Assembly: GCA_949283575.1 (NCBI GenBank)
Contig: CASDSU010000028.1
Span: 316,849 to 380,848 of the forward strand
Direction: 5' to 3'
Origin: an uncultured Eubacteriales bacterium
GTDB lineage: Bacteria; Bacillota; Clostridia; TANB77; UBA1234
DNA: 64,000 nucleotides
In this document: positions 1 through 64,000 of the stretch, piece by piece
Layout of the letters: each line of letters opens with the position of its first letter
Position numbering within the stretch: position 1 is the stretch's first letter
Translations under genes and position numbers: made by a program
The notes under the pieces: generated by a model
Databases searched by the model: none
The model's input: only the letters and a program-made list of their open reading frames with translations
Told to the model about the DNA's origin: nothing

Positions 1-2289
1 TCATTATTTATAGGAATAGAAAAAAAAGTTGCATAAATTTTTTCACCGTTTTGAAATCTCTTTTCGATGACAAAATTCCCATCAATTTCTAAAATAGACT
101 GGAACAAACTGTTGTATGCTGGATGCACAATATCTCCATTTAAAGTCGAAAGAATAAATTCAACATAGCTTATAACGTTGATATCCATGCCTTCTTCACT
201 AATATTTCTAACTTCAATTTTTCTAAGTTCAACATTTTCTTCAGATGATACAAAAATTTGTGTTAAAGTCTCAATATCGCCATCTCTTCGATAAAATTTT
301 GCATCATGTGATGAAAAAGAAACTCCATACTCATCTGCTTTTTTATTCACCGGATTTTCAGTGTTAGACCAAAATTCATTCGTCGTTAAATTTTTTATAT
401 AAGTTACGTTGCTTTGCTTTTGAACATTGTTAAATCTCGTAAGATAAATATCACCGATTTTACTGTATCCATCACCACTTCCGCTAATTAACAAAGTGTG
501 TTCGTTGTTTGTTAATATGTTCACATTTTCTAAAGATTTGTTAGTAAAATCTTCAGCTTCTTCTTCAAAATCTTGATATTTTAATTTCTTAACATTTTCT
601 TTTTTCTCATTCGCATAAAGCGGCGCTGTTGGCAATTTTTCTTGCAACAGAATTTCTACTTTTCTTATTTCCGAATTTTTTTCAAAATATTTTCGCAAAA
701 TATTTTGATTTAAAAAGTTATTTATTGAAAGTAAAATTAATGCTTGATGATGCGCCATATAAGTTTTTACAACTTCAATTTTTTTATTTTGTACCCTTGA
801 TGGCGTAAAATCAATTGATTCATAAAATCCAAACTTGTCAAAAGAATCAAGCTCTTTAAATTTCGCAATATTTTCTAAAACTCCTTCAAAATCATTTTCT
901 ATTGCCATAATACTCGAATATGGTGAAACAACAACATCGTCGTCAAGCCCTCTCTTAAGCCCAAGCCAAGGAACTCCGAACGCTTTATATTGATAATTAT
1001 ATTTTAAATCTTTAAGTGCAAAAGCAGATTCTGATATCCCCCAAGGAATGTTGAGTTTTTTTGCATACAATTGTTGACTATAAGTAACAAAATCGCATGA
1101 CTTTTCTATTAAAGAATTATTGTAATTTTTCATGATCACGTTTGGCATCAAGTATTCAAACATAGTTCCTGACCACGATACAAGACCATATTTACCATCA
1201 AACTTAGTACAAGTTCGTCCAAGACAAAACCAATGCTTGTATGGAATATCTTCTTTTGCAATCGCAACAAAACTTGCAAGTCTTGCTTCAGATGCTAATA
1301 AGTCATAATATGAATCAATCAATTTTTTTGACGAAACATCATATCCAATTGAAAATAAATTCTTATCATAATCATATAACTTACTAAAATCGGTATTATC
1401 AATCAAAAACTGAATTCTATTTTGAAGTTCTACCTCCAAATTATTTTCTTCAAGCATTCCTTTTAGTGCGTATAAATATCCTATAAAATTCCCACTATCA
1501 ACTGACGAAATAAACTCTGGCTTAAGTGGTTTTAATGTTTTTATGTTGTACCAATTATATAAATGTCCATTCCATTTTTCTAAACTTTCTATCGTGCTCA
1601 TAATATTTTTAATTCGTTTTAGCGCATCTTCTTGTTTTATAAAACCTAAGTTATACGCTGAAACTATTGCCATGAGACTTAACCCAACATTCGTTGAAGA
1701 AGTATAATTTGTAATCTCTTCTTTTCTACTTTCATCAAAATTATCGGGCATCAAATAATTATTTTTCTCATTTATATACGTATCAAAAAATAACCATGTC
1801 CTCTTTGAAATTTCAAGTAATTCTTCTTTTTCTTTTGAAGTTATTTTAAATTTTTTCTTCATTCTAACCTTACTAATGTAATAAGCAACAAAAGGCGTGC
1901 TATACCAAACTAAAAACAAAAATCCTACTTGCATCAAAGTTAATCTATTGTATATAAGTGTCGTTAAGACTAATGTCAATCCTATAATTGGACTTATTAT
2001 CATTTCTCTTGCATATGTTTTTAAATCATTTCCAAGCATTTTTTCTGCATCTGCAGCAGTGACCCATTCAAGTAAGTTTCTTTTTGAAATAATAGTTCTA
2101 TACAGCGTTACACTAATTGCTTTCAAAGAGATTATAGCTTTATAAGGTAATAAAACAAAATTTATAATACAACGAATAAACGTCTCCTTCATCTCTTTTA
2201 AACTATCAAACATCCTTCTTTTTATTCCCATAATAAGTGGAAAGAATGTAAGAATTATAGGAAGCCAAAAATATCCGAAGAAAAAATTG
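1..2289 (-). pseudogene. Cyclic beta-glucan synthase-like protein, C-terminal part (frameshifted, continues past window start)
   Basis: Reading the minus strand from about 2289 to 1 gives one uninterrupted frame with no stop. It continues the protein encoded immediately upstream at 2206-4524, but in the next frame. It begins with hydrophobic segments and an ATG-encoded peptide MGIKRRMFDS (start at 2231). It then reads into a soluble region with stretches such as MAHHQALILLSI and WSGTMFEYLMPN, which resemble the glucoamylase-like part of NdvB/Cgs cyclic glucan synthases and GH94-related proteins (family assignment from memory). The A6 run at 2281-2286 is the likely break: removing one A joins both frames as LVQFFFGYFWLP. 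The gene continues beyond the window. Either a real mutation or a sequencing error is possible. Confidence 0.7.
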
Positions 2290-4524
2290 CACAAGTATAA
2301 ATAGCTCTATTAAACTTCTTCTAAGATTATCTACCATTTTATATTTCGATAAAAAATTTATTTTTTTATTTTCAAGCCATGATAAAATTTGCCAATCACC
2401 TCGCATCCAACGATGCGACCTAAGCATGTATGAATTAACCTTGGCTGGAAATCCGTCTATAAGCTCAATATCCGAGGCAAGTCCTACGCGTAAATAACTT
2501 CCTTCAAGTAAGTCATGACTAAGAACTTTATTTTCAGGAATTTCATCTCGCAAAACTTCGTCAAATATTTTTAAATTATAAATTCCTTTACCTGTGAAAA
2601 TTGCTTCACCAAATAAATCTTGATAAACATTTGACTCTGCAGTCGAATAAATATCAATACCTCCTGCACCCGCAAAAAGTTTTGAAAATATTGATGCTGA
2701 TGAAGCTTCAATTGAAAGGCCAACCTTTGGCTGTATTAAACCATATCCCTTTGTCACAATTCCTTTTTCTATTTTAGGTGCATTAAATGGGTGTTCCATC
2801 GTTCCAACCATTTTTTTCGCAGCATCAAAAGTTAGCTCTGTATCAGCATCAAGCGTGATTACATATTTTATTTTAGGTATATTTTTTATCGTATTTACCA
2901 CGAAAGTTCCTTGCTTTTTATAAAGTAAAAAATTATTGAACTCATTTATCATTCCTCTTTTTCGTTCATATCCTAAAAATGTTCCTTGCTTTTTGTTAAA
3001 CACTCTCTTTCTATACGCAAAATTAAAAATATTCGTATTGTACTTTTCATTAAGTCTTTGTGCCTCAGTTATTCCAGCTATTTTAACTTCTTCATCATGT
3101 GCCACCGTTTCTTCCTTTTCTTCAGAAGCATCACCTAAAAGGCAAAAATAAAGACCTGGAATTTTATTTCGCAAATAATAAACTTCAATACTTTGCATAA
3201 GTTCTTGTACTCTTTCTTTACTCTTTAAAAGAGTTGGAACAATTACAAAAGTATTTACATCTTCATCAATTTTTTCAAATCTTGGCAAAATTTTTGGCCT
3301 AACTAATTTTGAAACAACTTTATTTACAATCGTTACAAATACTTCTGAAAATGGAATAAATATTATTGGCCAAAATACATTCGAAATATTAAAACTAATT
3401 AAAAATGTAGGTACATATATAAATACTAAATATAAGAACAATTTATATTTACTAATAATCTTTTTAACATTTTCTTTTATATTATTTTTGTAACCAATTT
3501 TATTAAATAGTATATTACTCCTATCTCCTATCAAAATTTCACTCATATCCACTTCTGATTCTTCTATTAACTCATTTAGCTCATTTGCAACATATATCTC
3601 AGAAACTTCAGTTTTTTCAGCTATTTCTTTAATTCTATTTCTATAAATTTCTTTTGTCGTTTCATCTAATTTTTCATATATTTCATCTTTCGATAATATT
3701 TTTTCAACTACATTTACATTTTCAAAAATGTTTTTCCAATTTAATCTAGTAACATTTTTAAGGCTAATTATTGAATTACTAATAGATACCCTTCGAACTG
3801 CCATATCATAGTGCATTGCCTTTATTATCTCATCCGAAGAAGCACCACTTTTATTAATTTCTTCCTCCAAAATTTCTAAATATGGATTAGATATGCTCCC
3901 CATTTTCTTTAATTTAAAAATTAAATGTTCAACATACGACGCGGCTTCATTGTCTAGCTTTACATTCTTGTACCTATAAAATTTCTGTTCCGAAAAATCA
4001 TCATTTTTTATTACTCTTTCAATTAAACTTTCAACTTTAAATTTCTGAAGTTGATTAATTATTATTTTATCTGCAACATTTTTAATATGTTCAATTATTG
4101 CTATTTGTAGCATCAGTTGAAACTCATACAATTCACACTGCAAAAACACTTTTTGAGTCTGATATGCATTTATAAACGTCAATATTTTTTCTCTTGTGAT
4201 ATCTCCATCCGTGAAATTTACAAATTCTTTAGCAACAACATATATCCTCGAAACACCATCAATTGCCGGAAGTTTCTTGTAATTTTTTAGGCTAAGTGAA
4301 TTCAAAATAAAACTTACTTGTTCTTCAATAATGTAATAATTATCTAAAAGCCACTCTCCCGCAAGTGAGATTGGAACCTCTTTTTCAACGCTTTCTGAAA
4401 GTAACTTATATGCCTTAGTGATAACTTCAAAATCATTTATAACCTTTTTTAGTGGAAATGTTTTCTTGTTAGCATATCCACTTGTTTTATGATTTATTGC
4501 AAGTTTTTTTGCAAAACTCTCCAT
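2206..4524 (-). CDS. Cyclic beta-1,2-glucan synthase-like glycosyltransferase, N-terminal part (frameshifted)
   Basis: This is a membrane glycosyltransferase related to the GT84 part of NdvB/Cgs proteins, which polymerise glucose from UDP-glucose. Residues 1-350 are helical and soluble. Residues about 362-402 are hydrophobic membrane segments. A GT-A-like domain follows with LDADT at about 558-562 and RSHRWMRGDWQ near 712, fitting the DxD and Q/RxxRW motifs of processive transferases. The frame extends upstream to 4761, but the ATG at 4524 has a good ribosome binding site (AAGGGAG, 7 bases away), so I chose that start. The frame ends early at 2206 because of the extra base at 2281-2286; the natural continuation is in the next frame. 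The product in vivo (glucan or other polysaccharide) is not certain. Confidence 0.75.
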   Translation of the reverse strand: MESFAKKLAINHKTSGYANKKTFPLKKVINDFEVITKAYKLLSESVEKEVPISLAGEWLLDNYYIIEEQVSFILNSLSLKNYKKLPAIDGVSRIYVVAKEFVNFTDGDITREKILTFINAYQTQKVFLQCELYEFQLMLQIAIIEHIKNVADKIIINQLQKFKVESLIERVIKNDDFSEQKFYRYKNVKLDNEAASYVEHLIFKLKKMGSISNPYLEILEEEINKSGASSDEIIKAMHYDMAVRRVSISNSIISLKNVTRLNWKNIFENVNVVEKILSKDEIYEKLDETTKEIYRNRIKEIAEKTEVSEIYVANELNELIEESEVDMSEILIGDRSNILFNKIGYKNNIKENVKKIISKYKLFLYLVFIYVPTFLISFNISNVFWPIIFIPFSEVFVTIVNKVVSKLVRPKILPRFEKIDEDVNTFVIVPTLLKSKERVQELMQSIEVYYLRNKIPGLYFCLLGDASEEKEETVAHDEEVKIAGITEAQRLNEKYNTNIFNFAYRKRVFNKKQGTFLGYERKRGMINEFNNFLLYKKQGTFVVNTIKNIPKIKYVITLDADTELTFDAAKKMVGTMEHPFNAPKIEKGIVTKGYGLIQPKVGLSIEASSASIFSKLFAGAGGIDIYSTAESNVYQDLFGEAIFTGKGIYNLKIFDEVLRDEIPENKVLSHDLLEGSYLRVGLASDIELIDGFPAKVNSYMLRSHRWMRGDWQILSWLENKKINFLSKYKMVDNLRRSLIELFILVQFFLRIFLASYNSYILSTYYGNKKKDV

Positions 4525-4968
4525 TTTTTCACTCCCTTTGTCAACTTTAGTGTTGGCAAAAAAGGAAAAAATATGTACTTTTTCATTTTTTACATTTCTT
4601 CTGTATTTCTTTACATTATTTTTAACAAAAAAAATGAATATTTTGATGCAAAAAATATTTTCTTGAAATAACTTAACACCATTCATTGCAATATAAATTT
4701 TATTTTTATATATTGAAATAATAATATCTCTTTCATTTCTTCTATAAACTTCCCCTAACACTGTTTGTGCTGAACTATTCTAAATTTTAGAATCCTCCAC
4801 TACTTTAGTAGAAGAACTTATTTTAGCATCTCTATAATAATCTTCAAATAATTTTTTAAATCCTTTTTCAAACTCCTTATCAATTTAATTTTATATTAGT
4901 ACAATTTATTTATAAATGATACTTTTTTAACTCAAATAAATTGTTTGCTTTATACAAAAAAGAGTTGA

Positions 4969-4997
4969 TTGACATAATTCTGATTTAGTGTTAGAAT
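4969..4997 (+). promoter_or_regulatory. Sigma-70/SigA-type promoter
   Basis: TTGACA at 4969-4974, a 17-base spacer and TAGAAT at 4992-4997 form a near-consensus promoter. It lies about 155 bases upstream of the 5155 gene, leaving a long leader. Confidence 0.75.
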
Positions 4998-5004
4998 GTT
5001 GAAG

Positions 5005-5154
5005 TACTTTTAAAGCTCACTCTAACAGGTTTATGCTTTCACCTGTTACACATCTTTTTGTGTAGCTACATTCCTTTTACAAGGTTTGTTGAAAAAGCAG
5101 CATTCGTAACTTACTCTGTTTTATAACGCTCTGAAAAACAAGGAGGATTTCAAC
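5005..5154 (+). promoter_or_regulatory. Structured 5' leader of small-protein operon
   Basis: The untranslated leader contains a perfect hairpin at about 5026-5052 (TAACAGGT paired with ACCTGTTA), followed by a weaker CACA/TGTG pairing and an AAGGAGG ribosome binding site just before the start codon. The other GC-richer genes at 6.2 and 31.4 kb have comparable hairpin-rich leaders. I do not recognise a known riboswitch. Confidence 0.45.
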
Positions 5155-5667
5155 ATGACAAACTCAAGGTTGAACGCTGTTATCAAAAGCAGGAGAACCA
5201 CTAGCAATCGGCTAGCTCAGATTGCATGGGAATATAATCTCACCGCCGAGCAGGTTCTCTTTATGATTTGGCATGAACACACTACTGCCGATATCATAAA
5301 CAGCCTCTTTGCACGGTACAGCAAGTTTCCTGAAGTTTCTGAATCTGTCGCCAAACGCATCGATTTCATCGGTGATTACGCGATTGAAAGGCTTTCTGGT
5401 ATCCTTGCTATGAATATCCACTGTTGGAACAGAGAAGAGTGGAACAGCGTCATGAATGTGTTCAAGAAGAATATGCAGAAACACAGCTTTGCTCAGCACA
5501 GTGAAGTGCTTTATCTGAGCTACGATGACTGCATTAACAAATGTTCTGACGATGATGAGTCTGGTATCTTTGATAGCGAAGATGCTGCTCACTTATCTTC
5601 TTTCCGCAATCCATTCAGCGAATATGACCATTTGTCATATTCTTCGAACATCGCTGACTGGGAATAA
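5155..5667 (+). CDS. Small hypothetical protein, paralogue 1 of a three-member cluster
   Basis: This 170-residue soluble protein has no family I recognise. It starts MTNSRLNAVIKSRRTT after an AAGGAGG site. It aligns with the next gene product through most of its length: KLTATLKNPR-like start, LTAEQ/LTTEQ, FPEVSESVAKR/FPEVAAAIARR, and a closing W-E-x-V/V-L-x-x-FK block. The acidic Ser/Asp-rich tail after residue 130 is unique to this copy. Base composition is clearly richer in G and C, with codons such as CTC, CGC and GCC, than the AT-rich genes on either side, suggesting horizontal acquisition. It has its own strong promoter and leader and is probably co-transcribed with the next gene, 46 bases downstream. 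Confidence 0.75.
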   Translation: MTNSRLNAVIKSRRTTSNRLAQIAWEYNLTAEQVLFMIWHEHTTADIINSLFARYSKFPEVSESVAKRIDFIGDYAIERLSGILAMNIHCWNREEWNSVMNVFKKNMQKHSFAQHSEVLYLSYDDCINKCSDDDESGIFDSEDAAHLSSFRNPFSEYDHLSYSSNIADWE

Positions 5668-5713
5668 TACTTCTGTTCTCTATCAACAACTCAGACAATA
5701 AGGAGGAAACAAA

Positions 5714-6100
5714 ATGACTACTAGTAAGTTAACTGCCACACTTAAGAATCCCCGCATCACCTGTACCAAGCTGGCTGAACTCATGCACGATTATGACCTC
5801 ACCACAGAACAAGCTGAACTCATGGCACAACATCCGAATGCCAAAACCGATCTTCTTCAGGAACTCTGGGATGAGTTCTGCGAATTTCCCGAAGTCGCTG
5901 CTGCAATTGCAAGACGTGGAAGTAGACTGAACAATTACCTTCTGTGTGACATTGAAGAAACGATCACACACAACCTTGAAGCCTGGGAAAAACAAGACTG
6001 GGAAGATGTTCTGGATGCATTTAAGGATACTATCCGAACCGAATTCCTTACACAGTATTACGATCTCCTTAACTACACTTTTCTTGAAACTCAGATATAA
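5714..6100 (+). CDS. Small hypothetical protein, paralogue 2
   Basis: This 128-residue soluble acidic protein is a paralogue of the preceding gene product and shares LTTEQ, FPEVAAAIARR and WEKQDWEDVLDAFK blocks. No known domain is recognised. It has an AAGGAGG ribosome binding site 8 bases before ATG and lies 46 bases after paralogue 1, so the two probably form an operon. The operon ends at the strong terminator at 6111-6142. Codon use is GC-richer than the chromosome background. Confidence 0.75.
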   Translation: MTTSKLTATLKNPRITCTKLAELMHDYDLTTEQAELMAQHPNAKTDLLQELWDEFCEFPEVAAAIARRGSRLNNYLLCDIEETITHNLEAWEKQDWEDVLDAFKDTIRTEFLTQYYDLLNYTFLETQI

Positions 6101-6110
6101 TCCCTAAAAA

Positions 6111-6142
6111 AGAAGGCACATTTTTATGTGCCTTCTTTTTTT
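6111..6142 (+). terminator. Rho-independent terminator
   Basis: The stem AGAAGGCACA pairs with TGTGCCTTCT around a short T-rich loop and is followed by seven T. It closes the 5155-6100 operon. Confidence 0.85.
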
Positions 6143-6191
6143 CATTCGTTTTACTTATACATATCATAAATATTTCTAAAGTTGGTATTAG

Positions 6192-6310
6192 TTGACATAA
6201 GTTATAAGGCGTGTTAACATTAACATGTACAATACGTACACCATCACTTTTTGAAAGACCTTTCTTAACTACCAATTTGTTTTGGTAGTCTACTGAAGAG
6301 TCCTTCATTT
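6192..6310 (+). promoter_or_regulatory. Promoter and hairpin leader of broken paralogue 3
   Basis: TTGACA at 6192-6197, 17 bases, then TAACAT at 6215-6220. The leader that follows has a GTAC/GTAC pairing and a clear hairpin, ACTACCA against TGGTAGT, at about 6269-6290. The plan (promoter, then hairpins) repeats that of the first paralogue. Confidence 0.5.
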
Positions 6311-6318
6311 TCACAACG

Positions 6319-6697
6319 ACTCATCTAAGGAGGATGACCTCGATCTCATCCGTAACATCTGGGAAGATGACGACACCGACTGTACCGTGCTGGCTGCAAT
6401 CGCAAGATTGGACAAGCAGTTCCTAGGCTACTATCTCGTAAGAGATATCGCCGTTTGCTCACCTTCAACTTCGCCGAAACGATTGTTGAAGATGATGATG
6501 ACATCAGCGACGAGGAAATCAATGAAATGCTACTGGAAGAAAGCGATGACGATGATGATTACTACGACGATGACTTCGCTCGGGGCGACTACGAGTACGA
6601 CCCGGATACTGATTCGTACTACGACGAAGATGGAAATGAAGTAGACTACGTGGAAGGCGCTCTCGCCGAATCGTGGGACGATGCTATGGAGAAGTAA
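6319..6697 (+). pseudogene. Small hypothetical protein, paralogue 3 (5'-truncated and frameshifted)
   Basis: The frame at 6319-6470 encodes DLDLIRNIWEDD then TVLAAIARLDKQFLGYYLV, which matches DLLQELWDEF...AAAIARRGSRLNNYLL of paralogue 2. The frame then breaks near 6455-6465. The matching continuation (FNFAETIVEDDDD followed by a highly acidic Asp/Glu/Tyr tail) is in another frame and ends at 6697. No start codon or N-terminal third like those of the other paralogues is present upstream. The gene therefore looks like a decayed third copy. A shorter product starting at 6455 (80 residues, very acidic) could still be made. Confidence 0.6.
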
Positions 6698-6710
6698 CAC
6701 TCAATATAGC

Positions 6711-6743
6711 AAAGCGCGCACCGTGTTGGGGTGCGCGCTTTTT
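6711..6743 (+). terminator. Rho-independent terminator
   Basis: AAGCGCGCACC pairs with GGTGCGCGCTT around a short loop and is followed by T residues. It closes the third paralogue. Confidence 0.85.
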
Positions 6744-6776
6744 AAAAAAAAAGGACAAGAGAATCGTCCCTTGTCC
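6744..6776 (-). terminator. Terminator of the por operon
   Basis: GGACAAG pairs with CTTGTCC, with an internal CGTCC. Read on the minus strand it is followed by a T run, placing it just after porB. Confidence 0.7.
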
Positions 6777-6784
6777 ATAAAAAA

Positions 6785-7738
6785 TTATTCAGCTTTATTT
6801 GTTATTGCTTCAAGCTCTAACAATCTCTCCCATTTCTCATCAACTTCTTTTTGAATTTCTTCAATCATCCACTCATTACCTGGTTTGAATAAGTGTTTGA
6901 ATCTCTTTTGAAGTTTTAGCCATTCAGCTACTGGAACTTTATTCTTTGGTTTGTAGTTTACCACATATCTTCCATCAATAATTTCATATAATGGCCAGTA
7001 ACATGTATCAACTGCAAGTTTGCAAACTTCCATCAAATTCTCAGTTTCATAGCCCCATCCTCTTGGACATGGTGCAAGAACATTCATGAAGCAAGCGCCC
7101 TCTGTATAAATAGCTTTTTCAGCTTTAGTTGTGATATCACTAAAGGTTCCATATGGAGCTGTTTGAGCAATATATGGTAAATGATGTCCTGCCATAACTT
7201 CAGTTAAATCTTTTCTTTTTTGTTGTTTACCTGGAATAACTTTTCCTGAAGGTGAAGTTGTTGTATCGGCAAATCTAGGTGTAGCAGAAGAACGTTGAAT
7301 ACCTGTATTCATGTAAGCACCGTTATCGTAGCAAACATAAACCATGTCATGTCCTCTTTCCATTGCACCTGATAAAGATTGAAGACCAATATCGTATGTT
7401 CCGCCGTCTCCACCGAAAGCGATGAATTTTGTATGTTCATCTTCAGGTAATTTCCCTTTTCTCTTCATTGCTTTGTAGCAAGCTTCAGCACCAGCTACTG
7501 TAGCACCAGCATTTTCAAATGCACTATGTACAAATGAATCTCTCCATGCTGTGTATGGATATATAAATGTAGATACTTCTAAGCATCCTGTTGCAGCACC
7601 AATTACTGCATGATCTTCTGGTTTTAAACCACGTAAAATTGCATTAATAGCAACTGGAGCACCGCATCCTGCGCACATTCTGTGACCAGATGCTAATCTA
7701 TTAGGCTTTTTCATAGCTTCTTTTAAATTATATGCCAT
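6785..7738 (-). CDS. porB: Pyruvate:ferredoxin oxidoreductase, beta subunit
   Basis: This subunit binds thiamine diphosphate and one 4Fe-4S cluster and decarboxylates pyruvate to acetyl-CoA, passing electrons to ferredoxin. The N-terminal MCAGCGAP carries the CxxC pair, with further Cys residues later. GGDGGTYDIGLQ is the thiamine-diphosphate/Mg motif and NTGIQRS follows it. At 317 residues it has the usual length for a four-subunit enzyme. It is last in the operon porG-porD-porA-porB, 24 bases after porA. Pyruvate is the most likely substrate, but a related 2-oxoacid cannot be excluded. Confidence 0.9.
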   Translation of the reverse strand: MAYNLKEAMKKPNRLASGHRMCAGCGAPVAINAILRGLKPEDHAVIGAATGCLEVSTFIYPYTAWRDSFVHSAFENAGATVAGAEACYKAMKRKGKLPEDEHTKFIAFGGDGGTYDIGLQSLSGAMERGHDMVYVCYDNGAYMNTGIQRSSATPRFADTTTSPSGKVIPGKQQKRKDLTEVMAGHHLPYIAQTAPYGTFSDITTKAEKAIYTEGACFMNVLAPCPRGWGYETENLMEVCKLAVDTCYWPLYEIIDGRYVVNYKPKNKVPVAEWLKLQKRFKHLFKPGNEWMIEEIQKEVDEKWERLLELEAITNKAE

Positions 7739-7762
7739 TGTTATTACTCCTTCCTTTTCAAA

Positions 7763-8947
7763 TTAATCTTTTAGACCTAAATATCTAAATGGATGTTCTA
7801 CTTTACCTGTAGACACGATTTCTTGTAAATCCGCGAATACTTTTTCAATATCATCAGATTTAACATCTCTACCACCGATACCATAAACATAGTTAACTGT
7901 TTTAACATCTGCAATACCTTCTGTGTAAAGTGCAGAAGTAACCTCTGTATATAAAGGACCTGCAGCACCATTTGTGCTATCACATTTATCAAGCATTGCA
8001 ACAGCTTTAACATTTTTAAGAGCTTGTGCAATCTCAGTAACAGGGAATGGTCTAAATACTCTTGGTTTGATAAGGCCAGCTTTAACACCTTTTTCTCTTA
8101 ACTCATCAATTGTATGTTTTGCTGTTCCTGCAGTTGAGTTTAACACAACAATTGCAACTTCAGCATCTTCCATTTTATATTCTTCAAATAAACCATATTT
8201 TCTTCCTGTCATTTTAGCAAATTCTTCTGAAACTTCTAAAATAACATCTTTAGCAGCTCTCATAGCTTCAGCTTGTTGGAACTTATGCTCGAACAAGTAT
8301 GGTTGTAAATCAAGAGGGCCAACAGCAATTGGTTCTTTTTTATTTAATAAGTAATGCTCTGGGTTATATTCACCAACAAAAGCTTTCACTTTATCATCTT
8401 CTTCAAGCTCAATATTTTCAATTGAGTGAGATGTTATGAATCCGTCATAACAAACCATTACAGGTAGTTGAACATTTAAATGCTCAGCAATTCTATTAGC
8501 CATCAATATATTGTCATAAGCTTCTTGGTTAGTTTCGCAGTATAATTGAATCCAACCAGAATCTCTAGCCCCCATAGAATCTGAATGATCATTGTGTATG
8601 TTTAAAGGACCTGAAACGGCTCTGTTTACACAAGACATAACGATTGGAAGTCTTAAGCTTGAAGCAATATATAAAATCTCCCACATTAAAGATAATCCAT
8701 TAGCAGAAGTTGCAGTCATAACACGTCCACCTGCTGCAGCTGCACCAACACAAGCACTCATAGCACTGTGTTCACTTTCAACAGGAACGAATTCTGTATC
8801 AACACTACCGTTATTAACGAATGTTGAAAAATATTGTGGAACCTCTGTTGAAGGAGTAATTGGGAATGCAGCAACTACATCTGGATTAATTTGGCGCATT
8901 GCATTAGCAACGGCTTCGTTTCCACTTAGTCTTTCGCGAATACTCAT
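7763..8947 (-). CDS. porA: Pyruvate:ferredoxin oxidoreductase, alpha subunit
   Basis: This 394-residue alpha subunit forms the pyruvate-binding and transketolase-like N-terminal part of the enzyme. SGNEAVANAMRQ, AAFPITPSTEV and TATSANGLSLMWE are typical of PorA, and the C-terminal domain contains CDSTNGAAGPLYTEV. The open frame extends to 9016 upstream, but MSIRERLSGNEA at 8947 has a strong GAAGGGAGAG site and the usual N-terminus for the family. The ferredoxin-like porD ends 17 bases upstream. Confidence 0.92.
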   Translation of the reverse strand: MSIRERLSGNEAVANAMRQINPDVVAAFPITPSTEVPQYFSTFVNNGSVDTEFVPVESEHSAMSACVGAAAAGGRVMTATSANGLSLMWEILYIASSLRLPIVMSCVNRAVSGPLNIHNDHSDSMGARDSGWIQLYCETNQEAYDNILMANRIAEHLNVQLPVMVCYDGFITSHSIENIELEEDDKVKAFVGEYNPEHYLLNKKEPIAVGPLDLQPYLFEHKFQQAEAMRAAKDVILEVSEEFAKMTGRKYGLFEEYKMEDAEVAIVVLNSTAGTAKHTIDELREKGVKAGLIKPRVFRPFPVTEIAQALKNVKAVAMLDKCDSTNGAAGPLYTEVTSALYTEGIADVKTVNYVYGIGGRDVKSDDIEKVFADLQEIVSTGKVEHPFRYLGLKD

Positions 8948-8964
8948 TTTATCTTCTCTCCCTT

Positions 8965-9264
8965 CTATTCCATTGTGATAGCGCCGAAAGGACAAACCTT
9001 CGCACAAACTCCACAACCCTTACAAAAATCAAATTTAAAATCTCCTCTATTTCCAGCTTCATCTACTATTGGAATACAGCTGTCTGGACATACAGGAAGA
9101 CAAAGTCCACATTGTTTACATTTGTCAGCATGAAAAACTGGTTTTTTAGATCTCCAATCCCCTGTGTGAAATTCTTCAGAATTTGCAGCATCATAAATTG
9201 TGCCACCAGGAGTAAGCTCTTTCCATGTTGATTTAGCATTTATATTACATTTATTTTCAGACAC
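8965..9264 (-). CDS. porD: Pyruvate:ferredoxin oxidoreductase, delta (ferredoxin-like) subunit
   Basis: This 99-residue protein carries two 4Fe-4S motifs, CKQCGLCLPVCPDSC and CKGCGVCAKVCPFG, and passes electrons from the catalytic subunits to ferredoxin. The N-terminal region (WKELTPGGTIYDAAN) is the usual PorD extension. It sits between porG and porA. Confidence 0.93.
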   Translation of the reverse strand: MSENKCNINAKSTWKELTPGGTIYDAANSEEFHTGDWRSKKPVFHADKCKQCGLCLPVCPDSCIPIVDEAGNRGDFKFDFCKGCGVCAKVCPFGAITME

Positions 9265-9298
9265 TATAATTACCTCCTATCTAAAATTTTCATTCAAA

Positions 9299-9877
9299 TT
9301 ACAAACCGTTAACTTCGTTAAGAGAACGACGAAGTGCCTCCATATTTCCATCAATAACTTCAGGCTTCTTTGCAAATTTATGTTTGAAAGACTCAACCAT
9401 ATCATCTAAGAAAGCTTGCTCGTCCATTATTCCACTAACTTTAACAATTGCAGCAAGCATAGGTGTATTAGGGAAATATTTACCTAAAGTCTCTTCAGAT
9501 ATTTTTCTAGCATCTATTGTACAAACTTTTCCTTTGTAACCATTTAATAATCTTCTTACTTCATCAGGTGTTTTTGTTGAATTAACAACAATTGCACCAT
9601 CCTCTTTTAATCCAGCAGTAACGTCAACAGCTTCTAATAGTGTATCATCAACAACTACTACAAAATCTGGCTCATATATATTACTGTGAATTGTGATTGG
9701 CTCATCACTTATTCTGTTGTATGCAGTGATTGGCGCACCCATTCTTTCAGGACCATATTCAGGGAAACCTTGAATATATTTACCTGTATTGAATGCAGCG
9801 TCGGCAAGCAACAAAGATGCAGTTTTAGCACCTTGTCCACCACGACCATGCCATCTAATTTCAATTAACTTACTCAT
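9299..9877 (-). CDS. porG: Pyruvate:ferredoxin oxidoreductase, gamma subunit
   Basis: This is the gamma subunit of the four-part enzyme, beginning IEIRWHGRGGQGAKTASLLLA, which is diagnostic for the family. At 192 residues it has normal length. Two in-frame ATGs are close together. The second (9877) is chosen because GGAGG lies 6 bases upstream of it, whereas the first touches GGAGG. It is the first gene of the operon and has a good promoter at 9908-9936. Confidence 0.92.
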   Translation of the reverse strand: MSKLIEIRWHGRGGQGAKTASLLLADAAFNTGKYIQGFPEYGPERMGAPITAYNRISDEPITIHSNIYEPDFVVVVDDTLLEAVDVTAGLKEDGAIVVNSTKTPDEVRRLLNGYKGKVCTIDARKISEETLGKYFPNTPMLAAIVKVSGIMDEQAFLDDMVESFKHKFAKKPEVIDGNMEALRRSLNEVNGL

Positions 9878-9907
9878 GTTCATCCTCCTTTAAAACAATC
9901 TACCCAT

Positions 9908-9936
9908 AGTATATATTTGAGACTCCGAAAAGTCAA
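9908..9936 (-). promoter_or_regulatory. Promoter of porGDAB
   Basis: On the minus strand TTGACT (9936-9931), a 17-base spacer and TATACT (9913-9908) lie about 30 bases upstream of porG. Confidence 0.75.
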
Positions 9937-9957
9937 CGAGAACGGAATGAAGGAAAG

Positions 9958-10449
9958 CTAAAACCTCCCCCTCACCTCATATACTTCACCTTCTACTAGA
10001 ATCTCAACAGTATCTATTTCTTTAATTTCTGTAAGTGTGTTTACAACTGCACTAATTTTAGATAATCGAACTTTTTCCATTTCACTTTCAGAAGCGAATT
10101 CCTTTGAAAAATTCACACTTGCTACATTATCTCTAATTTCTGTTGATATTAATTTTACTCCCTCTGGCAAAGCACTTTTGTTTTCTTCTAAGCTTGGTCC
10201 TTTTAAAAGTTCAGTCATAATTAACTTCGGCATGTCTGTTTTTAAATCATTTAAAGAAACAAAACGATATTCTGGAACAAGTTCTTTTTCACTATTTAAA
10301 AAGTATAGCAACACTTTACTAAAATTTTCACCACTATCATTTTGAAGTTCCAATTCATTTGTCGCAACCTCTTGTTGTTCTAATGCATTCGTATACCAAA
10401 TGCATCCTAAAAAAAGTATAATCAAAAACAAAAATTTAAATTTCTTCAT
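9958..10449 (-). CDS. GerMN-domain lipoprotein-like secreted protein
   Basis: This 163-residue protein has an N-terminal hydrophobic signal segment with a possible lipobox (LFLGC). Its body, with LLYFLNSEKELVPEYR, IMTELLKGPS and LPEGVKLISTEIRDNVASVNFSKEF (shown in parts), is the GerMN fold known from sporulation and germination proteins. It would act outside the membrane. The precise role is unknown. It stands alone between the por operon and the divergent mecA gene. Confidence 0.8.
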   Translation of the reverse strand: MKKFKFLFLIILFLGCIWYTNALEQQEVATNELELQNDSGENFSKVLLYFLNSEKELVPEYRFVSLNDLKTDMPKLIMTELLKGPSLEENKSALPEGVKLISTEIRDNVASVNFSKEFASESEMEKVRLSKISAVVNTLTEIKEIDTVEILVEGEVYEVRGRF

Positions 10450-10736
10450 GGCTCATCCTCCTTTTTTAAAGATACGTCAGAGCCTTAAAAATATGCCATT
10501 TATTTTATAAAACATTCATTGACATTTAATATGTTTATAAGTATAATTCGACTCGTACAAAGTACTATATTAAAGAATTTTAATATACTATATTATGATT
10601 TAAATTAAAAAAGATTGAATTTGTCATATCCTTCAAACTGGCAATTCAAAGGCTTTTTACCAGATTTTTATCATTTATTTCGGGCTCTTTAGAATGTATA
10701 ATTTAATTGTATTCTAAAGTGAAGGGAGGCATTCTT

Positions 10737-11354
10737 TTGAAAATTGAGAAATTAGCCGAAGATAAAATAAAAATCACTATTACAATAGATGATTTGCAAG
10801 CTAGAAATATTGATTTATATTCATTTGTTTACAACTCTCCGGAGTCACAAGATTTGTTTTGGGATGTTATGAATGAGGCTGAAAAAGAATATGGATTTAA
10901 TGTTGATGACTCAATGATTTATGTTGAAGCCTCAACCTCAGGAAGTGGAAATTTCACTTTCATAGTTACCAAAACAAAAGAAAAACCAGTGGTTAAATTC
11001 AATACATCTAAGCAGACTAGAGATGTTATAAAATTAAAAAGAAAAAAGATTCCATATTTTATAAAAAACGGTTTATACAAATTTGAAAGTTTTGACGACG
11101 TTTGCGCATTTTGCAAAACAGCAGATATTAATTCAATTTTAGATACTAAACTTTATTCATACAATGACAATTATTATCTAAAAGCAGGAATGATGCCTGC
11201 AACATCAATTTTAGAATATGCCGATATCGAGAAAACATCCGCTTTAACGGAATCAAGACTCTTAGAATATGGAAACGTAATAATCGAAAACGATGTTATA
11301 AACACAATCAACAACTTCTTCAATAAAAAGAAAACCAGAAAGCGCAAAGCGTAA
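10737..11354 (+). CDS. mecA: Adaptor protein MecA-like
   Basis: MecA adaptors bring substrates to the ClpCP protease and control competence and stress regulators. The N-terminus KIEKLAEDKIKITITIDD and the segment NSPESQDLFWDVMNEAEKEYGF (shown in part) match the MecA family. The C-terminal domain is present but ends in a basic KKKTRKRKA tail. I chose a TTG start at 10737 because GGGAGG lies 6 bases before it and the family begins M-K-I-E; the upstream ATG at 10707 has no suitable site. The length, 205 residues, is usual. A bidirectional terminator follows. Confidence 0.82.
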   Translation: MKIEKLAEDKIKITITIDDLQARNIDLYSFVYNSPESQDLFWDVMNEAEKEYGFNVDDSMIYVEASTSGSGNFTFIVTKTKEKPVVKFNTSKQTRDVIKLKRKKIPYFIKNGLYKFESFDDVCAFCKTADINSILDTKLYSYNDNYYLKAGMMPATSILEYADIEKTSALTESRLLEYGNVIIENDVINTINNFFNKKKTRKRKA

Positions 11355-11362
11355 TTTTTTTT

Positions 11363-11407
11363 GAAATTGGGACGGTTCTTTTTTCAAAAAAGAACCGTCC
11401 CAATTTC
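11363..11407. terminator. Bidirectional terminator with GGGACGGTTC arms
   Basis: A perfect 22-base inverted repeat with a one-base centre lies here, with arm sequence beginning GAAATTGGGACGGTTC. It separates convergent mecA and the glycosidase gene. It resembles other hairpins of the window that carry GGACG/CGTCC. Confidence 0.8.
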
Positions 11408-11416
11408 CATACTTTC

Positions 11417-14230
11417 TTACATTACATTTTTTCTACTACAGAATACGTCACCGCTTTCTGCAACCGTTATTTCTATATACTTTGTATTTCTTGCCACATC
11501 AAGTGGATCATTTTTATCAATATCGCCGTTATTTACACTTATATATTTAACGCCTCTTTCCATTGATATTTCCGTATTTGATCCATCTTGTATTACTAAA
11601 ATATTTTTTGATGTTTTCCTTTTCAAATCGCAAAGTGTATCTATAAATAACTTTCTTTCCTTATCGTCTGTAAAATCATTTAAAGAACCTTTCATAACAA
11701 CAAAAATATTTTTTTCCTCAGCATCTTTGATATCTTTTTCTAAATTACCCCATTGATTATAATCGGATATCCTTATTCCTCCGCTTGAAACATCTAACGT
11801 AATAAATAATGAACCTTCAACACTTTGTATCGAATATCCTTTTGAAATTATTTTTTCAGCAGTAATATTTGAAATTAAATCTTCGTTTTCTTGAGATGTA
11901 AATACCACAACTTCAGCTGTGTTATTCATTTTTTGTTCTACTCTCTTTTTAACCAAACTGTCTAACAAAATTTCTGTTTCTCGAATTTCATCAAACACAA
12001 TTATTTTTAAAGATTCCCCACTTGTTAGCTCTGTAGTTTCTTCAAGATTAGAGACACCTTTAACATCTTCAGGAAGCTTAACTTCACTTATATTAGCATC
12101 CTTTTCTTCAATTATCACTAATTCATCAAAATAAATTGTTCCTGTCGTCTTAACTTCAGGTTTATCTTGCGCAACATAAATATCTGTCAAAGTCGCAGGA
12201 AGCGAAATTGAATTTAAATCATATGTTAATTCGGTCCATTCTCCGCCTGCAAAACCTTTGCTTACCATTACAAGTTGAGCATTCCCTTTAGCATCAACAA
12301 GTTTTAATTTTATATAGTCTTGTATATCTTCTTCACTATAAACTTTGAATGAAAGTTTTGTAGCATTTTCAAAAATTCGAACAGGCTCATCAAATCTTAA
12401 ATAAGCTGCTCTTGTAGCTTCGGTTTCTGTAAAATCATATTCCAATTTAGCCGATTTATCCAAATGCGTACTTTCTTTTGATGTAACAGAAGCCTCACCT
12501 GTCACATAAGTAGGATAAGATACAAAGTTGAAAGTTTCTTTTTCAAAACTATCAACTACATTCTTGTCTGACTCACCCACAGTAACAAGCGCATAAGACT
12601 TTGTATCTCCTACAGAAATCTCAATTATGTGGTCACCTTCTTTTTTAGGAACATATTTATTTTCTTCAAATTTTCCATCACCGCTAATTACTTTAAAAGT
12701 TAAATCATCACCTAAAAGTGTCGCATAATAACCATTCTTGTTTTTCGCAATAACTGCATACGTAACACTATCTCCAAGATTTACTGCTTCTTTTTTAGGT
12801 GATATTTGAAGTTCATTTGGAGCACTCAAAACATCGACCGAAATAGTAGCCTTTGCTTTACCTTTTTTAGCAGTAATTTTCACAGTTCCTGCTTCATCTC
12901 CTGCAAAAATCATACCATCCTCAACAGTAGCAAAAACACCATCCACTGTAAAATCAACATCATCAAAATCAACTTCTACAGGATTGTAGTACTTATCATA
13001 GCCAAGAACTTCTATCTGCATCTTCGAATTCACAAAAACATTTTCTTCCGGAACTTTTAAAACTAAATTTGAAAGTGATCCCGTCTTTTTATTATTATAA
13101 ATTCCGATAGCATTTGTAACCATTCTTAAAGATCCACCACTTGGCGAATTTACAGTTTTTATCACAGCTTCACCAAGATTTCTTGCAACCATAGTTGTAG
13201 ATCCGCCACCATCTAAATTAATTGCATTGTAAACGCCTTTTTCTTTTAAAAATTCTGCAAGCTCTGTTTGAGTCATACCAATACTTGAAACTTGTCTACC
13301 ATCAACAGTTACTAAATATAATGTATTTCCATCTTTAGATACACCAATTGCAGTTCGAGGATTCGAACCAGTTATATTTGAAGAAAAAGTTTCAGGAATC
13401 TCTCCTTCTTGCACAAGCACAGCCCCACCTGAAACAGCCATTTTTATTTCATCAATATCCAAATCCATTTCGATATCAACTTCAACTTTATTATTCTTCT
13501 TAAAATCTTCCATCATACGCTTTGCAGTTTCACCGTATGTTGCTACAACAAATCCATCTTCAGGGATTTCAAACGGCTCACCATTTTCTCTAATCTCTTT
13601 AACTTTACCATCTTTAACTAACATCTCTGTAAGAGAAAGATTCGAACCATACGAATATTTTCCCCAATCACTTGTATAAATTACTGGATATTCATAATTT
13701 GTTGAAACTTTATTATATTCAGCAATTAAAAGTTCTTCTTTATTTTTTTTATTTCTTAAAGTTATCTTATGTGTAAAATAATCTACCCAAGCTTCGTTGT
13801 CTTCATCCAAAATAAAACTTGCAAAAGTATCCTTGAGTTCATTCTCGTAATATGTCGTCGTAAGCAACTCTCCATTCGAAATTGAAAGACCAATTGTATT
13901 TCCATTTACAGAAGTTCCATTAAAAAAATCTCCATTTATTGCAGCAACAATATTATCTTTATTAGCCATTTGATAAACAGTTTGGAAAGTGTTAAGTCCA
14001 TTTTCCGAATTTAAAAGACCAACTTCCGTATTTTCATCATTCAAATCAACTTCTAAAACATTGATGTTTAGCCAACCTTTTTCAGTAAATCTATCATAAT
14101 TCTTCAAAACTACGCCTGAAGTTATTTGTTCTTCTTTTATTTTTTCATTTATAATTGTTAATGCATAAGCAGATGAAAAATGAGAAGCCATAACAATAGC
14201 AGCAATAGCACCAAAAACTTTTTTCTTCAA
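11417..14230 (-). CDS. Secreted phosphodiester glycosidase (NAGPA-domain) protein
   Basis: This 937-residue exported protein has a signal peptide (MKKKVFGAIAAIVMASHF). A phosphodiester glycosidase domain occupies roughly residues 80-400 with GDFFNGTSVNG, NPRTAIGVSKDG and AINLDGGGSTTM. In this family the domain is related to the human uncovering enzyme that removes N-acetylglucosamine from phosphodiesters. After it come Ig-like segments (LVLKVPEENVFVNSK; ISPKKEAVNLGDSVTYAV), a carbohydrate-binding-like beta domain, and a C-terminal region I do not recognise. The start is TTG at 14230, placed by GGAGG 10 bases upstream. The target is likely an extracellular glycopolymer. Confidence 0.82.
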   Translation of the reverse strand: MKKKVFGAIAAIVMASHFSSAYALTIINEKIKEEQITSGVVLKNYDRFTEKGWLNINVLEVDLNDENTEVGLLNSENGLNTFQTVYQMANKDNIVAAINGDFFNGTSVNGNTIGLSISNGELLTTTYYENELKDTFASFILDEDNEAWVDYFTHKITLRNKKNKEELLIAEYNKVSTNYEYPVIYTSDWGKYSYGSNLSLTEMLVKDGKVKEIRENGEPFEIPEDGFVVATYGETAKRMMEDFKKNNKVEVDIEMDLDIDEIKMAVSGGAVLVQEGEIPETFSSNITGSNPRTAIGVSKDGNTLYLVTVDGRQVSSIGMTQTELAEFLKEKGVYNAINLDGGGSTTMVARNLGEAVIKTVNSPSGGSLRMVTNAIGIYNNKKTGSLSNLVLKVPEENVFVNSKMQIEVLGYDKYYNPVEVDFDDVDFTVDGVFATVEDGMIFAGDEAGTVKITAKKGKAKATISVDVLSAPNELQISPKKEAVNLGDSVTYAVIAKNKNGYYATLLGDDLTFKVISGDGKFEENKYVPKKEGDHIIEISVGDTKSYALVTVGESDKNVVDSFEKETFNFVSYPTYVTGEASVTSKESTHLDKSAKLEYDFTETEATRAAYLRFDEPVRIFENATKLSFKVYSEEDIQDYIKLKLVDAKGNAQLVMVSKGFAGGEWTELTYDLNSISLPATLTDIYVAQDKPEVKTTGTIYFDELVIIEEKDANISEVKLPEDVKGVSNLEETTELTSGESLKIIVFDEIRETEILLDSLVKKRVEQKMNNTAEVVVFTSQENEDLISNITAEKIISKGYSIQSVEGSLFITLDVSSGGIRISDYNQWGNLEKDIKDAEEKNIFVVMKGSLNDFTDDKERKLFIDTLCDLKRKTSKNILVIQDGSNTEISMERGVKYISVNNGDIDKNDPLDVARNTKYIEITVAESGDVFCSRKNVM

Positions 14231-14248
14231 TTTGTTTATTCCTCCTTC

Positions 14249-14965
14249 TTATTTTACTTTGTCCCACCCTTTTATACCAGAGCGCTCAATCGCTCCAAAT
14301 ATACATGCTTTAAGACGCGGAATATGTTTAGAAAGTTCCATAATTATTGTTTTCATAAACTCTCTTTTTGTACTTCCATCAACTATGCATGTTTTTTTCA
14401 TTATCGGAATATTATTCCTTTTTGCAAAAGCTTTAACTTCTTTCTCTTCTAAATAAATCATCGGTCTTATAACCATCAAATTTTTTCTAGACAAATAAGT
14501 ATTTGGTGAAAATGTGTGAATATGTCCTTCATAAAACAAACTAAGTAAAAAAGTTTCAATAACATCATCCTTATGATGACCAAGTGCTACTTTATTACAT
14601 CCATGTGCTTTAGCAGCACCATTTAATGCACCTCGTCTTAAGTTTGCACAAAGTGAACAAGGATTTTTTTCTTTACGAATATCAAAAACAACTTCTTTTA
14701 TATTAGTTTTTTCAATTACATATTCAATATTCAAATCTGCACATAATTTTTCTAAAACAGAAGTATCAAAAGTATTAGAACCTGGATCGATAGTTATAGC
14801 AACAATATCAAATTTTTTTGGATAAAAAATTTGTAAATTTTTAAGCGCTAAAAGCAATGTCACACTATCTTTTCCACCAGAAAGTCCAACTGCAATTTTG
14901 TCACCTTCTTCAATCATTCCATACTCATCAATAGCTTTTCTTATGCCACTCAAAATCTGCTTCAT
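14249..14965 (-). CDS. ttcA: TtcA-like PP-loop tRNA 2-thiocytidine synthase
   Basis: This 238-residue ATP pyrophosphatase is of the TtcA/TtuA class, which thiolates tRNA cytidine 32 using a 4Fe-4S cluster. The PP-loop SGGKDSVTLLLAL is near residue 29. CSLCANLRRGALNGAAKAHG holds the conserved CxxC and the following helix, and ALGHHKDDVIETFLL is typical. It has a GGAGG site 7 bases before ATG. It lies upstream of the glycosidase gene with a gap of 18 bases and may share its transcript. TtuA-type activity on another tRNA position is the main alternative. Confidence 0.82.
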   Translation of the reverse strand: MKQILSGIRKAIDEYGMIEEGDKIAVGLSGGKDSVTLLLALKNLQIFYPKKFDIVAITIDPGSNTFDTSVLEKLCADLNIEYVIEKTNIKEVVFDIRKEKNPCSLCANLRRGALNGAAKAHGCNKVALGHHKDDVIETFLLSLFYEGHIHTFSPNTYLSRKNLMVIRPMIYLEEKEVKAFAKRNNIPIMKKTCIVDGSTKREFMKTIIMELSKHIPRLKACIFGAIERSGIKGWDKVK

Positions 14966-14995
14966 AACATATCCTCCAAACTAACACACAAACTT

Positions 14996-15436
14996 TTATT
15001 TGAACTTAATTTTCTCTATTCTTTTGTACTTTCCAGTATAATAATCAACAACATAAGGTGCTGTTATTCCTTTATATGCAGTAGCACTCGAATCACCTGT
15101 TTTATCACGAATAATTGCTAGCGCACCATCTTCTTCTCCGCCTGGAATAAGATAATAATTTGTTCCATATTCATTTTCTTCCTCATCAATCACCTCAATA
15201 GAACCATCTACCAAAGCATACCCAGTTATTATATTCTTATCAGTAATTGCATTCGTTAGCAGAGCTCGTATTTTCTCATTATCCTCAAAAATAGTAGCTT
15301 CATTTCTAGCATCAACAGAATCATCAATTATTTCTGTTGATGTTCCAAGTGCAATAGCAGCAATAATAAACATTACAACTATTGTTATTACAAGCGTTGT
15401 TATTGAAATACCCGAATTATTTTTTAATCTCTTCAT
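14996..15436 (-). CDS. Pilin-like protein
   Basis: This 146-residue protein begins MKRLKNNSGISITTLVITIVVMFIIAAIA in outline: a basic leader, Gly, then a long hydrophobic helix, as in class III (prepilin-type) signals. The usual Glu5 is replaced by Thr. The remainder is a small soluble domain ending TGKYKRIEKIKFK. Its start overlaps the end of the preceding small membrane protein gene by 20 bases, implying translational coupling. The same leader type occurs in the giant protein at 57.5 kb. Confidence 0.7.
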   Translation of the reverse strand: MKRLKNNSGISITTLVITIVVMFIIAAIALGTSTEIIDDSVDARNEATIFEDNEKIRALLTNAITDKNIITGYALVDGSIEVIDEEENEYGTNYYLIPGGEEDGALAIIRDKTGDSSATAYKGITAPYVVDYYTGKYKRIEKIKFK

Positions 15437-15647
15437 TTGAAATTTCTCCTTTTTTCTTTTTTAATTTTCTTTTTATATACACAAAAACACCTATAGCAAC
15501 TGCAATTACTCCAGTTACAATTGTTGCAATTGTTCCTATCTTACCCTTTAAACTCCCTTCTGGTGGTTGAACACAATACGAAGGAACAACAGGCGGTATT
15601 TCCATCATTTCAACTATAGTTTCTTTCATAAGCATTTCTCTTTTCAC
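15417..15647 (-). CDS. Small single-pass membrane protein with Pro-rich N-terminus
   Basis: This protein has up to 76 residues, with an N-terminal segment containing IPPVVPSYCVQPPEG, one transmembrane helix (about residues 36-58) and a Lys-rich cytoplasmic tail. The start is uncertain: the ATG at 15647, or the ones at 15635 and 15629, are possible. It overlaps the pilin-like gene. The tetrapeptide VPSY also occurs in the lipoprotein coded on the other side of the radical SAM gene, which raises the possibility of a shared maturase. That link is speculation. Confidence 0.5.
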   Translation of the reverse strand: MKREMLMKETIVEMMEIPPVVPSYCVQPPEGSLKGKIGTIATIVTGVIAVAIGVFVYIKRKLKKKKGEISNEEIKK

Positions 15648-15710
15648 ACATATATATGATTATTATATTGCAATAGAAGTATTTTGAAAAGATACATAAT
15701 AGCATATTAC

Positions 15711-15739
15711 TAGACATTTTTTTTATACTTTAGTAGAAT
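15711..15739 (+). promoter_or_regulatory. Promoter of the radical SAM operon
   Basis: TAGACA (15711-15716), 17 bases, TAGAAT (15734-15739). The ATG at 15744 lies only four bases after the -10 box and so cannot be the start used from this promoter. This supports the downstream start at 15771. Confidence 0.6.
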
Positions 15740-15770
15740 TAATATGAGTATTTTATATAAGGAGATAAAT

Positions 15771-16859
15771 ATGTTTAAAGAAATCTATAAATTAGGAAAA
15801 CTTGAACTTTTAAAAAAATACAAAGAAAAAGAATATGAAGAACATCACCTTATCGATTTATTTTGGGAAACAACTTTAAATTGTAATGCAAAGTGCAAGC
15901 ACTGTGGAAGTTCAGCTGAAACAAAAAATTATCCTGATGAACTTACTACCGATGAAATAAAAGCAGGTTTTAAGCAAATAGCAGACGACTTCGATGCAAG
16001 TAAAATTCTTATAAATGTAACCGGCGGTGAACCTCTTGTTCGAAAAGATTTATTTGAAATCATGGAATACGCTGTAAGCCTTGGATTTCATTGGGGCATG
16101 ACTACAAACGGTATCTTATTAAATTCAGAAAACATTGAAAAATTGAAAAATGCCGGAATGGAAACCATTTCAATAAGTATTGATGGCTTGAAAGATACAC
16201 ACGATGAGTTTAGGGGCGTTCCAGGTTCATACGAAAAAATTATTGAAAATATAAAAAAATTACGCGAAGCAAACTTTGTAAAACATCTACAAGTCACTAC
16301 TGTTTTCAACAAAAGCAACATCCATCAATTAAATGAAATTTATGAAGTTATGTGTTCTCTTGACTTAGCATCTTGGAGGGTAGCATCAATAGATCCAATC
16401 GGTAGAGCAAAAGAGCATGATAATCTTATGCTCGATAAACAAGATTTCGAAAAACTTTTCAATTTCATAGTCGAAAAAAACAAAAAAGGAAAATTAGATA
16501 TTTCATATGGATGTCCAAGTTTTTTAGGATTAAAGTATGAAAATGATGTTCGAAATTATCTATTCTTTTGCAGAACAGGAATAAACATTGCAAGTATCCT
16601 TTACAACGGCGACTTATATGTTTGTCCAAATGTTCCACGAATGAAAAGATATGTACAAGGAAACATCAAAACAGATAATTTCAAAAAAGTTTGGGATACC
16701 AAATACAAAGAATTTAGAAATAATGAAAGAACATCTTGCGAATCTTGTCAAAAATGTGACTATTGGGATTACTGTCTAGGAGGTTCATTCCATACATGGA
16801 ACTTTGAGAAACAAGAACAAAATAAATGTGTTTATAAAATATTAAAGGAGGGAAAATAA
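15771..16859 (+). CDS. Radical SAM/SPASM maturase (rSAM/lipoprotein-type system)
   Basis: This 362-residue radical SAM enzyme has CNAKCKHC (Cys 38, 42, 45) for the SAM-binding 4Fe-4S cluster. NVTGGEPL and TTNGILL follow. A C-terminal SPASM region contains CRTGINIASILYNGDLYVCPN and CESCQKCDYWDYC for auxiliary clusters. Such enzymes modify ribosomal peptides or proteins. The adjacent downstream gene encodes a tiny lipoprotein, one base after the stop, and this pairing matches the rSAM/lipoprotein arrangement I recall from TIGRFAM-type families. The start at 15771 has AAGGAG 7 bases upstream. The modification itself is unknown. Confidence 0.85.
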   Translation: MFKEIYKLGKLELLKKYKEKEYEEHHLIDLFWETTLNCNAKCKHCGSSAETKNYPDELTTDEIKAGFKQIADDFDASKILINVTGGEPLVRKDLFEIMEYAVSLGFHWGMTTNGILLNSENIEKLKNAGMETISISIDGLKDTHDEFRGVPGSYEKIIENIKKLREANFVKHLQVTTVFNKSNIHQLNEIYEVMCSLDLASWRVASIDPIGRAKEHDNLMLDKQDFEKLFNFIVEKNKKGKLDISYGCPSFLGLKYENDVRNYLFFCRTGINIASILYNGDLYVCPNVPRMKRYVQGNIKTDNFKKVWDTKYKEFRNNERTSCESCQKCDYWDYCLGGSFHTWNFEKQEQNKCVYKILKEGK

Positions 16860-17084
16860 ATGAAAAAAATATTAAGATTCATTGGAATAATTTCGGCACT
16901 TATCCTTTCACTCTTTGGCATAACAGCTTGTTTTGATTATGGAATGACGGCATTATATGGTGTTCCATCTTATATGGAAGAAAATGAATATAACCCAAAT
17001 AATGAAAATAGCGAAAATGCTCCTCAAGATTTAGAAAAAATTAATAAATCTGGTGAAGAACTTCAAAATTCAGATATTTTATAA
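16860..17084 (+). CDS. Small putative lipoprotein, likely substrate of the radical SAM enzyme
   Basis: This 74-residue precursor has a basic start, a hydrophobic segment and a lipobox LFGITAC (Cys 24). Directly after the lipidated Cys comes FDYGMTALYGVPSY, then an Asn/Glu-rich tail. The short aromatic/Gly/Pro block next to the lipid anchor is what the rSAM-associated lipoprotein families share (recalled, not searched). The gene begins one base after the maturase stop, with GGAGG in the maturase end, so it is in the same operon. Confidence 0.75.
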   Translation: MKKILRFIGIISALILSLFGITACFDYGMTALYGVPSYMEENEYNPNNENSENAPQDLEKINKSGEELQNSDIL

Positions 17085-17122
17085 ATTTTTAAAATAAAAA
17101 TAATAAATTTTTAAAATTTATA

Positions 17123-17151
17123 TTGCCAAACCTCAAAAACCATGTTATACT
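17123..17151 (+). promoter_or_regulatory. tRNA-Pro promoter
   Basis: TTGCCA (17123-17128), a 17-base spacer and TATACT (17146-17151) lie 12 bases before the tRNA. Confidence 0.7.
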
Positions 17152-17163
17152 TTCAAATTGTAT

Positions 17164-17239
17164 CGGGGTGTGGCTCAGTTGGTAGAGTACGTGGTTTGGG
17201 ACCATGGGGCCGGAGGTTCGAGTCCTCTCACCCCGACCA
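17164..17239 (+). tRNA. tRNA-Pro (TGG anticodon)
   Basis: The acceptor stem CGGGGTG pairs with CACCCCG, the anticodon loop TTTGGGA gives TGG, the T loop is GGTTCGAGTCC, and CCA is encoded. Its 3' end is the apparent integration site of the element to its right. Confidence 0.95.
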
Positions 17240-17241
17240 TT
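17228..17241 (+). repeat. Left attachment site core
   Basis: TCACCCCGACCATT is the end of tRNA-Pro plus two bases. It matches the right-hand copy at 27884-27897 with one mismatch. Confidence 0.6.
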
Positions 17242-17385
17242 TTTTACCCTTTTTCAAGGATACGGATAAGAATTTGAGAAAATTCTAAAAACATGAATAC
17301 CGCTATAATCAAGGAATTAAGTTGATTATGGCGGTATTTTTTAATTTCTATAAATATCTAAAAATTCCTCAAAATATCAATTTTG

Positions 17386-17439
17386 TTTCACGAATTGATT
17401 TCACGAATTTCGAAGTAAAATTTCACGAAATTTCACGAA
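17386..17439 (+). repeat. Four TTTCACGAA direct repeats (left end)
   Basis: Copies lie at 17386-17394, 17399-17407, 17421-17429 and 17431-17439. Two further copies lie near the right end at 27800-27820 with the same composite spacing. They could be integrase arm sites or iterons for the RepA-like protein. Confidence 0.6.
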
Positions 17440-17493
17440 TCTTTAAATCTAAGTATTTATGCTTCTTTAAGCGAAATGAAAGGAGCAATAAAT

Positions 17494-18081
17494 ATGGCAT
17501 TTCTAGCCTATAAAGCAAATGAATGCTTTAACCATCAATATATCAAAATTCCAAAAGACCTATTCATTAACCCACTTTATAAACATTTAAATTCAGATAG
17601 CAAGATAATATACGGCTTTTTGCTAGACAGACTTAGTTTGTCAATTAAAAATAATTGGATAGATGAAAAAACTGGTAATGTTTATCTAATTTTCACTAGA
17701 AAGAAAATCCAAGAACTGTTACATTTATCAGATAAAACAGTTACTAAAGCTTTTAAGGAACTAAAAGCTTGCGAGCTAATCTACGAAAAAAGGCAGCAAT
17801 GCTCAAAGCCAAACATTATTTACATAGCTAAAATAAAACCTTATTTTGGTAATTCTGCTCAGAGCCGTAAAAATTACGATTCTGAACACGGAAATTCTAC
17901 GACTCCAGAGTCGGAAAATTTACGACCTAATAAGACTAATAATAGTAAAACTAATATAGATAATAATTTTAACTTTAAAAATTTCGATAATAGATTTAGA
18001 GATACCACAGGTCAATATGAAAACTTAGATAGATTCCTGGCAAATGCAAATGATTTTATAAAAAATGAAGGAGGACTTTAA
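17494..18081 (+). CDS. RepA_N-type replication initiator-like protein
   Basis: This 195-residue protein has an N-terminal region YIKIPKDLFINPLYKHLNSD and a winged-helix part with FTRKKIQELLHLSDKTVTKAF, similar to the N-terminal domain of RepA proteins of Gram-positive plasmids and integrative elements. The C-terminal part is polar and low in complexity. The ATG at 17494 has AAAGGAG 8 bases before it. It is the first gene inside the element and sits next to the TTTCACGAA repeats. It may support replication of the excised circle, or regulate. Confidence 0.7.
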   Translation: MAFLAYKANECFNHQYIKIPKDLFINPLYKHLNSDSKIIYGFLLDRLSLSIKNNWIDEKTGNVYLIFTRKKIQELLHLSDKTVTKAFKELKACELIYEKRQQCSKPNIIYIAKIKPYFGNSAQSRKNYDSEHGNSTTPESENLRPNKTNNSKTNIDNNFNFKNFDNRFRDTTGQYENLDRFLANANDFIKNEGGL

Positions 18082-18082
18082 A

Positions 18083-18436
18083 ATGGATTTAGAATATGTA
18101 AAAAGAGGCGATTACTACTTACCTAATCTTGAATTGCAAAACAAAAATAAGAGAGTAAATTTAGGAAAATATGCAAGGCTAAGAGAAAACTTTTTAAGAA
18201 ATTCAAAGCCTGGATTTTTTAATCACTTGGTAATGAAAGAAGAATTAATTGATCACTTAATCGAAATAAATAATCAAGCTTGTAGCTATTTAGAAACACT
18301 TATAAAACAACTTGCTGAAGAAGAAAATGTTACAGAAAATCTAAAAGCTACTAATCAACTTGAATGGATACAGAAGATGAATAATATTAAAAATCGAGCT
18401 GAAGAAATCGTGCTTAATGAACTAATTTATAATTAA
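18083..18436 (+). CDS. tnpV: TnpV-like transposon-encoded protein
   Basis: This 117-residue protein resembles TnpV of clostridial mobile elements: DYYLPNLEL, LGKYARLRENFL, LIDHLIEINNQACSYLE and the ending WIQKMNNIKNRAEEIVLNEL. Its function is not established. The start at 18083 follows AAGGAGG. It begins one base after the RepA-like stop, so the two are coupled. Confidence 0.75.
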   Translation: MDLEYVKRGDYYLPNLELQNKNKRVNLGKYARLRENFLRNSKPGFFNHLVMKEELIDHLIEINNQACSYLETLIKQLAEEENVTENLKATNQLEWIQKMNNIKNRAEEIVLNELIYN

Positions 18437-18464
18437 AATTTCAAAAGAAATGAGGTATAAACTA

Positions 18465-18788
18465 ATGAATGAATTTGAATTGTTTAATATAGAAAATATA
18501 GATTTTAGTGAGATGATTGATAAGGCAAAAGTCACCTTACGAAACAAGAATCTTGAATATAAAAACTTACAAAATGAAGTAGCAAAAATAATGGATAGCC
18601 ATCCAAATTTACAATTAATTTGTGAAGATGATGAGGATATAACTTTAAATAAAAATGATAGCAAGATGCTTCAAAAACTTTTCAATTTAAACCTCGAAAT
18701 TAAAAATTTTGAAGAGCAAGCAATCTTCTTTTTAGGAGGTCGAGAAGCCTACTTTTATTTTAAAAACATTGGAATTTTGAAAGAGTAA
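18465..18788 (+). CDS. Hypothetical element protein
   Basis: This 107-residue, acidic, mainly helical protein (FNIENIDFSEMIDKAK; NLQNEVAKIMDSHPNLQLI) has no family I can name. A GAGG site lies 10 bases before the ATG. It lies 28 bases after tnpV and ends the plus-strand operon of the element before a terminator. Confidence 0.6.
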   Translation: MNEFELFNIENIDFSEMIDKAKVTLRNKNLEYKNLQNEVAKIMDSHPNLQLICEDDEDITLNKNDSKMLQKLFNLNLEIKNFEEQAIFFLGGREAYFYFKNIGILKE

Positions 18789-18830
18789 ATCACAAAAATT
18801 TTAGTAAAAATTTTGTGAACTTAGATAAAA

Positions 18831-18884
18831 AACGAGCTGAATTTTGGAAGGAAATTTTTAACCTCCAAAAATCAGCTCTTTTTA
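18831..18884 (+). terminator. Rho-independent terminator
   Basis: CGAGCTGA-TTTTGGA pairs with TCCAAAAATCAGCTC and is followed by TTTTT. It closes the rep-tnpV operon. Confidence 0.75.
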
Positions 18885-19003
18885 AATTTGCAATTTTTAT
18901 TACATAGCAAGCACTGAATTGGTAATACTTCCAATTCAGAAAATGGAGCAAAAGCCCCAATCCCCATTTAGAAAAAATTCTACTATAAGTTTCTCTCTTT
19001 AAT

Positions 19004-21532
19004 TTATATCACAACTAATTGCTTCATTTTATTTTTTACTTTTTCATATATTTCCAATTCTTCTTCGGGTGCAACTTCAAAAGTAACAAATAAAGCATAT
19101 TTGACTGCATCTTTATTTTTATCAGCATCTTCCCTACAATTTATTTTTATTTTTAGTTCATCATTTTCATCCCAGATTCCTGCTTTCTCACTTTCAAAAA
19201 TTTCATGTTGAAGCGTTCCTTTTTTTACTTTTTGCCATTCAGTATTTTGTCTTTCCATATAAAATTTTTCTAAATTTTCAACATCAAACCAAAGTTGTGT
19301 TTGCCTATATGCTTGTTTAGCTGAATTCGTTGGTGAAATGTATGCTAAAGTTACTGTTAATCTTTTTCTCATTGTTTTATTTGCAAAGTTAAAAGGTAGT
19401 GGCAAATTATAGACATGAGCATTATCTACATTTAAGCTTCCCATACCAATCAGCGTCACTCTATTTTTAGCACATTCTTTAACTTTTTCTATATCAGGAA
19501 TACCATTTCCAAGCCATCTAAACAATTTTTTATCTGTTTCTTCTACATAAGAACTTAAAAACTCTTTTACGTTATCCCAAGATGCTCCGTGCGTGAGCAT
19601 CGCTTTTATTAAAACTGCTATATACTCTTGTGGAAAATTAACATTATCTTGCATAAAAATTTCTTTTAAAATTTCGTAGCATTTTCCTGCTTCATGAGTA
19701 ATTTGTGCTGTTGCATCACTTGTTCCCCAAGTATAAGCTATTCCATCTAAATCTCCGTTTCTATTTGGTGCAGCCACCTTACATCCAGGCTCATAAAAAT
19801 TATTCAACCATTTAATCTGTCTTCTTGCTATATCTTCTATTAATAATTTTCTACCACCGTAATAAAACAAATCTGGTTTTATCATTCTATTATATCCCAA
19901 TCCAAAGCTAGATATAGGACTAGGTAATCCTCTATTAATTCCAAAAATTTGTCTTTCACTTTCAAACGTGTTACAAAAATCATCATATAATGCTCCAACT
20001 GTAATATTATTAATTGATTCTGCTGGAGAAAGAATTTTATAATTCGACTTATTTTTTTGTATTAAATCAAATACAATTCGACTACGTTCACTAATGTTTT
20101 TCCCTTTAAAGATTGTAAATTTTTCCTCAATAGTACTTAGACTTTTTTGGTTTCCAGCGCTTATTATGAATAATATATCATATTTATAACTAAGCCAATC
20201 TAGTAGCCTAGCAAGAGGACTGATTGATGTCCCTAGTTGTCTTGAAGTATCACCAAGTGATAAATTAATAATCCTAACACTTGGAGCTATCGGTTCTTCA
20301 TTATTTTCACCTTCAATCATTCTTTTAACACTTCTTAATATTAAATCTACTAATAATCTATCAGTTGGTACTACTTCATCAACATAGTTATCTCCAGATT
20401 TATTTGGTTTTAAAATAGGTCTTATATATAGTTTTTCTTCTAACGCACTATCATTCCTATTTAAATCTCCATATATAATCAACGATGCCATAGAAGTTCC
20501 ATGAATTCTATCTTTTACTTGATAAAACTTCTCATATTCATCAGGATCATCAATTATCAACCTATCTTTTAATTGTTGATGGTTTTGCATCGGGAATCCA
20601 TCAAATAAGGCAATTATTGGTTCTTCATTTATATTAGTTTTATTAACTTCAAATTTCCTATCACTTCTAATATCCGAAAGTGTATTCTCAAAGTTTGCTT
20701 GACATGCAGGTCGGAAGAACATAATATTATCTACGTTAGCTAACTTAACTTCTTTATAATTTAAAACTAATTGTTCAATCTTTTCTCTAGGTAATTTAAC
20801 TAATATAGCATTATATAAAATTTCTTCAATACATATACTCGATACAATTTCGCCTTCCATATCAGTTATAATATCTCTAAGTTCTTGTTGTATTTCATCT
20901 CTTTTCGATTTATCTTTTCTGTAGAACAATTCAATTTCAAAAGGAACAAATTGATTTCCATCAATTTGCAAAGATTCTTTCCAATATTCTAAAACTTTTG
21001 TATCGTAAATTCGATCACTAGCATCCCATATTCTCACATTTTTTAATAAAGCAAACACTTCTTTTAATGGTCCTAGGCCTCTTTCAAATTTATACTGTTT
21101 ATCTTCTGAGTACTTTTTCCATGCAGATATAACTTGTTGTATGGCTTTTTGATTACTCATGATGCAATATACTCTTCCATTTAATTCCCTTTTTGAATCA
21201 TCATTGCTATAAAAATCTTCATCTGGTTCTATATCGTTAACTTCCCAATCTAAAATCCACTCTAATCCATCAATTTTACTAACTGCCTTATAAAAGTTTC
21301 CAACATTCCCAATCACTTCAAAAACTAAAGCATATTCAGGATTAATTCCAGTCATCGTTTCTTGTAATACTAACCTTTTCTTTTCAAAAGTTTCTTGAAG
21401 CTTTTGAAAAGAAGGTTGCAATCTATTAAATTGTCTTGTTAAAGTTGGCTTATGTATCTCTGGATGAAAGCCTCGACTTTTATCTCTATAAACTTTTTCT
21501 GGTTCTGGAAATAATAATAATGGTCTATTCAT
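19004..21532 (-). CDS. Subtilase-family (S8) serine protease paired with AAA+ ATPase
   Basis: This 842-residue cytoplasmic protease has no signal peptide. Numbered from the ATG at 21532, the catalytic triad is Asp at about 311 (IALFDGFP), His at about 344 (RIHGTSMASL) and Ser at about 605 (YTWGTSDATAQITHE), with the oxyanion Asn in IISAGN (about 461). About 300 residues before the catalytic domain and 200 after it have no family I recognise. The ATG overlaps the stop of the ATPase gene, so the two are translationally coupled. Co-occurring S8 peptidase and AAA genes are known in defence contexts; I recall names such as IteS/IteA but cannot check them. Confidence 0.85.
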   Translation of the reverse strand: MNRPLLLFPEPEKVYRDKSRGFHPEIHKPTLTRQFNRLQPSFQKLQETFEKKRLVLQETMTGINPEYALVFEVIGNVGNFYKAVSKIDGLEWILDWEVNDIEPDEDFYSNDDSKRELNGRVYCIMSNQKAIQQVISAWKKYSEDKQYKFERGLGPLKEVFALLKNVRIWDASDRIYDTKVLEYWKESLQIDGNQFVPFEIELFYRKDKSKRDEIQQELRDIITDMEGEIVSSICIEEILYNAILVKLPREKIEQLVLNYKEVKLANVDNIMFFRPACQANFENTLSDIRSDRKFEVNKTNINEEPIIALFDGFPMQNHQQLKDRLIIDDPDEYEKFYQVKDRIHGTSMASLIIYGDLNRNDSALEEKLYIRPILKPNKSGDNYVDEVVPTDRLLVDLILRSVKRMIEGENNEEPIAPSVRIINLSLGDTSRQLGTSISPLARLLDWLSYKYDILFIISAGNQKSLSTIEEKFTIFKGKNISERSRIVFDLIQKNKSNYKILSPAESINNITVGALYDDFCNTFESERQIFGINRGLPSPISSFGLGYNRMIKPDLFYYGGRKLLIEDIARRQIKWLNNFYEPGCKVAAPNRNGDLDGIAYTWGTSDATAQITHEAGKCYEILKEIFMQDNVNFPQEYIAVLIKAMLTHGASWDNVKEFLSSYVEETDKKLFRWLGNGIPDIEKVKECAKNRVTLIGMGSLNVDNAHVYNLPLPFNFANKTMRKRLTVTLAYISPTNSAKQAYRQTQLWFDVENLEKFYMERQNTEWQKVKKGTLQHEIFESEKAGIWDENDELKIKINCREDADKNKDAVKYALFVTFEVAPEEELEIYEKVKNKMKQLVVI

Positions 21533-22541
21533 CAAAATTATCAACTTCTTTCTCTATTACTTCTGCTTTTACTTGCGCATCCCATAGGTTTAATTCTTCT
21601 TCCGTTATTCTTTTCGCACTTTTAATTGGCAAATTTAAAATATACCTTCTATATATAGATAATGCTAACTCTTCATTTTCAGCGAAACTAAATCCTTTCA
21701 TTCTTTCTGCTAATACACTTTTTGATACTCCAAATGAAAATTTCTTTTTCTTTTCAAATAAAGCATACCATTTCTCTAAGTCTTTTTTCTCCGGCTTCGG
21801 TAAATTTAATTTAATTTGAAATCTTCTCCAAGCTGCTCTATCTAATAAACTTTCATGATTGGTTGCACCAATTACAACTACATAACTAGGTAAAGAATCA
21901 ATATGTAATAATAATGAACTAACCACTCTTTTTATTTCACCAGTTTCATGTTTATCTCCACGTTCTTTTCCTAAAGTTTCAAACTCATCAAAAAATAAAA
22001 CGCATTGTCTAGCACTTGCATATTCAATAAGTCTTGAAAGTCTATTAGCCGTTTCCCCCAAATAAGAACCAATTATACTTTCATACTTAACAGTTAAAAG
22101 TGGTACAGACAATTCTTGTGCTATAGCTTCTGCTAATGACGTTTTTCCATTACCCGGAGGTCCAACTAATAATATTTTATTTCTAGGTTCAACCCCATAA
22201 GACCTAAGTATATCTGAACGCAATTGCTCTTCAATTATCTGATTGCAACTTTCTCTCACATTTTTGGGTAAAAGTAAATCATCTAATCTTTTTTCTGGCA
22301 TTTTTTCAATTGCTAAATTTTGTTCAACTATATTACTTTTTGTACAAGAATAATGTATATTTGTATTTCTAATATCATTATATTTGTGATTTCTTAATGT
22401 TTCTTCAATTTTATTAGCAAACACATTATGTTGTTTAGCTCTTTCTTCTGCGCAAATAGCCTCTACTGATTTTATAAAATTGTTTTTATCATTATTCAAG
22501 CCATATTTTATTATATTAAAAATTAAATCTGATCTTGCCAT
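21525..22541 (-). CDS. AAA+ ATPase partner of the subtilase
   Basis: This 338-residue AAA protein has Walker A VGPPGNGKTS (127-136), Walker B VLFFDEFE (181-188), a sensor-1 GATNHESLLDRAAWRRF and arginine fingers near 239-240. The first 80 residues form a helical N-terminal region. It resembles the single-ring AAA proteins that unfold or remodel substrates. The gene is first in the pair with the protease (8-base overlap), following AGGGGATG upstream of ATG. A natural reading is ATP-driven feeding or activation of the protease. That is inference. Confidence 0.85.
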   Translation of the reverse strand: MARSDLIFNIIKYGLNNDKNNFIKSVEAICAEERAKQHNVFANKIEETLRNHKYNDIRNTNIHYSCTKSNIVEQNLAIEKMPEKRLDDLLLPKNVRESCNQIIEEQLRSDILRSYGVEPRNKILLVGPPGNGKTSLAEAIAQELSVPLLTVKYESIIGSYLGETANRLSRLIEYASARQCVLFFDEFETLGKERGDKHETGEIKRVVSSLLLHIDSLPSYVVVIGATNHESLLDRAAWRRFQIKLNLPKPEKKDLEKWYALFEKKKKFSFGVSKSVLAERMKGFSFAENEELALSIYRRYILNLPIKSAKRITEEELNLWDAQVKAEVIEKEVDNFDE

Positions 22542-22601
22542 AAAAACATCCCCTTACGTATTTAAACTTTTTATTACATCTTGCATATTATTTTAAATTA
22601 C

Positions 22602-22815
22602 CTATTCTGTTTTTAATGCCTTAACTATATTCTCCGCTATTCTGTTTATAACAGGTACTACAACACTATTACCAGCTTGTTTGTATAATCTTGCATCACT
22701 CATATCTTTAGGTAATTCATATGTTTTTGGATACCCTTGTGCATAAAAACATTCAATAGGAGTTAATTTTCTAATTCCAAATTGTGTTTTTATTAATGGG
22801 ACATTATGTCCGGCC
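22602..22815 (-). pseudogene. DNA cytosine-C5 methyltransferase, C-terminal part (frameshifted)
   Basis: This frame encodes GHNVPLI then FGIRKLTPIECFYAQGYP and YKQAGNSVVVPVINRIAENI, which are motifs IX-X of C5 methyltransferases. It lacks a start and continues the upstream fragment after a single extra base near 22811-22815. Removing one C of GGCCGG on the minus strand restores MGEGGHNVPLI, the expected family sequence. Confidence 0.8.
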
Positions 22816-23571
22816 TTCTCCCATATTAGCTGTTAATGTAGGAACTAAATTACTTTGATTCTTTCTTACATATTTTCTTCTCCATTGGTAAACCGTATCA
22901 TCATCATCCATTTCAGAACTTAACATGTCATATATTTCTCCTTTGAATTTACCTGGAGTGTAATAATATTTTTCATCAACTTTATTTTCAAAATTAAAAA
23001 CATTCTTTATGGTATTCTTAAGTTCTATCGGTAATGGCATTTGAAAATTATCATAATCTTTCTTATCTCTAAAAGCTACAATATATATTCTTTCTCTATT
23101 TTGTGGAACATCTCCATATTCACAAGCGTTTAAAACTTGATATCTTATTTTGTCTTTATATCCAGCTTCTTCAAGTTTTTCAATAATTATTCTAAATGTT
23201 TTTCCTTTATCATGTCCAACAAGATTTTTTACATTTTCTAAAAATATAACTCTAGGTTTTCTAACTTTAAAAATTCTTTCCATCTCAAAGAATAAATCCC
23301 CAGTTTTATCGTCTTCAAAACCCTTTCTATAACCAGCTACTGAAAAAGATGTACAAGGAAAACCACCTACCATAATATCAAATTCCGGTATTTCTTCTAA
23401 TTTAACATCATGTATATCCCTACAATCAACTTTATGATTAAAATTCTTTTCATAAGTTTCTACTGCATATTTATCAAACTCATTTGCATACGCAACTTCA
23501 CAATTATTAGTTTGTATAAAGCCTAAATCTATTCCTCCAACACCTGCAAAAAGACTACAAATTTTGTACAT
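22804..23571 (-). CDS. DNA cytosine-C5 methyltransferase, N-terminal part (frameshifted)
   Basis: Methyltransferases of this class transfer a methyl group from SAM to C5 of cytosine in a target sequence. Motif I is SLFAGVGGIDLGF (6-18), motif IV GGFPCTSFSVAG carries the catalytic Cys at about 73, motif VI is ENVKNL (112), and motif VIII is QNRERIYIVAF. The start is the ATG at 23571 with AGGAGG 9 bases before it. The frame ends prematurely in GRT; the last 70 or so residues (motifs IX-X) lie in the next frame. The target sequence cannot be told. The next gene on the same strand, upstream, is the likely restriction partner. Confidence 0.85.
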   Translation of the reverse strand: MYKICSLFAGVGGIDLGFIQTNNCEVAYANEFDKYAVETYEKNFNHKVDCRDIHDVKLEEIPEFDIMVGGFPCTSFSVAGYRKGFEDDKTGDLFFEMERIFKVRKPRVIFLENVKNLVGHDKGKTFRIIIEKLEEAGYKDKIRYQVLNACEYGDVPQNRERIYIVAFRDKKDYDNFQMPLPIELKNTIKNVFNFENKVDEKYYYTPGKFKGEIYDMLSSEMDDDDTVYQWRRKYVRKNQSNLVPTLTANMGEGRT

Positions 23572-23641
23572 TTTATTATTCCTCCTTAACATTTTGCGGC
23601 ACGCCGCAGTTATTTTTTTCAAAGAATAGAATTTAAAAATT

Positions 23642-24802
23642 CTATTCTTTGTCTGTACTACTATCTTCGCTTAATAATTCTTCGTATGTTCCTATATTGG
23701 TAAAATCTATTTTATAGATTCTATCATCTATTTTTGTAAAGACTACTGAATCAACTCCAAATTTTTCTAGCATTTCATATGTTATTAAAGTTCCTTCTGG
23801 TAATTCAAAAACATCTCTCAAAAGCCATTTACCTAATTCATAATTAGGGTTACTCATTATTGCTTTACCATCAGCTTGACATACTTTAGCTGATAACATT
23901 TTACCATCTGGTAATGTTAGGGTAAATGATTCTTCTCTTGATGGGAAAAATCCGACACTTCTTTCTCTATCAAAAGCAGGATAAGGAATATATAGCTCAT
24001 TTGGATTTCGAACTCTTCCTCCTGCATTCCATTGATTTAATCCACTTTTTTCATGAACAATTTTTTCACCAGATGCAGTTGTAGAATATAACCTTAAACA
24101 TAATTGCTCATACTCTTTTCCTTTTTCATCAAGTATTTCTTTAACTTCTGATACAACACTTTCTTCACCGACTAACTTTTCAAGATATTCATATGGATCT
24201 TCCAGTATATTGACATCAAATGAATCTAATAAAGTCATTCCTTCAAAAGTCATATATAGTGTACTTTTACTAATATTAAAATGATATTCGTGCTTACCAT
24301 CATTAAAATAAATATTGGTACTTGAACCTTTATCTTTATTTAATTTTATATTTTCTATATCTATCATTTCAAAAGCATATTCATATATTTGCATTGCATT
24401 TGGTACTCTTTTTACTATGTGATATATCATTTCAGTAATTCCGTGAAGTTTCATAGTAATTCTTATACGCTCATTTCTATATTCAGCGATTTTTTGTATC
24501 ATTTCCTCTTTAAGTAAGCTCATATATGATGCTTTAAGTTTATTAAATTCTGCAACTTTTTGATTATCTGTATCTACCCAAGTTTTTAATCCAATTCCTG
24601 TTGTTACTTTTTGAGCATCTGCAGAGCAATCTTCTCTACTTAAATTTCTTGCTTCAAAATACTTGCAAAAAATATTTTCGTGACATCTGTAATAAAGAAA
24701 TGGTTTATCACTTTCTGAAAATAAATTTGACAAGCTACCAATTATCTTAAGCATTTTTTTGTAATTTTCTCTTTGGTTAGATGGTTGTTTATCATAAAAC
24801 AT
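23642..24802 (-). CDS. Probable type II restriction endonuclease (NgoFVII/B3-like C-terminus)
   Basis: This 386-residue protein is encoded next to the methyltransferase on the same strand. The C-terminal 140 residues contain GLNQWNAGGRVRNPNELY, PAFDRERSVGFFPSREESF, ADGKAIMSNPN and KWLLRDVFELPEGTLITYE. I associate these with the B3-like DNA-recognition domain of NgoFVII-type restriction enzymes (recalled, not searched). The N-terminal part has a Cys/His cluster (YYRCHENIFCKYFEARN) and long helices; I cannot place a catalytic motif with confidence. It would cut the sequence that the C5 methyltransferase protects. Confidence 0.6.
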   Translation of the reverse strand: MFYDKQPSNQRENYKKMLKIIGSLSNLFSESDKPFLYYRCHENIFCKYFEARNLSREDCSADAQKVTTGIGLKTWVDTDNQKVAEFNKLKASYMSLLKEEMIQKIAEYRNERIRITMKLHGITEMIYHIVKRVPNAMQIYEYAFEMIDIENIKLNKDKGSSTNIYFNDGKHEYHFNISKSTLYMTFEGMTLLDSFDVNILEDPYEYLEKLVGEESVVSEVKEILDEKGKEYEQLCLRLYSTTASGEKIVHEKSGLNQWNAGGRVRNPNELYIPYPAFDRERSVGFFPSREESFTLTLPDGKMLSAKVCQADGKAIMSNPNYELGKWLLRDVFELPEGTLITYEMLEKFGVDSVVFTKIDDRIYKIDFTNIGTYEELLSEDSSTDKE

Positions 24803-24880
24803 AATTTCTCACCTTCAAAATAAATTTAAAAATTTTTTCATTTATGCCTTTAATATTTTATCATAAGTATAGTTCTCTTA

Positions 24881-25714
24881 CTATGTATTTTTACTCCTAA
24901 ACTTATAAACGTTCGCCTTGTTCTTACAAGCTGGTATATCGTACTCAGCTTTTGGATTTACTGCCAAAAATGGCTTATCGCAATATCTACAAATCTTTAA
25001 TTTTCTTACTTCTGCCATAACTTCTGAAACGAATACAGCATCCATTGCATTTTTTAATGTTTCATATTTTAGAACTAACTCTTTTCCATTTTTACTTTCA
25101 AATAATGTTGCAAAATCGTTAGTATTTAATTCACTATCTTCTTCATTTTGAATTTGCATTAAATCTTCATATAGCTGCTTTGCATACTTTGTTATCATTT
25201 CCAACGGTTCTCCATAATCGTGTGAAAATGCAAAATTCATATTAATTAGCATCTTTGAATTTTCTGTAATTCTATTTGCTTTTATATTTTCTTTTGCCGT
25301 TACAATCTTATCTACAATATCTTGATTTAGTAAGTTTGGCATAAATATACGAATGTACGATATTACATCTGCTTTTATTAAATATTCATCTATCATTTTA
25401 TCTTCTTTCAAAACTATTTCATTATCTATAAAGTATAATTCGTTAACAGGAAAGTAATTTATAAAACCAAACAATCCATATTTACTTACAAAATCCATTA
25501 CTTGTCCTTCTACATCTATTTCATTGAAATAAACACTTTTTCCAACGTCTAATAACTCTATAAGTACATCTGTTACTTTTTCATTTATATTACTTTCTTG
25601 AATTTGAGCATTATCTGCTGGAAAAATATATTTTCTTTCTTCAATTTCTTTTATTACATACTCACTATACTTATATAGCTGTGAATCTTCCCCCATTGAA
25701 TAATTAAAATTCAT
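24881..25714 (-). CDS. Hypothetical protein with C-terminal zinc-ribbon-like motif
   Basis: This 277-residue protein has a helical body and ends with CRYCDKPFLAVNPKAEYDIP followed by a third Cys and a Lys/Arg-rich tail. The layout resembles CGNR-type zinc-binding ends seen in some DNA- or RNA-binding proteins. I cannot name the family. The start at 25714 is chosen because GGGGG lies 6 bases upstream. It is the first minus-strand gene of the defence cargo and may be its regulator, since a 14-base inverted repeat lies 47 bases before its start. Confidence 0.55.
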   Translation of the reverse strand: MNFNYSMGEDSQLYKYSEYVIKEIEERKYIFPADNAQIQESNINEKVTDVLIELLDVGKSVYFNEIDVEGQVMDFVSKYGLFGFINYFPVNELYFIDNEIVLKEDKMIDEYLIKADVISYIRIFMPNLLNQDIVDKIVTAKENIKANRITENSKMLINMNFAFSHDYGEPLEMITKYAKQLYEDLMQIQNEEDSELNTNDFATLFESKNGKELVLKYETLKNAMDAVFVSEVMAEVRKLKICRYCDKPFLAVNPKAEYDIPACKNKANVYKFRSKNT

Positions 25715-26137
25715 AAACATCCCCCAAAATTTAAAAAAACTCAAAAGTAATCATTGACATTTATAATTGATTACTATAAAATCTAGGTAATCAATTATAA
25801 ATAAAATAAATTACTAATTGATTAAAAAAGACCTCTTTTGTAACCTTTTTATCAATAATTAGATTACACTATGTCGTATAAAATTTCAATACTTAAAAAA
25901 ATATTTTTTCCTCTATCTATTGCTATCACTGATGTTTTTTGATTTATTTTTTTATTCAAAAAATTTTTCAGAAAAAATGTGTGTTTTGCATTTCTGAATG
26001 GATATTAATAATAGAGGACAAAAAAATAAAACTGGTTACAAAAATTTTATAAAAGGAGGTCTAAATTTTTCACATATTGTAAATCCAAATTTTAATTAAT
26101 GTCCTCGAAGAATTATTTAAAATTGGAGGAATGTACA
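25715..26137. other. Divergent intergenic region of the element
   Basis: It separates the minus-strand cargo from plus-strand xis-int. It contains a promoter-like TTGACA, a perfect inverted repeat and a third TAATTGATTA half site. I see no gene here. Confidence 0.6.
25754..25800. promoter_or_regulatory. Operator-like perfect inverted repeat with promoter
   Basis: TTATAATTGATTAC (25761-25774) is repeated in inverse at 25787-25800 after a 12-base spacer. TTGACA at 25754-25759 with TAAAAT 17 bases later overlaps it. A dimeric repressor site is likely. Confidence 0.6.
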
Positions 26138-26326
26138 ATGAACGAAGAAATCAAATTATACACAACAACAGACGTAAGAAAATTACTAAAGATTGGAAAT
26201 AAGAAATGTTTGGAGCTATTCCATAGTTCGGACTTTCCTAGTATCAAGATTGGCAAATCATTTTTTGTTAAAGCGGATTGCTTAAATGAATATTTAAGTC
26301 AAAAACGCATTTTCAAAAATAGCTAA
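26138..26326 (+). CDS. xis: Excisionase-like MerR-type DNA-binding protein
   Basis: This 62-residue protein is similar to the small excisionases and helix-turn-helix proteins of clostridial elements: YTTTDVRKLLKIGNKKCLEL and FPSIKIGKSFFVKADCL. It would bind near the attachment site and steer the integrase towards excision. The ATG at 26138 follows TTGGAGG; the upstream in-frame ATG at 26099 lacks a good site. It lies 23 bases before the integrase gene. Confidence 0.8.
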   Translation: MNEEIKLYTTTDVRKLLKIGNKKCLELFHSSDFPSIKIGKSFFVKADCLNEYLSQKRIFKNS

Positions 26327-26349
26327 TTTAGATAGCTAAGGAGGTTTTT

Positions 26350-27732
26350 ATGAAATTAGAAGGAATAACAGTGGGAACATACACAAATCGTAAGCTTAAA
26401 ACAAATCTGAAATTTCCAATAAAAAAAGTCTGTAAGAAATGTAAATCTATTTTTGACTGCAACAATAAAAAAGATATTAAAAGTTTAATAAAATGTCCAA
26501 AGTGTAAAGCTGATTTATATTATCAAAATCCTAACGATTACTATACTTCCAAGGTTTCAAAAGCCATTCTAAATCTAGGCAAGGATCTAAATAACAAACC
26601 TGTAAAGAAAACTTTTACTGGTAAAACTGAAGAAGAAGCTTTAAGAAAACTTTATGCTTATAAAGATAATCTTGAAAAGACAGAAGGTCCTATTATTTTA
26701 AACAGAATTGCAAATTTTACTTTAAGTGATATTATTAGACATTTAAAAGATGAAGCTTTAAAAATGGGCAAAATAAGCAAGAATACATACAAAACAAATA
26801 TAGCCTCACCTAAGAGATTGCAGAATCATAAACTAGCTTTTAAACCTGTAAATAAAGTTTCAAGAATGGATATTTTAAGCTATTTTGAATCTATCAGAGA
26901 TTACTCTGATAGCACGATTAAAAAACAATTTGAAATTGTTGCTCAAGCATTTACATATGCTTATTATCAAAAATTGATTAACCAAAACTTCTTTGAGGGA
27001 TACAACAAAATTGGAATGCCAAGTAGCAATATAGTTACAGAGCCTATAACAGCTCTTACTATCGAAGAAGAAAAGACTTTAATTGAATACTTGGTAAAGA
27101 CTCCATACTCAATGTGCAAGCACAAATTCTTACTTCTACTTTTAATTAGCACAGGCTTGAGAATTGGAGAGGCTTTAGCAATATCAACTGATGATGTTGA
27201 TATAAAAAATGGGAAACTATCTATAAAAAGAACGTTGACCAAAGACGTTGACAACACAACTATTATCGGAACTACTGCAAAAACATATTCAGGCAAAAGA
27301 ACATTAAACTTAAATACTATGAGCCGAAAAGCATTAAATGGAGCTTTGCAACATATCATCAAGAATAAAAGCAATTTAATCTTCTGCAAAGATGATAAAA
27401 CTTTATACGAAGAAGGCTCAATCAATTCAGCACTTAAAAGAATATGTGTTAAATGCAATATTAGAGTTAAAAATTATCTAAATAAAAGTGGTAATGAAAC
27501 TGTTACAAGCGAAGTTCATACTCATATTTTGAGGCATACGTTTGCAACAAGATGTGTTGAAGCAAAAATTGCTCCTGCAGTTTTACAAAAACTTATGGGA
27601 CATACAGACATTGCTACAACAATGAAATACTATGTTAATGTAGATGACCATTTTGAAATATCTGAATACAAAAATGTTGAAAGTTATTTGGAAAAGAACG
27701 ATTTGTTCCTACTAATAAACGAAATTTCATAA
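26350..27732 (+). CDS. int: Tyrosine recombinase (integrase) with N-terminal zinc ribbon
   Basis: This 460-residue integrase joins and excises the element at tRNA-Pro. Catalytic residues are visible: Arg in TGLRIGEAL, HTHILRHTFATR (about 390-401), His in GHTDIATT and Tyr in MKYYVNV (about 427-428). The N-terminal 60 residues hold two CxxC pairs (CKKCKSIF, CPKCKAD), an unusual zinc-ribbon ahead of the arm-binding domain. The ATG has AAGGAGG upstream. It is adjacent to the right attachment site. Confidence 0.92.
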   Translation: MKLEGITVGTYTNRKLKTNLKFPIKKVCKKCKSIFDCNNKKDIKSLIKCPKCKADLYYQNPNDYYTSKVSKAILNLGKDLNNKPVKKTFTGKTEEEALRKLYAYKDNLEKTEGPIILNRIANFTLSDIIRHLKDEALKMGKISKNTYKTNIASPKRLQNHKLAFKPVNKVSRMDILSYFESIRDYSDSTIKKQFEIVAQAFTYAYYQKLINQNFFEGYNKIGMPSSNIVTEPITALTIEEEKTLIEYLVKTPYSMCKHKFLLLLLISTGLRIGEALAISTDDVDIKNGKLSIKRTLTKDVDNTTIIGTTAKTYSGKRTLNLNTMSRKALNGALQHIIKNKSNLIFCKDDKTLYEEGSINSALKRICVKCNIRVKNYLNKSGNETVTSEVHTHILRHTFATRCVEAKIAPAVLQKLMGHTDIATTMKYYVNVDDHFEISEYKNVESYLEKNDLFLLINEIS

Positions 27733-27799
27733 AACCTTTAAATAGCAAAGAATAATCGTGAAAACTATTTAGAATTTTAAAGCAATATTAATAGTAAAA

Positions 27800-27820
27800 T
27801 TTCACGAATCGATTTCACGA
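27800..27820 (+). repeat. TTTCACGA direct repeats (right end)
   Basis: Two copies at 27800-27808 and 27813-27820 match the left-end pair at 17386-17407 over about 21 bases with few changes. They are likely integrase arm sites. Confidence 0.6.
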
Positions 27821-27883
27821 TTTTAATTATAAAAACTTAAAGTAGCTTAAATACTAGTGATTATAGCTATTCATGCAGGGGTG

Positions 27884-27897
27884 TCACCTCGACCATT
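27884..27897 (+). repeat. Right attachment site core
   Basis: TCACCTCGACCATT differs from the tRNA-Pro end by one base. The next bases lead into a strong terminator. Confidence 0.6.
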
Positions 27898-27900
27898 ACG

Positions 27901-27932
27901 AAGAAGAATTCACAAAGAATTCTTCTTTTTTT
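27901..27932 (+). terminator. Rho-independent terminator (probable original tRNA-Pro terminator)
   Basis: AAGAAGAATTC pairs with GAATTCTTCTT and is followed by T residues. It lies directly after the right attachment core. Confidence 0.8.
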
Positions 27933-27957
27933 ATAATTTTTAATAATTACAAAAAAA

Positions 27958-27987
27958 TTCTCACAGTGTTACTGTGAGAAGCTTTTT
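27958..27987. terminator. Bidirectional terminator
   Basis: TTCTCACAGT pairs with ACTGTGAGAA. A run of A precedes it and a run of T follows it, so it can end transcripts from the minus-strand gene at 28 kb. Confidence 0.75.
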
Positions 27988-27994
27988 ATGGCTA

Positions 27995-28339
27995 TCAACT
28001 AGCCACATAAAAAAGTCGCCCTCCATTCTGAACACAAGGAATCTTATATTCAATTTTCTTCTCTACGTATTCAAAGTTTTCTTGTTGTACAAACCTGCTA
28101 CCAAAAATCGTCTCACCACACAGTTGTGTTACATCAGCATACCTACTACCTTTCCTATCATCAGAATAACTTAACATTGCTTCTCGGATAATCTGTTTTG
28201 ATGTAATGGAAAGAAAATCCCGCTTTGCCACATAGGCTTTGATACCATCGGAAGTTGTAATCATTGAACAGTACGACAGGATATCTTTACATCTTTCTCT
28301 TTTTGCCTCTTCTTCAGTCATACAAAGTACACTTTCCAT
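27995..28339 (-). CDS. Hypothetical protein (foreign-composition unit)
   Basis: This 114-residue protein of unknown family has a basic N-terminal half (EEEAKRERCKDILSYCSM, KQIIREAMLSYSDDRKGSRY) and ends GGRLFYVAS. No motif is recognised. The start is uncertain: a stop lies directly upstream of the first ATG, and a second ATG lies at 28321. It has its own strong promoter (28438-28466) and the terminator at 27958. Base composition is GC-richer than nearby integrase and protease genes. Confidence 0.55.
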   Translation of the reverse strand: MESVLCMTEEEAKRERCKDILSYCSMITTSDGIKAYVAKRDFLSITSKQIIREAMLSYSDDRKGSRYADVTQLCGETIFGSRFVQQENFEYVEKKIEYKIPCVQNGGRLFYVAS

Positions 28340-28371
28340 TTTCTTCTATCAGATGTGTGCGTAAGAATGTT

Positions 28372-28437
28372 TGGCAAGTTCAAGAAGTTCTTCAGCTGTA
28401 AAAGGTCTTACCTCAAAAAAGATAGAGTCAACGACAT
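28372..28437 (-). pseudogene. Possible short upstream reading frame, broken
   Basis: On the minus strand a frame reads FEVRPFTAEELLELAKHSYA and then TGA, just before the 28339 start. No start codon is in frame, but ATG TCG TTG precedes it in another frame. One more T in the T6 run would join them. It may be a decayed gene start or a leader frame. Confidence 0.3.
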
Positions 28438-28466
28438 ATTATACCATATTATTCCATTTAAGCCAA
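28438..28466 (-). promoter_or_regulatory. Promoter
   Basis: On the minus strand TTGGCT (28466-28461), 17 bases, TATAAT (28443-28438). It serves the 27995-28339 unit. Confidence 0.7.
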
Positions 28467-28583
28467 TAATTATGTAAATACGATGGATTCATCATTAATA
28501 ATCAATATCAATAAAACTCCTACCTATTACTATAATAATGGCAACTATCCGTGTTAGAACAAATATCTTTTCATATTTTTAAT

Positions 28584-28612
28584 TTGACTTCATTTTTTAT
28601 GAATTATATAAT
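28584..28612 (+). promoter_or_regulatory. Promoter
   Basis: TTGACT, a 17-base spacer, TATAAT. It serves the gene at 28675. Together with the minus-strand promoter above it accounts for most of the 28340-28674 gap. Confidence 0.75.
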
Positions 28613-28674
28613 CTTTTTGTAATTATTTACATTTGTTGCTACTTTCCTCTCAACAATTAATAGGAGGTTTTCTC

Positions 28675-29052
28675 ATGAAGTACGACTTCAGAAGTGTTAC
28701 CACTTTGGTTGAGGTAAGAACTGCATTGCGCGAGCTTTTGCAGAGCATTTCCATGACTCACAAAGCAATCGTATGCGAAACCGAACTCAAGGAAATCACT
28801 ACTCCGCTCAGGAACTTCAAAAATCTTGCTGAGGAATATGCTAAGACTACGAACTACGAACTCCTTCGGGAATACACTTCCAATTCTCCAGCGCTCAATT
28901 TCTTCCGTCATTTCGATAAGGAATTTTTCCAATCTCTTGAGCGTGAGTCTTACACAATCCATGAAGTCCTGGCTATCATGAAAATCATTAGCGTTGCCAG
29001 TGATGAAATCGAACAGGAAATCACGAACATCAACGAGATATATTTCTCTTAA
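28675..29052 (+). CDS. Hypothetical helical protein (foreign-composition unit)
   Basis: This 125-residue, soluble, predominantly helical protein contains SVTTLVEVRTALRELLQSIS and FRHFDKEFFQSLERESYTIH. No family is recognised. The ATG at 28675 follows TAGGAGG. It is a single gene with its own promoter (28584-28612) and a weak GAGC/GCTC hairpin after its end (about 29062-29085). Codon use is more balanced than in the AT-rich chromosome. Confidence 0.65.
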   Translation: MKYDFRSVTTLVEVRTALRELLQSISMTHKAIVCETELKEITTPLRNFKNLAEEYAKTTNYELLREYTSNSPALNFFRHFDKEFFQSLERESYTIHEVLAIMKIISVASDEIEQEITNINEIYFS

Positions 29053-29116
29053 TCAAAAACAAGAGCGCCGGCATCAGCCAGTGCTCTATTTTATTTTTCA
29101 TATTATCGTTACAACG

Positions 29117-29692
29117 TTAATCCCAATATGCAAGAGGATTCCTCCAGTCAGGGAAGTTCTCATTCATATATTTCCATGCTTTTTCTCCCAATTCTTCTTC
29201 CTTCTCCCATTCCTCCTCGCCATATGCGCCAATCTCACGCAAACAGCACTCTCCAGGCGGGAATGCCCTATCAGCAATATACATAACCTGTAAACTTGCT
29301 TCGTCATAGTATTCGCATTTCTTCTCATCAATAGGCTTATCCGCGACAATATATCTACAAAGAAGTTCTGAGTAACCATATATACCCCCAAAAGGACTTA
29401 CACCATATAGGTAAAACACGCGCCTCCTATCCTTTTCATCGTAGATTGAATGATAATGTGTATATTTCCTACCAACGTAATTCGAAGCGCTCCAACCCTC
29501 AGGAAGTTTTACTTCAAATGCATTCGAATCATCACATTCGCTGAACTCAAACCCTAACGCCTCAAAAGCTTCCTTGCTAGGATTCATTATCTTTGCAAAT
29601 TTGATAACCCGACTCTCTCTAACATCATCTCCTCTGCCAATTGCAAATCGCAAAGCCGCAATTGTATTTTTCACAAAATCGCTAAAACCCAT
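29117..29692 (-). CDS. Hypothetical protein (foreign-composition unit)
   Basis: This 191-residue protein has no recognised domain. Visible features are FVKNTIAALRFAIGRGDD at the N-terminus, an aromatic-rich middle (YVGRKYTHYHSIYDEKDRRR), paired cysteines (PPGECCLREIG) and a Glu-rich C-terminus ending NPLAYWD. AAGGAGG precedes the ATG by 8 bases. The promoter is at 29749-29776. It is convergent with the 28675 gene and has a similar GC-richer composition. Confidence 0.65.
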   Translation of the reverse strand: MGFSDFVKNTIAALRFAIGRGDDVRESRVIKFAKIMNPSKEAFEALGFEFSECDDSNAFEVKLPEGWSASNYVGRKYTHYHSIYDEKDRRRVFYLYGVSPFGGIYGYSELLCRYIVADKPIDEKKCEYYDEASLQVMYIADRAFPPGECCLREIGAYGEEEWEKEEELGEKAWKYMNENFPDWRNPLAYWD

Positions 29693-29748
29693 TTACACTC
29701 CTCCTTAATTAAGTTCATGTCGTTTCACATCATTCAAAATACAAATGC

Positions 29749-29776
29749 ATTATATCAGCAAAAATGAATATGTCAA
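29749..29776 (-). promoter_or_regulatory. Promoter
   Basis: On the minus strand TTGACA (29776-29771), 16 bases, TATAAT (29754-29749). The -35 box overlaps the stop of the upstream protease gene. Confidence 0.75.
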
Positions 29777-31077
29777 TTTACTTTTCCATAATAATCTTGA
29801 CTTAATCCAAGATACTCAAGCAATTCCACCTCTTGCGCATACGTAATCTTATTATTCTTAGCAAGAAATTTTACTATATCTTTATCATAAGCATCATTTC
29901 TCGGATCTAATAATTTTAAAATCATTATTTTTGAATCATAATAAAGCGATGTGTTATTATTCAAATATTCTATAATCTCTTTTGTCGATGTATATTCTTT
30001 GGCTACTTCCACGAATATTGCAAGCTCATATGCTTGCATTAAATCAAATTCCAAAATAAATTGGCCAATAGTCCATGAAGGAATATTCGGAGAAATATCA
30101 CATGAGTAAGAATCAAAGTTTAACAAATCTTCATACACATATATAATGTTATACTTTTCATCTTCAGACATAAAAGAATACGTTCTTTTTACATTATCTG
30201 TAGCATATTTTTCTATTGCCTTATCAAAAAGCTCTAATTTGTTTGTAAGATAATAAAAATCAGAAATACTTTCTGTTTTCAAATATTCGTTTTCATTACA
30301 ATATTTTAATAATTCATCCGGTTCATCGTATGCATCTTCTGAATAAGTAGTATATGTTCCATTTTTAAATAATGCTGCTATGGTCTTTGCATTTGTAGGA
30401 TTAGGAACATATTCCTCTTCCTCAAGAGAAACAACTTTATATTCATCATTTTTATATTTTTTATACAAATGACTAACCATATTTGAAGTTATCGCATAAT
30501 TGATATTCTGTGACATTACACTGTCATAACTTGCAAATGTAACACCAACAACTTCTCCTTTTTCATTTATCAAAGGTCCACCGCTGCTTCCTGGAGAAAT
30601 TGGCGCTGTTATTCTTATAGCATATGAATTATCTGCATTACTTATAATTCCCTTTGAAACTGTATTTAATTGTCCCATTGGACTTCCAATTGTAGTTATC
30701 TCATCTCCAGCTTCAAGCCAAAATGAATTTGCAATTTTTAGCGGTTCCAAATTAAAATTTCCTTTCAATATAGCCAAATCATCCATTGAATTAAAAATTA
30801 AAATATCATCTACTACAATTTCTTTCATATCATCAGTAATAATATTTATTTTATATCCGCCTTCAATTACATGAAAATTTGTAAAAATATAATCTGAATC
30901 ATATGCACAAAAACCGCTTCCTGTAGATATTAAATTATCATCTTTATCAAAAACTCTTACCATTACAACTGAATTTTTTATTTTTTCTATATCTGCAGTT
31001 TTAAAAAAATTAATTATTAAAAAAGCAGCAATTATCAATAATATCATTCTAAAACATATATTTCTATTAATTACCAT
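29773..31077 (-). CDS. Membrane-anchored trypsin-like serine protease (HtrA/DegP-like)
   Basis: This 434-residue protein has a single N-terminal membrane anchor (MILLIIAAFLIINFF) and a trypsin-fold domain. His 69 is in TNFHVIEGG, Asp about 99-100 in SMDDLAIL, and Ser 165 in SPGSSGGPLI. No PDZ domain is evident. The C-terminal 220 residues form a helical domain without a family I know. The start at 31077 is chosen because GAGG lies 11 bases upstream. It faces outside the cell and may process or control surface proteins. Its AT-rich composition is like the host's. Confidence 0.82.
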   Translation of the reverse strand: MVINRNICFRMILLIIAAFLIINFFKTADIEKIKNSVVMVRVFDKDDNLISTGSGFCAYDSDYIFTNFHVIEGGYKINIITDDMKEIVVDDILIFNSMDDLAILKGNFNLEPLKIANSFWLEAGDEITTIGSPMGQLNTVSKGIISNADNSYAIRITAPISPGSSGGPLINEKGEVVGVTFASYDSVMSQNINYAITSNMVSHLYKKYKNDEYKVVSLEEEEYVPNPTNAKTIAALFKNGTYTTYSEDAYDEPDELLKYCNENEYLKTESISDFYYLTNKLELFDKAIEKYATDNVKRTYSFMSEDEKYNIIYVYEDLLNFDSYSCDISPNIPSWTIGQFILEFDLMQAYELAIFVEVAKEYTSTKEIIEYLNNNTSLYYDSKIMILKLLDPRNDAYDKDIVKFLAKNNKITYAQEVELLEYLGLSQDYYGKVN

Positions 31078-31434
31078 TACACAAAACCTCAATACTTCAA
31101 AACTTTCAAAAAATAAGAAATTAAATAATTCTTAGCAATTATTCAATCTTTTTTCTTTTGTGTAGGCAAATCAATCTTACAGGTGCAATTTACATAAGCA
31201 TTTTACTTTGCATACTCTCATTTGTCAACTTAATTAATAAATGTTTTACATAATTGCAATTTTGTGATATAATTTATGTTGTAGTTTGACGCCCTTTTAT
31301 AGTAAATCTTACGCTCTGAAGGATTTACAAGTCAAGCTGCAGTAGGATTAAACTCCTATTGACAGAGGTTAAGTGGTTTTTTTCCGCTTAGCAACCAAAT
31401 TACTAATTCGAGCAACAAAAAACAGGAGGTACTG
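31078..31434 (+). promoter_or_regulatory. Promoter and three-hairpin leader of the 31435 gene
   Basis: The promoter is TTTACA (31245-31250), 17 bases, TATAAT (31268-31273). The leader of about 155 bases shows three pairings: GTAAATC/GATTTAC (about 31302-31331), TAGGA/TCCTA (about 31343-31359) and GGTTAAGTGG/CCGCTTAGCAACC (about 31367-31396). ACAGGAGG then precedes the start. The rest, 31078-31244, shows nothing further. Confidence 0.55.
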
Positions 31435-31671
31435 ATGCAAAACATGCAAAATGAAGTAGTAACGACCCCCGATGAATGCACCTCTGCAAACATCACTCTC
31501 AAGAATGTTGTCAAGGTGGCTCGGAAAATCCTGTCTGATGAAGATAACTTCAAGTTTCACCAGATGCTCACTGTCTGGGGCGACCGTGAAATGCTTACTA
31601 AAGCCATATCTTTTGTGAGCAAACGGCATCCTATGACAATGGCAGATTGGATTCGCGAAATTGCGAATTAA
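31435..31671 (+). CDS. Small hypothetical protein (foreign-composition unit)
   Basis: This 78-residue protein of unknown family contains ITLKNVVKVARKILSDEDNF and HPMTMADWIREIAN and is probably a small helical bundle. It has a strong ribosome binding site, a long structured leader and a dedicated terminator at 31681-31721. The GC-richer codon use sets it apart from both neighbours. Confidence 0.65.
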   Translation: MQNMQNEVVTTPDECTSANITLKNVVKVARKILSDEDNFKFHQMLTVWGDREMLTKAISFVSKRHPMTMADWIREIAN

Positions 31672-31680
31672 TCTATCTGC

Positions 31681-31721
31681 AAAGACCACAACTAAGAGAA
31701 ATCTTAGCTGTGGTCTTTTTA
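31681..31721 (+). terminator. Rho-independent terminator
   Basis: AAAGACCACA-CTAAG pairs with CTTAG-TGTGGTCTTT and is followed by T residues. Confidence 0.85.
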
Positions 31722-31787
31722 TATTTTCTTGCAAATACTCTTGTTTATTTATAAAATATTATTATATTAATTTCAGTGGAGGATATT

Positions 31788-32288
31788 ATGAAAATAACAT
31801 TTGATACAAAAGAAGAAATTGAAAAGCAAAAGGCTCATATAAAGAAAACTTATTCAATGAAAGCAAATACATTTCTAAAATTTTCGCTAGCTGTTCTCAT
31901 TTTTGATTTAATTACTTATTTAGTCTTCTTTATGTTGGGTGAATTTGATTTTGGTGTAATTTTTGAATTTATTGCCTTTATTTCAACAATATTAGCAATA
32001 ATTGCCAGTGACAAAGAAGACATAAAAAAAACAAAAAAACATATAATTATTTCAAGTTTATCAATAGGATGGCTTTTGCTTTATGATATAATTTGTGATT
32101 TACCATATTTTGTGAATCTCTTACTTGTATTCACAGGATATTATTATCCTTCATTTTATGATATATTAGGAATAAGTTTAATTTTAATAGTTGTTTTCAA
32201 TGTATTGGCTTACAAAGCAATAACTAGAGCTTCTGGAACAGTGGAATCACAAGAAGAAATAAAAGATTGGTTTTATGACGTTAAATAA
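31788..32288 (+). CDS. Integral membrane protein, unknown function
   Basis: This 166-residue AT-rich, host-like protein has a charged N-terminal 20 residues and four predicted membrane helices (starting near residues 24, 46, 80 and 120), then a charged tail ending EEIKDWFYDVK. No family is recognised. The ATG at 31788 follows TGGAGG; a GTG at 31776 is less likely. Confidence 0.65.
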   Translation: MKITFDTKEEIEKQKAHIKKTYSMKANTFLKFSLAVLIFDLITYLVFFMLGEFDFGVIFEFIAFISTILAIIASDKEDIKKTKKHIIISSLSIGWLLLYDIICDLPYFVNLLLVFTGYYYPSFYDILGISLILIVVFNVLAYKAITRASGTVESQEEIKDWFYDVK

Positions 32289-32294
32289 AAAATA

Positions 32295-32333
32295 GAAGGC
32301 ATCCCAAAAAAGGGATGCCTTCTTGTTTTTTTT
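32295..32333 (+). terminator. Rho-independent terminator
   Basis: GAAGGCATCCC pairs with GGGATGCCTTC around AAAAAA and is followed by a T-rich tail. Confidence 0.85.
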
Positions 32334-32357
32334 GTGAACAAGTTTTTTAGTATGTTA

Positions 32358-33320
32358 TCAACGATTTATTCTCTTCACAAAGAGCACTCGGCTCTCTTCA
32401 GAGAATCGCTCGGGCGAGCTGTTGGTATAGCCAGTTTCAAACATGATATCCTTGACTCTGCCAGTAAAGGTCCATCCATCCTGGATACTTTGCCAAACCT
32501 TTTGTGCATCATCAGAAATTGTAATTGCGTATTCCGGTTCATCTCAATTGAATTCGGTATACGCTGTATGAACGAATTCTTCAAGAGAAATATTTCTGAC
32601 CAAAAACGCATTAAGTTGTTCAGACCACAAAGCAAAGCAATCATCACCATTCGTAAAAATCTTTCCAAGCCCAGATTGGGAACCACCGAACATGAAAAAA
32701 TCATCGACTTTTTGATGCCAGACCACACCGATTTGAATGTTTCCCAAGAACGCAATCACGTTTTGGTAAGAATGACATGCTTCTCGAAGATCTTCTGCAC
32801 TTTCAATGCTCAAACGCGATTTCCAACGAGCATCGTCACAAGAACCGACTGTATACCAGAGCTTTTCTCGGCTTTTGTCCATCTTCGAGCAAAGCGGATG
32901 CGAATACCTGATGTATTTTGAGACTATTGCTTTGTTGTAGTATAACCAATTGTCGCTTTCTTCCTCACTGCCAACGTGAAATGTAATGTCCGGCAATGTA
33001 AGCCTCAAGAACTCCTCTAAAGAAATATCCTCGCTAACCATCTTATTGAAGCAACGCGGCTCAATGAGCAGGTATCTGTTCCCTGTTTTCTCGCTCGTAA
33101 ATCTCGAAAGTCCCTTTCCTCCAATACGAACTACCTCAAGTTCTTCGATACCTTCAATCACACCAAGTTCGATGAATCCCAAAAACACTCGGATGTATTG
33201 GCCTTCACGAATTCCGCTTTGAGCATTCAACAGTCCATGAAAACAGCTAACCGTCAGTTCTTTCTTACCGTCATTGGTAAAGAAGTGAAACCGTTTTTCG
33301 TAATTAGCGTTAGTCGTCAT
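32358..33320 (-). pseudogene. Hypothetical two-repeat protein interrupted by one in-frame TGA
   Basis: The frame from ATG 33320 encodes 258 residues to TGA at 32546-32544. It then stays open for another 61 codons (beginning DEPEYAITISDD, ending VLFVKRINR) to a second TGA at 32358. The protein contains an internal duplication: VFLGFIELGVIEG with DISLEEFLRL, and later AFLGNIQIGVVWH with NISLEEFVHT. No family is recognised. The 258-residue form may still be functional. It has AAGGAGG before the ATG, a promoter at 33400-33427 and GC-richer composition. A point mutation is the simplest explanation of the TGA. Confidence 0.6.
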
Positions 33321-33399
33321 GTGTTCTTACCTCCTTGTTCTAATTTGCAACATCCAAAATAACGAGTTGCTAAGTATGGTAAACCTCCTACAATTTGAA

Positions 33400-33427
33400 A
33401 TTATACCACAAATTGCGTGAATTTCAA
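33400..33427 (-). promoter_or_regulatory. Promoter
   Basis: On the minus strand TTGAAA (33427-33422), 16 bases, TATAAT (33405-33400). A second GGAGG without a following gene lies in the leader, near 33386. Confidence 0.7.
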
Positions 33428-33450
33428 CGAATAATTACCGTGTTAACGCA

Positions 33451-33483
33451 AAGGACGAAGATTTTCAAAAAATCCTCGCCCTT
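33451..33483 (-). terminator. Terminator of the 33488 gene
   Basis: Read on the minus strand, AAGGGCGAGGATTTT pairs with AAAATCTTCGTCCTT. The T tail is poor, so it may be a weak terminator. Confidence 0.5.
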
Positions 33484-33487
33484 ATAT

Positions 33488-34228
33488 TCACACTTTTACA
33501 TTCTGTTCTTCATCAAATAAAACATCATTTTCTTTCTGCGCTTTGTCATACTTTTCTTTCGATTTTGCAACACTTACAATTAAATATAAATTAAGTAAAA
33601 GTAATACAAATTGTACAACAAAACCAACCATAACTTTCAAAGTAAAACTTTTATAAAGATTCTCACATTCTCTTTTAAAAACATCTAAGTTCGCAACTTG
33701 CTTTCCAGAACCATTTAGTGGTAATCCTAATACACTTGTTTCTATTTTATCTTTGAAATAATATTCACTATACATTTCCGTAAATTTTTCCTCTGTGTAC
33801 TTAGTATCCATATTAAACTTTGCAATTCCTATAGCTGAACAAAAAATAATTACTAAAGCCAAAAGTCCAATAAAACATTTCAATGCTTTTTCTGGCATAT
33901 CTTTAAGACTATTTACAATCATTAACAAAACTATATAAAATATAGTGCCTCCAAATTGAATATCAAGAAAAGATGTTTTAACCCTTTCAATTGGATCTTT
34001 TATATACACCGACTCATAATTATAAAAATATAGAAACAAAGCTACTACTAGCATAACAACTTCCATAATCAAAACTGCATTATAATTATAAGTAACATAT
34101 ATAGGTCTTGGATGTCGATGACTTAAGAAAAAACTTCCTTGTCTATAATTTCTGATTCTATTACTCCCACTGCTTCCACTAGTAGTTCTTCTTCCTCCAG
34201 GAATTCCTCCTCTACCTCTAAAAGCCAT
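33488..34228 (-). CDS. Membrane protein with Gly/Arg-rich N-terminus
   Basis: This 246-residue protein begins with a basic Gly/Arg/Ser-rich tail (AFRGRGGIPGGRR). It has two to three central membrane helices (VLIMEVVMLVVALFLYF, TIFYIVLLMIV, FIGLLALVIIFCSAIGI), an extracytoplasmic loop with YTEEKFTEMYSEYYF, a final helix near residue 195 and an acidic tail. No family is recognised. It lies 26 bases after the phosphohexomutase gene on the same strand and is probably co-transcribed with it. Confidence 0.65.
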   Translation of the reverse strand: MAFRGRGGIPGGRRTTSGSSGSNRIRNYRQGSFFLSHRHPRPIYVTYNYNAVLIMEVVMLVVALFLYFYNYESVYIKDPIERVKTSFLDIQFGGTIFYIVLLMIVNSLKDMPEKALKCFIGLLALVIIFCSAIGIAKFNMDTKYTEEKFTEMYSEYYFKDKIETSVLGLPLNGSGKQVANLDVFKRECENLYKSFTLKVMVGFVVQFVLLLLNLYLIVSVAKSKEKYDKAQKENDVLFDEEQNVKV

Positions 34229-34254
34229 TCACATTACCTCTATTCTTTAGTAAA

Positions 34255-35628
34255 CTACATTTTTTCGATTTCATCATTTATATATCTCTTAATTTGTTCG
34301 ATAATTGCATCAGCAGCTTCCATTGTTGTAGACTCAGATTTAATCGTCAAGTTAGGACCTGTATTTGAATATCTTATAAGTCCCCAACCATGATCAATTA
34401 TAACTCTAGCACCATCAATATCTATAACTTTATAACCTTCTGCAATAAATCTATTCTTTACATTCTCAACAATTTGTGCTTTTGTATCATCAGTAACTTT
34501 TACAAGAATCTCTGGGCTACCAGGATATACTGGAATACCCTCTGAAAGCTCAGACATCTTCTTATCTGTATTTGATAAAATTCTAAGAAGTCTTGCACCA
34601 GAATACATAGCATCATCATATCCATAATGTTCATCGTTAAAATAAATATGTCCTGCATACTCACCAGCAAAAATCAAATTATCTTCTCTAATTTTAGCTT
34701 TAATCAAAGAGCTACCAACCTTACAAAATTCAGGAATACCGCCAAGTTTTTCAATTTCTTCATATAATGCTTGTGTACATTTTACATCAAGAATTCCTTT
34801 TGAACCTGGATACTTAGGCATCAAATCTCTCCAAATAACAGCCATGAAATCATCACCAAAAAGAATATTTCCCTTTTCATCAAAAGCAATAACTCTATCA
34901 GCGTCACCATCAAAACCAAGGCCAACATCACAATTATTTTCAACAACAAATTTTTCAAACTCTAACATATTACTCTCTTGAGAAGGATCTGGATGATGGA
35001 TTGGAAAATCACCATCAGACTCACAACAAACAGCTAAAACTTCACACCCAAGTTTTGTGAAAATCTCTTCAGCAAATAAAGAACCAACACCGTTTCCACA
35101 GTCGATAGCAACTTTTAATTTTCTATCACCAAGTTTAACTTTATCAACGATATAATTTATATAATCATCTCTAATATCTTTTTTCTCAATAACACCTTTA
35201 ACATCAGATGAAGCAAATTCACCAGCTTCAATAAATCTTCTTAAATCTTGAATTTCTTCACCATAAATAGTATCTCTACCTAATCCACAAATCTTAAAAC
35301 CATTATATTCCTTAGGATTATGACTAGCAGTTATCATTATTGATGGCTTATTGTTAAGAAGCTCTCTTGCAAAATAAGTCATAGGTGTAACACAAAAACC
35401 AATATCAATAACATTCATACCTGTCTCAATAATACCTTCTACTAATCCAGCATGCAAATCTTCATAAGACTTTCTATTATCATGACCAACAATAATTTTA
35501 GTCTCTCCTTTTTCTTTCATAAGAGTTGCAAAACCAAGACCAATCTTTCTAGCAACCTCTCTGTCAATCTCTGTAGGATAGATACCTCTAATATCATATC
35601 CTCTAAAAATATTCTTTGGTATTTCCAT
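34255..35628 (-). CDS. Phosphomannomutase/phosphoglucomutase
   Basis: This 457-residue alpha-D-phosphohexomutase interconverts hexose 1- and 6-phosphates for nucleotide sugar and polysaccharide synthesis. The phosphoserine loop is TASHNPKEYNGFK (about residue 100), the metal loop GFDGDADRV (about 238), the sugar loop contains GEYAGHIYF, and the phosphate-binding end is RYSNTGPNLTIK. The FRGYDIRGIYP start is typical of the ManB/PgcA group. The preferred sugar cannot be told. Confidence 0.9.
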   Translation of the reverse strand: MEIPKNIFRGYDIRGIYPTEIDREVARKIGLGFATLMKEKGETKIIVGHDNRKSYEDLHAGLVEGIIETGMNVIDIGFCVTPMTYFARELLNNKPSIMITASHNPKEYNGFKICGLGRDTIYGEEIQDLRRFIEAGEFASSDVKGVIEKKDIRDDYINYIVDKVKLGDRKLKVAIDCGNGVGSLFAEEIFTKLGCEVLAVCCESDGDFPIHHPDPSQESNMLEFEKFVVENNCDVGLGFDGDADRVIAFDEKGNILFGDDFMAVIWRDLMPKYPGSKGILDVKCTQALYEEIEKLGGIPEFCKVGSSLIKAKIREDNLIFAGEYAGHIYFNDEHYGYDDAMYSGARLLRILSNTDKKMSELSEGIPVYPGSPEILVKVTDDTKAQIVENVKNRFIAEGYKVIDIDGARVIIDHGWGLIRYSNTGPNLTIKSESTTMEAADAIIEQIKRYINDEIEKM

Positions 35629-35735
35629 ATCACTTTACTCCTTTCAAAAAACAAAAGTCATTTAAAAAATGTCACATGTGTATGAAATTTATACATAGTA
35701 GCAAATTTTAAATGACTATTATTTCGTTTTATAAA

Positions 35736-37700
<1,965 letters not shown>

Positions 37701-37708
37701 TTAGTTGC

Positions 37709-37975
37709 TTATATATCTTTATCTTCAGGAAAATAAGTATATGCATTTGTACTAAGTCTTTTTCTTAAAGTTGACACTGCTATATTTGTAAAAACTTTTT
37801 CCTCTTTATCACCTTTTTGAATTATTATTACAGATTGATCATTAGGATTGTTTCGAGCTTTCATTTCATTAATTATTCTTAAATTTTGTCTACTTTGAGA
37901 AATCTGCGACAAATCTAAAATTGCAATAATATCATCTCTATTTAAAATTTCATCATTACCTATATGAACGTACAT
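37709..37975 (-). CDS. remB: RemB-like (DUF370) regulator
   Basis: This 88-residue protein occupies the position of yaaB/remB between recF and gyrB of Bacillus. It begins MYVHIGNDEILNRDDIIAI, and LSQISQSRQNLRIINEM is typical. In Bacillus the homologue activates matrix genes by DNA binding. The ATG at 37975 follows GAAGGG and gives the family N-terminus; the frame itself opens at 37996. Confidence 0.82.
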   Translation of the reverse strand: MYVHIGNDEILNRDDIIAILDLSQISQSRQNLRIINEMKARNNPNDQSVIIIQKGDKEEKVFTNIAVSTLRKRLSTNAYTYFPEDKDI

Positions 37976-38005
37976 AAACATCCCTTCAAAAATCAAAATT
38001 GTAAT

Positions 38006-39079
38006 TTAATCTTCTAAACTACCTTCAACTATTCTATACAACTTTGTATTTTTTGTCAAACTTTCAAAATTCCTTATAATATTAGCATCCGTACATGTTA
38101 TCAGTACTTGATAACCACTAATTTTATCAAAAATTAATTTAATTCTTTCAAGATCAAGCTCAGAAGTTATATCATCCAAAAGCAAAATTGGTTTCTCACC
38201 AACCTCCTCTTTTATGATTTCCATCTCAGCAAATTTAAGGGCCAAAATTGCGGTTCGATGTTGACCTTGCGAACCATATAAATTAAGTTCCCTATCATTA
38301 ACTAAAAGTTCAAAATCATCTCTGTGAATCCCGACACTAGTAAAACCTCTAATCAAATCAATTTTTAAATTCTTATTTAGATGAGCTATAAATTCTGATT
38401 TAACATTAAACTGGGTTTTATACTTAATTGTTAACATTTCTTTATCATTTGTTAAATTCGGAGTAATTTTTTTTATATTTTGTGAAATTTTTTCAATATA
38501 TTCTTTTCGATATCCACAAATTTTTTCAGCATAACTCGCAAGTTGCTCATTCCAAATTTCAATTCCATCAAGTCTTTGAGATTTTAACATTGCATTTCTA
38601 TTCTCTAAAACTTTATTGTACTCACTAAGCATATAAGCGTAATTCGGTCTAAGCTGACTTATTAAAATATCTAAAAATTTTCTTCTCGAAGCTGGTGACT
38701 CTTTAAGGATTATAATATCATCTGGCGAAAAAATAACCAAATTCATATTTCCTAAAAGTTCACTATTTTTATTTATTTTTATACCATTAAGCTTAATTTG
38801 TTTCTTAGTTTTCTTGCTAAGAACAATCTCAATCTTTTTTTCTCTCTCTGCTTTATTAAAATCAACAACAACTTTAGAAAGATCACTATCAAACGAAATA
38901 AGCTCTGCATCCTTATGTGTTCTAAAAGATCTTCCAAAAGCACAAAAGTACAGAGCTTCTAAAATATTTGTTTTTCCTTGAGCATTATTACCATAAAAAA
39001 CATTAATATTTTCATCTAACTTAATCTCTTGTGCTTTATAATTTCTAAAGTTTTCTAAATAAATACTTTTAATAATCAT
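38006..39079 (-). CDS. recF: DNA replication and repair protein RecF
   Basis: This 357-residue SMC-like ATPase loads RecA at gaps. Walker A is GNNAQGKTNILEALYF (about 30-45), the signature is YGSQGQHRTAILALKFAE, and Walker B is PILLLDDITSELD. It starts 19 bases after dnaN. The small S4-domain gene (yaaA) usually found between dnaN and recF in Firmicutes is absent. Confidence 0.96.
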   Translation of the reverse strand: MIIKSIYLENFRNYKAQEIKLDENINVFYGNNAQGKTNILEALYFCAFGRSFRTHKDAELISFDSDLSKVVVDFNKAEREKKIEIVLSKKTKKQIKLNGIKINKNSELLGNMNLVIFSPDDIIILKESPASRRKFLDILISQLRPNYAYMLSEYNKVLENRNAMLKSQRLDGIEIWNEQLASYAEKICGYRKEYIEKISQNIKKITPNLTNDKEMLTIKYKTQFNVKSEFIAHLNKNLKIDLIRGFTSVGIHRDDFELLVNDRELNLYGSQGQHRTAILALKFAEMEIIKEEVGEKPILLLDDITSELDLERIKLIFDKISGYQVLITCTDANIIRNFESLTKNTKLYRIVEGSLED

Positions 39080-39098
39080 ATGTATCTAATTTTCCAAT

Positions 39099-40217
39099 CT
39101 ATTCTTTAAGTCTAACTGGTAAAACCATGTATGTATATTTATCATCAACAATAGGTCTAATGATGCAAGGAGAAATACTACTTCCGAAATCTAAATAAAT
39201 TTCATCATCTTCAATTACCTTTAATGCATCAACTAAATATTTATGGTTAAATCCAATTTCAAGTTCTTTACCTGTAGTTTCAACTAAAACTTCTTCTTTA
39301 GCATCACCAACTTGAGAAGTACAAGAAATAATTACACTACCTAAACTTACAAACATCTTTATTGGATACTTCTTTTCTTTCTCTGCAGAAGAACTAGAGA
39401 AAATTGCAGCTCTTTCGATAGCATTTTGAAGAGCATTTTTATTAACTTTAATTCTCGTATCTTTCTCAACAGGAATAACACTATTATAATTTAAGAATTC
39501 TCCCTCAAGCAATCTAGAAACAATTTTACAATTCTTAATCTCGAATAATGCTTGATTTTTCGAAATTCCTATATTTATAACTTCATCTATATCTTGTAGG
39601 TTTTTCACAATCTCATTTAAATATTTACCAGGAACGATTGCATTAAATTTTTCAATACCAGGTCCCATCGGTAATTTTCTTAGAGCTAATCTATAACCAT
39701 CTACTGCAACGACATTAAGCTCATCATTTTTAACTTCAAGTAAGCAACCTGTAAAAATTGGTCTATTCTCTTCCACACTAACAGCAAAAATTGTTTTCTT
39801 AATCATTTCCTTTAATGCACCTTGAGAAAGAGAAATACTTTTCTCAACATCTATTTTTGGTAAAACAGGAAATTCATCTGCATTCATAGTAGAAAGTTTA
39901 TAAACAGAACCTTCACATTCTATTACAAGTAAACTTTTATCATTTATATAAAAAGTGATTCTTTCATTTGGAAGTTTTCTAATAATATCTCCAAACATTT
40001 TACAATCAACTACAACTTTTCCATCTTCTATAGTTTCAACATCATCTAATGTATATTCCATTCCAATATCTAAATCATTAGTTGTTAAAATCACTGTATT
40101 TTTCTTTACATTGATAAATATACCTTCTAGGATTGGTGTAGTTGTTCTTCCTACGGAAGTACGACTTACAGAGTTTAATCCTATTAATAATTTATCCTTT
40201 TCACATACAAATTTCAT
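39099..40217 (-). CDS. dnaN: DNA polymerase III beta sliding clamp
   Basis: This 372-residue clamp holds polymerase III on DNA. It shows KFVCEKDKLLIGLNSVSR, the TTNDLDIGMEY strand and the ending YTYMVLPVRL, all typical of DnaN. The length is normal. It lies across the origin region from dnaA. Confidence 0.96.
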   Translation of the reverse strand: MKFVCEKDKLLIGLNSVSRTSVGRTTTPILEGIFINVKKNTVILTTNDLDIGMEYTLDDVETIEDGKVVVDCKMFGDIIRKLPNERITFYINDKSLLVIECEGSVYKLSTMNADEFPVLPKIDVEKSISLSQGALKEMIKKTIFAVSVEENRPIFTGCLLEVKNDELNVVAVDGYRLALRKLPMGPGIEKFNAIVPGKYLNEIVKNLQDIDEVINIGISKNQALFEIKNCKIVSRLLEGEFLNYNSVIPVEKDTRIKVNKNALQNAIERAAIFSSSSAEKEKKYPIKMFVSLGSVIISCTSQVGDAKEEVLVETTGKELEIGFNHKYLVDALKVIEDDEIYLDFGSSISPCIIRPIVDDKYTYMVLPVRLKE

Positions 40218-40704
40218 AAATAAAACCTCGTCTTTCTATAACTTATTTATTCTAATATATAAAAAACATTTTCATTGGTTAAATAAATAAATTTTTTATT
40301 AAAAAAGTTTTACTCCAAATTTTTTTGGAAAATCCTTTTTATAAATATAATATAAATAATATTTAGTAGTAGTAGTAGTAGTGTATGTTAGTAGTGTGGA
40401 TAAGTGGTCTAAACCGTTGATCCGTAAGCTTAATCTATTGTGGATAACTTGTGGAAATTCAACATGATAATCCACATTCACTAACACCATTTTGTGGAAA
40501 TTGACTTACTAACAACTTACTGACACACTTTCAACATTACGATGTTAGTATCTCTCGTAAAACTTATGACTGTATGTTTCGACATTATTTTACAAAAAAT
40601 TCTAAATTTTATTAACTATTGATAAATAAATAAATTGAGTTATTAACATTCACTAACAAAATGTGGATAACTCCTTCCGTAGGGTTTACACGTGTTAGTA
40701 AAGA
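40218..40704. other. Origin of replication, oriC (dnaA-dnaN intergenic)
   Basis: Perfect DnaA boxes TGTGGATAA lie at 40395-40403, 40439-40447 and 40662-40670, with weaker ones (TTGTGGAAA at 40449 and 40492, TAATCCACA at 40468). A trio array and an AT-rich stretch (about 40260-40363) lie on the dnaN side. The order dnaA, boxes, trios, AT-rich DNA, dnaN matches the Bacillus subtilis unwinding region. I see no gene here. Confidence 0.88.
40364..40394. repeat. DnaA-trio array
   Basis: Six consecutive TAG triplets (40364-40381) and two more at 40389-40394 lead into the DnaA box at 40395. On the opposite strand these read 3'-GAT-5', the DnaA-trio described for B. subtilis. Confidence 0.8.
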
Positions 40705-42066
40705 TTAATTTATTATCATCTTTCTAATATTATCTACAATTGTTCTTGTATTTGGATCTGTTTTTATGATTGACTCGATTTTGTTAATTGCATAAATAAC
40801 AGTTGTGTGATCTCTTCCACCAAAAGCTTTACCTATTTCAACTAAAGGTTGTCCTGTTAGTTGCTTAGAAAGAAACATTGCAATTTGTCTTGGAAAAGCA
40901 ATGTCTCCAGAACGTCTTTGAACTTTGAAATCACTTTTATCTATATTATAGTATTTTGCAACAACACTTTGGATGTAATCTACAGTTATAACTTTCTCTT
41001 TAGAATGTTGTAAATCTCCAAGTGCTCTTTCTGCAAGTTGCATTGTTATAGGCATATTTGTAAGTGAAGCCATTGCAACAATTTTGTTTAATGTACCTTC
41101 AAGCTCACGAATGTTTGATTCAACTTTATTCGCAATAAGTGAAAGTATTTCTTCATCTATAATTATGTTATCTGATTCAATCTTTTTTCTAAGAATAGCA
41201 TACCTAGTTTCATAATCAGGTTTGCTAAGGTCAGTAATTAGACCCCATTCAAACCTAGAACGAAGTCTTTCTTCTAAAGGATTAAGATCTTTAGGCGGTC
41301 TATCACTCGAAATAACAATTTGTTTATTATTTTCGTATAGTTCATTAAAAGTATGGAAAAATTCTTCTTGGCTTCTCTCTTTTCCACTTATAAATTGAAT
41401 ATCATCTACTAATAATAAATCAATATTTCTATATTTGGCTCTAAAATCTTCATTTTTATTAGATTGAATAGAAAAAACTAATTCATTTGTAAATTTCTCA
41501 CCTGTTATATAAAGAACTCTTGCTGCTCTATTTTGTGATAAAACATAATTTCCAACAGCTTGCATAAGGTGAGTTTTTCCAAGTCCAACCCCTCCATATA
41601 AGAAAAGTGGATTATATGCGCGACCTGGATTTTCAGCAGTAGCAAGTGCTGCAGCATGTGCAAGTTCATTACTTTTTCCAATGACGAAAGAATCAAAAGT
41701 ATATTTAGGATTCAACACACCATTATTCGCAGCCTTTGATGTTGGACTTTGAACAATAGGTAAAGTTGAACCAGACTCTTCTACATCTTCATTTTTATTA
41801 TTTAAAGCTAGTTCTTCTACACAAATAATTTCTATTTTTAATTCTCTCTCTGTAACAATATTAAAAGCTTCTTTAATTAGATCTGCACAAAAAGGTTCAA
41901 GAATTTTTGTTTTTTGGTAAGATGTTTGAACTTTTAATTGAACAGTATCCTCTGTAAGAGAAAGAATTTCCATCGGCTTAATAGCTGTGTTGTATCTAAG
42001 TGGTGGTATTTCCTCACGTATAAGCTCTTTCGCCCTAGCTAATACGTCATTCATATCTTCTTGCAT
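40705..42066 (-). CDS. dnaA: Chromosomal replication initiator DnaA
   Basis: This 453-residue initiator has the N-terminal domain I, a linker, AAA+ Walker A GGVGLGKTHLMQAV (about 160), Walker B LLLVDDIQFI, and the C-terminal DNA-binding signature GRDHTTVIYAINKIE. It binds the boxes on both sides of its gene. It is transcribed away from rpmH, as in other Firmicutes. Confidence 0.97.
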   Translation of the reverse strand: MQEDMNDVLARAKELIREEIPPLRYNTAIKPMEILSLTEDTVQLKVQTSYQKTKILEPFCADLIKEAFNIVTERELKIEIICVEELALNNKNEDVEESGSTLPIVQSPTSKAANNGVLNPKYTFDSFVIGKSNELAHAAALATAENPGRAYNPLFLYGGVGLGKTHLMQAVGNYVLSQNRAARVLYITGEKFTNELVFSIQSNKNEDFRAKYRNIDLLLVDDIQFISGKERSQEEFFHTFNELYENNKQIVISSDRPPKDLNPLEERLRSRFEWGLITDLSKPDYETRYAILRKKIESDNIIIDEEILSLIANKVESNIRELEGTLNKIVAMASLTNMPITMQLAERALGDLQHSKEKVITVDYIQSVVAKYYNIDKSDFKVQRRSGDIAFPRQIAMFLSKQLTGQPLVEIGKAFGGRDHTTVIYAINKIESIIKTDPNTRTIVDNIRKMIIN

Positions 42067-42571
42067 AACTGCCTCCTAACAAAATTTACAAAGTTATTAA
42101 CATTTTATTCACAATTGTTAATAATTTTGTGGATAACTCTTCAAAATGTCTTCAAAGTAGCTATTTCCCCAACAAAATTAATGTTGAAAACTTAAAAACA
42201 TGACAAAGTATTGAAAACAGTAGATTTAAAAAATAAAGCTTACTTTCACCATAAAAATTACACGAACAAACATTTGAAATATAAATATATTTTTATGTTT
42301 ACAATACATAATTTTTATTATGTGAATATTCTTTTTAAATACTGATATATCAATAATTTTCAGAGTTATCCACATTATATATGTTTGAAAAAATAAAAGC
42401 AATAATTTATATAAAAAAAGCTAAATACGTAGTTCCGTAAAATTTGTTAATATAAATAATAATTTTACATAAAAATGTGAATTACAATTTTATTTAATGC
42501 AAACACCTATTTTGTCATTTATGAAATTAAAAGATTGTTTAATTATGTTCTCAAAAATAGAAATTTTGATT

Positions 42572-42657
42572 AAATGCCTTTATTTTTAAATTTAGGTTTA
42601 AAAATATATCCTTTTATGGATGGACAATAAATAAACGAAATAAAAGGCATTTAATGC
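42572..42657. repeat. Long inverted repeat upstream of rpmH
   Basis: ATTAAATGCCTTT at the left and AAAGGCATTTAAT at the right form 13 perfect pairs, extended imperfectly, around about 55 bases that contain a second small pairing (ATCC/GGAT). Confidence 0.6.
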
Positions 42658-42792
42658 GTCGAAATTAATAAAAATGTATAAGCAGGACAGAGTATTTTAT
42701 CCTTTTTTGAACTATACATTTTAATTTAAATAGTAAAAAAGAGCAAAAGCTCTGTCTCCTTGTCACAAATTCTAAATTTGCTTTAAAAATAG

Positions 42793-42820
42793 TTGACAAA
42801 ATTATAGGTTGTATTGTAAA
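42793..42820 (+). promoter_or_regulatory. rpmH promoter
   Basis: TTGACA at 42793-42798 with a TGTAAA -10-like box at 42815-42820 (16-base spacer), about 80 bases before rpmH. Confidence 0.6.
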
Positions 42821-42901
42821 ATATCAACTGCTATAAGTCTTGAGGTTATTATTAAATAATACTAAAATAGATAAACCAAAATATCGGAGGTGCAATAGTA
42901 G

Positions 42902-43036
42902 ATGAAAAGAACATATCAACCAAAAAATAGACAAGAGAAAAGAGAACATGGTTTCAGAGCTAGAATGAAAACAGCTAATGGAAGAAAAGTTTTAAAAAGA
43001 AGAATGTTAAAAGGTAGAAAGAAACTTTCTGCATAG
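42902..43036 (+). CDS. rpmH: 50S ribosomal protein L34
   Basis: This 44-residue, highly basic protein begins [18 protein letters not shown], and its ending [14 protein letters not shown] is diagnostic of L34. CGGAGG precedes the ATG. It starts the conserved rpmH-rnpA-yidC-jag run. Confidence 0.97.
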
Positions 43037-43062
43037 TAGAAAGTCTAAAAACCATGTATAGT

Positions 43063-43085
43063 CGGGCCCTGTAAAGGGCCTTTTT
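43063..43085 (+). terminator. Short hairpin terminator or attenuator
   Basis: GGGCCCT pairs with AGGGCC, followed by TTTTT, between rpmH and rnpA. It probably lowers rnpA expression relative to L34. Confidence 0.6.
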
Positions 43086-43115
43086 ACTTATCTGTAGAAA
43101 TTGGAGGTGACGCTT

Positions 43116-43457
43116 ATGATGATTTTAAAAGAAAATTCAGAGTTTCAATATGTATTAAAACATGGTAAATGGTATGGTTCAGAGCTTTTAATGCTGTATA
43201 TTTGTGAAAAAGAGCAAAATTTTAATAGAGTAGGCGTTGCTGTCGGAAAAAAAGCAGGGAAGAGTGTTATAAGAAATTATTTAAAACGCTTGATTAGAGA
43301 GGCATACAGAGTTAACGAATTAGATTTGGTATCTGGATATGATATTGTAATTGTATGGAGAAGTAGCGCTAAAACAAATGAAGTGGATTTTCATATCGTA
43401 GAAAAAAATCTTTTAAAATGTTTTAAAAAAGCTGATTTGCTGAAAACAGAGGATTAA
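43116..43457 (+). CDS. rnpA: Ribonuclease P protein component
   Basis: This protein of 113 residues assists the RNase P RNA in maturing tRNA 5' ends. The signature is KSVIRNYLKRLIREAYR and the N-terminal KENSEFQYVLKHGK is typical. GGAGG lies 8 bases before the ATG at 43116; the longer frame would use a TTG inside the ribosome site. Confidence 0.93.
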   Translation: MMILKENSEFQYVLKHGKWYGSELLMLYICEKEQNFNRVGVAVGKKAGKSVIRNYLKRLIREAYRVNELDLVSGYDIVIVWRSSAKTNEVDFHIVEKNLLKCFKKADLLKTED

Positions 43458-43472
43458 TAATAGGAGGATGAA

Positions 43473-44537
43473 ATGTTAAATTTTGTAGCAAGTTTATTTG
43501 GTTATTTAATGAATTTTATTTATGGGATAGTTCAAAACTATGGTATAGCAATAATTATATTTACGGTTTTAGTTAAATTAATGTTATTGCCATTATCTTT
43601 TAAGCAACAAAAATCATTAGAAAAAGCACAAAAAATGCAAGGATTAATGCAAGAATTACAAAAAAAATATGGGAATGATCAAGAAAAGTTCATGCAAGAA
43701 TATCAAAAAATGTTGAAGGAAAATAATACAACAATGCTTGGTAGTACAGGTTGTTCAGGATGTTTACTTAATTTTATTCAGTTACCAATATTGCTTGGAA
43801 TGTTTTATATGTTAGTAAGTCCGCTTACTCATATTATGAAGATGGAATCGGAAGATATTTTAAGGTATAAAAATGAACTTGTTGCAAGTAGAAAAACAGA
43901 GGCAATAGAGTTACTTATTTCAAATAGTGGGGATATGTTAAGTGAAGAAGGTTTAAATGCAGAAATTACTAAGATTAATAGTGCTGATGATAGTTCTTTT
44001 ATAGATCCAAGATATTATGAAATTGAAATTATTAAAGAGAATGAAATAATGGATTTAAATTTCTTTGGAATAAATCTTGGAGAAGCAGCTTCTAAGAATA
44101 AAGATAATTTAGTATTATTGATAATTCCAATATTATCAGGAGGATTTACAGCTTTATCGATTGCAATTAATAATTTTATTAACAAGAAAAAAGGTATTGT
44201 TCAACCAAAACCAGAAGATATGGAAATTCCAATGCCTGATATGAGAGTTATGAATATTATGATGCCATTAATGCTATTTTCAGTAGCATATGCAATACCT
44301 CAAGGTGTTGGTTTATATTGGGTTACTAGTAATTTAATAGGTATTATTCAAACAGTTGTTCAAAGAATAATTTTAGATCCTAGTAATAATAAAGTTAAAG
44401 AATTAGCTGAAAAAAATGAAATTAGGAACGTTGAATACGAAGTAATAAAAGATTCTGAAAATAATATTAATGAAAATGTGATTTCTGAAAATAATAAATC
44501 AAAAAGTTTAAATAATAAGAAGAAAAAGAAAAAATAG
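43473..44537 (+). CDS. yidC: Membrane protein insertase YidC
   Basis: This 354-residue insertase of the YidC/Oxa1/SpoIIIJ family has membrane helices at the N-terminus (IAIIIFTVLVKLMLLPLSF), near 105 and in two C-terminal segments (LLIIPILSG, MMPLMLFSVAYAIPQGVGLYW). A hydrophilic insert of about 60 residues separates them. The tail is Asn/Lys-rich. There is no signal-peptide lipobox. The small yidD gene often found between rnpA and yidC is missing. Confidence 0.92.
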   Translation: MLNFVASLFGYLMNFIYGIVQNYGIAIIIFTVLVKLMLLPLSFKQQKSLEKAQKMQGLMQELQKKYGNDQEKFMQEYQKMLKENNTTMLGSTGCSGCLLNFIQLPILLGMFYMLVSPLTHIMKMESEDILRYKNELVASRKTEAIELLISNSGDMLSEEGLNAEITKINSADDSSFIDPRYYEIEIIKENEIMDLNFFGINLGEAASKNKDNLVLLIIPILSGGFTALSIAINNFINKKKGIVQPKPEDMEIPMPDMRVMNIMMPLMLFSVAYAIPQGVGLYWVTSNLIGIIQTVVQRIILDPSNNKVKELAEKNEIRNVEYEVIKDSENNINENVISENNKSKSLNNKKKKKK

Positions 44538-44583
44538 TTGAAATCTTTTATAAATAATATAAAATAAATCGTAGGTTAATAAG

Positions 44584-44656
44584 ATGGGGTTGCACTTTTG
44601 GAAATTGTCCATTTGACGGACGTTCCTCGTGGACGATTTCTAAAAGTGCAACCTCA
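44584..44656. repeat. Large imperfect inverted repeat between yidC and jag
   Basis: Arms of about 27 bases (TGGGGTTGCACTTTTGGAAA and its complement in TTTCTAAAAGTGCAACCTCA) flank an 18-base centre with GACGGACGTTCC. The hairpin lies 24 bases before the jag start. A terminator role is unlikely because there is no T tail. Confidence 0.65.
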
Positions 44657-44680
44657 TTAAAAATAAAGGAGGTTTTATAG

Positions 44681-45379
44681 ATGGCTAAAGTTGCAGAAGG
44701 AATTGGAAAAAACTATGAAGAAGCCGTTTCAAATGCGTTAAACAAGGTTGGTTTAACAAAAGAACAAGTTTCAATAGAAATTATTGAAGAACCAAAAAAA
44801 AGAATATTCAGTATATTAGATCCAAAACAAATCAAAGTTAGAGTTACTGAAATTTCAATGCCTGTTCAAGAATCAACAGTTGCTAACGGTGAAAAGAAGA
44901 GAGAAATAAAAGAGTTTACTGAGGAAGATGCCAATATAGTTAAAGAAAGAGTTACAAAGTTTTTAAATGATTATTTTGAAAGATTTGGCTTAACGCTTGA
45001 AATCAACAGTTATGTTGAAGATAACATGCTTAAATTCGATGTAACTGGTGAAGATGCGGGAATTATCATAGGTTATAGAGGAGAGACAATGGAAGCCCTT
45101 CAAATGATTGCTTCTACTATAGGTAATAAAAACGTTAAGAATTATGTTAGAATAATAATTGATGTTGGTGGATATAGAAAGAAGAGAATTAAGGCTTTAG
45201 AAGAACTTGCTTTAAAACGTGCTAATTTGGTTGTTTCTAAGAGAAAAAGTATTACATTAGAACCTATGAATCCATTTGAAAGAAAAGCTATTCATAATGC
45301 ACTTCAAAACCATCCAAAAGTTAAAACTGTAAGTACTGGCGAAGAACCATATAGAAAAGTTGTTATTTCTTTAAAATAA
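44681..45379 (+). CDS. jag: RNA-binding protein Jag/KhpB
   Basis: This 232-residue protein has a Jag N-terminal domain (AEGIGKNYEEAVSNAL), a KH-type domain with GYRGETMEALQ and an R3H domain (PFERKAIHNALQNHPKVKT). It binds RNA and in streptococci partners KhpA in cell elongation control. It is placed after yidC as usual, with AAGGAGG before the ATG. Confidence 0.93.
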   Translation: MAKVAEGIGKNYEEAVSNALNKVGLTKEQVSIEIIEEPKKRIFSILDPKQIKVRVTEISMPVQESTVANGEKKREIKEFTEEDANIVKERVTKFLNDYFERFGLTLEINSYVEDNMLKFDVTGEDAGIIIGYRGETMEALQMIASTIGNKNVKNYVRIIIDVGGYRKKRIKALEELALKRANLVVSKRKSITLEPMNPFERKAIHNALQNHPKVKTVSTGEEPYRKVVISLK

Positions 45380-45385
45380 AAAGAA

Positions 45386-45416
45386 AATGCTGATTTTTAA
45401 GAATCAGCATTTTTTT
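45386..45416 (+). terminator. Rho-independent terminator
   Basis: AATGCTGATT pairs with AATCAGCATT, followed by T residues, after jag. Confidence 0.85.
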
Positions 45417-45445
45417 ATTAAGATATTAAAAATTATGTAAATGGA

Positions 45446-45474
45446 TTGAAGAAATAGGAAAAAAATAGTATAAT
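45446..45474 (+). promoter_or_regulatory. mnmE promoter
   Basis: TTGAAG, 17 bases, TATAAT, ending 31 bases before the mnmE start. Confidence 0.75.
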
Positions 45475-45504
45475 ATTGTGAGTTTTTAAGAGAGGTGATA
45501 GAAA

Positions 45505-46854
45505 ATGAAAACGATTGCTGCAATATCTACTCCGATAGGAAATGGTGGAGTTGGAATAGTAAGAATAAGTGGCGATGATGCTTTGAAGATAGTTTTAAAG
45601 ATATTTAAACCGTTGAAAAAAGGCGAAATGAAGCCGTTTTTATTACGTTTAGGGAATGTTGTTGATGAAAATGAAAACACGGTTGATCAAGTATTAGTTT
45701 CATATTTTAAAGCTCCGAAATCATACACTGGTGAGGATGTATGCGAGATTAATTGTCATGGTGGAAGTGTTGCAGTAAATAGGGTTTTAGAGCTTCTTTT
45801 GAGAAATGGTGCCACACTTGCTGAGGGTGGAGAGTTTACAAAGAGGGCTTTCTTAAATGGAAAACTAGATTTAACACAAGCTGAAGCTGTTGTTGATTTG
45901 ATAAACAGTAAAAGTGAAAAAGAAAGTAAGGCTTCTGTGAAGCAATTAGAAGGAAGATTAGGCGAAGAAATAAGGAGTATTAAAGACCAAATTATTAGTT
46001 TGCTTGCTGATATTGAGGCTAATATTGATTATCCAGAATATGAGGATATAGAAGAAGTAAGACGAGAAAAAATAGATGCGATTTTGGAAAAACAAATTGA
46101 AAGATTACATGTTTTAGAAGATTCTTTTAATAGTGGAAAAATTCTTAAAAATGGTATTATGACAGCAATTGTTGGAAAACCAAACGTAGGAAAATCATCT
46201 TTACTTAATTTGTTATTAAAAGAAGAGAGAGCAATTGTTACAGAAATTGCAGGAACAACAAGAGACACTATCGAAGAAAGTGTAAATATTAAAGGAATTA
46301 CTCTTAGATTGATTGACACCGCAGGTATAAGGAATACTGAAGATGTTGTTGAAAATATTGGGGTTGAAAAGAGTAAAAAAGTTTTAAACGATGCTGAATT
46401 AGTACTATTTTTGATTGATGGAAGTAAAGGTTTTATGCCCGAAGACAAGGAGATTTTGCAAGAAATAGGCGATAAAAATCATATTATTTTGATAAATAAA
46501 ATTGATTTGCAAAACGAAAAAATTTCTATTGATGATGAAAATATAATTCGTATTTCAGTTAAAACTGGTGAGGGAATGACAGAACTTGAAAATAAGATAG
46601 AAGAGTTATTTAATTTAAAAAATCTTGATTCGGAAAACGAATTGATTATAACAAATATGAGACACAAAGATTTGTTAAATAAGGCAAAAAATGGCTTGAA
46701 AACAGCAAAAAAAACTATAAACACAGGACTTCCTATAGATATGATTTCGATAAATATTAAGACAGCAATAGCAAGTTTAGGAGAAATTTTAGGTGAGTCA
46801 ATTTCTGAGGATGTGCTTAATAAAATTTTTGAAAAATTCTGTGTAGGAAAATAG
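45505..46854 (+). CDS. mnmE: tRNA modification GTPase MnmE
   Basis: This 449-residue GTPase works with MnmG to make carboxymethylaminomethyl uridine at tRNA position 34. The N-terminal tetrahydrofolate-binding domain contains GNGGVGIVRISG. The G1 motif GKPNVGKS is at 224-231, G3 is DTAG, G4 NKID, and the C-terminal Cys motif is CVGK. It has its own promoter and a ribosome site AGAGGTG. Confidence 0.97.
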   Translation: MKTIAAISTPIGNGGVGIVRISGDDALKIVLKIFKPLKKGEMKPFLLRLGNVVDENENTVDQVLVSYFKAPKSYTGEDVCEINCHGGSVAVNRVLELLLRNGATLAEGGEFTKRAFLNGKLDLTQAEAVVDLINSKSEKESKASVKQLEGRLGEEIRSIKDQIISLLADIEANIDYPEYEDIEEVRREKIDAILEKQIERLHVLEDSFNSGKILKNGIMTAIVGKPNVGKSSLLNLLLKEERAIVTEIAGTTRDTIEESVNIKGITLRLIDTAGIRNTEDVVENIGVEKSKKVLNDAELVLFLIDGSKGFMPEDKEILQEIGDKNHIILINKIDLQNEKISIDDENIIRISVKTGEGMTELENKIEELFNLKNLDSENELIITNMRHKDLLNKAKNGLKTAKKTINTGLPIDMISINIKTAIASLGEILGESISEDVLNKIFEKFCVGK

Positions 46855-46898
46855 AATGATAAGTTTCAAATGCAGTAAATTTAACTGTTTTTACAAAT

Positions 46899-46914
46899 AG
46901 TTTCATGTGAAACA
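46899..46914. promoter_or_regulatory. parS-like site 1
   Basis: AGTTTCATGTGAAACA differs by two bases from TGTTTCACGTGAAACA. It lies between mnmE and mnmG. Confidence 0.7.
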
Positions 46915-46958
46915 TAAACAAAAATTAATGTTAAAATAGACGTTGGGAGAGATAATAG

Positions 46959-48833
46959 ATGGAGTATAAAGCAGGTGAATATGACGTAATTGTAATTGGT
47001 GCAGGTCATGCAGGATGTGAAGCTGCTCTTGCATCAGCAAGACTTGGAATGAAGACATGTATATTTACTATAAATGCAGATAGCATAGCAAATATGCCTT
47101 GTAATCCGAGCATTGGAGGAACTTCAAAAGGACATTTAGTAAGAGAAATTGATGCATTAGGTGGAGAAATGGGAAAGAATATCGATAAAACTTTTATCCA
47201 GTCTAAAATGTTAAACAAATCTAAAGGTCCTGCGGTGTATTCTTTGAGAGCTCAAGCTGATAGAAGAAAATATCAAGAATCAATGAAACATGTGCTTGAA
47301 TTACAAGAAAATTTAGACGTTAAACAGGCTGAAATTGTTGAATATATTGTTGAAAATAATGATGTTAAAGGTGTAAAAACACATATAGGAGCTATATTTA
47401 ATGCTAAAGCTGTAATTCTTTGCTCGGGTACGTATTTAAAGGGGAAAATTCATATCGGAGAAGTGAATTATGAAAGTGGTCCTGATGGCATTTTTCCTGC
47501 AAGACATTTAACAGAAAGTTTGAACAAAATAGGTATAAAAACAAGAAGATTTAAGACGGGAACACCGGCCAGAGTAAATAAGAGAAGTATAGATTTTTCT
47601 AAGATGGAGATACAAAATGGTGATGATGAAATAACTCCGTTTTCGTTTGAAAATAGCGGTTTGCAGATAGAACAAATTCCTTGCTATTTGACGTATACAA
47701 ATGAAAAAACTCATCAAATTATACGTGATAATCTTCATAGATCTCCATTATTTGCGGGTGTTATTGAGGGTACTGGACCAAGATATTGTCCTTCAATTGA
47801 AGATAAAGTTGTGAGATTTGCAGAGAAAGAAAGACATCAAATTTTTATAGAGCCTATGGGTGAAAATACTGAAGAAATGTACGTTCAAGGGATGTCTAGT
47901 AGTTTGCCTGAAGATGTTCAAATAGCTATGTATAGAACAATTCCAGGACTTGAAAATGTTGAATTTACGAGACCTGCATATGCAATTGAATATGATTGCA
48001 TATATTCTACAGATTTGAAGTTGTCATTAGAGTCAAAAGTAGTAAATGGTATGTTTTTCGCAGGGCAAGTAAATGGTTCTTCTGGATACGAAGAAGCTGC
48101 TGCACAAGGCTTAATTGCGGGAATTAATGCTGCTCAAAAAATAAAAGGAAAAGAACCTTTAATTCTTGATAGATCTGATGCTTATATTGGCGTTTTGATT
48201 GATGATTTAATAACAAAAGGAACTAATGAACCATACAGGATGATGACTTCTAGAGCTGAATACAGATTGATGCTTAGACAAGATAATAGTGATAAAAGAT
48301 TGACTCCAAAAGGGTATGAAATTGGATTAATTTCAGAGGATAGATATAAGAAATTTATTGAAAAATATGAACATATTGAAACTGAAATTAATAGAGTAAA
48401 GAAAACTAATATTAAACCTTCTGAAAAATTAAATAAAATTCTTAGAAGTGTTGGTACAACTGAAATTACAACTGGTTTTAAACTTGTAGATTTGGTGAGA
48501 AGAACTGAATTAAATTATGATATGCTTGCTCCAATAGATACTGAAAGACCTGAATTAACTGCAGAAGAAAGGGAAGAAGTAAATATTGAGCTAAAATATG
48601 AAGGATATATTAATTTGCAATTGGAACAAATTGAAGAATTTAAGAAGTTAGAGCAAAAGAAAATTCCTGAAGACATTGATTATAGTAAGGTTTTAGGAAT
48701 AAGAATTGAAGCAAGACAGAAGCTAGAGAAATTCAGACCACATTCAATTGGCCAAGCATCAAGGATTTCTGGAGTTTCTCCTGCAGATATAAATGTTCTT
48801 TTAATTCATTTAAATTTGGAAAATAAAAATTAG
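46959..48833 (+). CDS. mnmG: tRNA uridine-5-carboxymethylaminomethyl enzyme MnmG (GidA)
   Basis: This 624-residue FAD enzyme is the partner of MnmE. It shows the dinucleotide motif [17 protein letters not shown] at the start, then [20 protein letters not shown] (in parts), KTGTPARV and [17 protein letters not shown]. The C-terminal domain ends [20 protein letters not shown]. Length is normal. It follows mnmE in the standard order. Confidence 0.97.
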
Positions 48834-49007
48834 AAACGGTTTATCTGTAAATTGAAAAAATAGTTTTAATGGTAAAAAACGAGCGATAAAAATGCTTTTA
48901 AAATCGAATTTTAGAAATTTTATGCATAATACTACAAGATGAAAATAAAATCAAAAATAAACGAAAATAGCGTAAAATAAAGCAAAGGTAAACTAGAAAG
49001 GAATGTT

Positions 49008-49712
49008 ATGGAAACTTTTTTGAAAGAATCTGCTAAAGGTTTTAATATTGATTTGAATGACAAGATGATTGAACAATTTATGATATATAAAAATCTATTA
49101 AAAGAATGGAATGAAAAAATAAATTTAACTGCAATTGTTGAAGATAAAGAAATAGTAATAAAACATTTTATAGATTCTCTAACTATTGAAAAATATATTC
49201 CAAAAGGTGCTAAAATTATAGATGTTGGAACTGGTGCTGGATTTCCGGGAATTCCTTTAAAAATAGTGAGAGAGGATATAGAAGTTGTTTTATTGGATTC
49301 GTTAAATAAACGAATTAATTTTCTGAATGAAATTATTAATAAATGTGAATTGAAAAATATAAAAACTGTGCACGGTAGAGCAGAAGATTTAGCTCATATC
49401 CCTGAATATAGGGAAAAATTTGATATTTCTACAGCGCGTGCAGTTGCTAATATATCAACACTTTCAGAATTTTGTACTCCTTTTTTGAAAGTAGGAGGTA
49501 CTTTTATTTGTATGAAAGCAGATGCTGAAAAAGAAATGAAAGAAGCCAAAGGAGCTCTTGAAATTTTAGGAATGAAACAGGTTGATATTGAATATATAAA
49601 ATTATCAGAAATAGATGCTGACAGAACAATTATATTGTACAAAAAAGAAAAAAATACACCGAGTAAATATCCTAGAAAAGCCGGAACACCGGCAAAAAAA
49701 CCTCTGAAATAA
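49008..49712 (+). CDS. rsmG: 16S rRNA (guanine527-N7)-methyltransferase RsmG
   Basis: This 234-residue SAM-dependent methyltransferase (GidB) has KNLLKEWNEKINLTAI, motif I DVGTGAGFPGIPLKI and RAVANISTLSEFCTPFL. It modifies the 530 loop of 16S rRNA. A basic tail (PSKYPRKAGTPAKKPLK) is typical of clostridial forms. It completes mnmE-mnmG-rsmG; a terminator at 49755-49804 follows. Confidence 0.95.
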   Translation: METFLKESAKGFNIDLNDKMIEQFMIYKNLLKEWNEKINLTAIVEDKEIVIKHFIDSLTIEKYIPKGAKIIDVGTGAGFPGIPLKIVREDIEVVLLDSLNKRINFLNEIINKCELKNIKTVHGRAEDLAHIPEYREKFDISTARAVANISTLSEFCTPFLKVGGTFICMKADAEKEMKEAKGALEILGMKQVDIEYIKLSEIDADRTIILYKKEKNTPSKYPRKAGTPAKKPLK

Positions 49713-49718
49713 GATTTG

Positions 49719-49732
49719 GTTTCACGTGAAAC
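49719..49732. promoter_or_regulatory. parS-like site 2
   Basis: GTTTCACGTGAAAC is a perfect core of the Firmicutes parS, just after rsmG. Confidence 0.8.
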
Positions 49733-49754
49733 TGGAAATACAAAACTCTATAAG

Positions 49755-49804
49755 ACAACAAAAAGTATTGTTTGAAGCTAAAAACAATACTTTTTGTTGT
49801 TTTT
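49755..49804 (+). terminator. Rho-independent terminator
   Basis: ACAACAAAAAGTATTGTTT pairs with AAACAATACTTTTTGTTGT, followed by T residues. Confidence 0.85.
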
Positions 49805-49858
49805 GCTGATTCCTGAAAAAGGAATCGTTCCGAAAATTTTATTTTTTTCACATTCTGT

Positions 49859-49900
49859 ATGTACAAAAATTTTTATTATATATATAATATTTTTGTACAT
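49859..49900. repeat. Palindrome upstream of parA
   Basis: ATGTACAAAAAT and ATTTTTGTACAT are perfect 12-base arms around a second A/T palindrome (ATTATATATATAAT). It may act as promoter or operator for parAB. Confidence 0.5.
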
Positions 49901-49911
49901 AAGAAAATATA

Positions 49912-49927
49912 TGTTTCACATGAAACA
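49912..49927. promoter_or_regulatory. parS-like site 3
   Basis: TGTTTCACATGAAACA differs by one base from the consensus. It lies 15 bases before the parA start. Confidence 0.8.
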
Positions 49928-49941
49928 AAATGGAGGTAAAA

Positions 49942-50712
49942 ATGGGAAAAATCATATCAATAGCTAATCAAAAAGGTGGAGTGGGAAAAACAACAACTTC
50001 AGTAAATATAAGCGCTTGTCTTGCTTTAGCAGGTAAAAAAGTTTTATTAATAGATGCTGATCCTCAAGGTAACGCAACAAGTGGTGTAGGCGGTAAAAAA
50101 GATGTTGAAAAATCCACTTATGATTTAATAATTCATCAAGAAGAATTAGCAAACGTTGTTCAAAAATCAGCAGTAGAAAATCTAGATTTATGTGCTTCGA
50201 ATATTAATTTGGCAGGTGCTGAAGTTGAATTGGTTTCACAAATTTCAAGAGAAACAAAGTTAAAACAGGTTTTAGAACCAGTTAAACAAGAATACGATTA
50301 TATAATAATAGATTGTCCTCCTTCACTTGGGTTAGTTACATTAAATGCGCTAACAGCGTCAGATTCAGTATTAGTACCAATTCAATGTGAATATTATGCG
50401 TTAGAAGGTCTTGGACAACTTATGAGTACAATTGATTTGGTTCAAAAACATTTGAATCAAAAACTTGATATAGAAGGTGTTGTATTAACAATGTACGATG
50501 CTAGAACAAATTTATCAAGACAAGTTATAGAAGAAGTTAAAAAGTACTTTAAAAATAAAGTTTATAAGACAATTATTCCTAGAAATGTAAAGCTTAGTGA
50601 GGCTCCAAGTTATGGGTTGCCAATAAGTATGTATGATAAAAAATCAGAAGGTTCAAGAGCTTATACAGCGCTTGCAAACGAAATAATTAGACAAAACAAA
50701 ATAAGAAACTAA
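49942..50712 (+). CDS. parA: Chromosome partitioning ATPase ParA (Soj)
   Basis: This 256-residue deviant-Walker ATPase begins GKIISIANQKGGVGKTTTSV, with IDADPQGNATSG and IIDCPPSLGLVTLNAL. With ParB it organises origins and affects DnaA activity. The ATG at 49942 follows GGAGG by 6 bases; the ATG at 49930 lies upstream of that site. It overlaps no neighbour and is followed by parB at 15 bases. Confidence 0.95.
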   Translation: MGKIISIANQKGGVGKTTTSVNISACLALAGKKVLLIDADPQGNATSGVGGKKDVEKSTYDLIIHQEELANVVQKSAVENLDLCASNINLAGAEVELVSQISRETKLKQVLEPVKQEYDYIIIDCPPSLGLVTLNALTASDSVLVPIQCEYYALEGLGQLMSTIDLVQKHLNQKLDIEGVVLTMYDARTNLSRQVIEEVKKYFKNKVYKTIIPRNVKLSEAPSYGLPISMYDKKSEGSRAYTALANEIIRQNKIRN

Positions 50713-50727
50713 GGAGGTTTGAAAATT

Positions 50728-51618
50728 ATGGCAGGATTAGGTAAAGGTGGTCTTGGAAAAGGTTTGGAAGCCCTTTTTCCATCAAATGTAGACGTTAATG
50801 CGTTGGGGGGAGATGCACCAGTAGCTTCTAATGAAAAAATAGTAGAAATGAAAATTAATGAAATTGAACCGGATATAAATCAACCAAGAAAGTCTTTTGA
50901 TGAAGAAAAACTTACAGAGTTGGCTGATTCAATAAAAGAACATGGAGTTTTACAACCAATAATAGTTACAAAAAGAGAAAATTATTATCAAATAATTGCT
51001 GGTGAGAGAAGATGGAGAGCTTCTAAAATAGCTGGTTTGAAGACAATTCCAACAATAGTAAGAGATTATGATGAAAAGAAAATAAGAGAAGTATCACTTA
51101 TTGAAAATATTCAAAGAGAAAATTTGAATCCAATTGAAACTGCAAAAGCAATAAAAGAATTAATGGAAGAACATAATTTAACACAAGAACAATTAGCTAA
51201 AACGCTTGGTAAGAGTAGAAGTGCAATCGCTAATACTGTAAGAATTTTGAATCTAGATGAAAGAGTAATTGAACTTGTTAATGAAGGAAAATTAACAGAA
51301 GGACATGCAAGGAGTTTAGTTGCCATATCTAGTCCTCAAAAGCAATATAAATTAGCTTTAGACATTGTTAATTTAGATATGAGTGTTAGAGATGCTGAAA
51401 ATCTTGTAAAAGAAGAAAAAGAAGAAACTTTAAAAATTAAAAAGAAAAAACAAATAGATAAATTAGATATAATTTATAAAGACATTGAAAATAGGCTAAA
51501 GAAATCGTTAGGAACGAAGGTATCTTTTAGTCCTAAAACAAAGTCTAAAGGTAAAATAACAATTGAATATTTTAGTTCAGAAGAGCTTGAAAGAATTTTA
51601 GAAATGTTAGAAAAATAA
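50728..51618 (+). CDS. parB: Chromosome partitioning protein ParB (Spo0J)
   Basis: This 296-residue CTP-dependent clamp loads at parS. It shows NQPRKSFDEEKLTELADSIK, IIAGERRWRASKIAG, the arginine patch ENIQRENLNPIE, and the helix-turn-helix LTQEQLAKTLGKSRSAIANT. The C-terminal dimer domain is present. The start at 50728 is the ATG 10 bases after AGGAGG; a TTG at 50719 is too close to the site. Confidence 0.95.
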   Translation: MAGLGKGGLGKGLEALFPSNVDVNALGGDAPVASNEKIVEMKINEIEPDINQPRKSFDEEKLTELADSIKEHGVLQPIIVTKRENYYQIIAGERRWRASKIAGLKTIPTIVRDYDEKKIREVSLIENIQRENLNPIETAKAIKELMEEHNLTQEQLAKTLGKSRSAIANTVRILNLDERVIELVNEGKLTEGHARSLVAISSPQKQYKLALDIVNLDMSVRDAENLVKEEKEETLKIKKKKQIDKLDIIYKDIENRLKKSLGTKVSFSPKTKSKGKITIEYFSSEELERILEMLEK

Positions 51619-51646
51619 GAAATAAAAGCAACGAGGAGATGATAAT

Positions 51647-52171
51647 ATGGAGACAATACTGCAATCAAAGGAGTTTTTAATACTCATTGTTGTAATATTT
51701 ACAATGCTTTTTATAAATTTCGCATTATTGATTTATAGTATCGTGACAACAAGACGTTTAAAGAAAAAATATGATGAGTTTATGACAAGATTAGGAAATG
51801 GCGAGAATATAACAGATATGCTTAGAAAGTATATTCAAGATGTATTAAATGTCAGTGAAGAAAATCAAAGTTTAAAGAAATATTGTAAAGAGTTAGAAAA
51901 AAATATGAACAAATGTATTCAAAAGGTTGGTATGGTTAGATATAATGCATATCAACATACCGGAAGTGATTTATGCTTTGCGCTTGCACTTCTAGATTTT
52001 GAAGATAATGGTGTTATCTTGAATGGAATTTATTCAAGAGATAATACAACTAATACATATGCGAAACCAATAGAGCATGGCGTTTCAAAATACACATTAG
52101 TAAAAGAAGAAGAAGAAGCTTTGAATATTGCAAAGCAAAGTGGATATAAATATTTTATGAGTGTTAATTAA
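51647..52171 (+). CDS. DUF4446 family membrane protein
   Basis: This 174-residue protein has one N-terminal membrane helix, a helical linker and a C-terminal domain with VGMVRYNAYQHTGSDLCFAL, LDFEDNGVILNGIYSRD and TYAKPIEHGVSKYTL. These are characteristic of DUF4446. Function is unknown. The position directly after parB is recurrent in Clostridia. Confidence 0.88.
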   Translation: METILQSKEFLILIVVIFTMLFINFALLIYSIVTTRRLKKKYDEFMTRLGNGENITDMLRKYIQDVLNVSEENQSLKKYCKELEKNMNKCIQKVGMVRYNAYQHTGSDLCFALALLDFEDNGVILNGIYSRDNTTNTYAKPIEHGVSKYTLVKEEEEALNIAKQSGYKYFMSVN

Positions 52172-52198
52172 ATTTTTGAAATTGTATGGAGGATGGAT

Positions 52199-52966
52199 TT
52201 GGGAACACTAAAAGAAAAATTATTTAATAAAAAAATGATTGTAATTTTGGTCATTAGTATAATTGTTATAACAATTGGAATATTAGTTATTAAGAGGATT
52301 TCAGGTAATGAAGAATTTCAAAAAGAAAATGGTAGTAATGAAGAAAAAAGTATAACAGGATTAAGTAATATTCATGCTTCAGTATCTTCTTATTCTCTAC
52401 GAGGACATGAAACAGGTGTTGATGAATTTGCAACATTGTTGGAAGGAAAAAATATTCAACTTGAATCTAACGATATGAGTAAATGTTTTAATATTACACC
52501 TGGTTTTGTGGCTGATAATTCAGAATATCAAATTTTTAAATTCTCTGATACTTCAGAATCTTTTTTGGTGTATCAAGATGAAATATATAAAATTGGAAAT
52601 AATAAAAGGGGAAAAGGAATATTAAATTTTGCTTTAGCAGATAATAATCAAGACGAAATACCAGAATTGTATTATGTATATGAATGGAGTGTATCTGAGA
52701 TTTTGCGTTCTAATGTAGCTTATTTTGATCCAATTTCAAAAAAAGAAATTGGATTAAATAAAAATTATAGAGAGCAAATCGTTGCTCTAATCAGTGCAAA
52801 TCAAAACAGTGAATTATGGGTATATACGGCTGATATTTCAAATTATGAAGATAATGTAAACATGAATATAAATGCAAAATTAGAATCAGATGTTATTGTA
52901 AACACTGAAAATTCTATAAGACTTATTGAAAGAACAGAATTAGAAAATCTAAAAAATAAATACTAA
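52199..52966 (+). CDS. Membrane-anchored hypothetical protein
   Basis: This protein of about 255 residues has a positively charged start, one membrane helix (IVILVISIIVITIGILVI) and a long extracytoplasmic domain without recognised motif, ending ELENLKNKY. The start is uncertain: GGAGG touches the ATG at 52193, whereas the in-frame TTG at 52199 has 5-base spacing. It lies 22 bases after DUF4446 and probably belongs to the parAB transcript. Confidence 0.65.
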   Translation: MGTLKEKLFNKKMIVILVISIIVITIGILVIKRISGNEEFQKENGSNEEKSITGLSNIHASVSSYSLRGHETGVDEFATLLEGKNIQLESNDMSKCFNITPGFVADNSEYQIFKFSDTSESFLVYQDEIYKIGNNKRGKGILNFALADNNQDEIPELYYVYEWSVSEILRSNVAYFDPISKKEIGLNKNYREQIVALISANQNSELWVYTADISNYEDNVNMNINAKLESDVIVNTENSIRLIERTELENLKNKY

Positions 52967-52974
52967 AATAACTG

Positions 52975-53003
52975 TTGACAAGAAATATTTTAGATGTTAA
53001 TAT
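52975..53003 (+). promoter_or_regulatory. tRNA promoter
   Basis: TTGACA (52975-52980), 17 bases, TAATAT (52998-53003), 28 bases before the first tRNA-Ser. Confidence 0.75.
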
Positions 53004-53031
53004 ATTTCTTGTCGACAGCGACAAATCATCT

Positions 53032-53122
<91 letters not shown>

Positions 53123-53129
53123 AAGATTT

Positions 53130-53221
53130 GGAGACATACCCAAGCCGGTCGAAGGGGACAGTTTGCTAAACTGTTAGGGTTCGTAAGGGCCGCGAGAGTT
53201 CGAATCTCTCTGTCTCCGCCA
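53130..53221 (+). tRNA. tRNA-Ser (GCT anticodon)
   Basis: Acceptor GGAGACA/TGTCTCC, anticodon loop TTGCTAA giving GCT, a long variable arm, T loop AGTTCGAATCT and encoded CCA. It lies 7 bases after the first tRNA and shares its transcript. Confidence 0.95.
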
Positions 53222-53224
53222 GAA

Positions 53225-53252
53225 AAGACAACTTTGGGTTGTCTTTTTTTTT
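53225..53252 (+). terminator. Rho-independent terminator
   Basis: AAGACAAC pairs with GTTGTCTT, followed by T residues, after the tRNA pair. Confidence 0.85.
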
Positions 53253-53271
53253 GCTTTTAAGGTGAAATTAC

Positions 53272-53299
53272 TTGATAATAAGTTATCTTGAGATATAAT
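53272..53299 (+). promoter_or_regulatory. maf promoter
   Basis: TTGATA, 16 bases, TATAAT, ending 36 bases before the maf start. Confidence 0.65.
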
Positions 53300-53335
53300 A
53301 AGGTATGCAAAAAATGAGTTACAGGAGGAGTTTTT

Positions 53336-53914
53336 ATGAAAATAATTTTAGCTTCGAAGTCACCAAGAAGAAAAGAACTACTATCGCTTATCACGAAAGA
53401 TTTTGAAGTGATTGTTAGTTCTTCAGATGAAGTTGTAGATAATTCGCTTACACCGTTTGAGCAAGTTAAAGAGATTGCAAATCAGAAGGCGGAGGATGTA
53501 TTTGCTGGCTGTGAAGGCAATTGTATTGTAATTGGTAGTGATACAATTGTTGTTAGCAGAAGTGGTGAAATCCTTGGAAAGCCAAAGGATGCTGATGATG
53601 CTAAAAGAATGCTTAGGATGCTAAGTAATGATTTTCATCAAGTAATGACGGGAATAACAGTCATAATCAGAAAGGATGATAAAGTCGAAAAGTATATAGA
53701 TTGTGATGTTGCAGACGTACATATAAATGAACTTTCAGATATTGAAATTGAAAGATGGCTTGCGACTGGAAATGCTTGGGACAAAGCCGGTGCTTATGCG
53801 GTACAACAAGAGTTTGGTGTTCATATTGATAAGATTGATGGAAGTTATGCGACGGTTATAGGATTGCCGGTGCATAAGGTTTATCAAATCTTAAAAGAGT
53901 ACATAGTTGAGTAA
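53336..53914 (+). CDS. maf: Maf-like nucleoside triphosphate pyrophosphatase
   Basis: This 192-residue enzyme hydrolyses non-canonical or excess nucleotides (dTTP/UTP type) and influences septum formation. It begins IILASKSPRRKELLSL. IGSDTIVV is the catalytic Asp region and GKPKDADDAKRMLRMLS, HQVMTGI, DKAGAYAVQ and DGSYATVIGLPVHKV follow. CAGGAGG precedes the ATG. Confidence 0.94.
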   Translation: MKIILASKSPRRKELLSLITKDFEVIVSSSDEVVDNSLTPFEQVKEIANQKAEDVFAGCEGNCIVIGSDTIVVSRSGEILGKPKDADDAKRMLRMLSNDFHQVMTGITVIIRKDDKVEKYIDCDVADVHINELSDIEIERWLATGNAWDKAGAYAVQQEFGVHIDKIDGSYATVIGLPVHKVYQILKEYIVE

Positions 53915-53958
53915 TCTTGGTAATTCAGACATTCGTTTAATGGATGGAGGTAGAACAA

Positions 53959-54972
53959 ATGAATAAAAAAAGTAAATCTTCGAGAAAGCTTTTAGTAATT
54001 AAGATTATTGCTGTTTTGTGCATTGTAGGATTGTCTTTGGGGTTTGGCTTTTCTCAAGTTGGACTAGATAAAATAATCGAGGCTAATTCTGTTGATGAAA
54101 TTTTGACAAGTGCACAAGACTATTTGAATGAAAACCTTATAAGAAATAATACTTCCACAAATGATATTAACCAAGAAACTATTGAGAGTATGTATGATTT
54201 GATGGAAGTTGATGGCGAGCTTGGTGTATATGTTTTTGACGTTGGACAAGCTGATTGTACGCTTGTTAGCTGTGATGGAGAGTATATGCTTATCGACGCT
54301 GGTAATAATGATGATGGGAAATTTATCGTTTCTCAGCTTAAGAGCATGGGCATAACAAAGATTAAATATTTGATTGGAACTCATCCGCATGAAGATCACA
54401 TAGGTGGTTTGGATGATGTACTTAAGAATATTAAAGTCGAAAATCTATATATGCCAGATGTTGATTATGATTCTGCAACATATAGGCATGTTGTTTCAGC
54501 TGCTAACGACAATAATATTAAAATTGTTGCTCCTAAGCTTGGCCATGTTTTCTATATCGGCGAAGCAAAATGCGAGATCATGGGGATTGACAGTGATAAT
54601 GAAGAGACTAACCAAACATCAATCATTATCGAAACAACTCATGGCGAGAATAATTTCTTGTTTATGGGTGATGCAGAAATTCCTAATGAAGAAAAGCGTT
54701 TATGGAATGATGTAGATGTTCTTAAAGTTGGACATCATGGTTCAAGCACAAGTACTTCTGATGATTTTTTGGAGCAGACTATGCCTGAAGTCGCAATTAT
54801 TTCTTGTGGTGAAGGCAATTCGTATGGACATCCTCATAAAGAAGTCATGGCAGCTTTGAAATACTTTGACGTTCAAGTGTATAGAACTGATACACAAGGT
54901 ACGATTCATGTTATTAGTGATGGAAAAACGTATGAAATTAATACGCTTGACATCGATTTGGATGGAAAATAA
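53959..54972 (+). CDS. ComEC/Rec2-like membrane-anchored metallo-beta-lactamase hydrolase
   Basis: This 337-residue protein has an N-terminal membrane helix, a linker of about 70 residues and a metallo-beta-lactamase domain. The domain has YVFDVGQADCTLV, LIDAGNN, THPHEDHIGGLDD (the metal-binding HxHxDH), FMGDAE and KVGHHGSSTSTSDDFL. The domain equals the C-terminal hydrolase of ComEC without its channel part. It probably acts outside the cell on nucleic acid or phosphodiesters. The ATG at 53959 follows GGAGG by 8 bases. Confidence 0.85.
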   Translation: MNKKSKSSRKLLVIKIIAVLCIVGLSLGFGFSQVGLDKIIEANSVDEILTSAQDYLNENLIRNNTSTNDINQETIESMYDLMEVDGELGVYVFDVGQADCTLVSCDGEYMLIDAGNNDDGKFIVSQLKSMGITKIKYLIGTHPHEDHIGGLDDVLKNIKVENLYMPDVDYDSATYRHVVSAANDNNIKIVAPKLGHVFYIGEAKCEIMGIDSDNEETNQTSIIIETTHGENNFLFMGDAEIPNEEKRLWNDVDVLKVGHHGSSTSTSDDFLEQTMPEVAIISCGEGNSYGHPHKEVMAALKYFDVQVYRTDTQGTIHVISDGKTYEINTLDIDLDGK

Positions 54973-54984
54973 TATTTTTTTGTA

Positions 54985-55029
54985 AAAAAGGACAAGGGGT
55001 CACTTAAACGTCCCCCTGTCCATTTTTTT
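54985..55029. terminator. Bidirectional terminator
   Basis: GGACAAGGGG pairs with CCCCCTGTCC, with ACGTCC in the loop. A/T runs lie on both sides. It separates convergent genes. Confidence 0.75.
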
Positions 55030-55030
55030 A

Positions 55031-56203
55031 TTATTTTAAATCTCCTGAACCTGTTGATGTTAAATCGTTTGTTTCAATTTGTTTTAAAAGTTTATAGCAA
55101 AGTTCGGCTGCTTCACCACGTGATGTTATATTACTTGGATTAACAACGTTATTTGATGAACCTTGAATTATTTGATAAGCAGAAAGATTTTGAATAGCTT
55201 GCATTGCCCAAGATGGAATGCTAGTTGCATCAGAATAATTAATTTTTTCATCGGTATTTACAGCATCAGTTTTAACAAGTAGAGCATTGTTAATCATTAC
55301 AAAAGCTTCTGCTCTTGTGATTGGTAAGTTTGGATAAAGATATAGTGAATCACTATCATCGGCAACACCACTTATTATTTCCATTTCATAAGCAATTTTT
55401 GCTTTTTCAAGCATCCAATCAGGAATTAAATCTTCATCTGCAAAAGTTATATCTGCAACATTCTCTGTATCATTGATATCTAGAACAGAAAGAAGGAACA
55501 GCAAAAATTCTCCACGAGACATTTGCTTATCAGGACAGTAATAAAAGTCGTTACCAATTTGTTCACCAATAACAAATCCTCTAGCAGCTAAGTGAGAAGC
55601 AGAAAAATTTGCCCAATGTTCTTGCATATCCTTGTAATAGAAAGGAATAATGGGATCTGTAGGTCTTATTACTTCAATAGTTACTGTACCAACGTTAGAA
55701 TAATATTCTCCTGATTCTAGTCTAAAAGTAAAAGAATCTAAACCTGCAAAATCACCACTAGGTGTATAAGAGAATGTAGGATCACCTGAATTTTCGTGTA
55801 TAAGTGCGCCACTTGCCGGATTTGTAATAATTACAAAGTTAAAAGTTTCATCACCTGAAACACTAGCTTCCATTGCTGCTGTTAAAGTTTCATTTATATT
55901 AATAGTAAATGTAGAATCCAAAGCTGTACTATTTAGAATATTTTCTAGATCATCGCTTTCGTCTCCACTAATATCTCCGCTAATTTCACCAGAAATATCA
56001 CCACTAACTTCACCTGAAGGTGTTGTGTCATCAATATCTCCAGATTCATCTGGTTGTTCTGTTGGTGGAACTTCACCACTTTCAACAATTTCGCCAGATT
56101 CTCCTGAAACTATAGGCGTTTCTTCTGTAGTAGCTAAAGCTAAATTACATCCAAGAATAATAAAAAGGGATGTAAGAATCAAAAAATTTTTCTTTAAATT
56201 CAT
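55031..56203 (-). CDS. Secreted SLH-domain protein with Ser-Gly-Asp/Glu repeat
   Basis: This 390-residue protein has a signal peptide, then an acidic low-complexity stretch built on SGE/SGD (about residues 35-85, including EVSGDISGEISGDISGD), one cadherin/Big-type domain (SGALIHENSGDPTFSYTPSG), and three S-layer homology units from about residue 200. The units include YKDMQEHWANFSASHLAARG, IPDWMLEKAKIAYEMEIISG and IPSWAMQAIQNLSAYQIIQG. SLH units attach proteins to cell wall polymers. GGAGG lies 5 bases before the chosen ATG. It is one of the few minus-strand genes right of the origin. Confidence 0.85.
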   Translation of the reverse strand: MNLKKNFLILTSLFIILGCNLALATTEETPIVSGESGEIVESGEVPPTEQPDESGDIDDTTPSGEVSGDISGEISGDISGDESDDLENILNSTALDSTFTININETLTAAMEASVSGDETFNFVIITNPASGALIHENSGDPTFSYTPSGDFAGLDSFTFRLESGEYYSNVGTVTIEVIRPTDPIIPFYYKDMQEHWANFSASHLAARGFVIGEQIGNDFYYCPDKQMSRGEFLLFLLSVLDINDTENVADITFADEDLIPDWMLEKAKIAYEMEIISGVADDSDSLYLYPNLPITRAEAFVMINNALLVKTDAVNTDEKINYSDATSIPSWAMQAIQNLSAYQIIQGSSNNVVNPSNITSRGEAAELCYKLLKQIETNDLTSTGSGDLK

Positions 56204-56327
56204 AAAAACCTCCATAAATTTAGTAAATATTTTTGTGTCAGTACTATTGTTATCAAATCAGAATATTAATATAACAAACAAAATTTGGAATTTTCATAGA
56301 TAAAATATCCAAAAAATGTATAAAAAT

Positions 56328-56356
56328 TTGACAAGTGATTAAAATAATAGTAAAAT
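56328..56356 (+). promoter_or_regulatory. Promoter of the 3D-domain gene
   Basis: TTGACA, 17 bases, TAAAAT, 38 bases before the start at 56395. Confidence 0.75.
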
Positions 56357-56394
56357 CAGGTGCGTTCGACGTTATATCAAGAAAGGAGTATTTA

Positions 56395-57225
56395 ATGGAA
56401 GAACAAGGCAGTATAGTCTTACAAAAGAAAATGATTTTAGCTTTATTTACAATTATTTTTACAATAATGTCTGGAATTTATGTAGTAGGAAACAATTTCA
56501 AAAATTACGAAAAAATGGCTGTAGCTAGCGGAAGTGAAGTAGTAGAAAGTAATACAAATATGAATGAAAATGATATTATATTAATCGAACAAATAGCTTA
56601 TGCTGCAGTAGAAGAAATTTCGGAAGAGATTGTGGAAGATGAACAAACAACAAGTGGAGAAATTGACAAAGTAAGTGAACTAGAAGAAAAGATACAAATT
56701 GCAAAAAATGACAGAATTACTAGTCAGACGGTATCAAGAAAAAAAGCGAGAGAAGATACAATTTTAGAAAAAGCTGAAACAGTTAGTGAAGTGACATCGA
56801 ATAGCGTAGGCGAAAATGAAAATCAAAAAGAGAATACAACGAAATATGTTTCATATAAAAGTTTAGCAGAAGATAATCCGCCTGAAGAATATTCAAGTGT
56901 AGTTGAAGTATCTGCGACAGCGTATTGCTTATGTAAAAAATGTTGTGGTAAGTCTCCATCAAATCCTAATTATGGAATGACTGCATCTGGTATAAGAATT
57001 GTTCCTGGTTCAGGAATAAAGGTTATAGCAGTAGATCCTAAAATAATTCCACTTGGATCTAAAGTTTATGTTGAAGGTTTGAACGGTGCGTGGGATTATG
57101 GATATGCAACAGCGAGTGATACAGGTAGTGCAATTAAAGATTATAAAATCGATTTATACATGGATACGCATTCAGAAGCGTTAACATGGGGCAGAAAAAA
57201 AGTTAATGTATATGTTATAGATTAA
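56395..57225 (+). CDS. Secreted 3D-domain protein (cell wall hydrolase-like)
   Basis: This 276-residue protein has an N-terminal membrane helix, a Glu/Ser-rich linker and a C-terminal 3D domain. The domain contains VSATAYCLCKKCCGKSP, MTASGIRIVPGSG, IAVDPKIIPLGSKVYVEG, ASDTGSAIKDYKIDLYMDTH and the ending GRKKVNVYVI. Its three conserved Asp residues define the domain, which has the double-psi beta-barrel fold of lytic transglycosylases and resuscitation factors. The start at 56395 follows AAAGGAG by 6 bases; the longer frame from 56335 lies within the promoter. Confidence 0.88.
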   Translation: MEEQGSIVLQKKMILALFTIIFTIMSGIYVVGNNFKNYEKMAVASGSEVVESNTNMNENDIILIEQIAYAAVEEISEEIVEDEQTTSGEIDKVSELEEKIQIAKNDRITSQTVSRKKAREDTILEKAETVSEVTSNSVGENENQKENTTKYVSYKSLAEDNPPEEYSSVVEVSATAYCLCKKCCGKSPSNPNYGMTASGIRIVPGSGIKVIAVDPKIIPLGSKVYVEGLNGAWDYGYATASDTGSAIKDYKIDLYMDTHSEALTWGRKKVNVYVID

Positions 57226-57244
57226 ATCTGCAAAATCAAGAATG

Positions 57245-57277
57245 CCTAAGAGAAGAAAGATTCTCTTAGGTTTTTTT
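57245..57277 (+). terminator. Rho-independent terminator
   Basis: CCTAAGAGAA pairs with TTCTCTTAGG, followed by seven T. Confidence 0.88.
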
Positions 57278-57351
57278 GTTTTTTGTAATATATGAGTAAA
57301 AAAAATGTAACAAAAAATTAATAAAAGTGTCAAAAAGTACTTCCGTAAATG

Positions 57352-57367
57352 CTTTTCACGTGAAACA
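57352..57367. promoter_or_regulatory. parS-like site 4
   Basis: CTTTTCACGTGAAACA differs by two bases from the consensus, in the gap before the giant surface gene. Confidence 0.7.
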
Positions 57368-57477
57368 TGTGCCTGAAAAAATAACCACTAGAATATATAA
57401 AATAAAAGAGATATTATGACATTGGATTAGAATGAGCAAAAATAATATGCAAAAGATGTTTGAGGAGGGGTCAGAAA

Positions 57478-60400
57478 ATGGCAAAACTTTTTTTAGAAGA
57501 AACGGAAGAAAAAATGAAAAAAATTAATACTAGGTCAAATCAAAAAGGTGTATCAATGATAACTTTGGTAATCACGATAATTGTTTTATTGATATTGCTT
57601 GCATTTGCTTTTGGATACTCTGGAGGTTCGATAAACGAAGCGAGTAGAGCTGAATTTTTCCAAGAGGTATCTTTGGTAGAGCAACAATCTTCAGAGAAAA
57701 GATTTGCTAATCAAATATATGGAACAGGTGAGGTAATTGAAAATAAGGGGTTCTATAAAACAAAAATAAAGAATCCACCTGAAGATTTCGTGAGTTTTAG
57801 CGAAGATGCCATCTATGGATATGTAGTAGACCTAGAATACATAGATTTTGATGACGAAGCTAAGAGGGGTTGGGATTATAAAAAATTTGCAACAAATACA
57901 GAATCAAATATTGTTGAGTTTGGAGTAGATGATGTTTATATCTATGATAAAGACGGAAAAGTTTATTACGTAGGAGGATATGTATCTGATGACGGAACAT
58001 ACTACACGAAAGACGCACTTGAAAAAGCAGGTCCAGAAATTGTGTCAGTAGATAAAACATTGGCAGAGAATAAGAAAAGTGTAAAGCTAACGATACTAGT
58101 TAAAAAAATAAACGGTGGAGACTTAACAGTAGAAGTTGATGGAAAAGAAGCAACAAGAATTTCAGAAAAAGGAACAGAAGAAAAATACGAATTTACTGTA
58201 TATGAAAATAGAACGCATAAAATAAAAGCAACAGAAGAAGGTCAAGGAACAACAACATCTTCAGTGGAAGTAACAGAAATAGATGCAGAAGTATATACAA
58301 TAACTTATAATGCAAACGGTGGAACAAACGCACCTGGGGTGCAATCAAAAACAGAAAATGTAATAATGCAAATAACAACACAAGTTCCTGTAAGGAACGG
58401 ATATATATTTTTAGGATGGAATGAAAATGCATCTGAAACAGTAGCTACATATAAACCAGGTTCAGAATTTACATTAAACAAAAATACAATGTTATATGCA
58501 ATATGGACTACAGACCAAAACAGAGTTTTTAGTGTAATGTATAATGCAAATGGTGGAGATGGAGCACCTGCAGGTGAATCAAATTTGAAAGGTAACTACA
58601 CAATAGCAACAGAAACACCAACAAGATCAGGATATGGATTTGAAGGTTGGAGTACAGATCCAAAAGCATCAACAGCTATGTATCATGCAGGTGATACAAT
58701 AACATTATCAGAAAACCTTGTATTATATGCTGTATGGATGAGAGGAACAAAAACAGTTTTGGTAACAGTAGAACCAGAAGGAGCTGGAACAGTAACAGGA
58801 AATGGAGCAAGACTTTCAGGAGGAGAAGTATACGTATCAACAATACCAGCACAAGGATATACATTTAAAAATTGGACAGTAAAAAGTGGCGGAATAAATT
58901 TAACAAACACAACAACAGTATCAACAAACTTTATTATGCCAGATAATGATGTGGAATTAGTAGCAAATTATGAAATAAACGGATTAACAGTAAGGTATAA
59001 CAGTAATAAAGGATCAATCATATCAAAAACAGAAGTTGTAGAATATGGGGACGAAATAATATTAACAACATTAGAGCCAGTGAGATATGGTTATGATTTT
59101 ATAGGATGGGCATTAAGTCAAGATGCAAAAACTCCAGAGTACCATGCAGGAGATTTATATACAGTGTTCCAAAATACAGTATTTTATGCAGTGTGGGTAG
59201 AACATGTACAAACATATACAATAACATATGATTTTAATGGTGGAACAGGAAATAAAAATGGCGGAATAGGAATTTTCAATCCACAAATAAAATCACAAGG
59301 TGGATCAATACAAATACCAGTTGGAGGCGCAGATGAACCATTTAGATTAGACTTTACATTTAAAGGATGGGCACTAAAAGAAAATGCAGATGAAGATGAT
59401 GTAGTATTAAGACCGGGCGATACATACTATAAAGATAAAGACTTAACTTTATATGCAGTATGGAAAGACGAAGTAGCGCCAAGATCAACAATAACTGTGC
59501 AGCAGGATGAAGGCTCGGAACAAATAAAATTGATAGGAAAATCACATGATGAAGGAATAATAGCAGGGTATGCGTGGACGATGTCTGATACAGTTCCACT
59601 TTTTTGGGAAACAGAGAAAGCAGGAACAAAAGATGTAGAAGTTGAAAAAGAAGTAGTGCAAAAAGGAAGACATTATTTCTGGGTAAAAGACGTAACAGGA
59701 AACTATAGTGTAGAAAGCATAATGATATATGAAGTAAAATTTGATGCAAAAGGGGGAATTGGGGCTCCAGAGACACAATTCCAAGCAGAGGATGTAGAGC
59801 TAAGATTATCATCAAAAGTATTAACAAGAGAACGTTATGTGTTCTTAGGATGGTCAACATCTACAAACCCAGGAAAAACAGAAAACGATGTAGAATACTT
59901 TAAAGGTGGAACAATAAAACTTAATGCAGATGTGACTTTAAGAGCTGTATGGGGAGAAACATTCTTCAAATTAAGTGCAAACTCAGGAGTATCACAAATA
60001 GATGGAGAAAACATAATAATAACAATAACTAAAAGTTTATATACGGGAAATATAAAAGTGAGAAGTGAAGATACTTTAATAGCAACTGGAACTGAAAGCA
60101 ATGGTATATTGACAATTGTTCCAGGAACAAAAGTTGGAGAAACAATACTATATGTAGAAGAAGATAGAACAGGATTTACAGAAAAAGTAACAGTAATAAT
60201 AAATAAAGGAATAAGACAATTAACAATAAACGAAACAAATAAGATATTTGTATACGGAGATTCAAGTGCACAAATAGGATTTACATACAGAGGAAAAGAT
60301 TCTTCAACAACAGTAATATCAAACAACACATCAGTAGCAGTACCAACACTTAATGGAAAAATAGTAACAATAACACCAAAAAATTATGGTACAGCAATAG

Positions 60401-61515
60401 TAACAATACGAATAGCTGAAGATGATCAATACTTAGAAAGAGTAGGAGAAATTGCGGTAACAGTATCAAAAAGAGAAGTAGTGATAACACCGGCAAGTAA
60501 TCAGAAAAAAGTATATGATGGAACAGCAGTAACACCAACGTTAACATATTCATACAAAGGAAATGTAACAGGAGAAGTACCTGGATTCACAGGAATTTTA
60601 GAAAGAGCGATAGGTGTAGACGTAGGAAAATATGAAATTAATAAAGGAACTTTGGCACTTACAAATAACGGATCATTCATAGCAACAAACTACACACTAA
60701 AGTTAAGTCCAACAAAAGTATATTTTGAAATCACTCCAAAACCAATTACACCACCAACAGCAATTACACCACAAACATATGATGGAACAATAAAATATGG
60801 AATACTAAGTGGTGCAGAATATATAAGAGGCGGACAATATGCACAAACAAATGCTGGAAAATATACAGCAGTAGCAACTTTGGCAGACACTAAAAACTTC
60901 ATGTGGTCGGATACCAATAATACAACAGCAAAAAATATAGCGTGGGAAATAACAAGTTATAATTTAACAGGTGGAAAAATAAAAGTAAATCCTGTATCAA
61001 GCGTGACATATACAGGAAATGAAATTAGACCTACACCAACAGTTGTATATGATAGCAAAAAAACATTGGTAAACGGAACAGACTATACACTATCATATTC
61101 AAACAATATAAATGTAGGAACAGCAACAATAATAATAACAGGAAAAGGAAACTATTCAGGAACAATAACAACAACATTCCAAATAACAAAAGCTACAATG
61201 AAAGTAGATTCATCAGACTATACAGGAATATTCGACAATCAAAACCATACAATATCAGTAAAACCAACATGGCCATCATCAGGAACAACGATCTACTATT
61301 CAACAACAGCATTAACATCAAGTAACTACACATCGGCCTCAACAAGTGCTATATATTACAAAAATGTAGGCACATACACAATCTACTATTACATAATAAA
61401 CTCAAATTTTTATGACTATAGTGGAAGTCAAAAAGTAACAATAAATCCAAAATCAATTGATTTAGTTGATAAAAATGGAGTTGTTCGGAGCAAATATAAC
61501 TGTATCAGGAGTTAA
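57478..61515 (+). CDS. Giant surface protein with pilin-like leader, N-terminal part (frameshifted)
   Basis: This frame of 1345 residues starts at the ATG after GAGGAGGGG. A prepilin-like leader, NQKGVSMITLVITIIVLLIL, is followed by a soluble region. From about residue 270 come InlB/Listeria-Bacteroides type repeats (ITYNANGG, GYIFLGWNENA, LYAIWT; then four or more further copies), a divergent copy (VTVEPEGAGTVTG), a central Ig-like region, and MBG/YDG-type domains (QKKVYDGTAVTPTLTYSY; NGTDYTLSYSNN). The C-terminal end SKYNCIRS is an artefact of a frame break near 61470-61485; the natural continuation is in the next frame. It is a very large exported adhesin-like protein. Confidence 0.8.
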   Translation: MAKLFLEETEEKMKKINTRSNQKGVSMITLVITIIVLLILLAFAFGYSGGSINEASRAEFFQEVSLVEQQSSEKRFANQIYGTGEVIENKGFYKTKIKNPPEDFVSFSEDAIYGYVVDLEYIDFDDEAKRGWDYKKFATNTESNIVEFGVDDVYIYDKDGKVYYVGGYVSDDGTYYTKDALEKAGPEIVSVDKTLAENKKSVKLTILVKKINGGDLTVEVDGKEATRISEKGTEEKYEFTVYENRTHKIKATEEGQGTTTSSVEVTEIDAEVYTITYNANGGTNAPGVQSKTENVIMQITTQVPVRNGYIFLGWNENASETVATYKPGSEFTLNKNTMLYAIWTTDQNRVFSVMYNANGGDGAPAGESNLKGNYTIATETPTRSGYGFEGWSTDPKASTAMYHAGDTITLSENLVLYAVWMRGTKTVLVTVEPEGAGTVTGNGARLSGGEVYVSTIPAQGYTFKNWTVKSGGINLTNTTTVSTNFIMPDNDVELVANYEINGLTVRYNSNKGSIISKTEVVEYGDEIILTTLEPVRYGYDFIGWALSQDAKTPEYHAGDLYTVFQNTVFYAVWVEHVQTYTITYDFNGGTGNKNGGIGIFNPQIKSQGGSIQIPVGGADEPFRLDFTFKGWALKENADEDDVVLRPGDTYYKDKDLTLYAVWKDEVAPRSTITVQQDEGSEQIKLIGKSHDEGIIAGYAWTMSDTVPLFWETEKAGTKDVEVEKEVVQKGRHYFWVKDVTGNYSVESIMIYEVKFDAKGGIGAPETQFQAEDVELRLSSKVLTRERYVFLGWSTSTNPGKTENDVEYFKGGTIKLNADVTLRAVWGETFFKLSANSGVSQIDGENIIITITKSLYTGNIKVRSEDTLIATGTESNGILTIVPGTKVGETILYVEEDRTGFTEKVTVIINKGIRQLTINETNKIFVYGDSSAQIGFTYRGKDSSTTVISNNTSVAVPTLNGKIVTITPKNYGTAIVTIRIAEDDQYLERVGEIAVTVSKREVVITPASNQKKVYDGTAVTPTLTYSYKGNVTGEVPGFTGILERAIGVDVGKYEINKGTLALTNNGSFIATNYTLKLSPTKVYFEITPKPITPPTAITPQTYDGTIKYGILSGAEYIRGGQYAQTNAGKYTAVATLADTKNFMWSDTNNTTAKNIAWEITSYNLTGGKIKVNPVSSVTYTGNEIRPTPTVVYDSKKTLVNGTDYTLSYSNNINVGTATIIITGKGNYSGTITTTFQITKATMKVDSSDYTGIFDNQNHTISVKPTWPSSGTTIYYSTTALTSSNYTSASTSAIYYKNVGTYTIYYYIINSNFYDYSGSQKVTINPKSIDLVDKNGVVRSKYNCIRS

Positions 61516-63898
61516 AAACAAGGAATACACGGGAAGTGCAATAACGCAAGATATAACAGTAAAAGAAAACGAACAAAATAGAACGTTAGTAAATGGAACA
61601 GACTATACAGTGTCATATTCAAATAATGTAAATGTAGGAACAGCAACAGTAACAATTACAGGTAAAGGAAATTTCACCGGAACAAAAAAAGTAAACTTCA
61701 GCATATTAGGTGATACAATAACAATAAATAAGAGTACAAATTCACTAGTATCATCACTAACAGTATCAATGTCAAAGAAGATATCAGTAACAACTTTACA
61801 ATACAAGATAGACAATGGTTCGTGGACTAACTATACAGGTGCAATAACAATAACAAAAGACTGCACAGTATATGGACGTTCAGTACATAACGGAAATACA
61901 ATAGGTTCAAACTCAATAACAATAACAAACATATGCGAACACAGTTTTACAACAGTAACATGTACAACAGACTCAACATGTATATACTGTGGAGAATTAA
62001 AACAAACCAAATTAGGACATACATTCACATCACAAACAGCAACAAGTACATACTTAAAGAGCGCAGCAACATGTTTAAATAAAGCAGTATATTATTATAA
62101 ATGTAGTAGATGTACAGTAAAAGGAACAACAACTTATGAATATGGAAGCCCATTAGGACATAGTTACACATCCCAAACGGCAACAGCAACATACTTAAAG
62201 TCTGAGGCAACATGTTTAAATAAAGCAGTATATTATTATAAATGTAGTAGATGTACAGTAAAAGGAACAACAACTTATGAATATGGAAGCCCATTAGGAC
62301 ATAATTTTACATCGCAAACTGTAACAGCAACGTATAAAAGAAGCGATGCGACATGTACAGCAGCGGCAACATATTATTACAAATGTAGTAGATGTACAGT
62401 GGCAGGAACAAATTATTATTCAAATGGAAATTCATTAGGACACGCATTTAATACAAAATCAGCAACATCAACATATTTAAAAACAGGGGCAACATGTACA
62501 GCATCAGCAGTATACTATTATAAATGCGATAGATGTTCGCAAGCAGGAACAAATACTTATTCGTCAGGAAACGCGCTTGGACATAACTTCACATCACAGA
62601 CACAAACATCAACATATCTAAAGAGTGCAGCAAGATGTACAGCGAACGCAACATATTATTATAAATGTTCAAGATGTTCAACTAAAGGTACAAGTTCATA
62701 TACAGCATCTGGCACAGCGTTAGGTCACAGCTACGGAAGTTATACAATAACAAAATCAGCAACATGTACAAAAGATGGTACGAAAGAGCGTAAATGTACA
62801 AGATGTGGTGTAGCTCAAACAGTAACAATAGAAAAATTAGGACATAGTTATGGAAGCTGGACAACAACAAAAGAATCGACATGTATAACTAAAGGAAGTC
62901 AAAAACGAACATGCTCAAGATGTAACAATTCAGAAACTCGATCATTAGCACTTGACAGTAGTGCTCATTATGGACCAACAGCAATGGAGATATATGTAAG
63001 TGCAACATGTACAGTGGCAAGTAAAGCTAGAGAAAGATGCTCGGCATGTAATGGCTTAACTGGTTATATATCTACTGGTGGTTCTCCATTAGGTCATAAC
63101 TATAGTGCAGCAACATGTACAAAAGCGAAAACATGTAAAAGATGTGGTACAAAAAGTGGAAGCTCACTTGGTCACAATTGGGGAAGCTATTCGACAACAA
63201 AATCAGCAACATGTACAGCATCAGGAACGAAAAAGAGAACTTGTCAAAGATCAGGATGTAGCGCATCGCAAACAGCAACAATATCGGCATTAGGACACAA
63301 TTATGCATCACAAACAACAACAAGCACATATTTAAAAACAGCAGCTAAATGTACTTCTGCAGCAGTATACTATTATAAATGTACAAGATGTACAGCAAAG
63401 GGAAGTAGTACTTATACATCAGGAACGTCATTAGGGCATAGTGGAAGTACTGCTGGAAATCTTCTATCATCAGCAACATGTACATCTGCAGCAAAATATG
63501 GAAATGTATGTACAAGATGTGGCGTACATATAGGTACAGTTAGCGTCGGTTCTCCATTAGGACATAGCTATAGTGCAGCAACATGTACAAAAGCGAAAAC
63601 ATGTAAAAGATGCGGAGCTACAAGCGGAAGTTCACTGGGACATAATTATAGTGCAGCAACATGTACAAAAGCGAAAACATGTAAAAGATGTGGTGCAAAA
63701 AGTGGAAGTGCACTTGGCCATAGTTATGGAAGTTATACGACAATAAAAGCGGCAACATGTACCTCATCAGGAATAAAAAAGAGATATTGTAGTAGATGTA
63801 GTGCGTCACAAAGTAAAACAATATCTAAATTAGGACATAGATGGGTAAGGAGAAATAATAAATATACGTGCTCTAGATGTGGTATTTCTCGATATTAG
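61466..63898 (+). CDS. Giant surface protein, C-terminal part with Cys-pair/LGH repeats (frameshifted)
   Basis: This part, at most 810 residues, has no ribosome binding site of its own and continues the MBG-type domain (NGTDYTVSYSNNVNVGTATV) that the previous frame left. Then comes a chitobiase-like segment and about 15 repeats of 25-47 residues, each with ATC..., YYKCSRC or KRTCSRC Cys pairs and ending LGH. Two 97-base segments (62066-62162 and 62207-62303) are identical with a 141-base period. A short unit, SAATCTKAKTCKRCG, occurs at 63.1, 63.57 and 63.65 kb. Removing one base near 61475-61483 fuses it to the upstream frame (about 2,140 residues together). Confidence 0.75.
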   Translation: MIKMELFGANITVSGVKNKEYTGSAITQDITVKENEQNRTLVNGTDYTVSYSNNVNVGTATVTITGKGNFTGTKKVNFSILGDTITINKSTNSLVSSLTVSMSKKISVTTLQYKIDNGSWTNYTGAITITKDCTVYGRSVHNGNTIGSNSITITNICEHSFTTVTCTTDSTCIYCGELKQTKLGHTFTSQTATSTYLKSAATCLNKAVYYYKCSRCTVKGTTTYEYGSPLGHSYTSQTATATYLKSEATCLNKAVYYYKCSRCTVKGTTTYEYGSPLGHNFTSQTVTATYKRSDATCTAAATYYYKCSRCTVAGTNYYSNGNSLGHAFNTKSATSTYLKTGATCTASAVYYYKCDRCSQAGTNTYSSGNALGHNFTSQTQTSTYLKSAARCTANATYYYKCSRCSTKGTSSYTASGTALGHSYGSYTITKSATCTKDGTKERKCTRCGVAQTVTIEKLGHSYGSWTTTKESTCITKGSQKRTCSRCNNSETRSLALDSSAHYGPTAMEIYVSATCTVASKARERCSACNGLTGYISTGGSPLGHNYSAATCTKAKTCKRCGTKSGSSLGHNWGSYSTTKSATCTASGTKKRTCQRSGCSASQTATISALGHNYASQTTTSTYLKTAAKCTSAAVYYYKCTRCTAKGSSTYTSGTSLGHSGSTAGNLLSSATCTSAAKYGNVCTRCGVHIGTVSVGSPLGHSYSAATCTKAKTCKRCGATSGSSLGHNYSAATCTKAKTCKRCGAKSGSALGHSYGSYTTIKAATCTSSGIKKRYCSRCSASQSKTISKLGHRWVRRNNKYTCSRCGISRY

Positions 63899-63931
63899 TA
63901 AAAATAATTGAAACAAACTGGGAGTGATAAA

Positions 63932-64000
63932 ATGAAATCAAATAGACGGAGTTTCGATGGTAACGGTAGTTATCACAGTAATAGTAATGTTAATTCTTTT
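63932..64000 (+). pseudogene. Start of another pilin-like gene, apparently frame-broken (continues past window end)
   Basis: An ATG with GGGAG upstream begins MKSNRR. In the next frame, from 63947, the sequence encodes GVSMVTVVITVIVMLIL, the leader type of the giant protein and the 14996 gene. One extra base (or two missing) before GGAGTTTCG separates the ATG from this segment. The window ends before more can be seen. Confidence 0.4.

Follow-up and report, generated by a model that had tools for sequence, protein, structure and literature searches.

A radical SAM/SPASM maturase of an uncultured Eubacteriales bacterium and a candidate Tyr-Gly target motif in the small anchored proteins encoded beside it

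According to the accessible part of one report (PMC10533398), the splicease PlpXY cuts out a tyramine equivalent at XYG sites, of which MYG and LYG are the natural ones, and engineered splicing tags take the forms GGPIRP-xYG-LPI and GAVAA-xYG-VVFPG. A second close system, defined by the NCBIfam families TIGR04133 (rSAM_w_lipo) and TIGR04134 and known from Bacteroidota and Treponema, pairs a radical SAM enzyme with a lipoprotein; in the open-access literature searched we found no paper on TIGR04133, nothing on radical SAM pairing with TIGR04134-type lipoproteins, and none tying radical SAM to YGxP or YGPP. Cys-rich and WGK-type cores are the core types of ranthipeptide, sactipeptide and streptide systems.

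Here we compare with these systems a locus within 64,000 nucleotides of an uncultured Eubacteriales genome (the window; GCA_949283575.1, contig CASDSU010000028.1). A first-pass annotation had placed a maturase gene, a lipoprotein gene, a divergent membrane protein gene and a pilin-like ORF here, and a check of ORFs and sequences located all four as claimed (Table 1). The explanation that we judge best, and hold with somewhat better than even confidence, is that a TIGR04133-type enzyme modifies Tyr-Gly in adjacent small membrane-anchored proteins by a splicease-like excision.

Table 1. Features of the maturase locus, in window positions
Feature	Position	Strand	Evidence or remark
Pilin-like ORF, neighbour outside the module	14996-15436	-	20-bp overlap with membrane protein gene; G012 block
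Small membrane protein, 76 codons, candidate substrate 2, start codon uncertain	15417-15647	-	G009 orthologue; own-genome profile match
Y24-C25-V-Q-P28, degenerate YG site (Y-G-V-Q-P in G009)	15564-15578	-	comparison with G009
Radical SAM/SPASM maturase ORF, 371 aa	15744-16859	+	TIGR04133, Pfam Radical_SAM and SPASM, invariant Cys, fold
Lipoprotein, 74 aa, candidate substrate 1	16860-17084	+	abuts maturase stop codon; TIGR04134 14.2 bits
Lipid-attachment Cys24, lipobox ITAC	16929-16931	+	sequence
D-Y-G (Y27-G28), second Tyr-Gly of lipoprotein, without nearby Pro	16935-16943	+	sequence
L-Y-G-V-P, family motif (Y33-G34)	16953-16967	+	motif enrichment; same core beside Nostoc PlpX-family enzyme and in published splicease tags
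tRNA-Pro gene	17164-17239		beyond lipoprotein gene

The maturase and its adjoining lipoprotein

The true start of the maturase is probably the ATG at 15771, giving 362 amino acids, since AAGGAG lies just 5' of this codon and most relatives start near MxKxIYKLG. Inspection of the protein revealed a CX3CX2C triad (residues 47-54 of the 371-residue ORF), which together with Cys257, 276, 294, 335, 338, 344 and 362 is invariant across 26 relatives, and the Pfam thresholds for both Radical_SAM and SPASM were passed. Its best NCBIfam match is TIGR04133, at 330.6 bits against a cut-off of 425; across the order, no genome out of 385 exceeded that value. In its predicted fold (pLDDT 89, pTM 0.89) the enzyme is nearest, among solved structures, to SkfB, SuiB, CteB and anSME, with BlsE in between; these nearest structures are mostly peptide- or protein-modifying enzymes. 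An N-terminal helix predicted at residues 3-33 is absent from the aligned Nostoc PlpX relative.

The lipoprotein reads MKK...FGITA-C24-FDYGMTALYGVPSY, followed by an acidic, Asn-rich tail; its lipobox bears out the earlier view that FDYGMTALYGVPSY follows a lipidated cysteine, and its motif stands in the context TALYGVPSY. The gene had been described as beginning one base after the maturase, and in fact its ATG directly follows the stop codon; this zero spacer, together with an AGGAGG ahead of it within the maturase gene, makes translational coupling likely. Residues 3-37 matched positions 1-37 of the 150-position TIGR04134 profile at 14.2 bits, below the cut-off of 39.8, and a lipobox followed by YGxP and adjoining a maturase gene, a TIGR04134-type feature, is present. 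The lipoprotein is a miniature relative of TIGR04134 that falls below its cut-off, and by profile scores the annotated enzyme-lipoprotein pairing is of the TIGR04133/TIGR04134 kind. A TIGR04134 search of the bacterium's own genome matched only this lipoprotein, at 11.4 bits, a score that alone is no evidence because 9 of 14 control genomes also match at that laxness. Within the family, searches for its relatives gave weak matches only; a match in genome G002 was dropped, there being no comparable lipoprotein there.

No leader recognition domain, leader protease or exporter, which together would mark a RiPP cluster, was recognised in the lists of ORFs flanking the maturase in the window and in two related genomes (G009 and G004), so the system looks like one that modifies resident proteins rather than one that makes a secreted natural product.

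A Tyr-Gly motif beside related maturases

Maturase matches at E ≤ 1e-75 occurred in 37 of the 385 genomes of the order. Across a wider search, 181 relatives were found among 228 candidate stretches, and the best 80 were kept and reduced to 67 loci at <90% maturase identity. The hosts of these best 80 of 181 include Clostridia, Bacilli, Lachnospiraceae and Oscillospiraceae, the candidate phyla Shapirobacteria, Dojkabacteria, Gracilibacteria and Paceibacterota, and single bins of Chloroflexi, Deltaproteobacteria and Coriobacteriales; none of the viral copies encoded a relative. Three bona fide TIGR04134 lipoproteins carry NELCEYGTPSADY, IPCEYGSPHANF and TSCYGMPENYY (cores CEYGTP, CEYGSP and SCYGMP), and in both of our trees the enzymes of these three pairs nest inside the clade of window relatives. 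This nesting marks the window maturase as belonging to a sister subfamily rather than as a named member and, with the shared motif, makes the orphan pair and the Clostridia and candidate-phylum set one family.

Comparing the same-strand ORFs of 40-260 amino acids within 150 nt of the maturase (79 ORFs at 58 loci) with 234 distal ORFs lying >1500 nt away revealed a local signal in the 67 loci drawn from the best 80 of 181: YG.P headed a list of 596 k-mers, with 38 carriers among the 79 adjacent ORFs and 0 among the 234 distal ones, and the looser pattern Y[GA].{0,3}P was found in 53 of 79 as compared to 10 of 234, covering 48 of the 67 loci. The reversed motif (6/79 versus 8/234) and an F[GA] version (13/79 versus 16/234) served as controls, and residue shuffles of the 79 ORFs produced a mean of 7.3 carriers and a maximum of 16 in 500 rounds. 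P values for this enrichment overstate independence, since the neighbours are partly homologous to one another. With Pro allowed up to five residues on, 57 of the 67 representatives have a motif protein of ≤300 amino acids within 146 bp (a few probably by chance), and in 48 of those 57 it lies within 60 nt of the maturase. The consensus is X-Y-[G/A]-[V/P/I]-x(0-2)-P, the position +2 after Tyr being mostly P, V or I. The motif is absent or only divergent at L064, L098, L105, L106, L107, L110, L119, L120 and L123, and the most distant of these loci may lie outside the functional family.

Clustering 92 neighbours with the motif masked (86 from the 67 loci and six added by hand, namely two from the window, one from G009 and three TIGR04134 proteins) gave 42 clusters, of which 23 include one or more motif carriers (69 of the 92 proteins); a few singletons, such as a long ORF with YAFP and an N-masked repeat, are probably chance. 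The carriers comprise lipoproteins, proteins with a signal peptide and two helices, N-out one-helix proteins, DUF805-type proteins with one to six YGPP each (Pfam match checked for one), and soluble-looking proteins with repeats such as NIPQKVYGIPNP. These are unrelated scaffolds. The surface exposure that the first-pass annotation had proposed for the substrates does not extend to all candidates, some of which, at other loci, look soluble.

A profile of 22 membrane proteins, in which the motif was masked because a search for Y would find Y, was run on the 1639 ORFs of the fetched loci. It recovered 77 homologous membrane proteins. In 66 of them the segment examined contains Y[GAC]..P (80 YG and 6 YA sites), and in none of the 77 does F, W or H replace the motif Tyr. 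The other 11 comprise four with the motif nearer the N-terminus (L114, L082, L022 and L033), three with YG and no close Pro (L073, L167 and L043) and four with no motif, namely the second of two tandem copies at L056, an ORF that is truncated at L064 and two proteins of G105. That genome, whose only radical SAM match is distant (63.5 bits), has lost, or never had, the maturase.

An unmasked profile at E < 1e-8 found YG membrane proteins in 26 of the 385 genomes, 25 of which have the maturase, always within 432 bp; this co-occurrence is partly circular, the profile having been made from maturase neighbours. Counting a frameshifted copy in G012, there are 38 maturase genomes. More informative is that, of the 347 others, G093 alone encodes a protein of this kind, with ALYGPPP in two copies; a maturase search of that genome at E ≤ 1e-10 gave nothing. 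At E ≤ 1e-3 the profile matched 78 genomes, many by chance, and 12 of the 38 maturase genomes had no YG-membrane-protein match at 1e-6; in those 12, other scaffolds are used or none was found.

The motif also spans a change of genetic code. At locus L048, which shares one contig with L076, the maturase gene contains 13 in-frame TGA codons, at conserved Gly where compared, and three tandem membrane proteins carry GFYGVYRP, PMYGVPMD and TKYGVLSP, each with a TGA as the codon of its motif Gly, readable only with table 25. Sequence comparison thus reveals a gene pairing and a motif that recurs on unrelated scaffolds, and we consider it highly probable that the maturase acts on adjacent YG-motif proteins, the lipoprotein included.

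The divergent membrane protein as a candidate second substrate

The membrane protein encoded on the opposite strand has PPVVPSYCVQPPEG ahead of one helix and a lysine-rich KRKLKKKKGE tail. A sister genome, G009, encodes a maturase that is 93% identical to that of the window and a membrane protein that is 57% identical, in which IEVVPMYGVQPP occupies the place of the window's PPVVPSYCVQPP, so that MYGVQPP stands against SYCVQPP. The G009 lipoprotein has been destroyed by a deletion that took the lipobox and YGVP and spared the tail, leaving the membrane protein as the sole adjacent candidate. The window therefore has a canonical YG in its lipoprotein and Y-C in its membrane protein, whereas G009 has the membrane protein alone, with YG; this sister-genome variant is a comparison of one genome pair that includes at least one metagenome bin, and L049 duplicates the G009 record and so adds no second witness.

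When the YG-membrane-protein profile was run on the bacterium's own 1.8 Mb genome, its sole match was the window membrane protein, at a weak score (E 4.5e-4). The MYGVQPP of the G009 orthologue and the loss of the lipoprotein there let the earlier idea of two substrates survive, with another motif: this protein is probably, now or formerly, a second substrate of the same maturase, and it is somewhat doubtful that its present-day Y-C form is still used. In G004 the enzyme is flanked by two tandem lipoproteins (QAVYGPPP and QDVYGPPP) and by a membrane protein in which YGPPR occurs twice, so that one maturase again has candidate substrates of two kinds. We think it rather unlikely that the window membrane protein is no substrate and the lipoprotein alone is modified. 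Such a reading, in which Y-C is a decayed site or a chance likeness, would accord with the replacement of Gly by Cys and with a profile score in whose range many unrelated genes of other genomes fall; it sits poorly with the single own-genome match landing on precisely this gene, with MYGVQPP at the same place in an orthologue that is the only adjacent candidate, and with the occurrence of another small residue, Ala, after Tyr at 17 of 153 distinct sites.

Coupling of this gene to the pilin-like ORF had also been proposed. The overlap between the two is real, and the pilin was rejected as part of the module: in G012 a block of pilin, ttcA and phosphodiester glycosidase (NAGPA) genes occurs with neither maturase nor membrane protein alongside. 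The pilin has an EYG..IPGG of its own, which we left out of the site count because it is conserved in G009 and, in altered form, in G012 regardless of maturase adjacency.

A candidate reaction and its relation to known systems

Both engineered splicease tags fit Y[GA].{0,3}P. A Nostoc plasmid encodes an enzyme annotated as nif11-class peptide radical SAM maturase 3, flanked on one side by a Nif11 precursor that ends GGRGSIALYGLPPELF (core ALYGLPPELF) and on the other by a 71-residue protein, which is the PlpA-PlpX-PlpY order. Of the 234 distal control ORFs, 42 have YG and 3 have it together with a Pro within four residues, a rate at which a chance fit of all three splicease sites is unlikely, small as that sample is. 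In a tree of 53 rows, the sister group of the TIGR04133-type clade consists of PlpX relatives and an Agathobacter enzyme (SH-aLRT 89), and a tree of 40 rows with long outgroup branches gave the same grouping (UFBoot 87/SH-aLRT 66); support for this sister group is moderate, with thin outgroup sampling. An unannotated ORF ending PVMYGTGVRM lies just upstream of the Agathobacter enzyme, and the neighbour of an Azospirillum PlpX-like relative has MYM, not YG.

The window maturase scores 126.9 bits against TIGR04103, which we take to be the PlpX InterPro entry IPR026482, where the cut-off is 725, and ten families score higher. Its identity to PlpX relatives, at 23.5-31%, does not exceed that to MftC (28-30%) or TIGR04053 (27-29%), and neither family scores nor identities set PlpX apart. 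Exclusively shared sites were set aside as evidence for PlpX, since six shared with PlpX against five with MftC are not decisive.

We propose that the maturase targets the Tyr-Gly site X-Y-[G/A]-[V/P/I]-x(0-2)-P in small anchored proteins encoded alongside it; in the window these would be the intact LYGVP by the lipidated Cys and, at least ancestrally, the one-helix membrane protein (SYCVQP; MYGVQP in G009). Part of the Tyr would be cut out at YG as by a splicease. Modification would come first and export and anchoring second, an order that would leave a reactive ketoamide just outside the membrane, where it might serve, for example, as a tethered protease inhibitor.

On balance we favour tyramine excision over a crosslink, by analogy with the spliceases. 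The same enzyme and YG substrates could undergo other chemistry, either an intrapeptide crosslink (from the Tyr ring to +2, cyclophane-like, or to Pro) or another Tyr-centred oxidation, and this we regard as unlikely. The nearest solved folds are those of the crosslinking maturases SuiB, SkfB and CteB, the NCBIfam neighbours include MftC, PapB and WgkB, and the preference for P, V or I at +2 would suit a crosslink; yet cyclophane-forming enzymes often accept several aromatics, whereas Tyr was never F, W or H in the 77 membrane proteins found blind to the motif. Moreover, the variable distance from Tyr to Pro makes Pro an unlikely fixed partner, and a small residue after Tyr agrees with the splicease rule.

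It is improbable that YG.P is merely a recognition or docking sequence with the modified residue elsewhere. A docking tag, too, could be the only feature common to very different scaffolds and could occur in several copies within one protein, but no other common candidate residue was noticed, and YG itself is the reaction site in published spliceases, as far as the available parts of two sources describe them (PMC10533398, PMC11002830). We infer that YG is the modified site.

There is next to no chance that VPSY, the only 4-mer common to both small window proteins, is the shared recognition or modification site that the first-pass annotation had suggested: some 4-mer was shared in 6.5% of 5000 residue shuffles of the pair, VPSY occurs in 0 of 79 adjacent and 1 of 234 distal ORFs, G009 has VPMY in its membrane protein, and the two copies are out of register, one being the tail of L-Y33-G-V-P-S-Y38 and the other preceding and including Y24 of Y24-C-V-Q-P-P. 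The shared VPSY is a coincidence; the motif proper has Gly after the Tyr (Ala in some sites and Cys in the window membrane protein), with Pro further on.

On the splicease-like reading, a concrete substrate motif and a candidate reaction can be assigned to an orphan family of gut radical enzymes. We put at about even the chances that the TIGR04133/TIGR04134 pairs, together with a much larger unannotated set from candidate phyla and gut Firmicutes, are spliceases specialised for anchored proteins, forming alpha-keto-beta-amino acids in lipoproteins, one- and two-helix membrane proteins and DUF805 proteins; the outcome would be a lasting protein modification and no released natural product, carried across phyla and a change of genetic code. 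If so, common gut bacteria, culturable Parabacteroides and Phocaeicola among them, would build electrophilic backbone ketoamides into their anchored proteins, and the motif proteins would supply many natural splicing tags. Bona fide TIGR04133/TIGR04134 pairs are present in Parabacteroides distasonis and Phocaeicola. The splicease product is termed a moiety for protease inhibition in the accessible part of a review (PMC11002830), and the products could accordingly be tethered protease inhibitors.

Set beside the known systems, the locus resembles PlpX/PlpY in having an XYG site with Pro within a few residues, the LYG of the window lipoprotein lying adjacent to the enzyme. It differs firstly in an enzyme that scores below the TIGR04103 cut-off; secondly in the lack of a Nif11/NHLP leader and of any PlpY-like gene seen beside these maturases; and thirdly in substrates that would be whole anchored proteins, with no protease or transporter alongside. 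With CteB, SkfB and SuiB, the ranthipeptide, sactipeptide and streptide maturases, it shares the radical SAM/SPASM fold, whereas the candidate substrates have no Cys-rich or WGK-type core. It resembles TIGR04133/TIGR04134 in the best NCBIfam match of the maturase, in the adjacent lipoprotein gene and in the YG[T/S/M]P that three plasmid-borne members have at the lipid Cys region or immediately after it. By contrast, the window proteins score below both cut-offs (330.6/425 and 14.2/39.8 bits), the lipoprotein beyond its motif shows no likeness to the remainder of the 150-position profile, and the opposite strand encodes a further small protein, the membrane protein with one helix.

Membrane proteins and maturases at other loci

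At L108, L113, L115, L118, L121 and L124, loci from Oscillospiraceae and Lachnospiraceae bins, the maturase adjoins DUF805-type multi-helix membrane proteins that carry one to six YGPP repeats. The membrane protein of L169 (G093:C7) has two ALYGPPP copies and no maturase was found in its host genome, G093, at a search threshold of E≤1e-10; it is either a substrate left without its enzyme or the result of a gap in the assembly. At L172 (G105:C37:5440-6069), tandem homologues of the YG (Tyr-Gly motif) membrane proteins lack the motif, and no close maturase is present in that genome. A frameshift splits the maturase of L018 (7709-8802; G012:C9) in the assembly used, and the adjoining membrane protein is intact, with KYGVIDP and KYGIFEP.

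L048 (G120:C26) and L076 (CAMKSF010000026.1) are one contig, binned as Clostridia. Its maturase and its YG membrane proteins, three in a row, can be read only with TGA as Gly (table 25). In these membrane proteins TGA encodes the motif Gly in every case. The contig is either an SR1/Gracilibacteria-type contaminant or the product of transfer into a recoded host.

A probable integrated element

At window positions 17164-27729, tRNA-Pro is followed by a probable integrated element. An integrase-like gene is also present in the sister genome G009, past its copy of the tRNA.

Features within the probable integrated element
Feature	Window position
RepA_N replication protein	17476-18078
IetA/IetS defence pair	19007-22541
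Type II restriction enzyme and cytosine methyltransferase	22807-24802
Phage integrase	26350-27729

Neighbours of PlpX-related enzymes

On an Agathobacter rectalis plasmid (L134, NZ_CP143948.1), an unannotated ORF at 2710-2913 ends in SKNLFGPVMYGTGVRM and immediately precedes a radical SAM gene related to PlpX; it is a possible XYG precursor peptide. On an Aureibacter tunicatorum plasmid (L135, 2156-2869), three DUF1843 proteins that adjoin a PlpX-like enzyme start, past their first residues, with VLYAAGIREA, PMYAASIREA and QPYGAGIREA; members of DUF1843 may serve as substrates of the splicease type.

Follow-up and report, generated by a model that had tools for sequence, protein, structure and literature searches.

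A divergent IetAS gene pair, probably defence cargo, in a small tRNA-Pro-integrated element of a Eubacteriales genome

We examined a gene pair and its surroundings in a stretch of 64,000 nucleotides from an uncultured Eubacteriales bacterium (contig CASDSU010000028.1), called the window below. Both genes, ietA and ietS, were found on the minus strand with ietA first; their coordinates agreed with those of an earlier note on this DNA, which had left the strand unstated. The pair comprises the following features:

21525..22541, minus strand: ietA, AAA+ ATPase of 338 aa, putative antitoxin/regulator (PADLOC IetA, Pfam AAA, conservation, AF2 model)
19004..21532, minus strand: ietS, cytoplasmic subtilase of 842 aa, putative toxin/effector (PADLOC IetS, Pfam S8, catalytic set, AF2 model)
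21525..21532, minus strand: overlap of 8 nt between the ietA stop and the ietS start (coordinates and family start consensus)
18944..18959, minus strand: terminator-like hairpin 45 nt 3' of ietS (consensus match only)

The open frame of ietS covers 19004-21544 and reads 846 aa from a TTG at 21544; the ATG at 21532 is the start that matches the family consensus, and it gives the 842-residue subtilase described earlier. The overlap of the ATPase stop with the protease start, also reported in the earlier note, may couple the translation of the two genes. Terminator-like hairpins numbered three in the region against 1.7 expected by chance, and the promoter scan remained at chance level (47 found and 47 expected).

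Both proteins gave full-length matches to PADLOC models, in the comparison with defence-system models that had been proposed for them. IetS scored 1007 bits against PDLC04233 (residues 6-843 of the 846-aa frame, model positions 3-847 of 855) and IetA scored 470.5 bits against PDLC04232 (residues 1-328, model positions 1-324 of 330). Judged by these matches, the pair is IetA/IetS (IetAS), an already described phage-defence and toxin-antitoxin system, and it resembles the PADLOC system in gene order, overlap and active sites, with no substantive difference found. The names IteA/IteS, given in the earlier note for pairs of this kind in defence islands, turned out to be the NCBIfam spelling of the same system. 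The NCBIfam pair shares the two-gene architecture and is homologous over IetA 7-313 and IetS 165-744, but its IteS model has 747 positions and the IetS of the window is about 95 aa longer. The NCBIfam equivalog cut-offs were missed by both proteins (NF042959, IteA: 224 vs 510; NF042956, IteS: 85.9 vs 900). Since these scores are far under the cut-offs, the pair is IetAS in the wider sense, on a branch well removed from the one that NCBIfam defines; it is a divergent copy from a well-populated subfamily. A further PADLOC match in IetS, to the TIR-like ThsB, was weak (E 0.0042), had no stretch passing alone, and was set aside as chance.

IetA was confirmed as a complete AAA ATPase with Walker motifs. 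The Walker A (GPPGNGKT, residues 127-134) and Walker B (LFFDE, 182-186) motifs were near-invariant in the 76 IetA rows, and the protein also has a pore-loop-like SYLG at 159-162 and an Arg finger at R239. In particular, the Walker lysine, the DE pair and R239 were retained in 75-76 of the 76 rows, and an aromatic-hydrophobic-Gly pore loop (Y/F-L-G) was conserved across the alignment. The AlphaFold (AF2) model had a pLDDT of 85.6, and fold comparison placed its AAA module nearest to p97, FtsH and proteasomal ATPases. The conserved pore loop and Arg finger make a substrate-gripping hexamer plausible for IetA. Residues 1-51 (window 22389-22541) are predicted to form a three-helix N-terminal domain, in which R3, D5, L6, E27, E33 and H38 were invariant (48-row alignment); this domain is a candidate IetS-binding or substrate-binding module.

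The catalytic set of IetS (D311/H344/N461/S605, 842-aa numbering) is intact, as the earlier note had read it, and was invariant in 61 of 61 full-length homologues. The protein was also said to lack a signal peptide, in agreement with the absence of a hydrophobic stretch near its N terminus (maximum 19-residue hydropathy -0.71); no segment of membrane-spanning strength was found elsewhere in IetS (hydropathy maximum 1.54). Fold comparison matched the AF2 model (pLDDT 88.8, pTM 0.92) to SubHal and KP-43, subtilases of the KP-43 type (Z 26.3, rmsd 3.3, 385-387 aligned residues). A sequence search against solved structures gave no match at E up to 0.001, and the resemblance to subtilases among them was reached through fold comparison only. 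The domains assigned to IetS were:

21029..21337, minus strand: predicted domain 1, beta-alpha-beta-beta-alpha-beta (AF2 model residues 69-171)
20708..20947, minus strand: predicted domain 2, elements ordered as in domain 1, immediately preceding the catalytic domain (AF2 model residues 199-278)
19592..20629, minus strand: S8 catalytic domain (Pfam S8 and fold comparison)

The order of secondary-structure elements in the model suggests a ferredoxin-like topology for domain 1, for which no Pfam family was found. In subtilisins, an inhibitory prodomain precedes the catalytic domain. Several alignment rows placed the first residue of mature subtilisin BPN' at IetS model residue 296, which puts domain 2 in the position of that prodomain. 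Domain 2 is followed by Gln278 (842-aa numbering), invariant in 61/61 homologues, and then by a hypervariable linker (7% mean identity). Neither Inhibitor_I9 nor any other inhibitor or prodomain Pfam family was detected in the 45 IetS members searched at E up to 1. A tentative possibility raised by the model is that IetS may be an intracellular zymogen, with domain 2 as a built-in inhibitor, and that release of the protease would be gated by the ATP-driven grip of IetA on the N-terminal domains. Should this hold, the anti-phage toxin would be controlled by an AAA+-gated prodomain switch. IetAS systems occur widely and are listed as anti-phage; the copy in the window adds a subfamily with a confident structural model and, from the model of IetS, a concrete hypothesis of control in which the ATPase would gate a prodomain-like domain.

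The placement of the pair inside an integrated element, as claimed in the earlier note, was borne out by a tRNA-Pro gene, 14-bp att repeats and a tyrosine integrase, and by the agreement of its ends with those in two relatives. The element measures 10.7 kb, from 17228 (tRNA-Pro) to 27897, and its features besides ietA and ietS are:

17228..17241, plus strand: left att core, in the 3' end of tRNA-Pro (17164-17239)
17476..18081, plus strand: RepA_N-domain replication initiator-like protein
18065..18436, plus strand: TnpV family protein
18450..18788, plus strand: DUF6664 protein
22602..23622, minus strand: C5-cytosine DNA methyltransferase, frameshifted (intact frame 22804-23622)
23642..24802, minus strand: type II restriction endonuclease, 386 aa, with NgoFVII-like C-terminal domain
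24881..25744, minus strand: backbone protein, 287 aa, no family match
26138..26323, plus strand: excisionase-like small protein, 61 aa, weak PHROG match of unknown function
26350..27732, plus strand: tyrosine integrase of the element
27884..27897, plus strand: right att core, 13/14 identical to the left core

The size and place of the 61-aa protein suggest an excisionase-like role. The att core and backbone recur in two other genomes of the genus, with about 94% (locus L096) and 73% (locus L097) DNA identity; the cargo slot in these genomes is the same, with wholly different contents. The slot holds IetAS and a type II restriction-modification pair in the window; a HaeIII-type restriction pair, a CBASS cyclase and a 2TM effector in L096 (genome G025); and Dodola, a MmeI-like type IIG enzyme, an AbiP2 reverse transcriptase and a PDC-S01 candidate in L097 (genome G034). 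When the right flank was used to look for an empty site in the genus, only the window's own genome and G025 came up, so the ends of the element rest on the comparison of occupied sites.

We found no relaxase among the scanned proteins of the tRNA-Pro element. The window's own genome contains a second element (L159, G000:C28:128500-147800) beside tRNA-His/tRNA-Gln, with the same three left-end genes (RepA_N, TnpV and DUF6664) together with MobC, a relaxase, a Schlafen/AlbA_2 protein and a related integrase. This element is likely a mobilizable relative, and its relaxase suggests a mobilizable ancestry for the element of the window. The tRNA-Pro form looks like a derivative of a mobilizable element that would have lost its relaxase and that carries exchangeable defence cargo. 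The DUF6664 backbone protein was not confirmed in any viral contig.

The methyltransferase adjoining ietA is broken: its C-terminal part (motif GNSV..P) runs on in another frame to 22602, yet the endonuclease at 23642-24802 is open. Since an active endonuclease without protection should be lethal, either the frameshift arose in the assembly or the endonuclease is silent or inactive.

Full-length IetS was present in 1 of the 385 genomes of the order (the window's own) and in 4 of 398 genomes in the phylum sample (own included), and the other full-length matches in that sample were also accompanied by IetA (3/3). Relatives of IetA with 46-72% identity were found in many phyla, including Firmicutes, Proteobacteria, Acidobacteria, Chloroflexi and Planctomycetes. 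Plasmid-borne homologues amounted to 99 records, and the phage records searched for IetS gave one marginal match. In the survey seeded with IetA, the two genes were adjacent in 59/59 full-length pairs, with between -167 and 34 nt separating them and an overlap in 24. The set of viral contigs seeded with IetS comprised 23 loci, some of them near-duplicates and one with its IetA cut by the contig end, and IetA stood directly upstream in all 19 loci that had room upstream. The gene linkage on which the earlier note had made its reading depend thus held wherever IetS was intact and the locus had room upstream. Divergence of IetA and of IetS was correlated (r = 0.89, 0/2000 permutations), which argues that the partners travel together, though the correlation partly reflects shared ancestry. 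A housekeeping or quality-control protease pair with no link to phage or mobile elements, as the general likeness to AAA+ proteases might suggest, is very improbable given the sporadic occurrence of full-length IetS, its location in a tRNA-integrated element with swapped cargo, and the neighbours of its relatives, which include type I restriction subunits, other nucleases and recombinases.

IetA was found without an intact IetS at seven loci, with IetS missing in L018, L022, L023 and L075 and broken in L048, L063 and L071; the IetA-seeded contig survey is blind to lone IetS, which biases it towards lone antitoxins over lone toxins. Among the IetS-seeded loci with upstream room, none had an intact IetS without IetA (0/19). 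Loss of the protease while the ATPase stays is a toxin-antitoxin signature, and this genomic asymmetry in IetAS is consistent with the published neutralisation of relatives. In L022, L023 and L075, ietA is intact and ietS is absent nearby. Pairing of the lone IetA with a different effector was discarded, as the same three loci had no common downstream partner.

The relatives studied by others bear on the roles of the two proteins. The sgiAT genes of SGI1 are homologues of IetA/IetS that encode a subtilase toxin and an ATPase antitoxin (PMC5006074), the subtilase of a mycoplasma pair was toxic in E. coli and was neutralised fully by the ATPase partner (PMC8562856), and in the minimal cell deletion of the ATPase gene alone was lethal, with the double deletion being viable (PMC6755753). 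The earlier note had proposed a regulated intracellular protease tied to an ATPase; regulated and intracellular both stand, but the proposal was incomplete, because the roles in these relatives point to an ATPase whose part is to hold the protease in check, not simply to feed it. An IetA that acts as a positive partner, unfolding substrates (or the N-terminal domains of IetS) or threading them into IetS as part of an ATP-dependent protease, would suit the fold neighbours and the retained pore loop described above. It is nevertheless quite improbable: in the relatives the protease is toxic alone and the ATPase neutralises it, and lone IetA is recurrent, with no lone intact IetS seen.

We consider it probable that IetAS is here the defence cargo of a small integrative element, in which IetA restrains a toxic IetS and infection releases it. 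Our own observations cover which system this is, the conservation of its pairing, the intactness of both active sites, the asymmetry of gene loss and the mobile setting, and toxicity and neutralisation were reported by others on relatives; the trigger, the substrates, the abortive outcome and the protection by the window's copy are what we infer. IetS would be a cytoplasmic subtilase, toxic once free, and IetA, an AAA+ ATPase presumably able to form hexamers and translated immediately ahead of it, would hold it inactive through binding and/or ATP-driven remodelling. Infection, probably through some feature of the phage DNA-replication machinery, would upset this control; released IetS might then cut cellular or phage proteins, and growth would stop before phage are made, i.e. 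abortive infection. The replication-machinery trigger is second-hand: later papers place ietAS among phage-defence systems and tie phage replication proteins to activation or escape. Our literature search found no mechanism paper for IetAS, in line with the earlier remark that mechanism and trigger are poorly described.

With a toxin-antitoxin arrangement, losing the element would carry a penalty as well, and an addiction module only, in which IetA is lost faster than IetS and element-free cells are killed, with no part in phage defence, is the alternative suggested by the many plasmid-borne homologues. According to its citations in PMC5006074 and PMC8562856, Yamamoto 2009 first described IetAS as a plasmid-stability toxin-antitoxin system, and the SGI1 homologue favours maintenance of its island (PMC5006074). 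However, the SGI1 operon with its own promoter on a plasmid gave no post-segregational killing (PMC5006074), PADLOC and reviews class ietAS as anti-phage, and the cargo slot of relatives of the same element holds phage-defence systems. We regard addiction alone as unlikely. The reading we prefer, defence cargo in which IetA restrains IetS, is further supported by the adjoining and exchanged cargo of the element, which consists of defence genes.

SgiAT of SGI1 and the mycoplasma pair TA132/3 are like the pair in the window: the ATPase antitoxin gene precedes the subtilase toxin gene, the two overlap or adjoin, and they lie on or close to mobile elements. Neutralisation has been shown in those relatives. 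The mycoplasma toxin T133 differs in length (757 aa vs 842 aa in the IetS of the window), and the branch relation of the window's IetAS to SgiAT and TA132/3 was derived from model scores and lengths. At the level of the element, SGI1-like IMEs and prophage or satellite defence hotspots are similarly tRNA-integrated, with a fixed backbone and variable defence cargo, but the backbone here differs in being made of RepA_N, TnpV, DUF6664 and a tyrosine integrase. The IetAS system is known, and the element is the newer aspect: with its fixed backbone and with cargo swapped between species of one genus, it forms a natural store of defence modules in compact form. Finally, in G025 (L096, reverse-complement coordinates 949-5557) the left neighbour of the element is not tRNA-Pro but a region with its own tyrosine integrase, which suggests that elements have piled up there by tandem accretion at the same att site.
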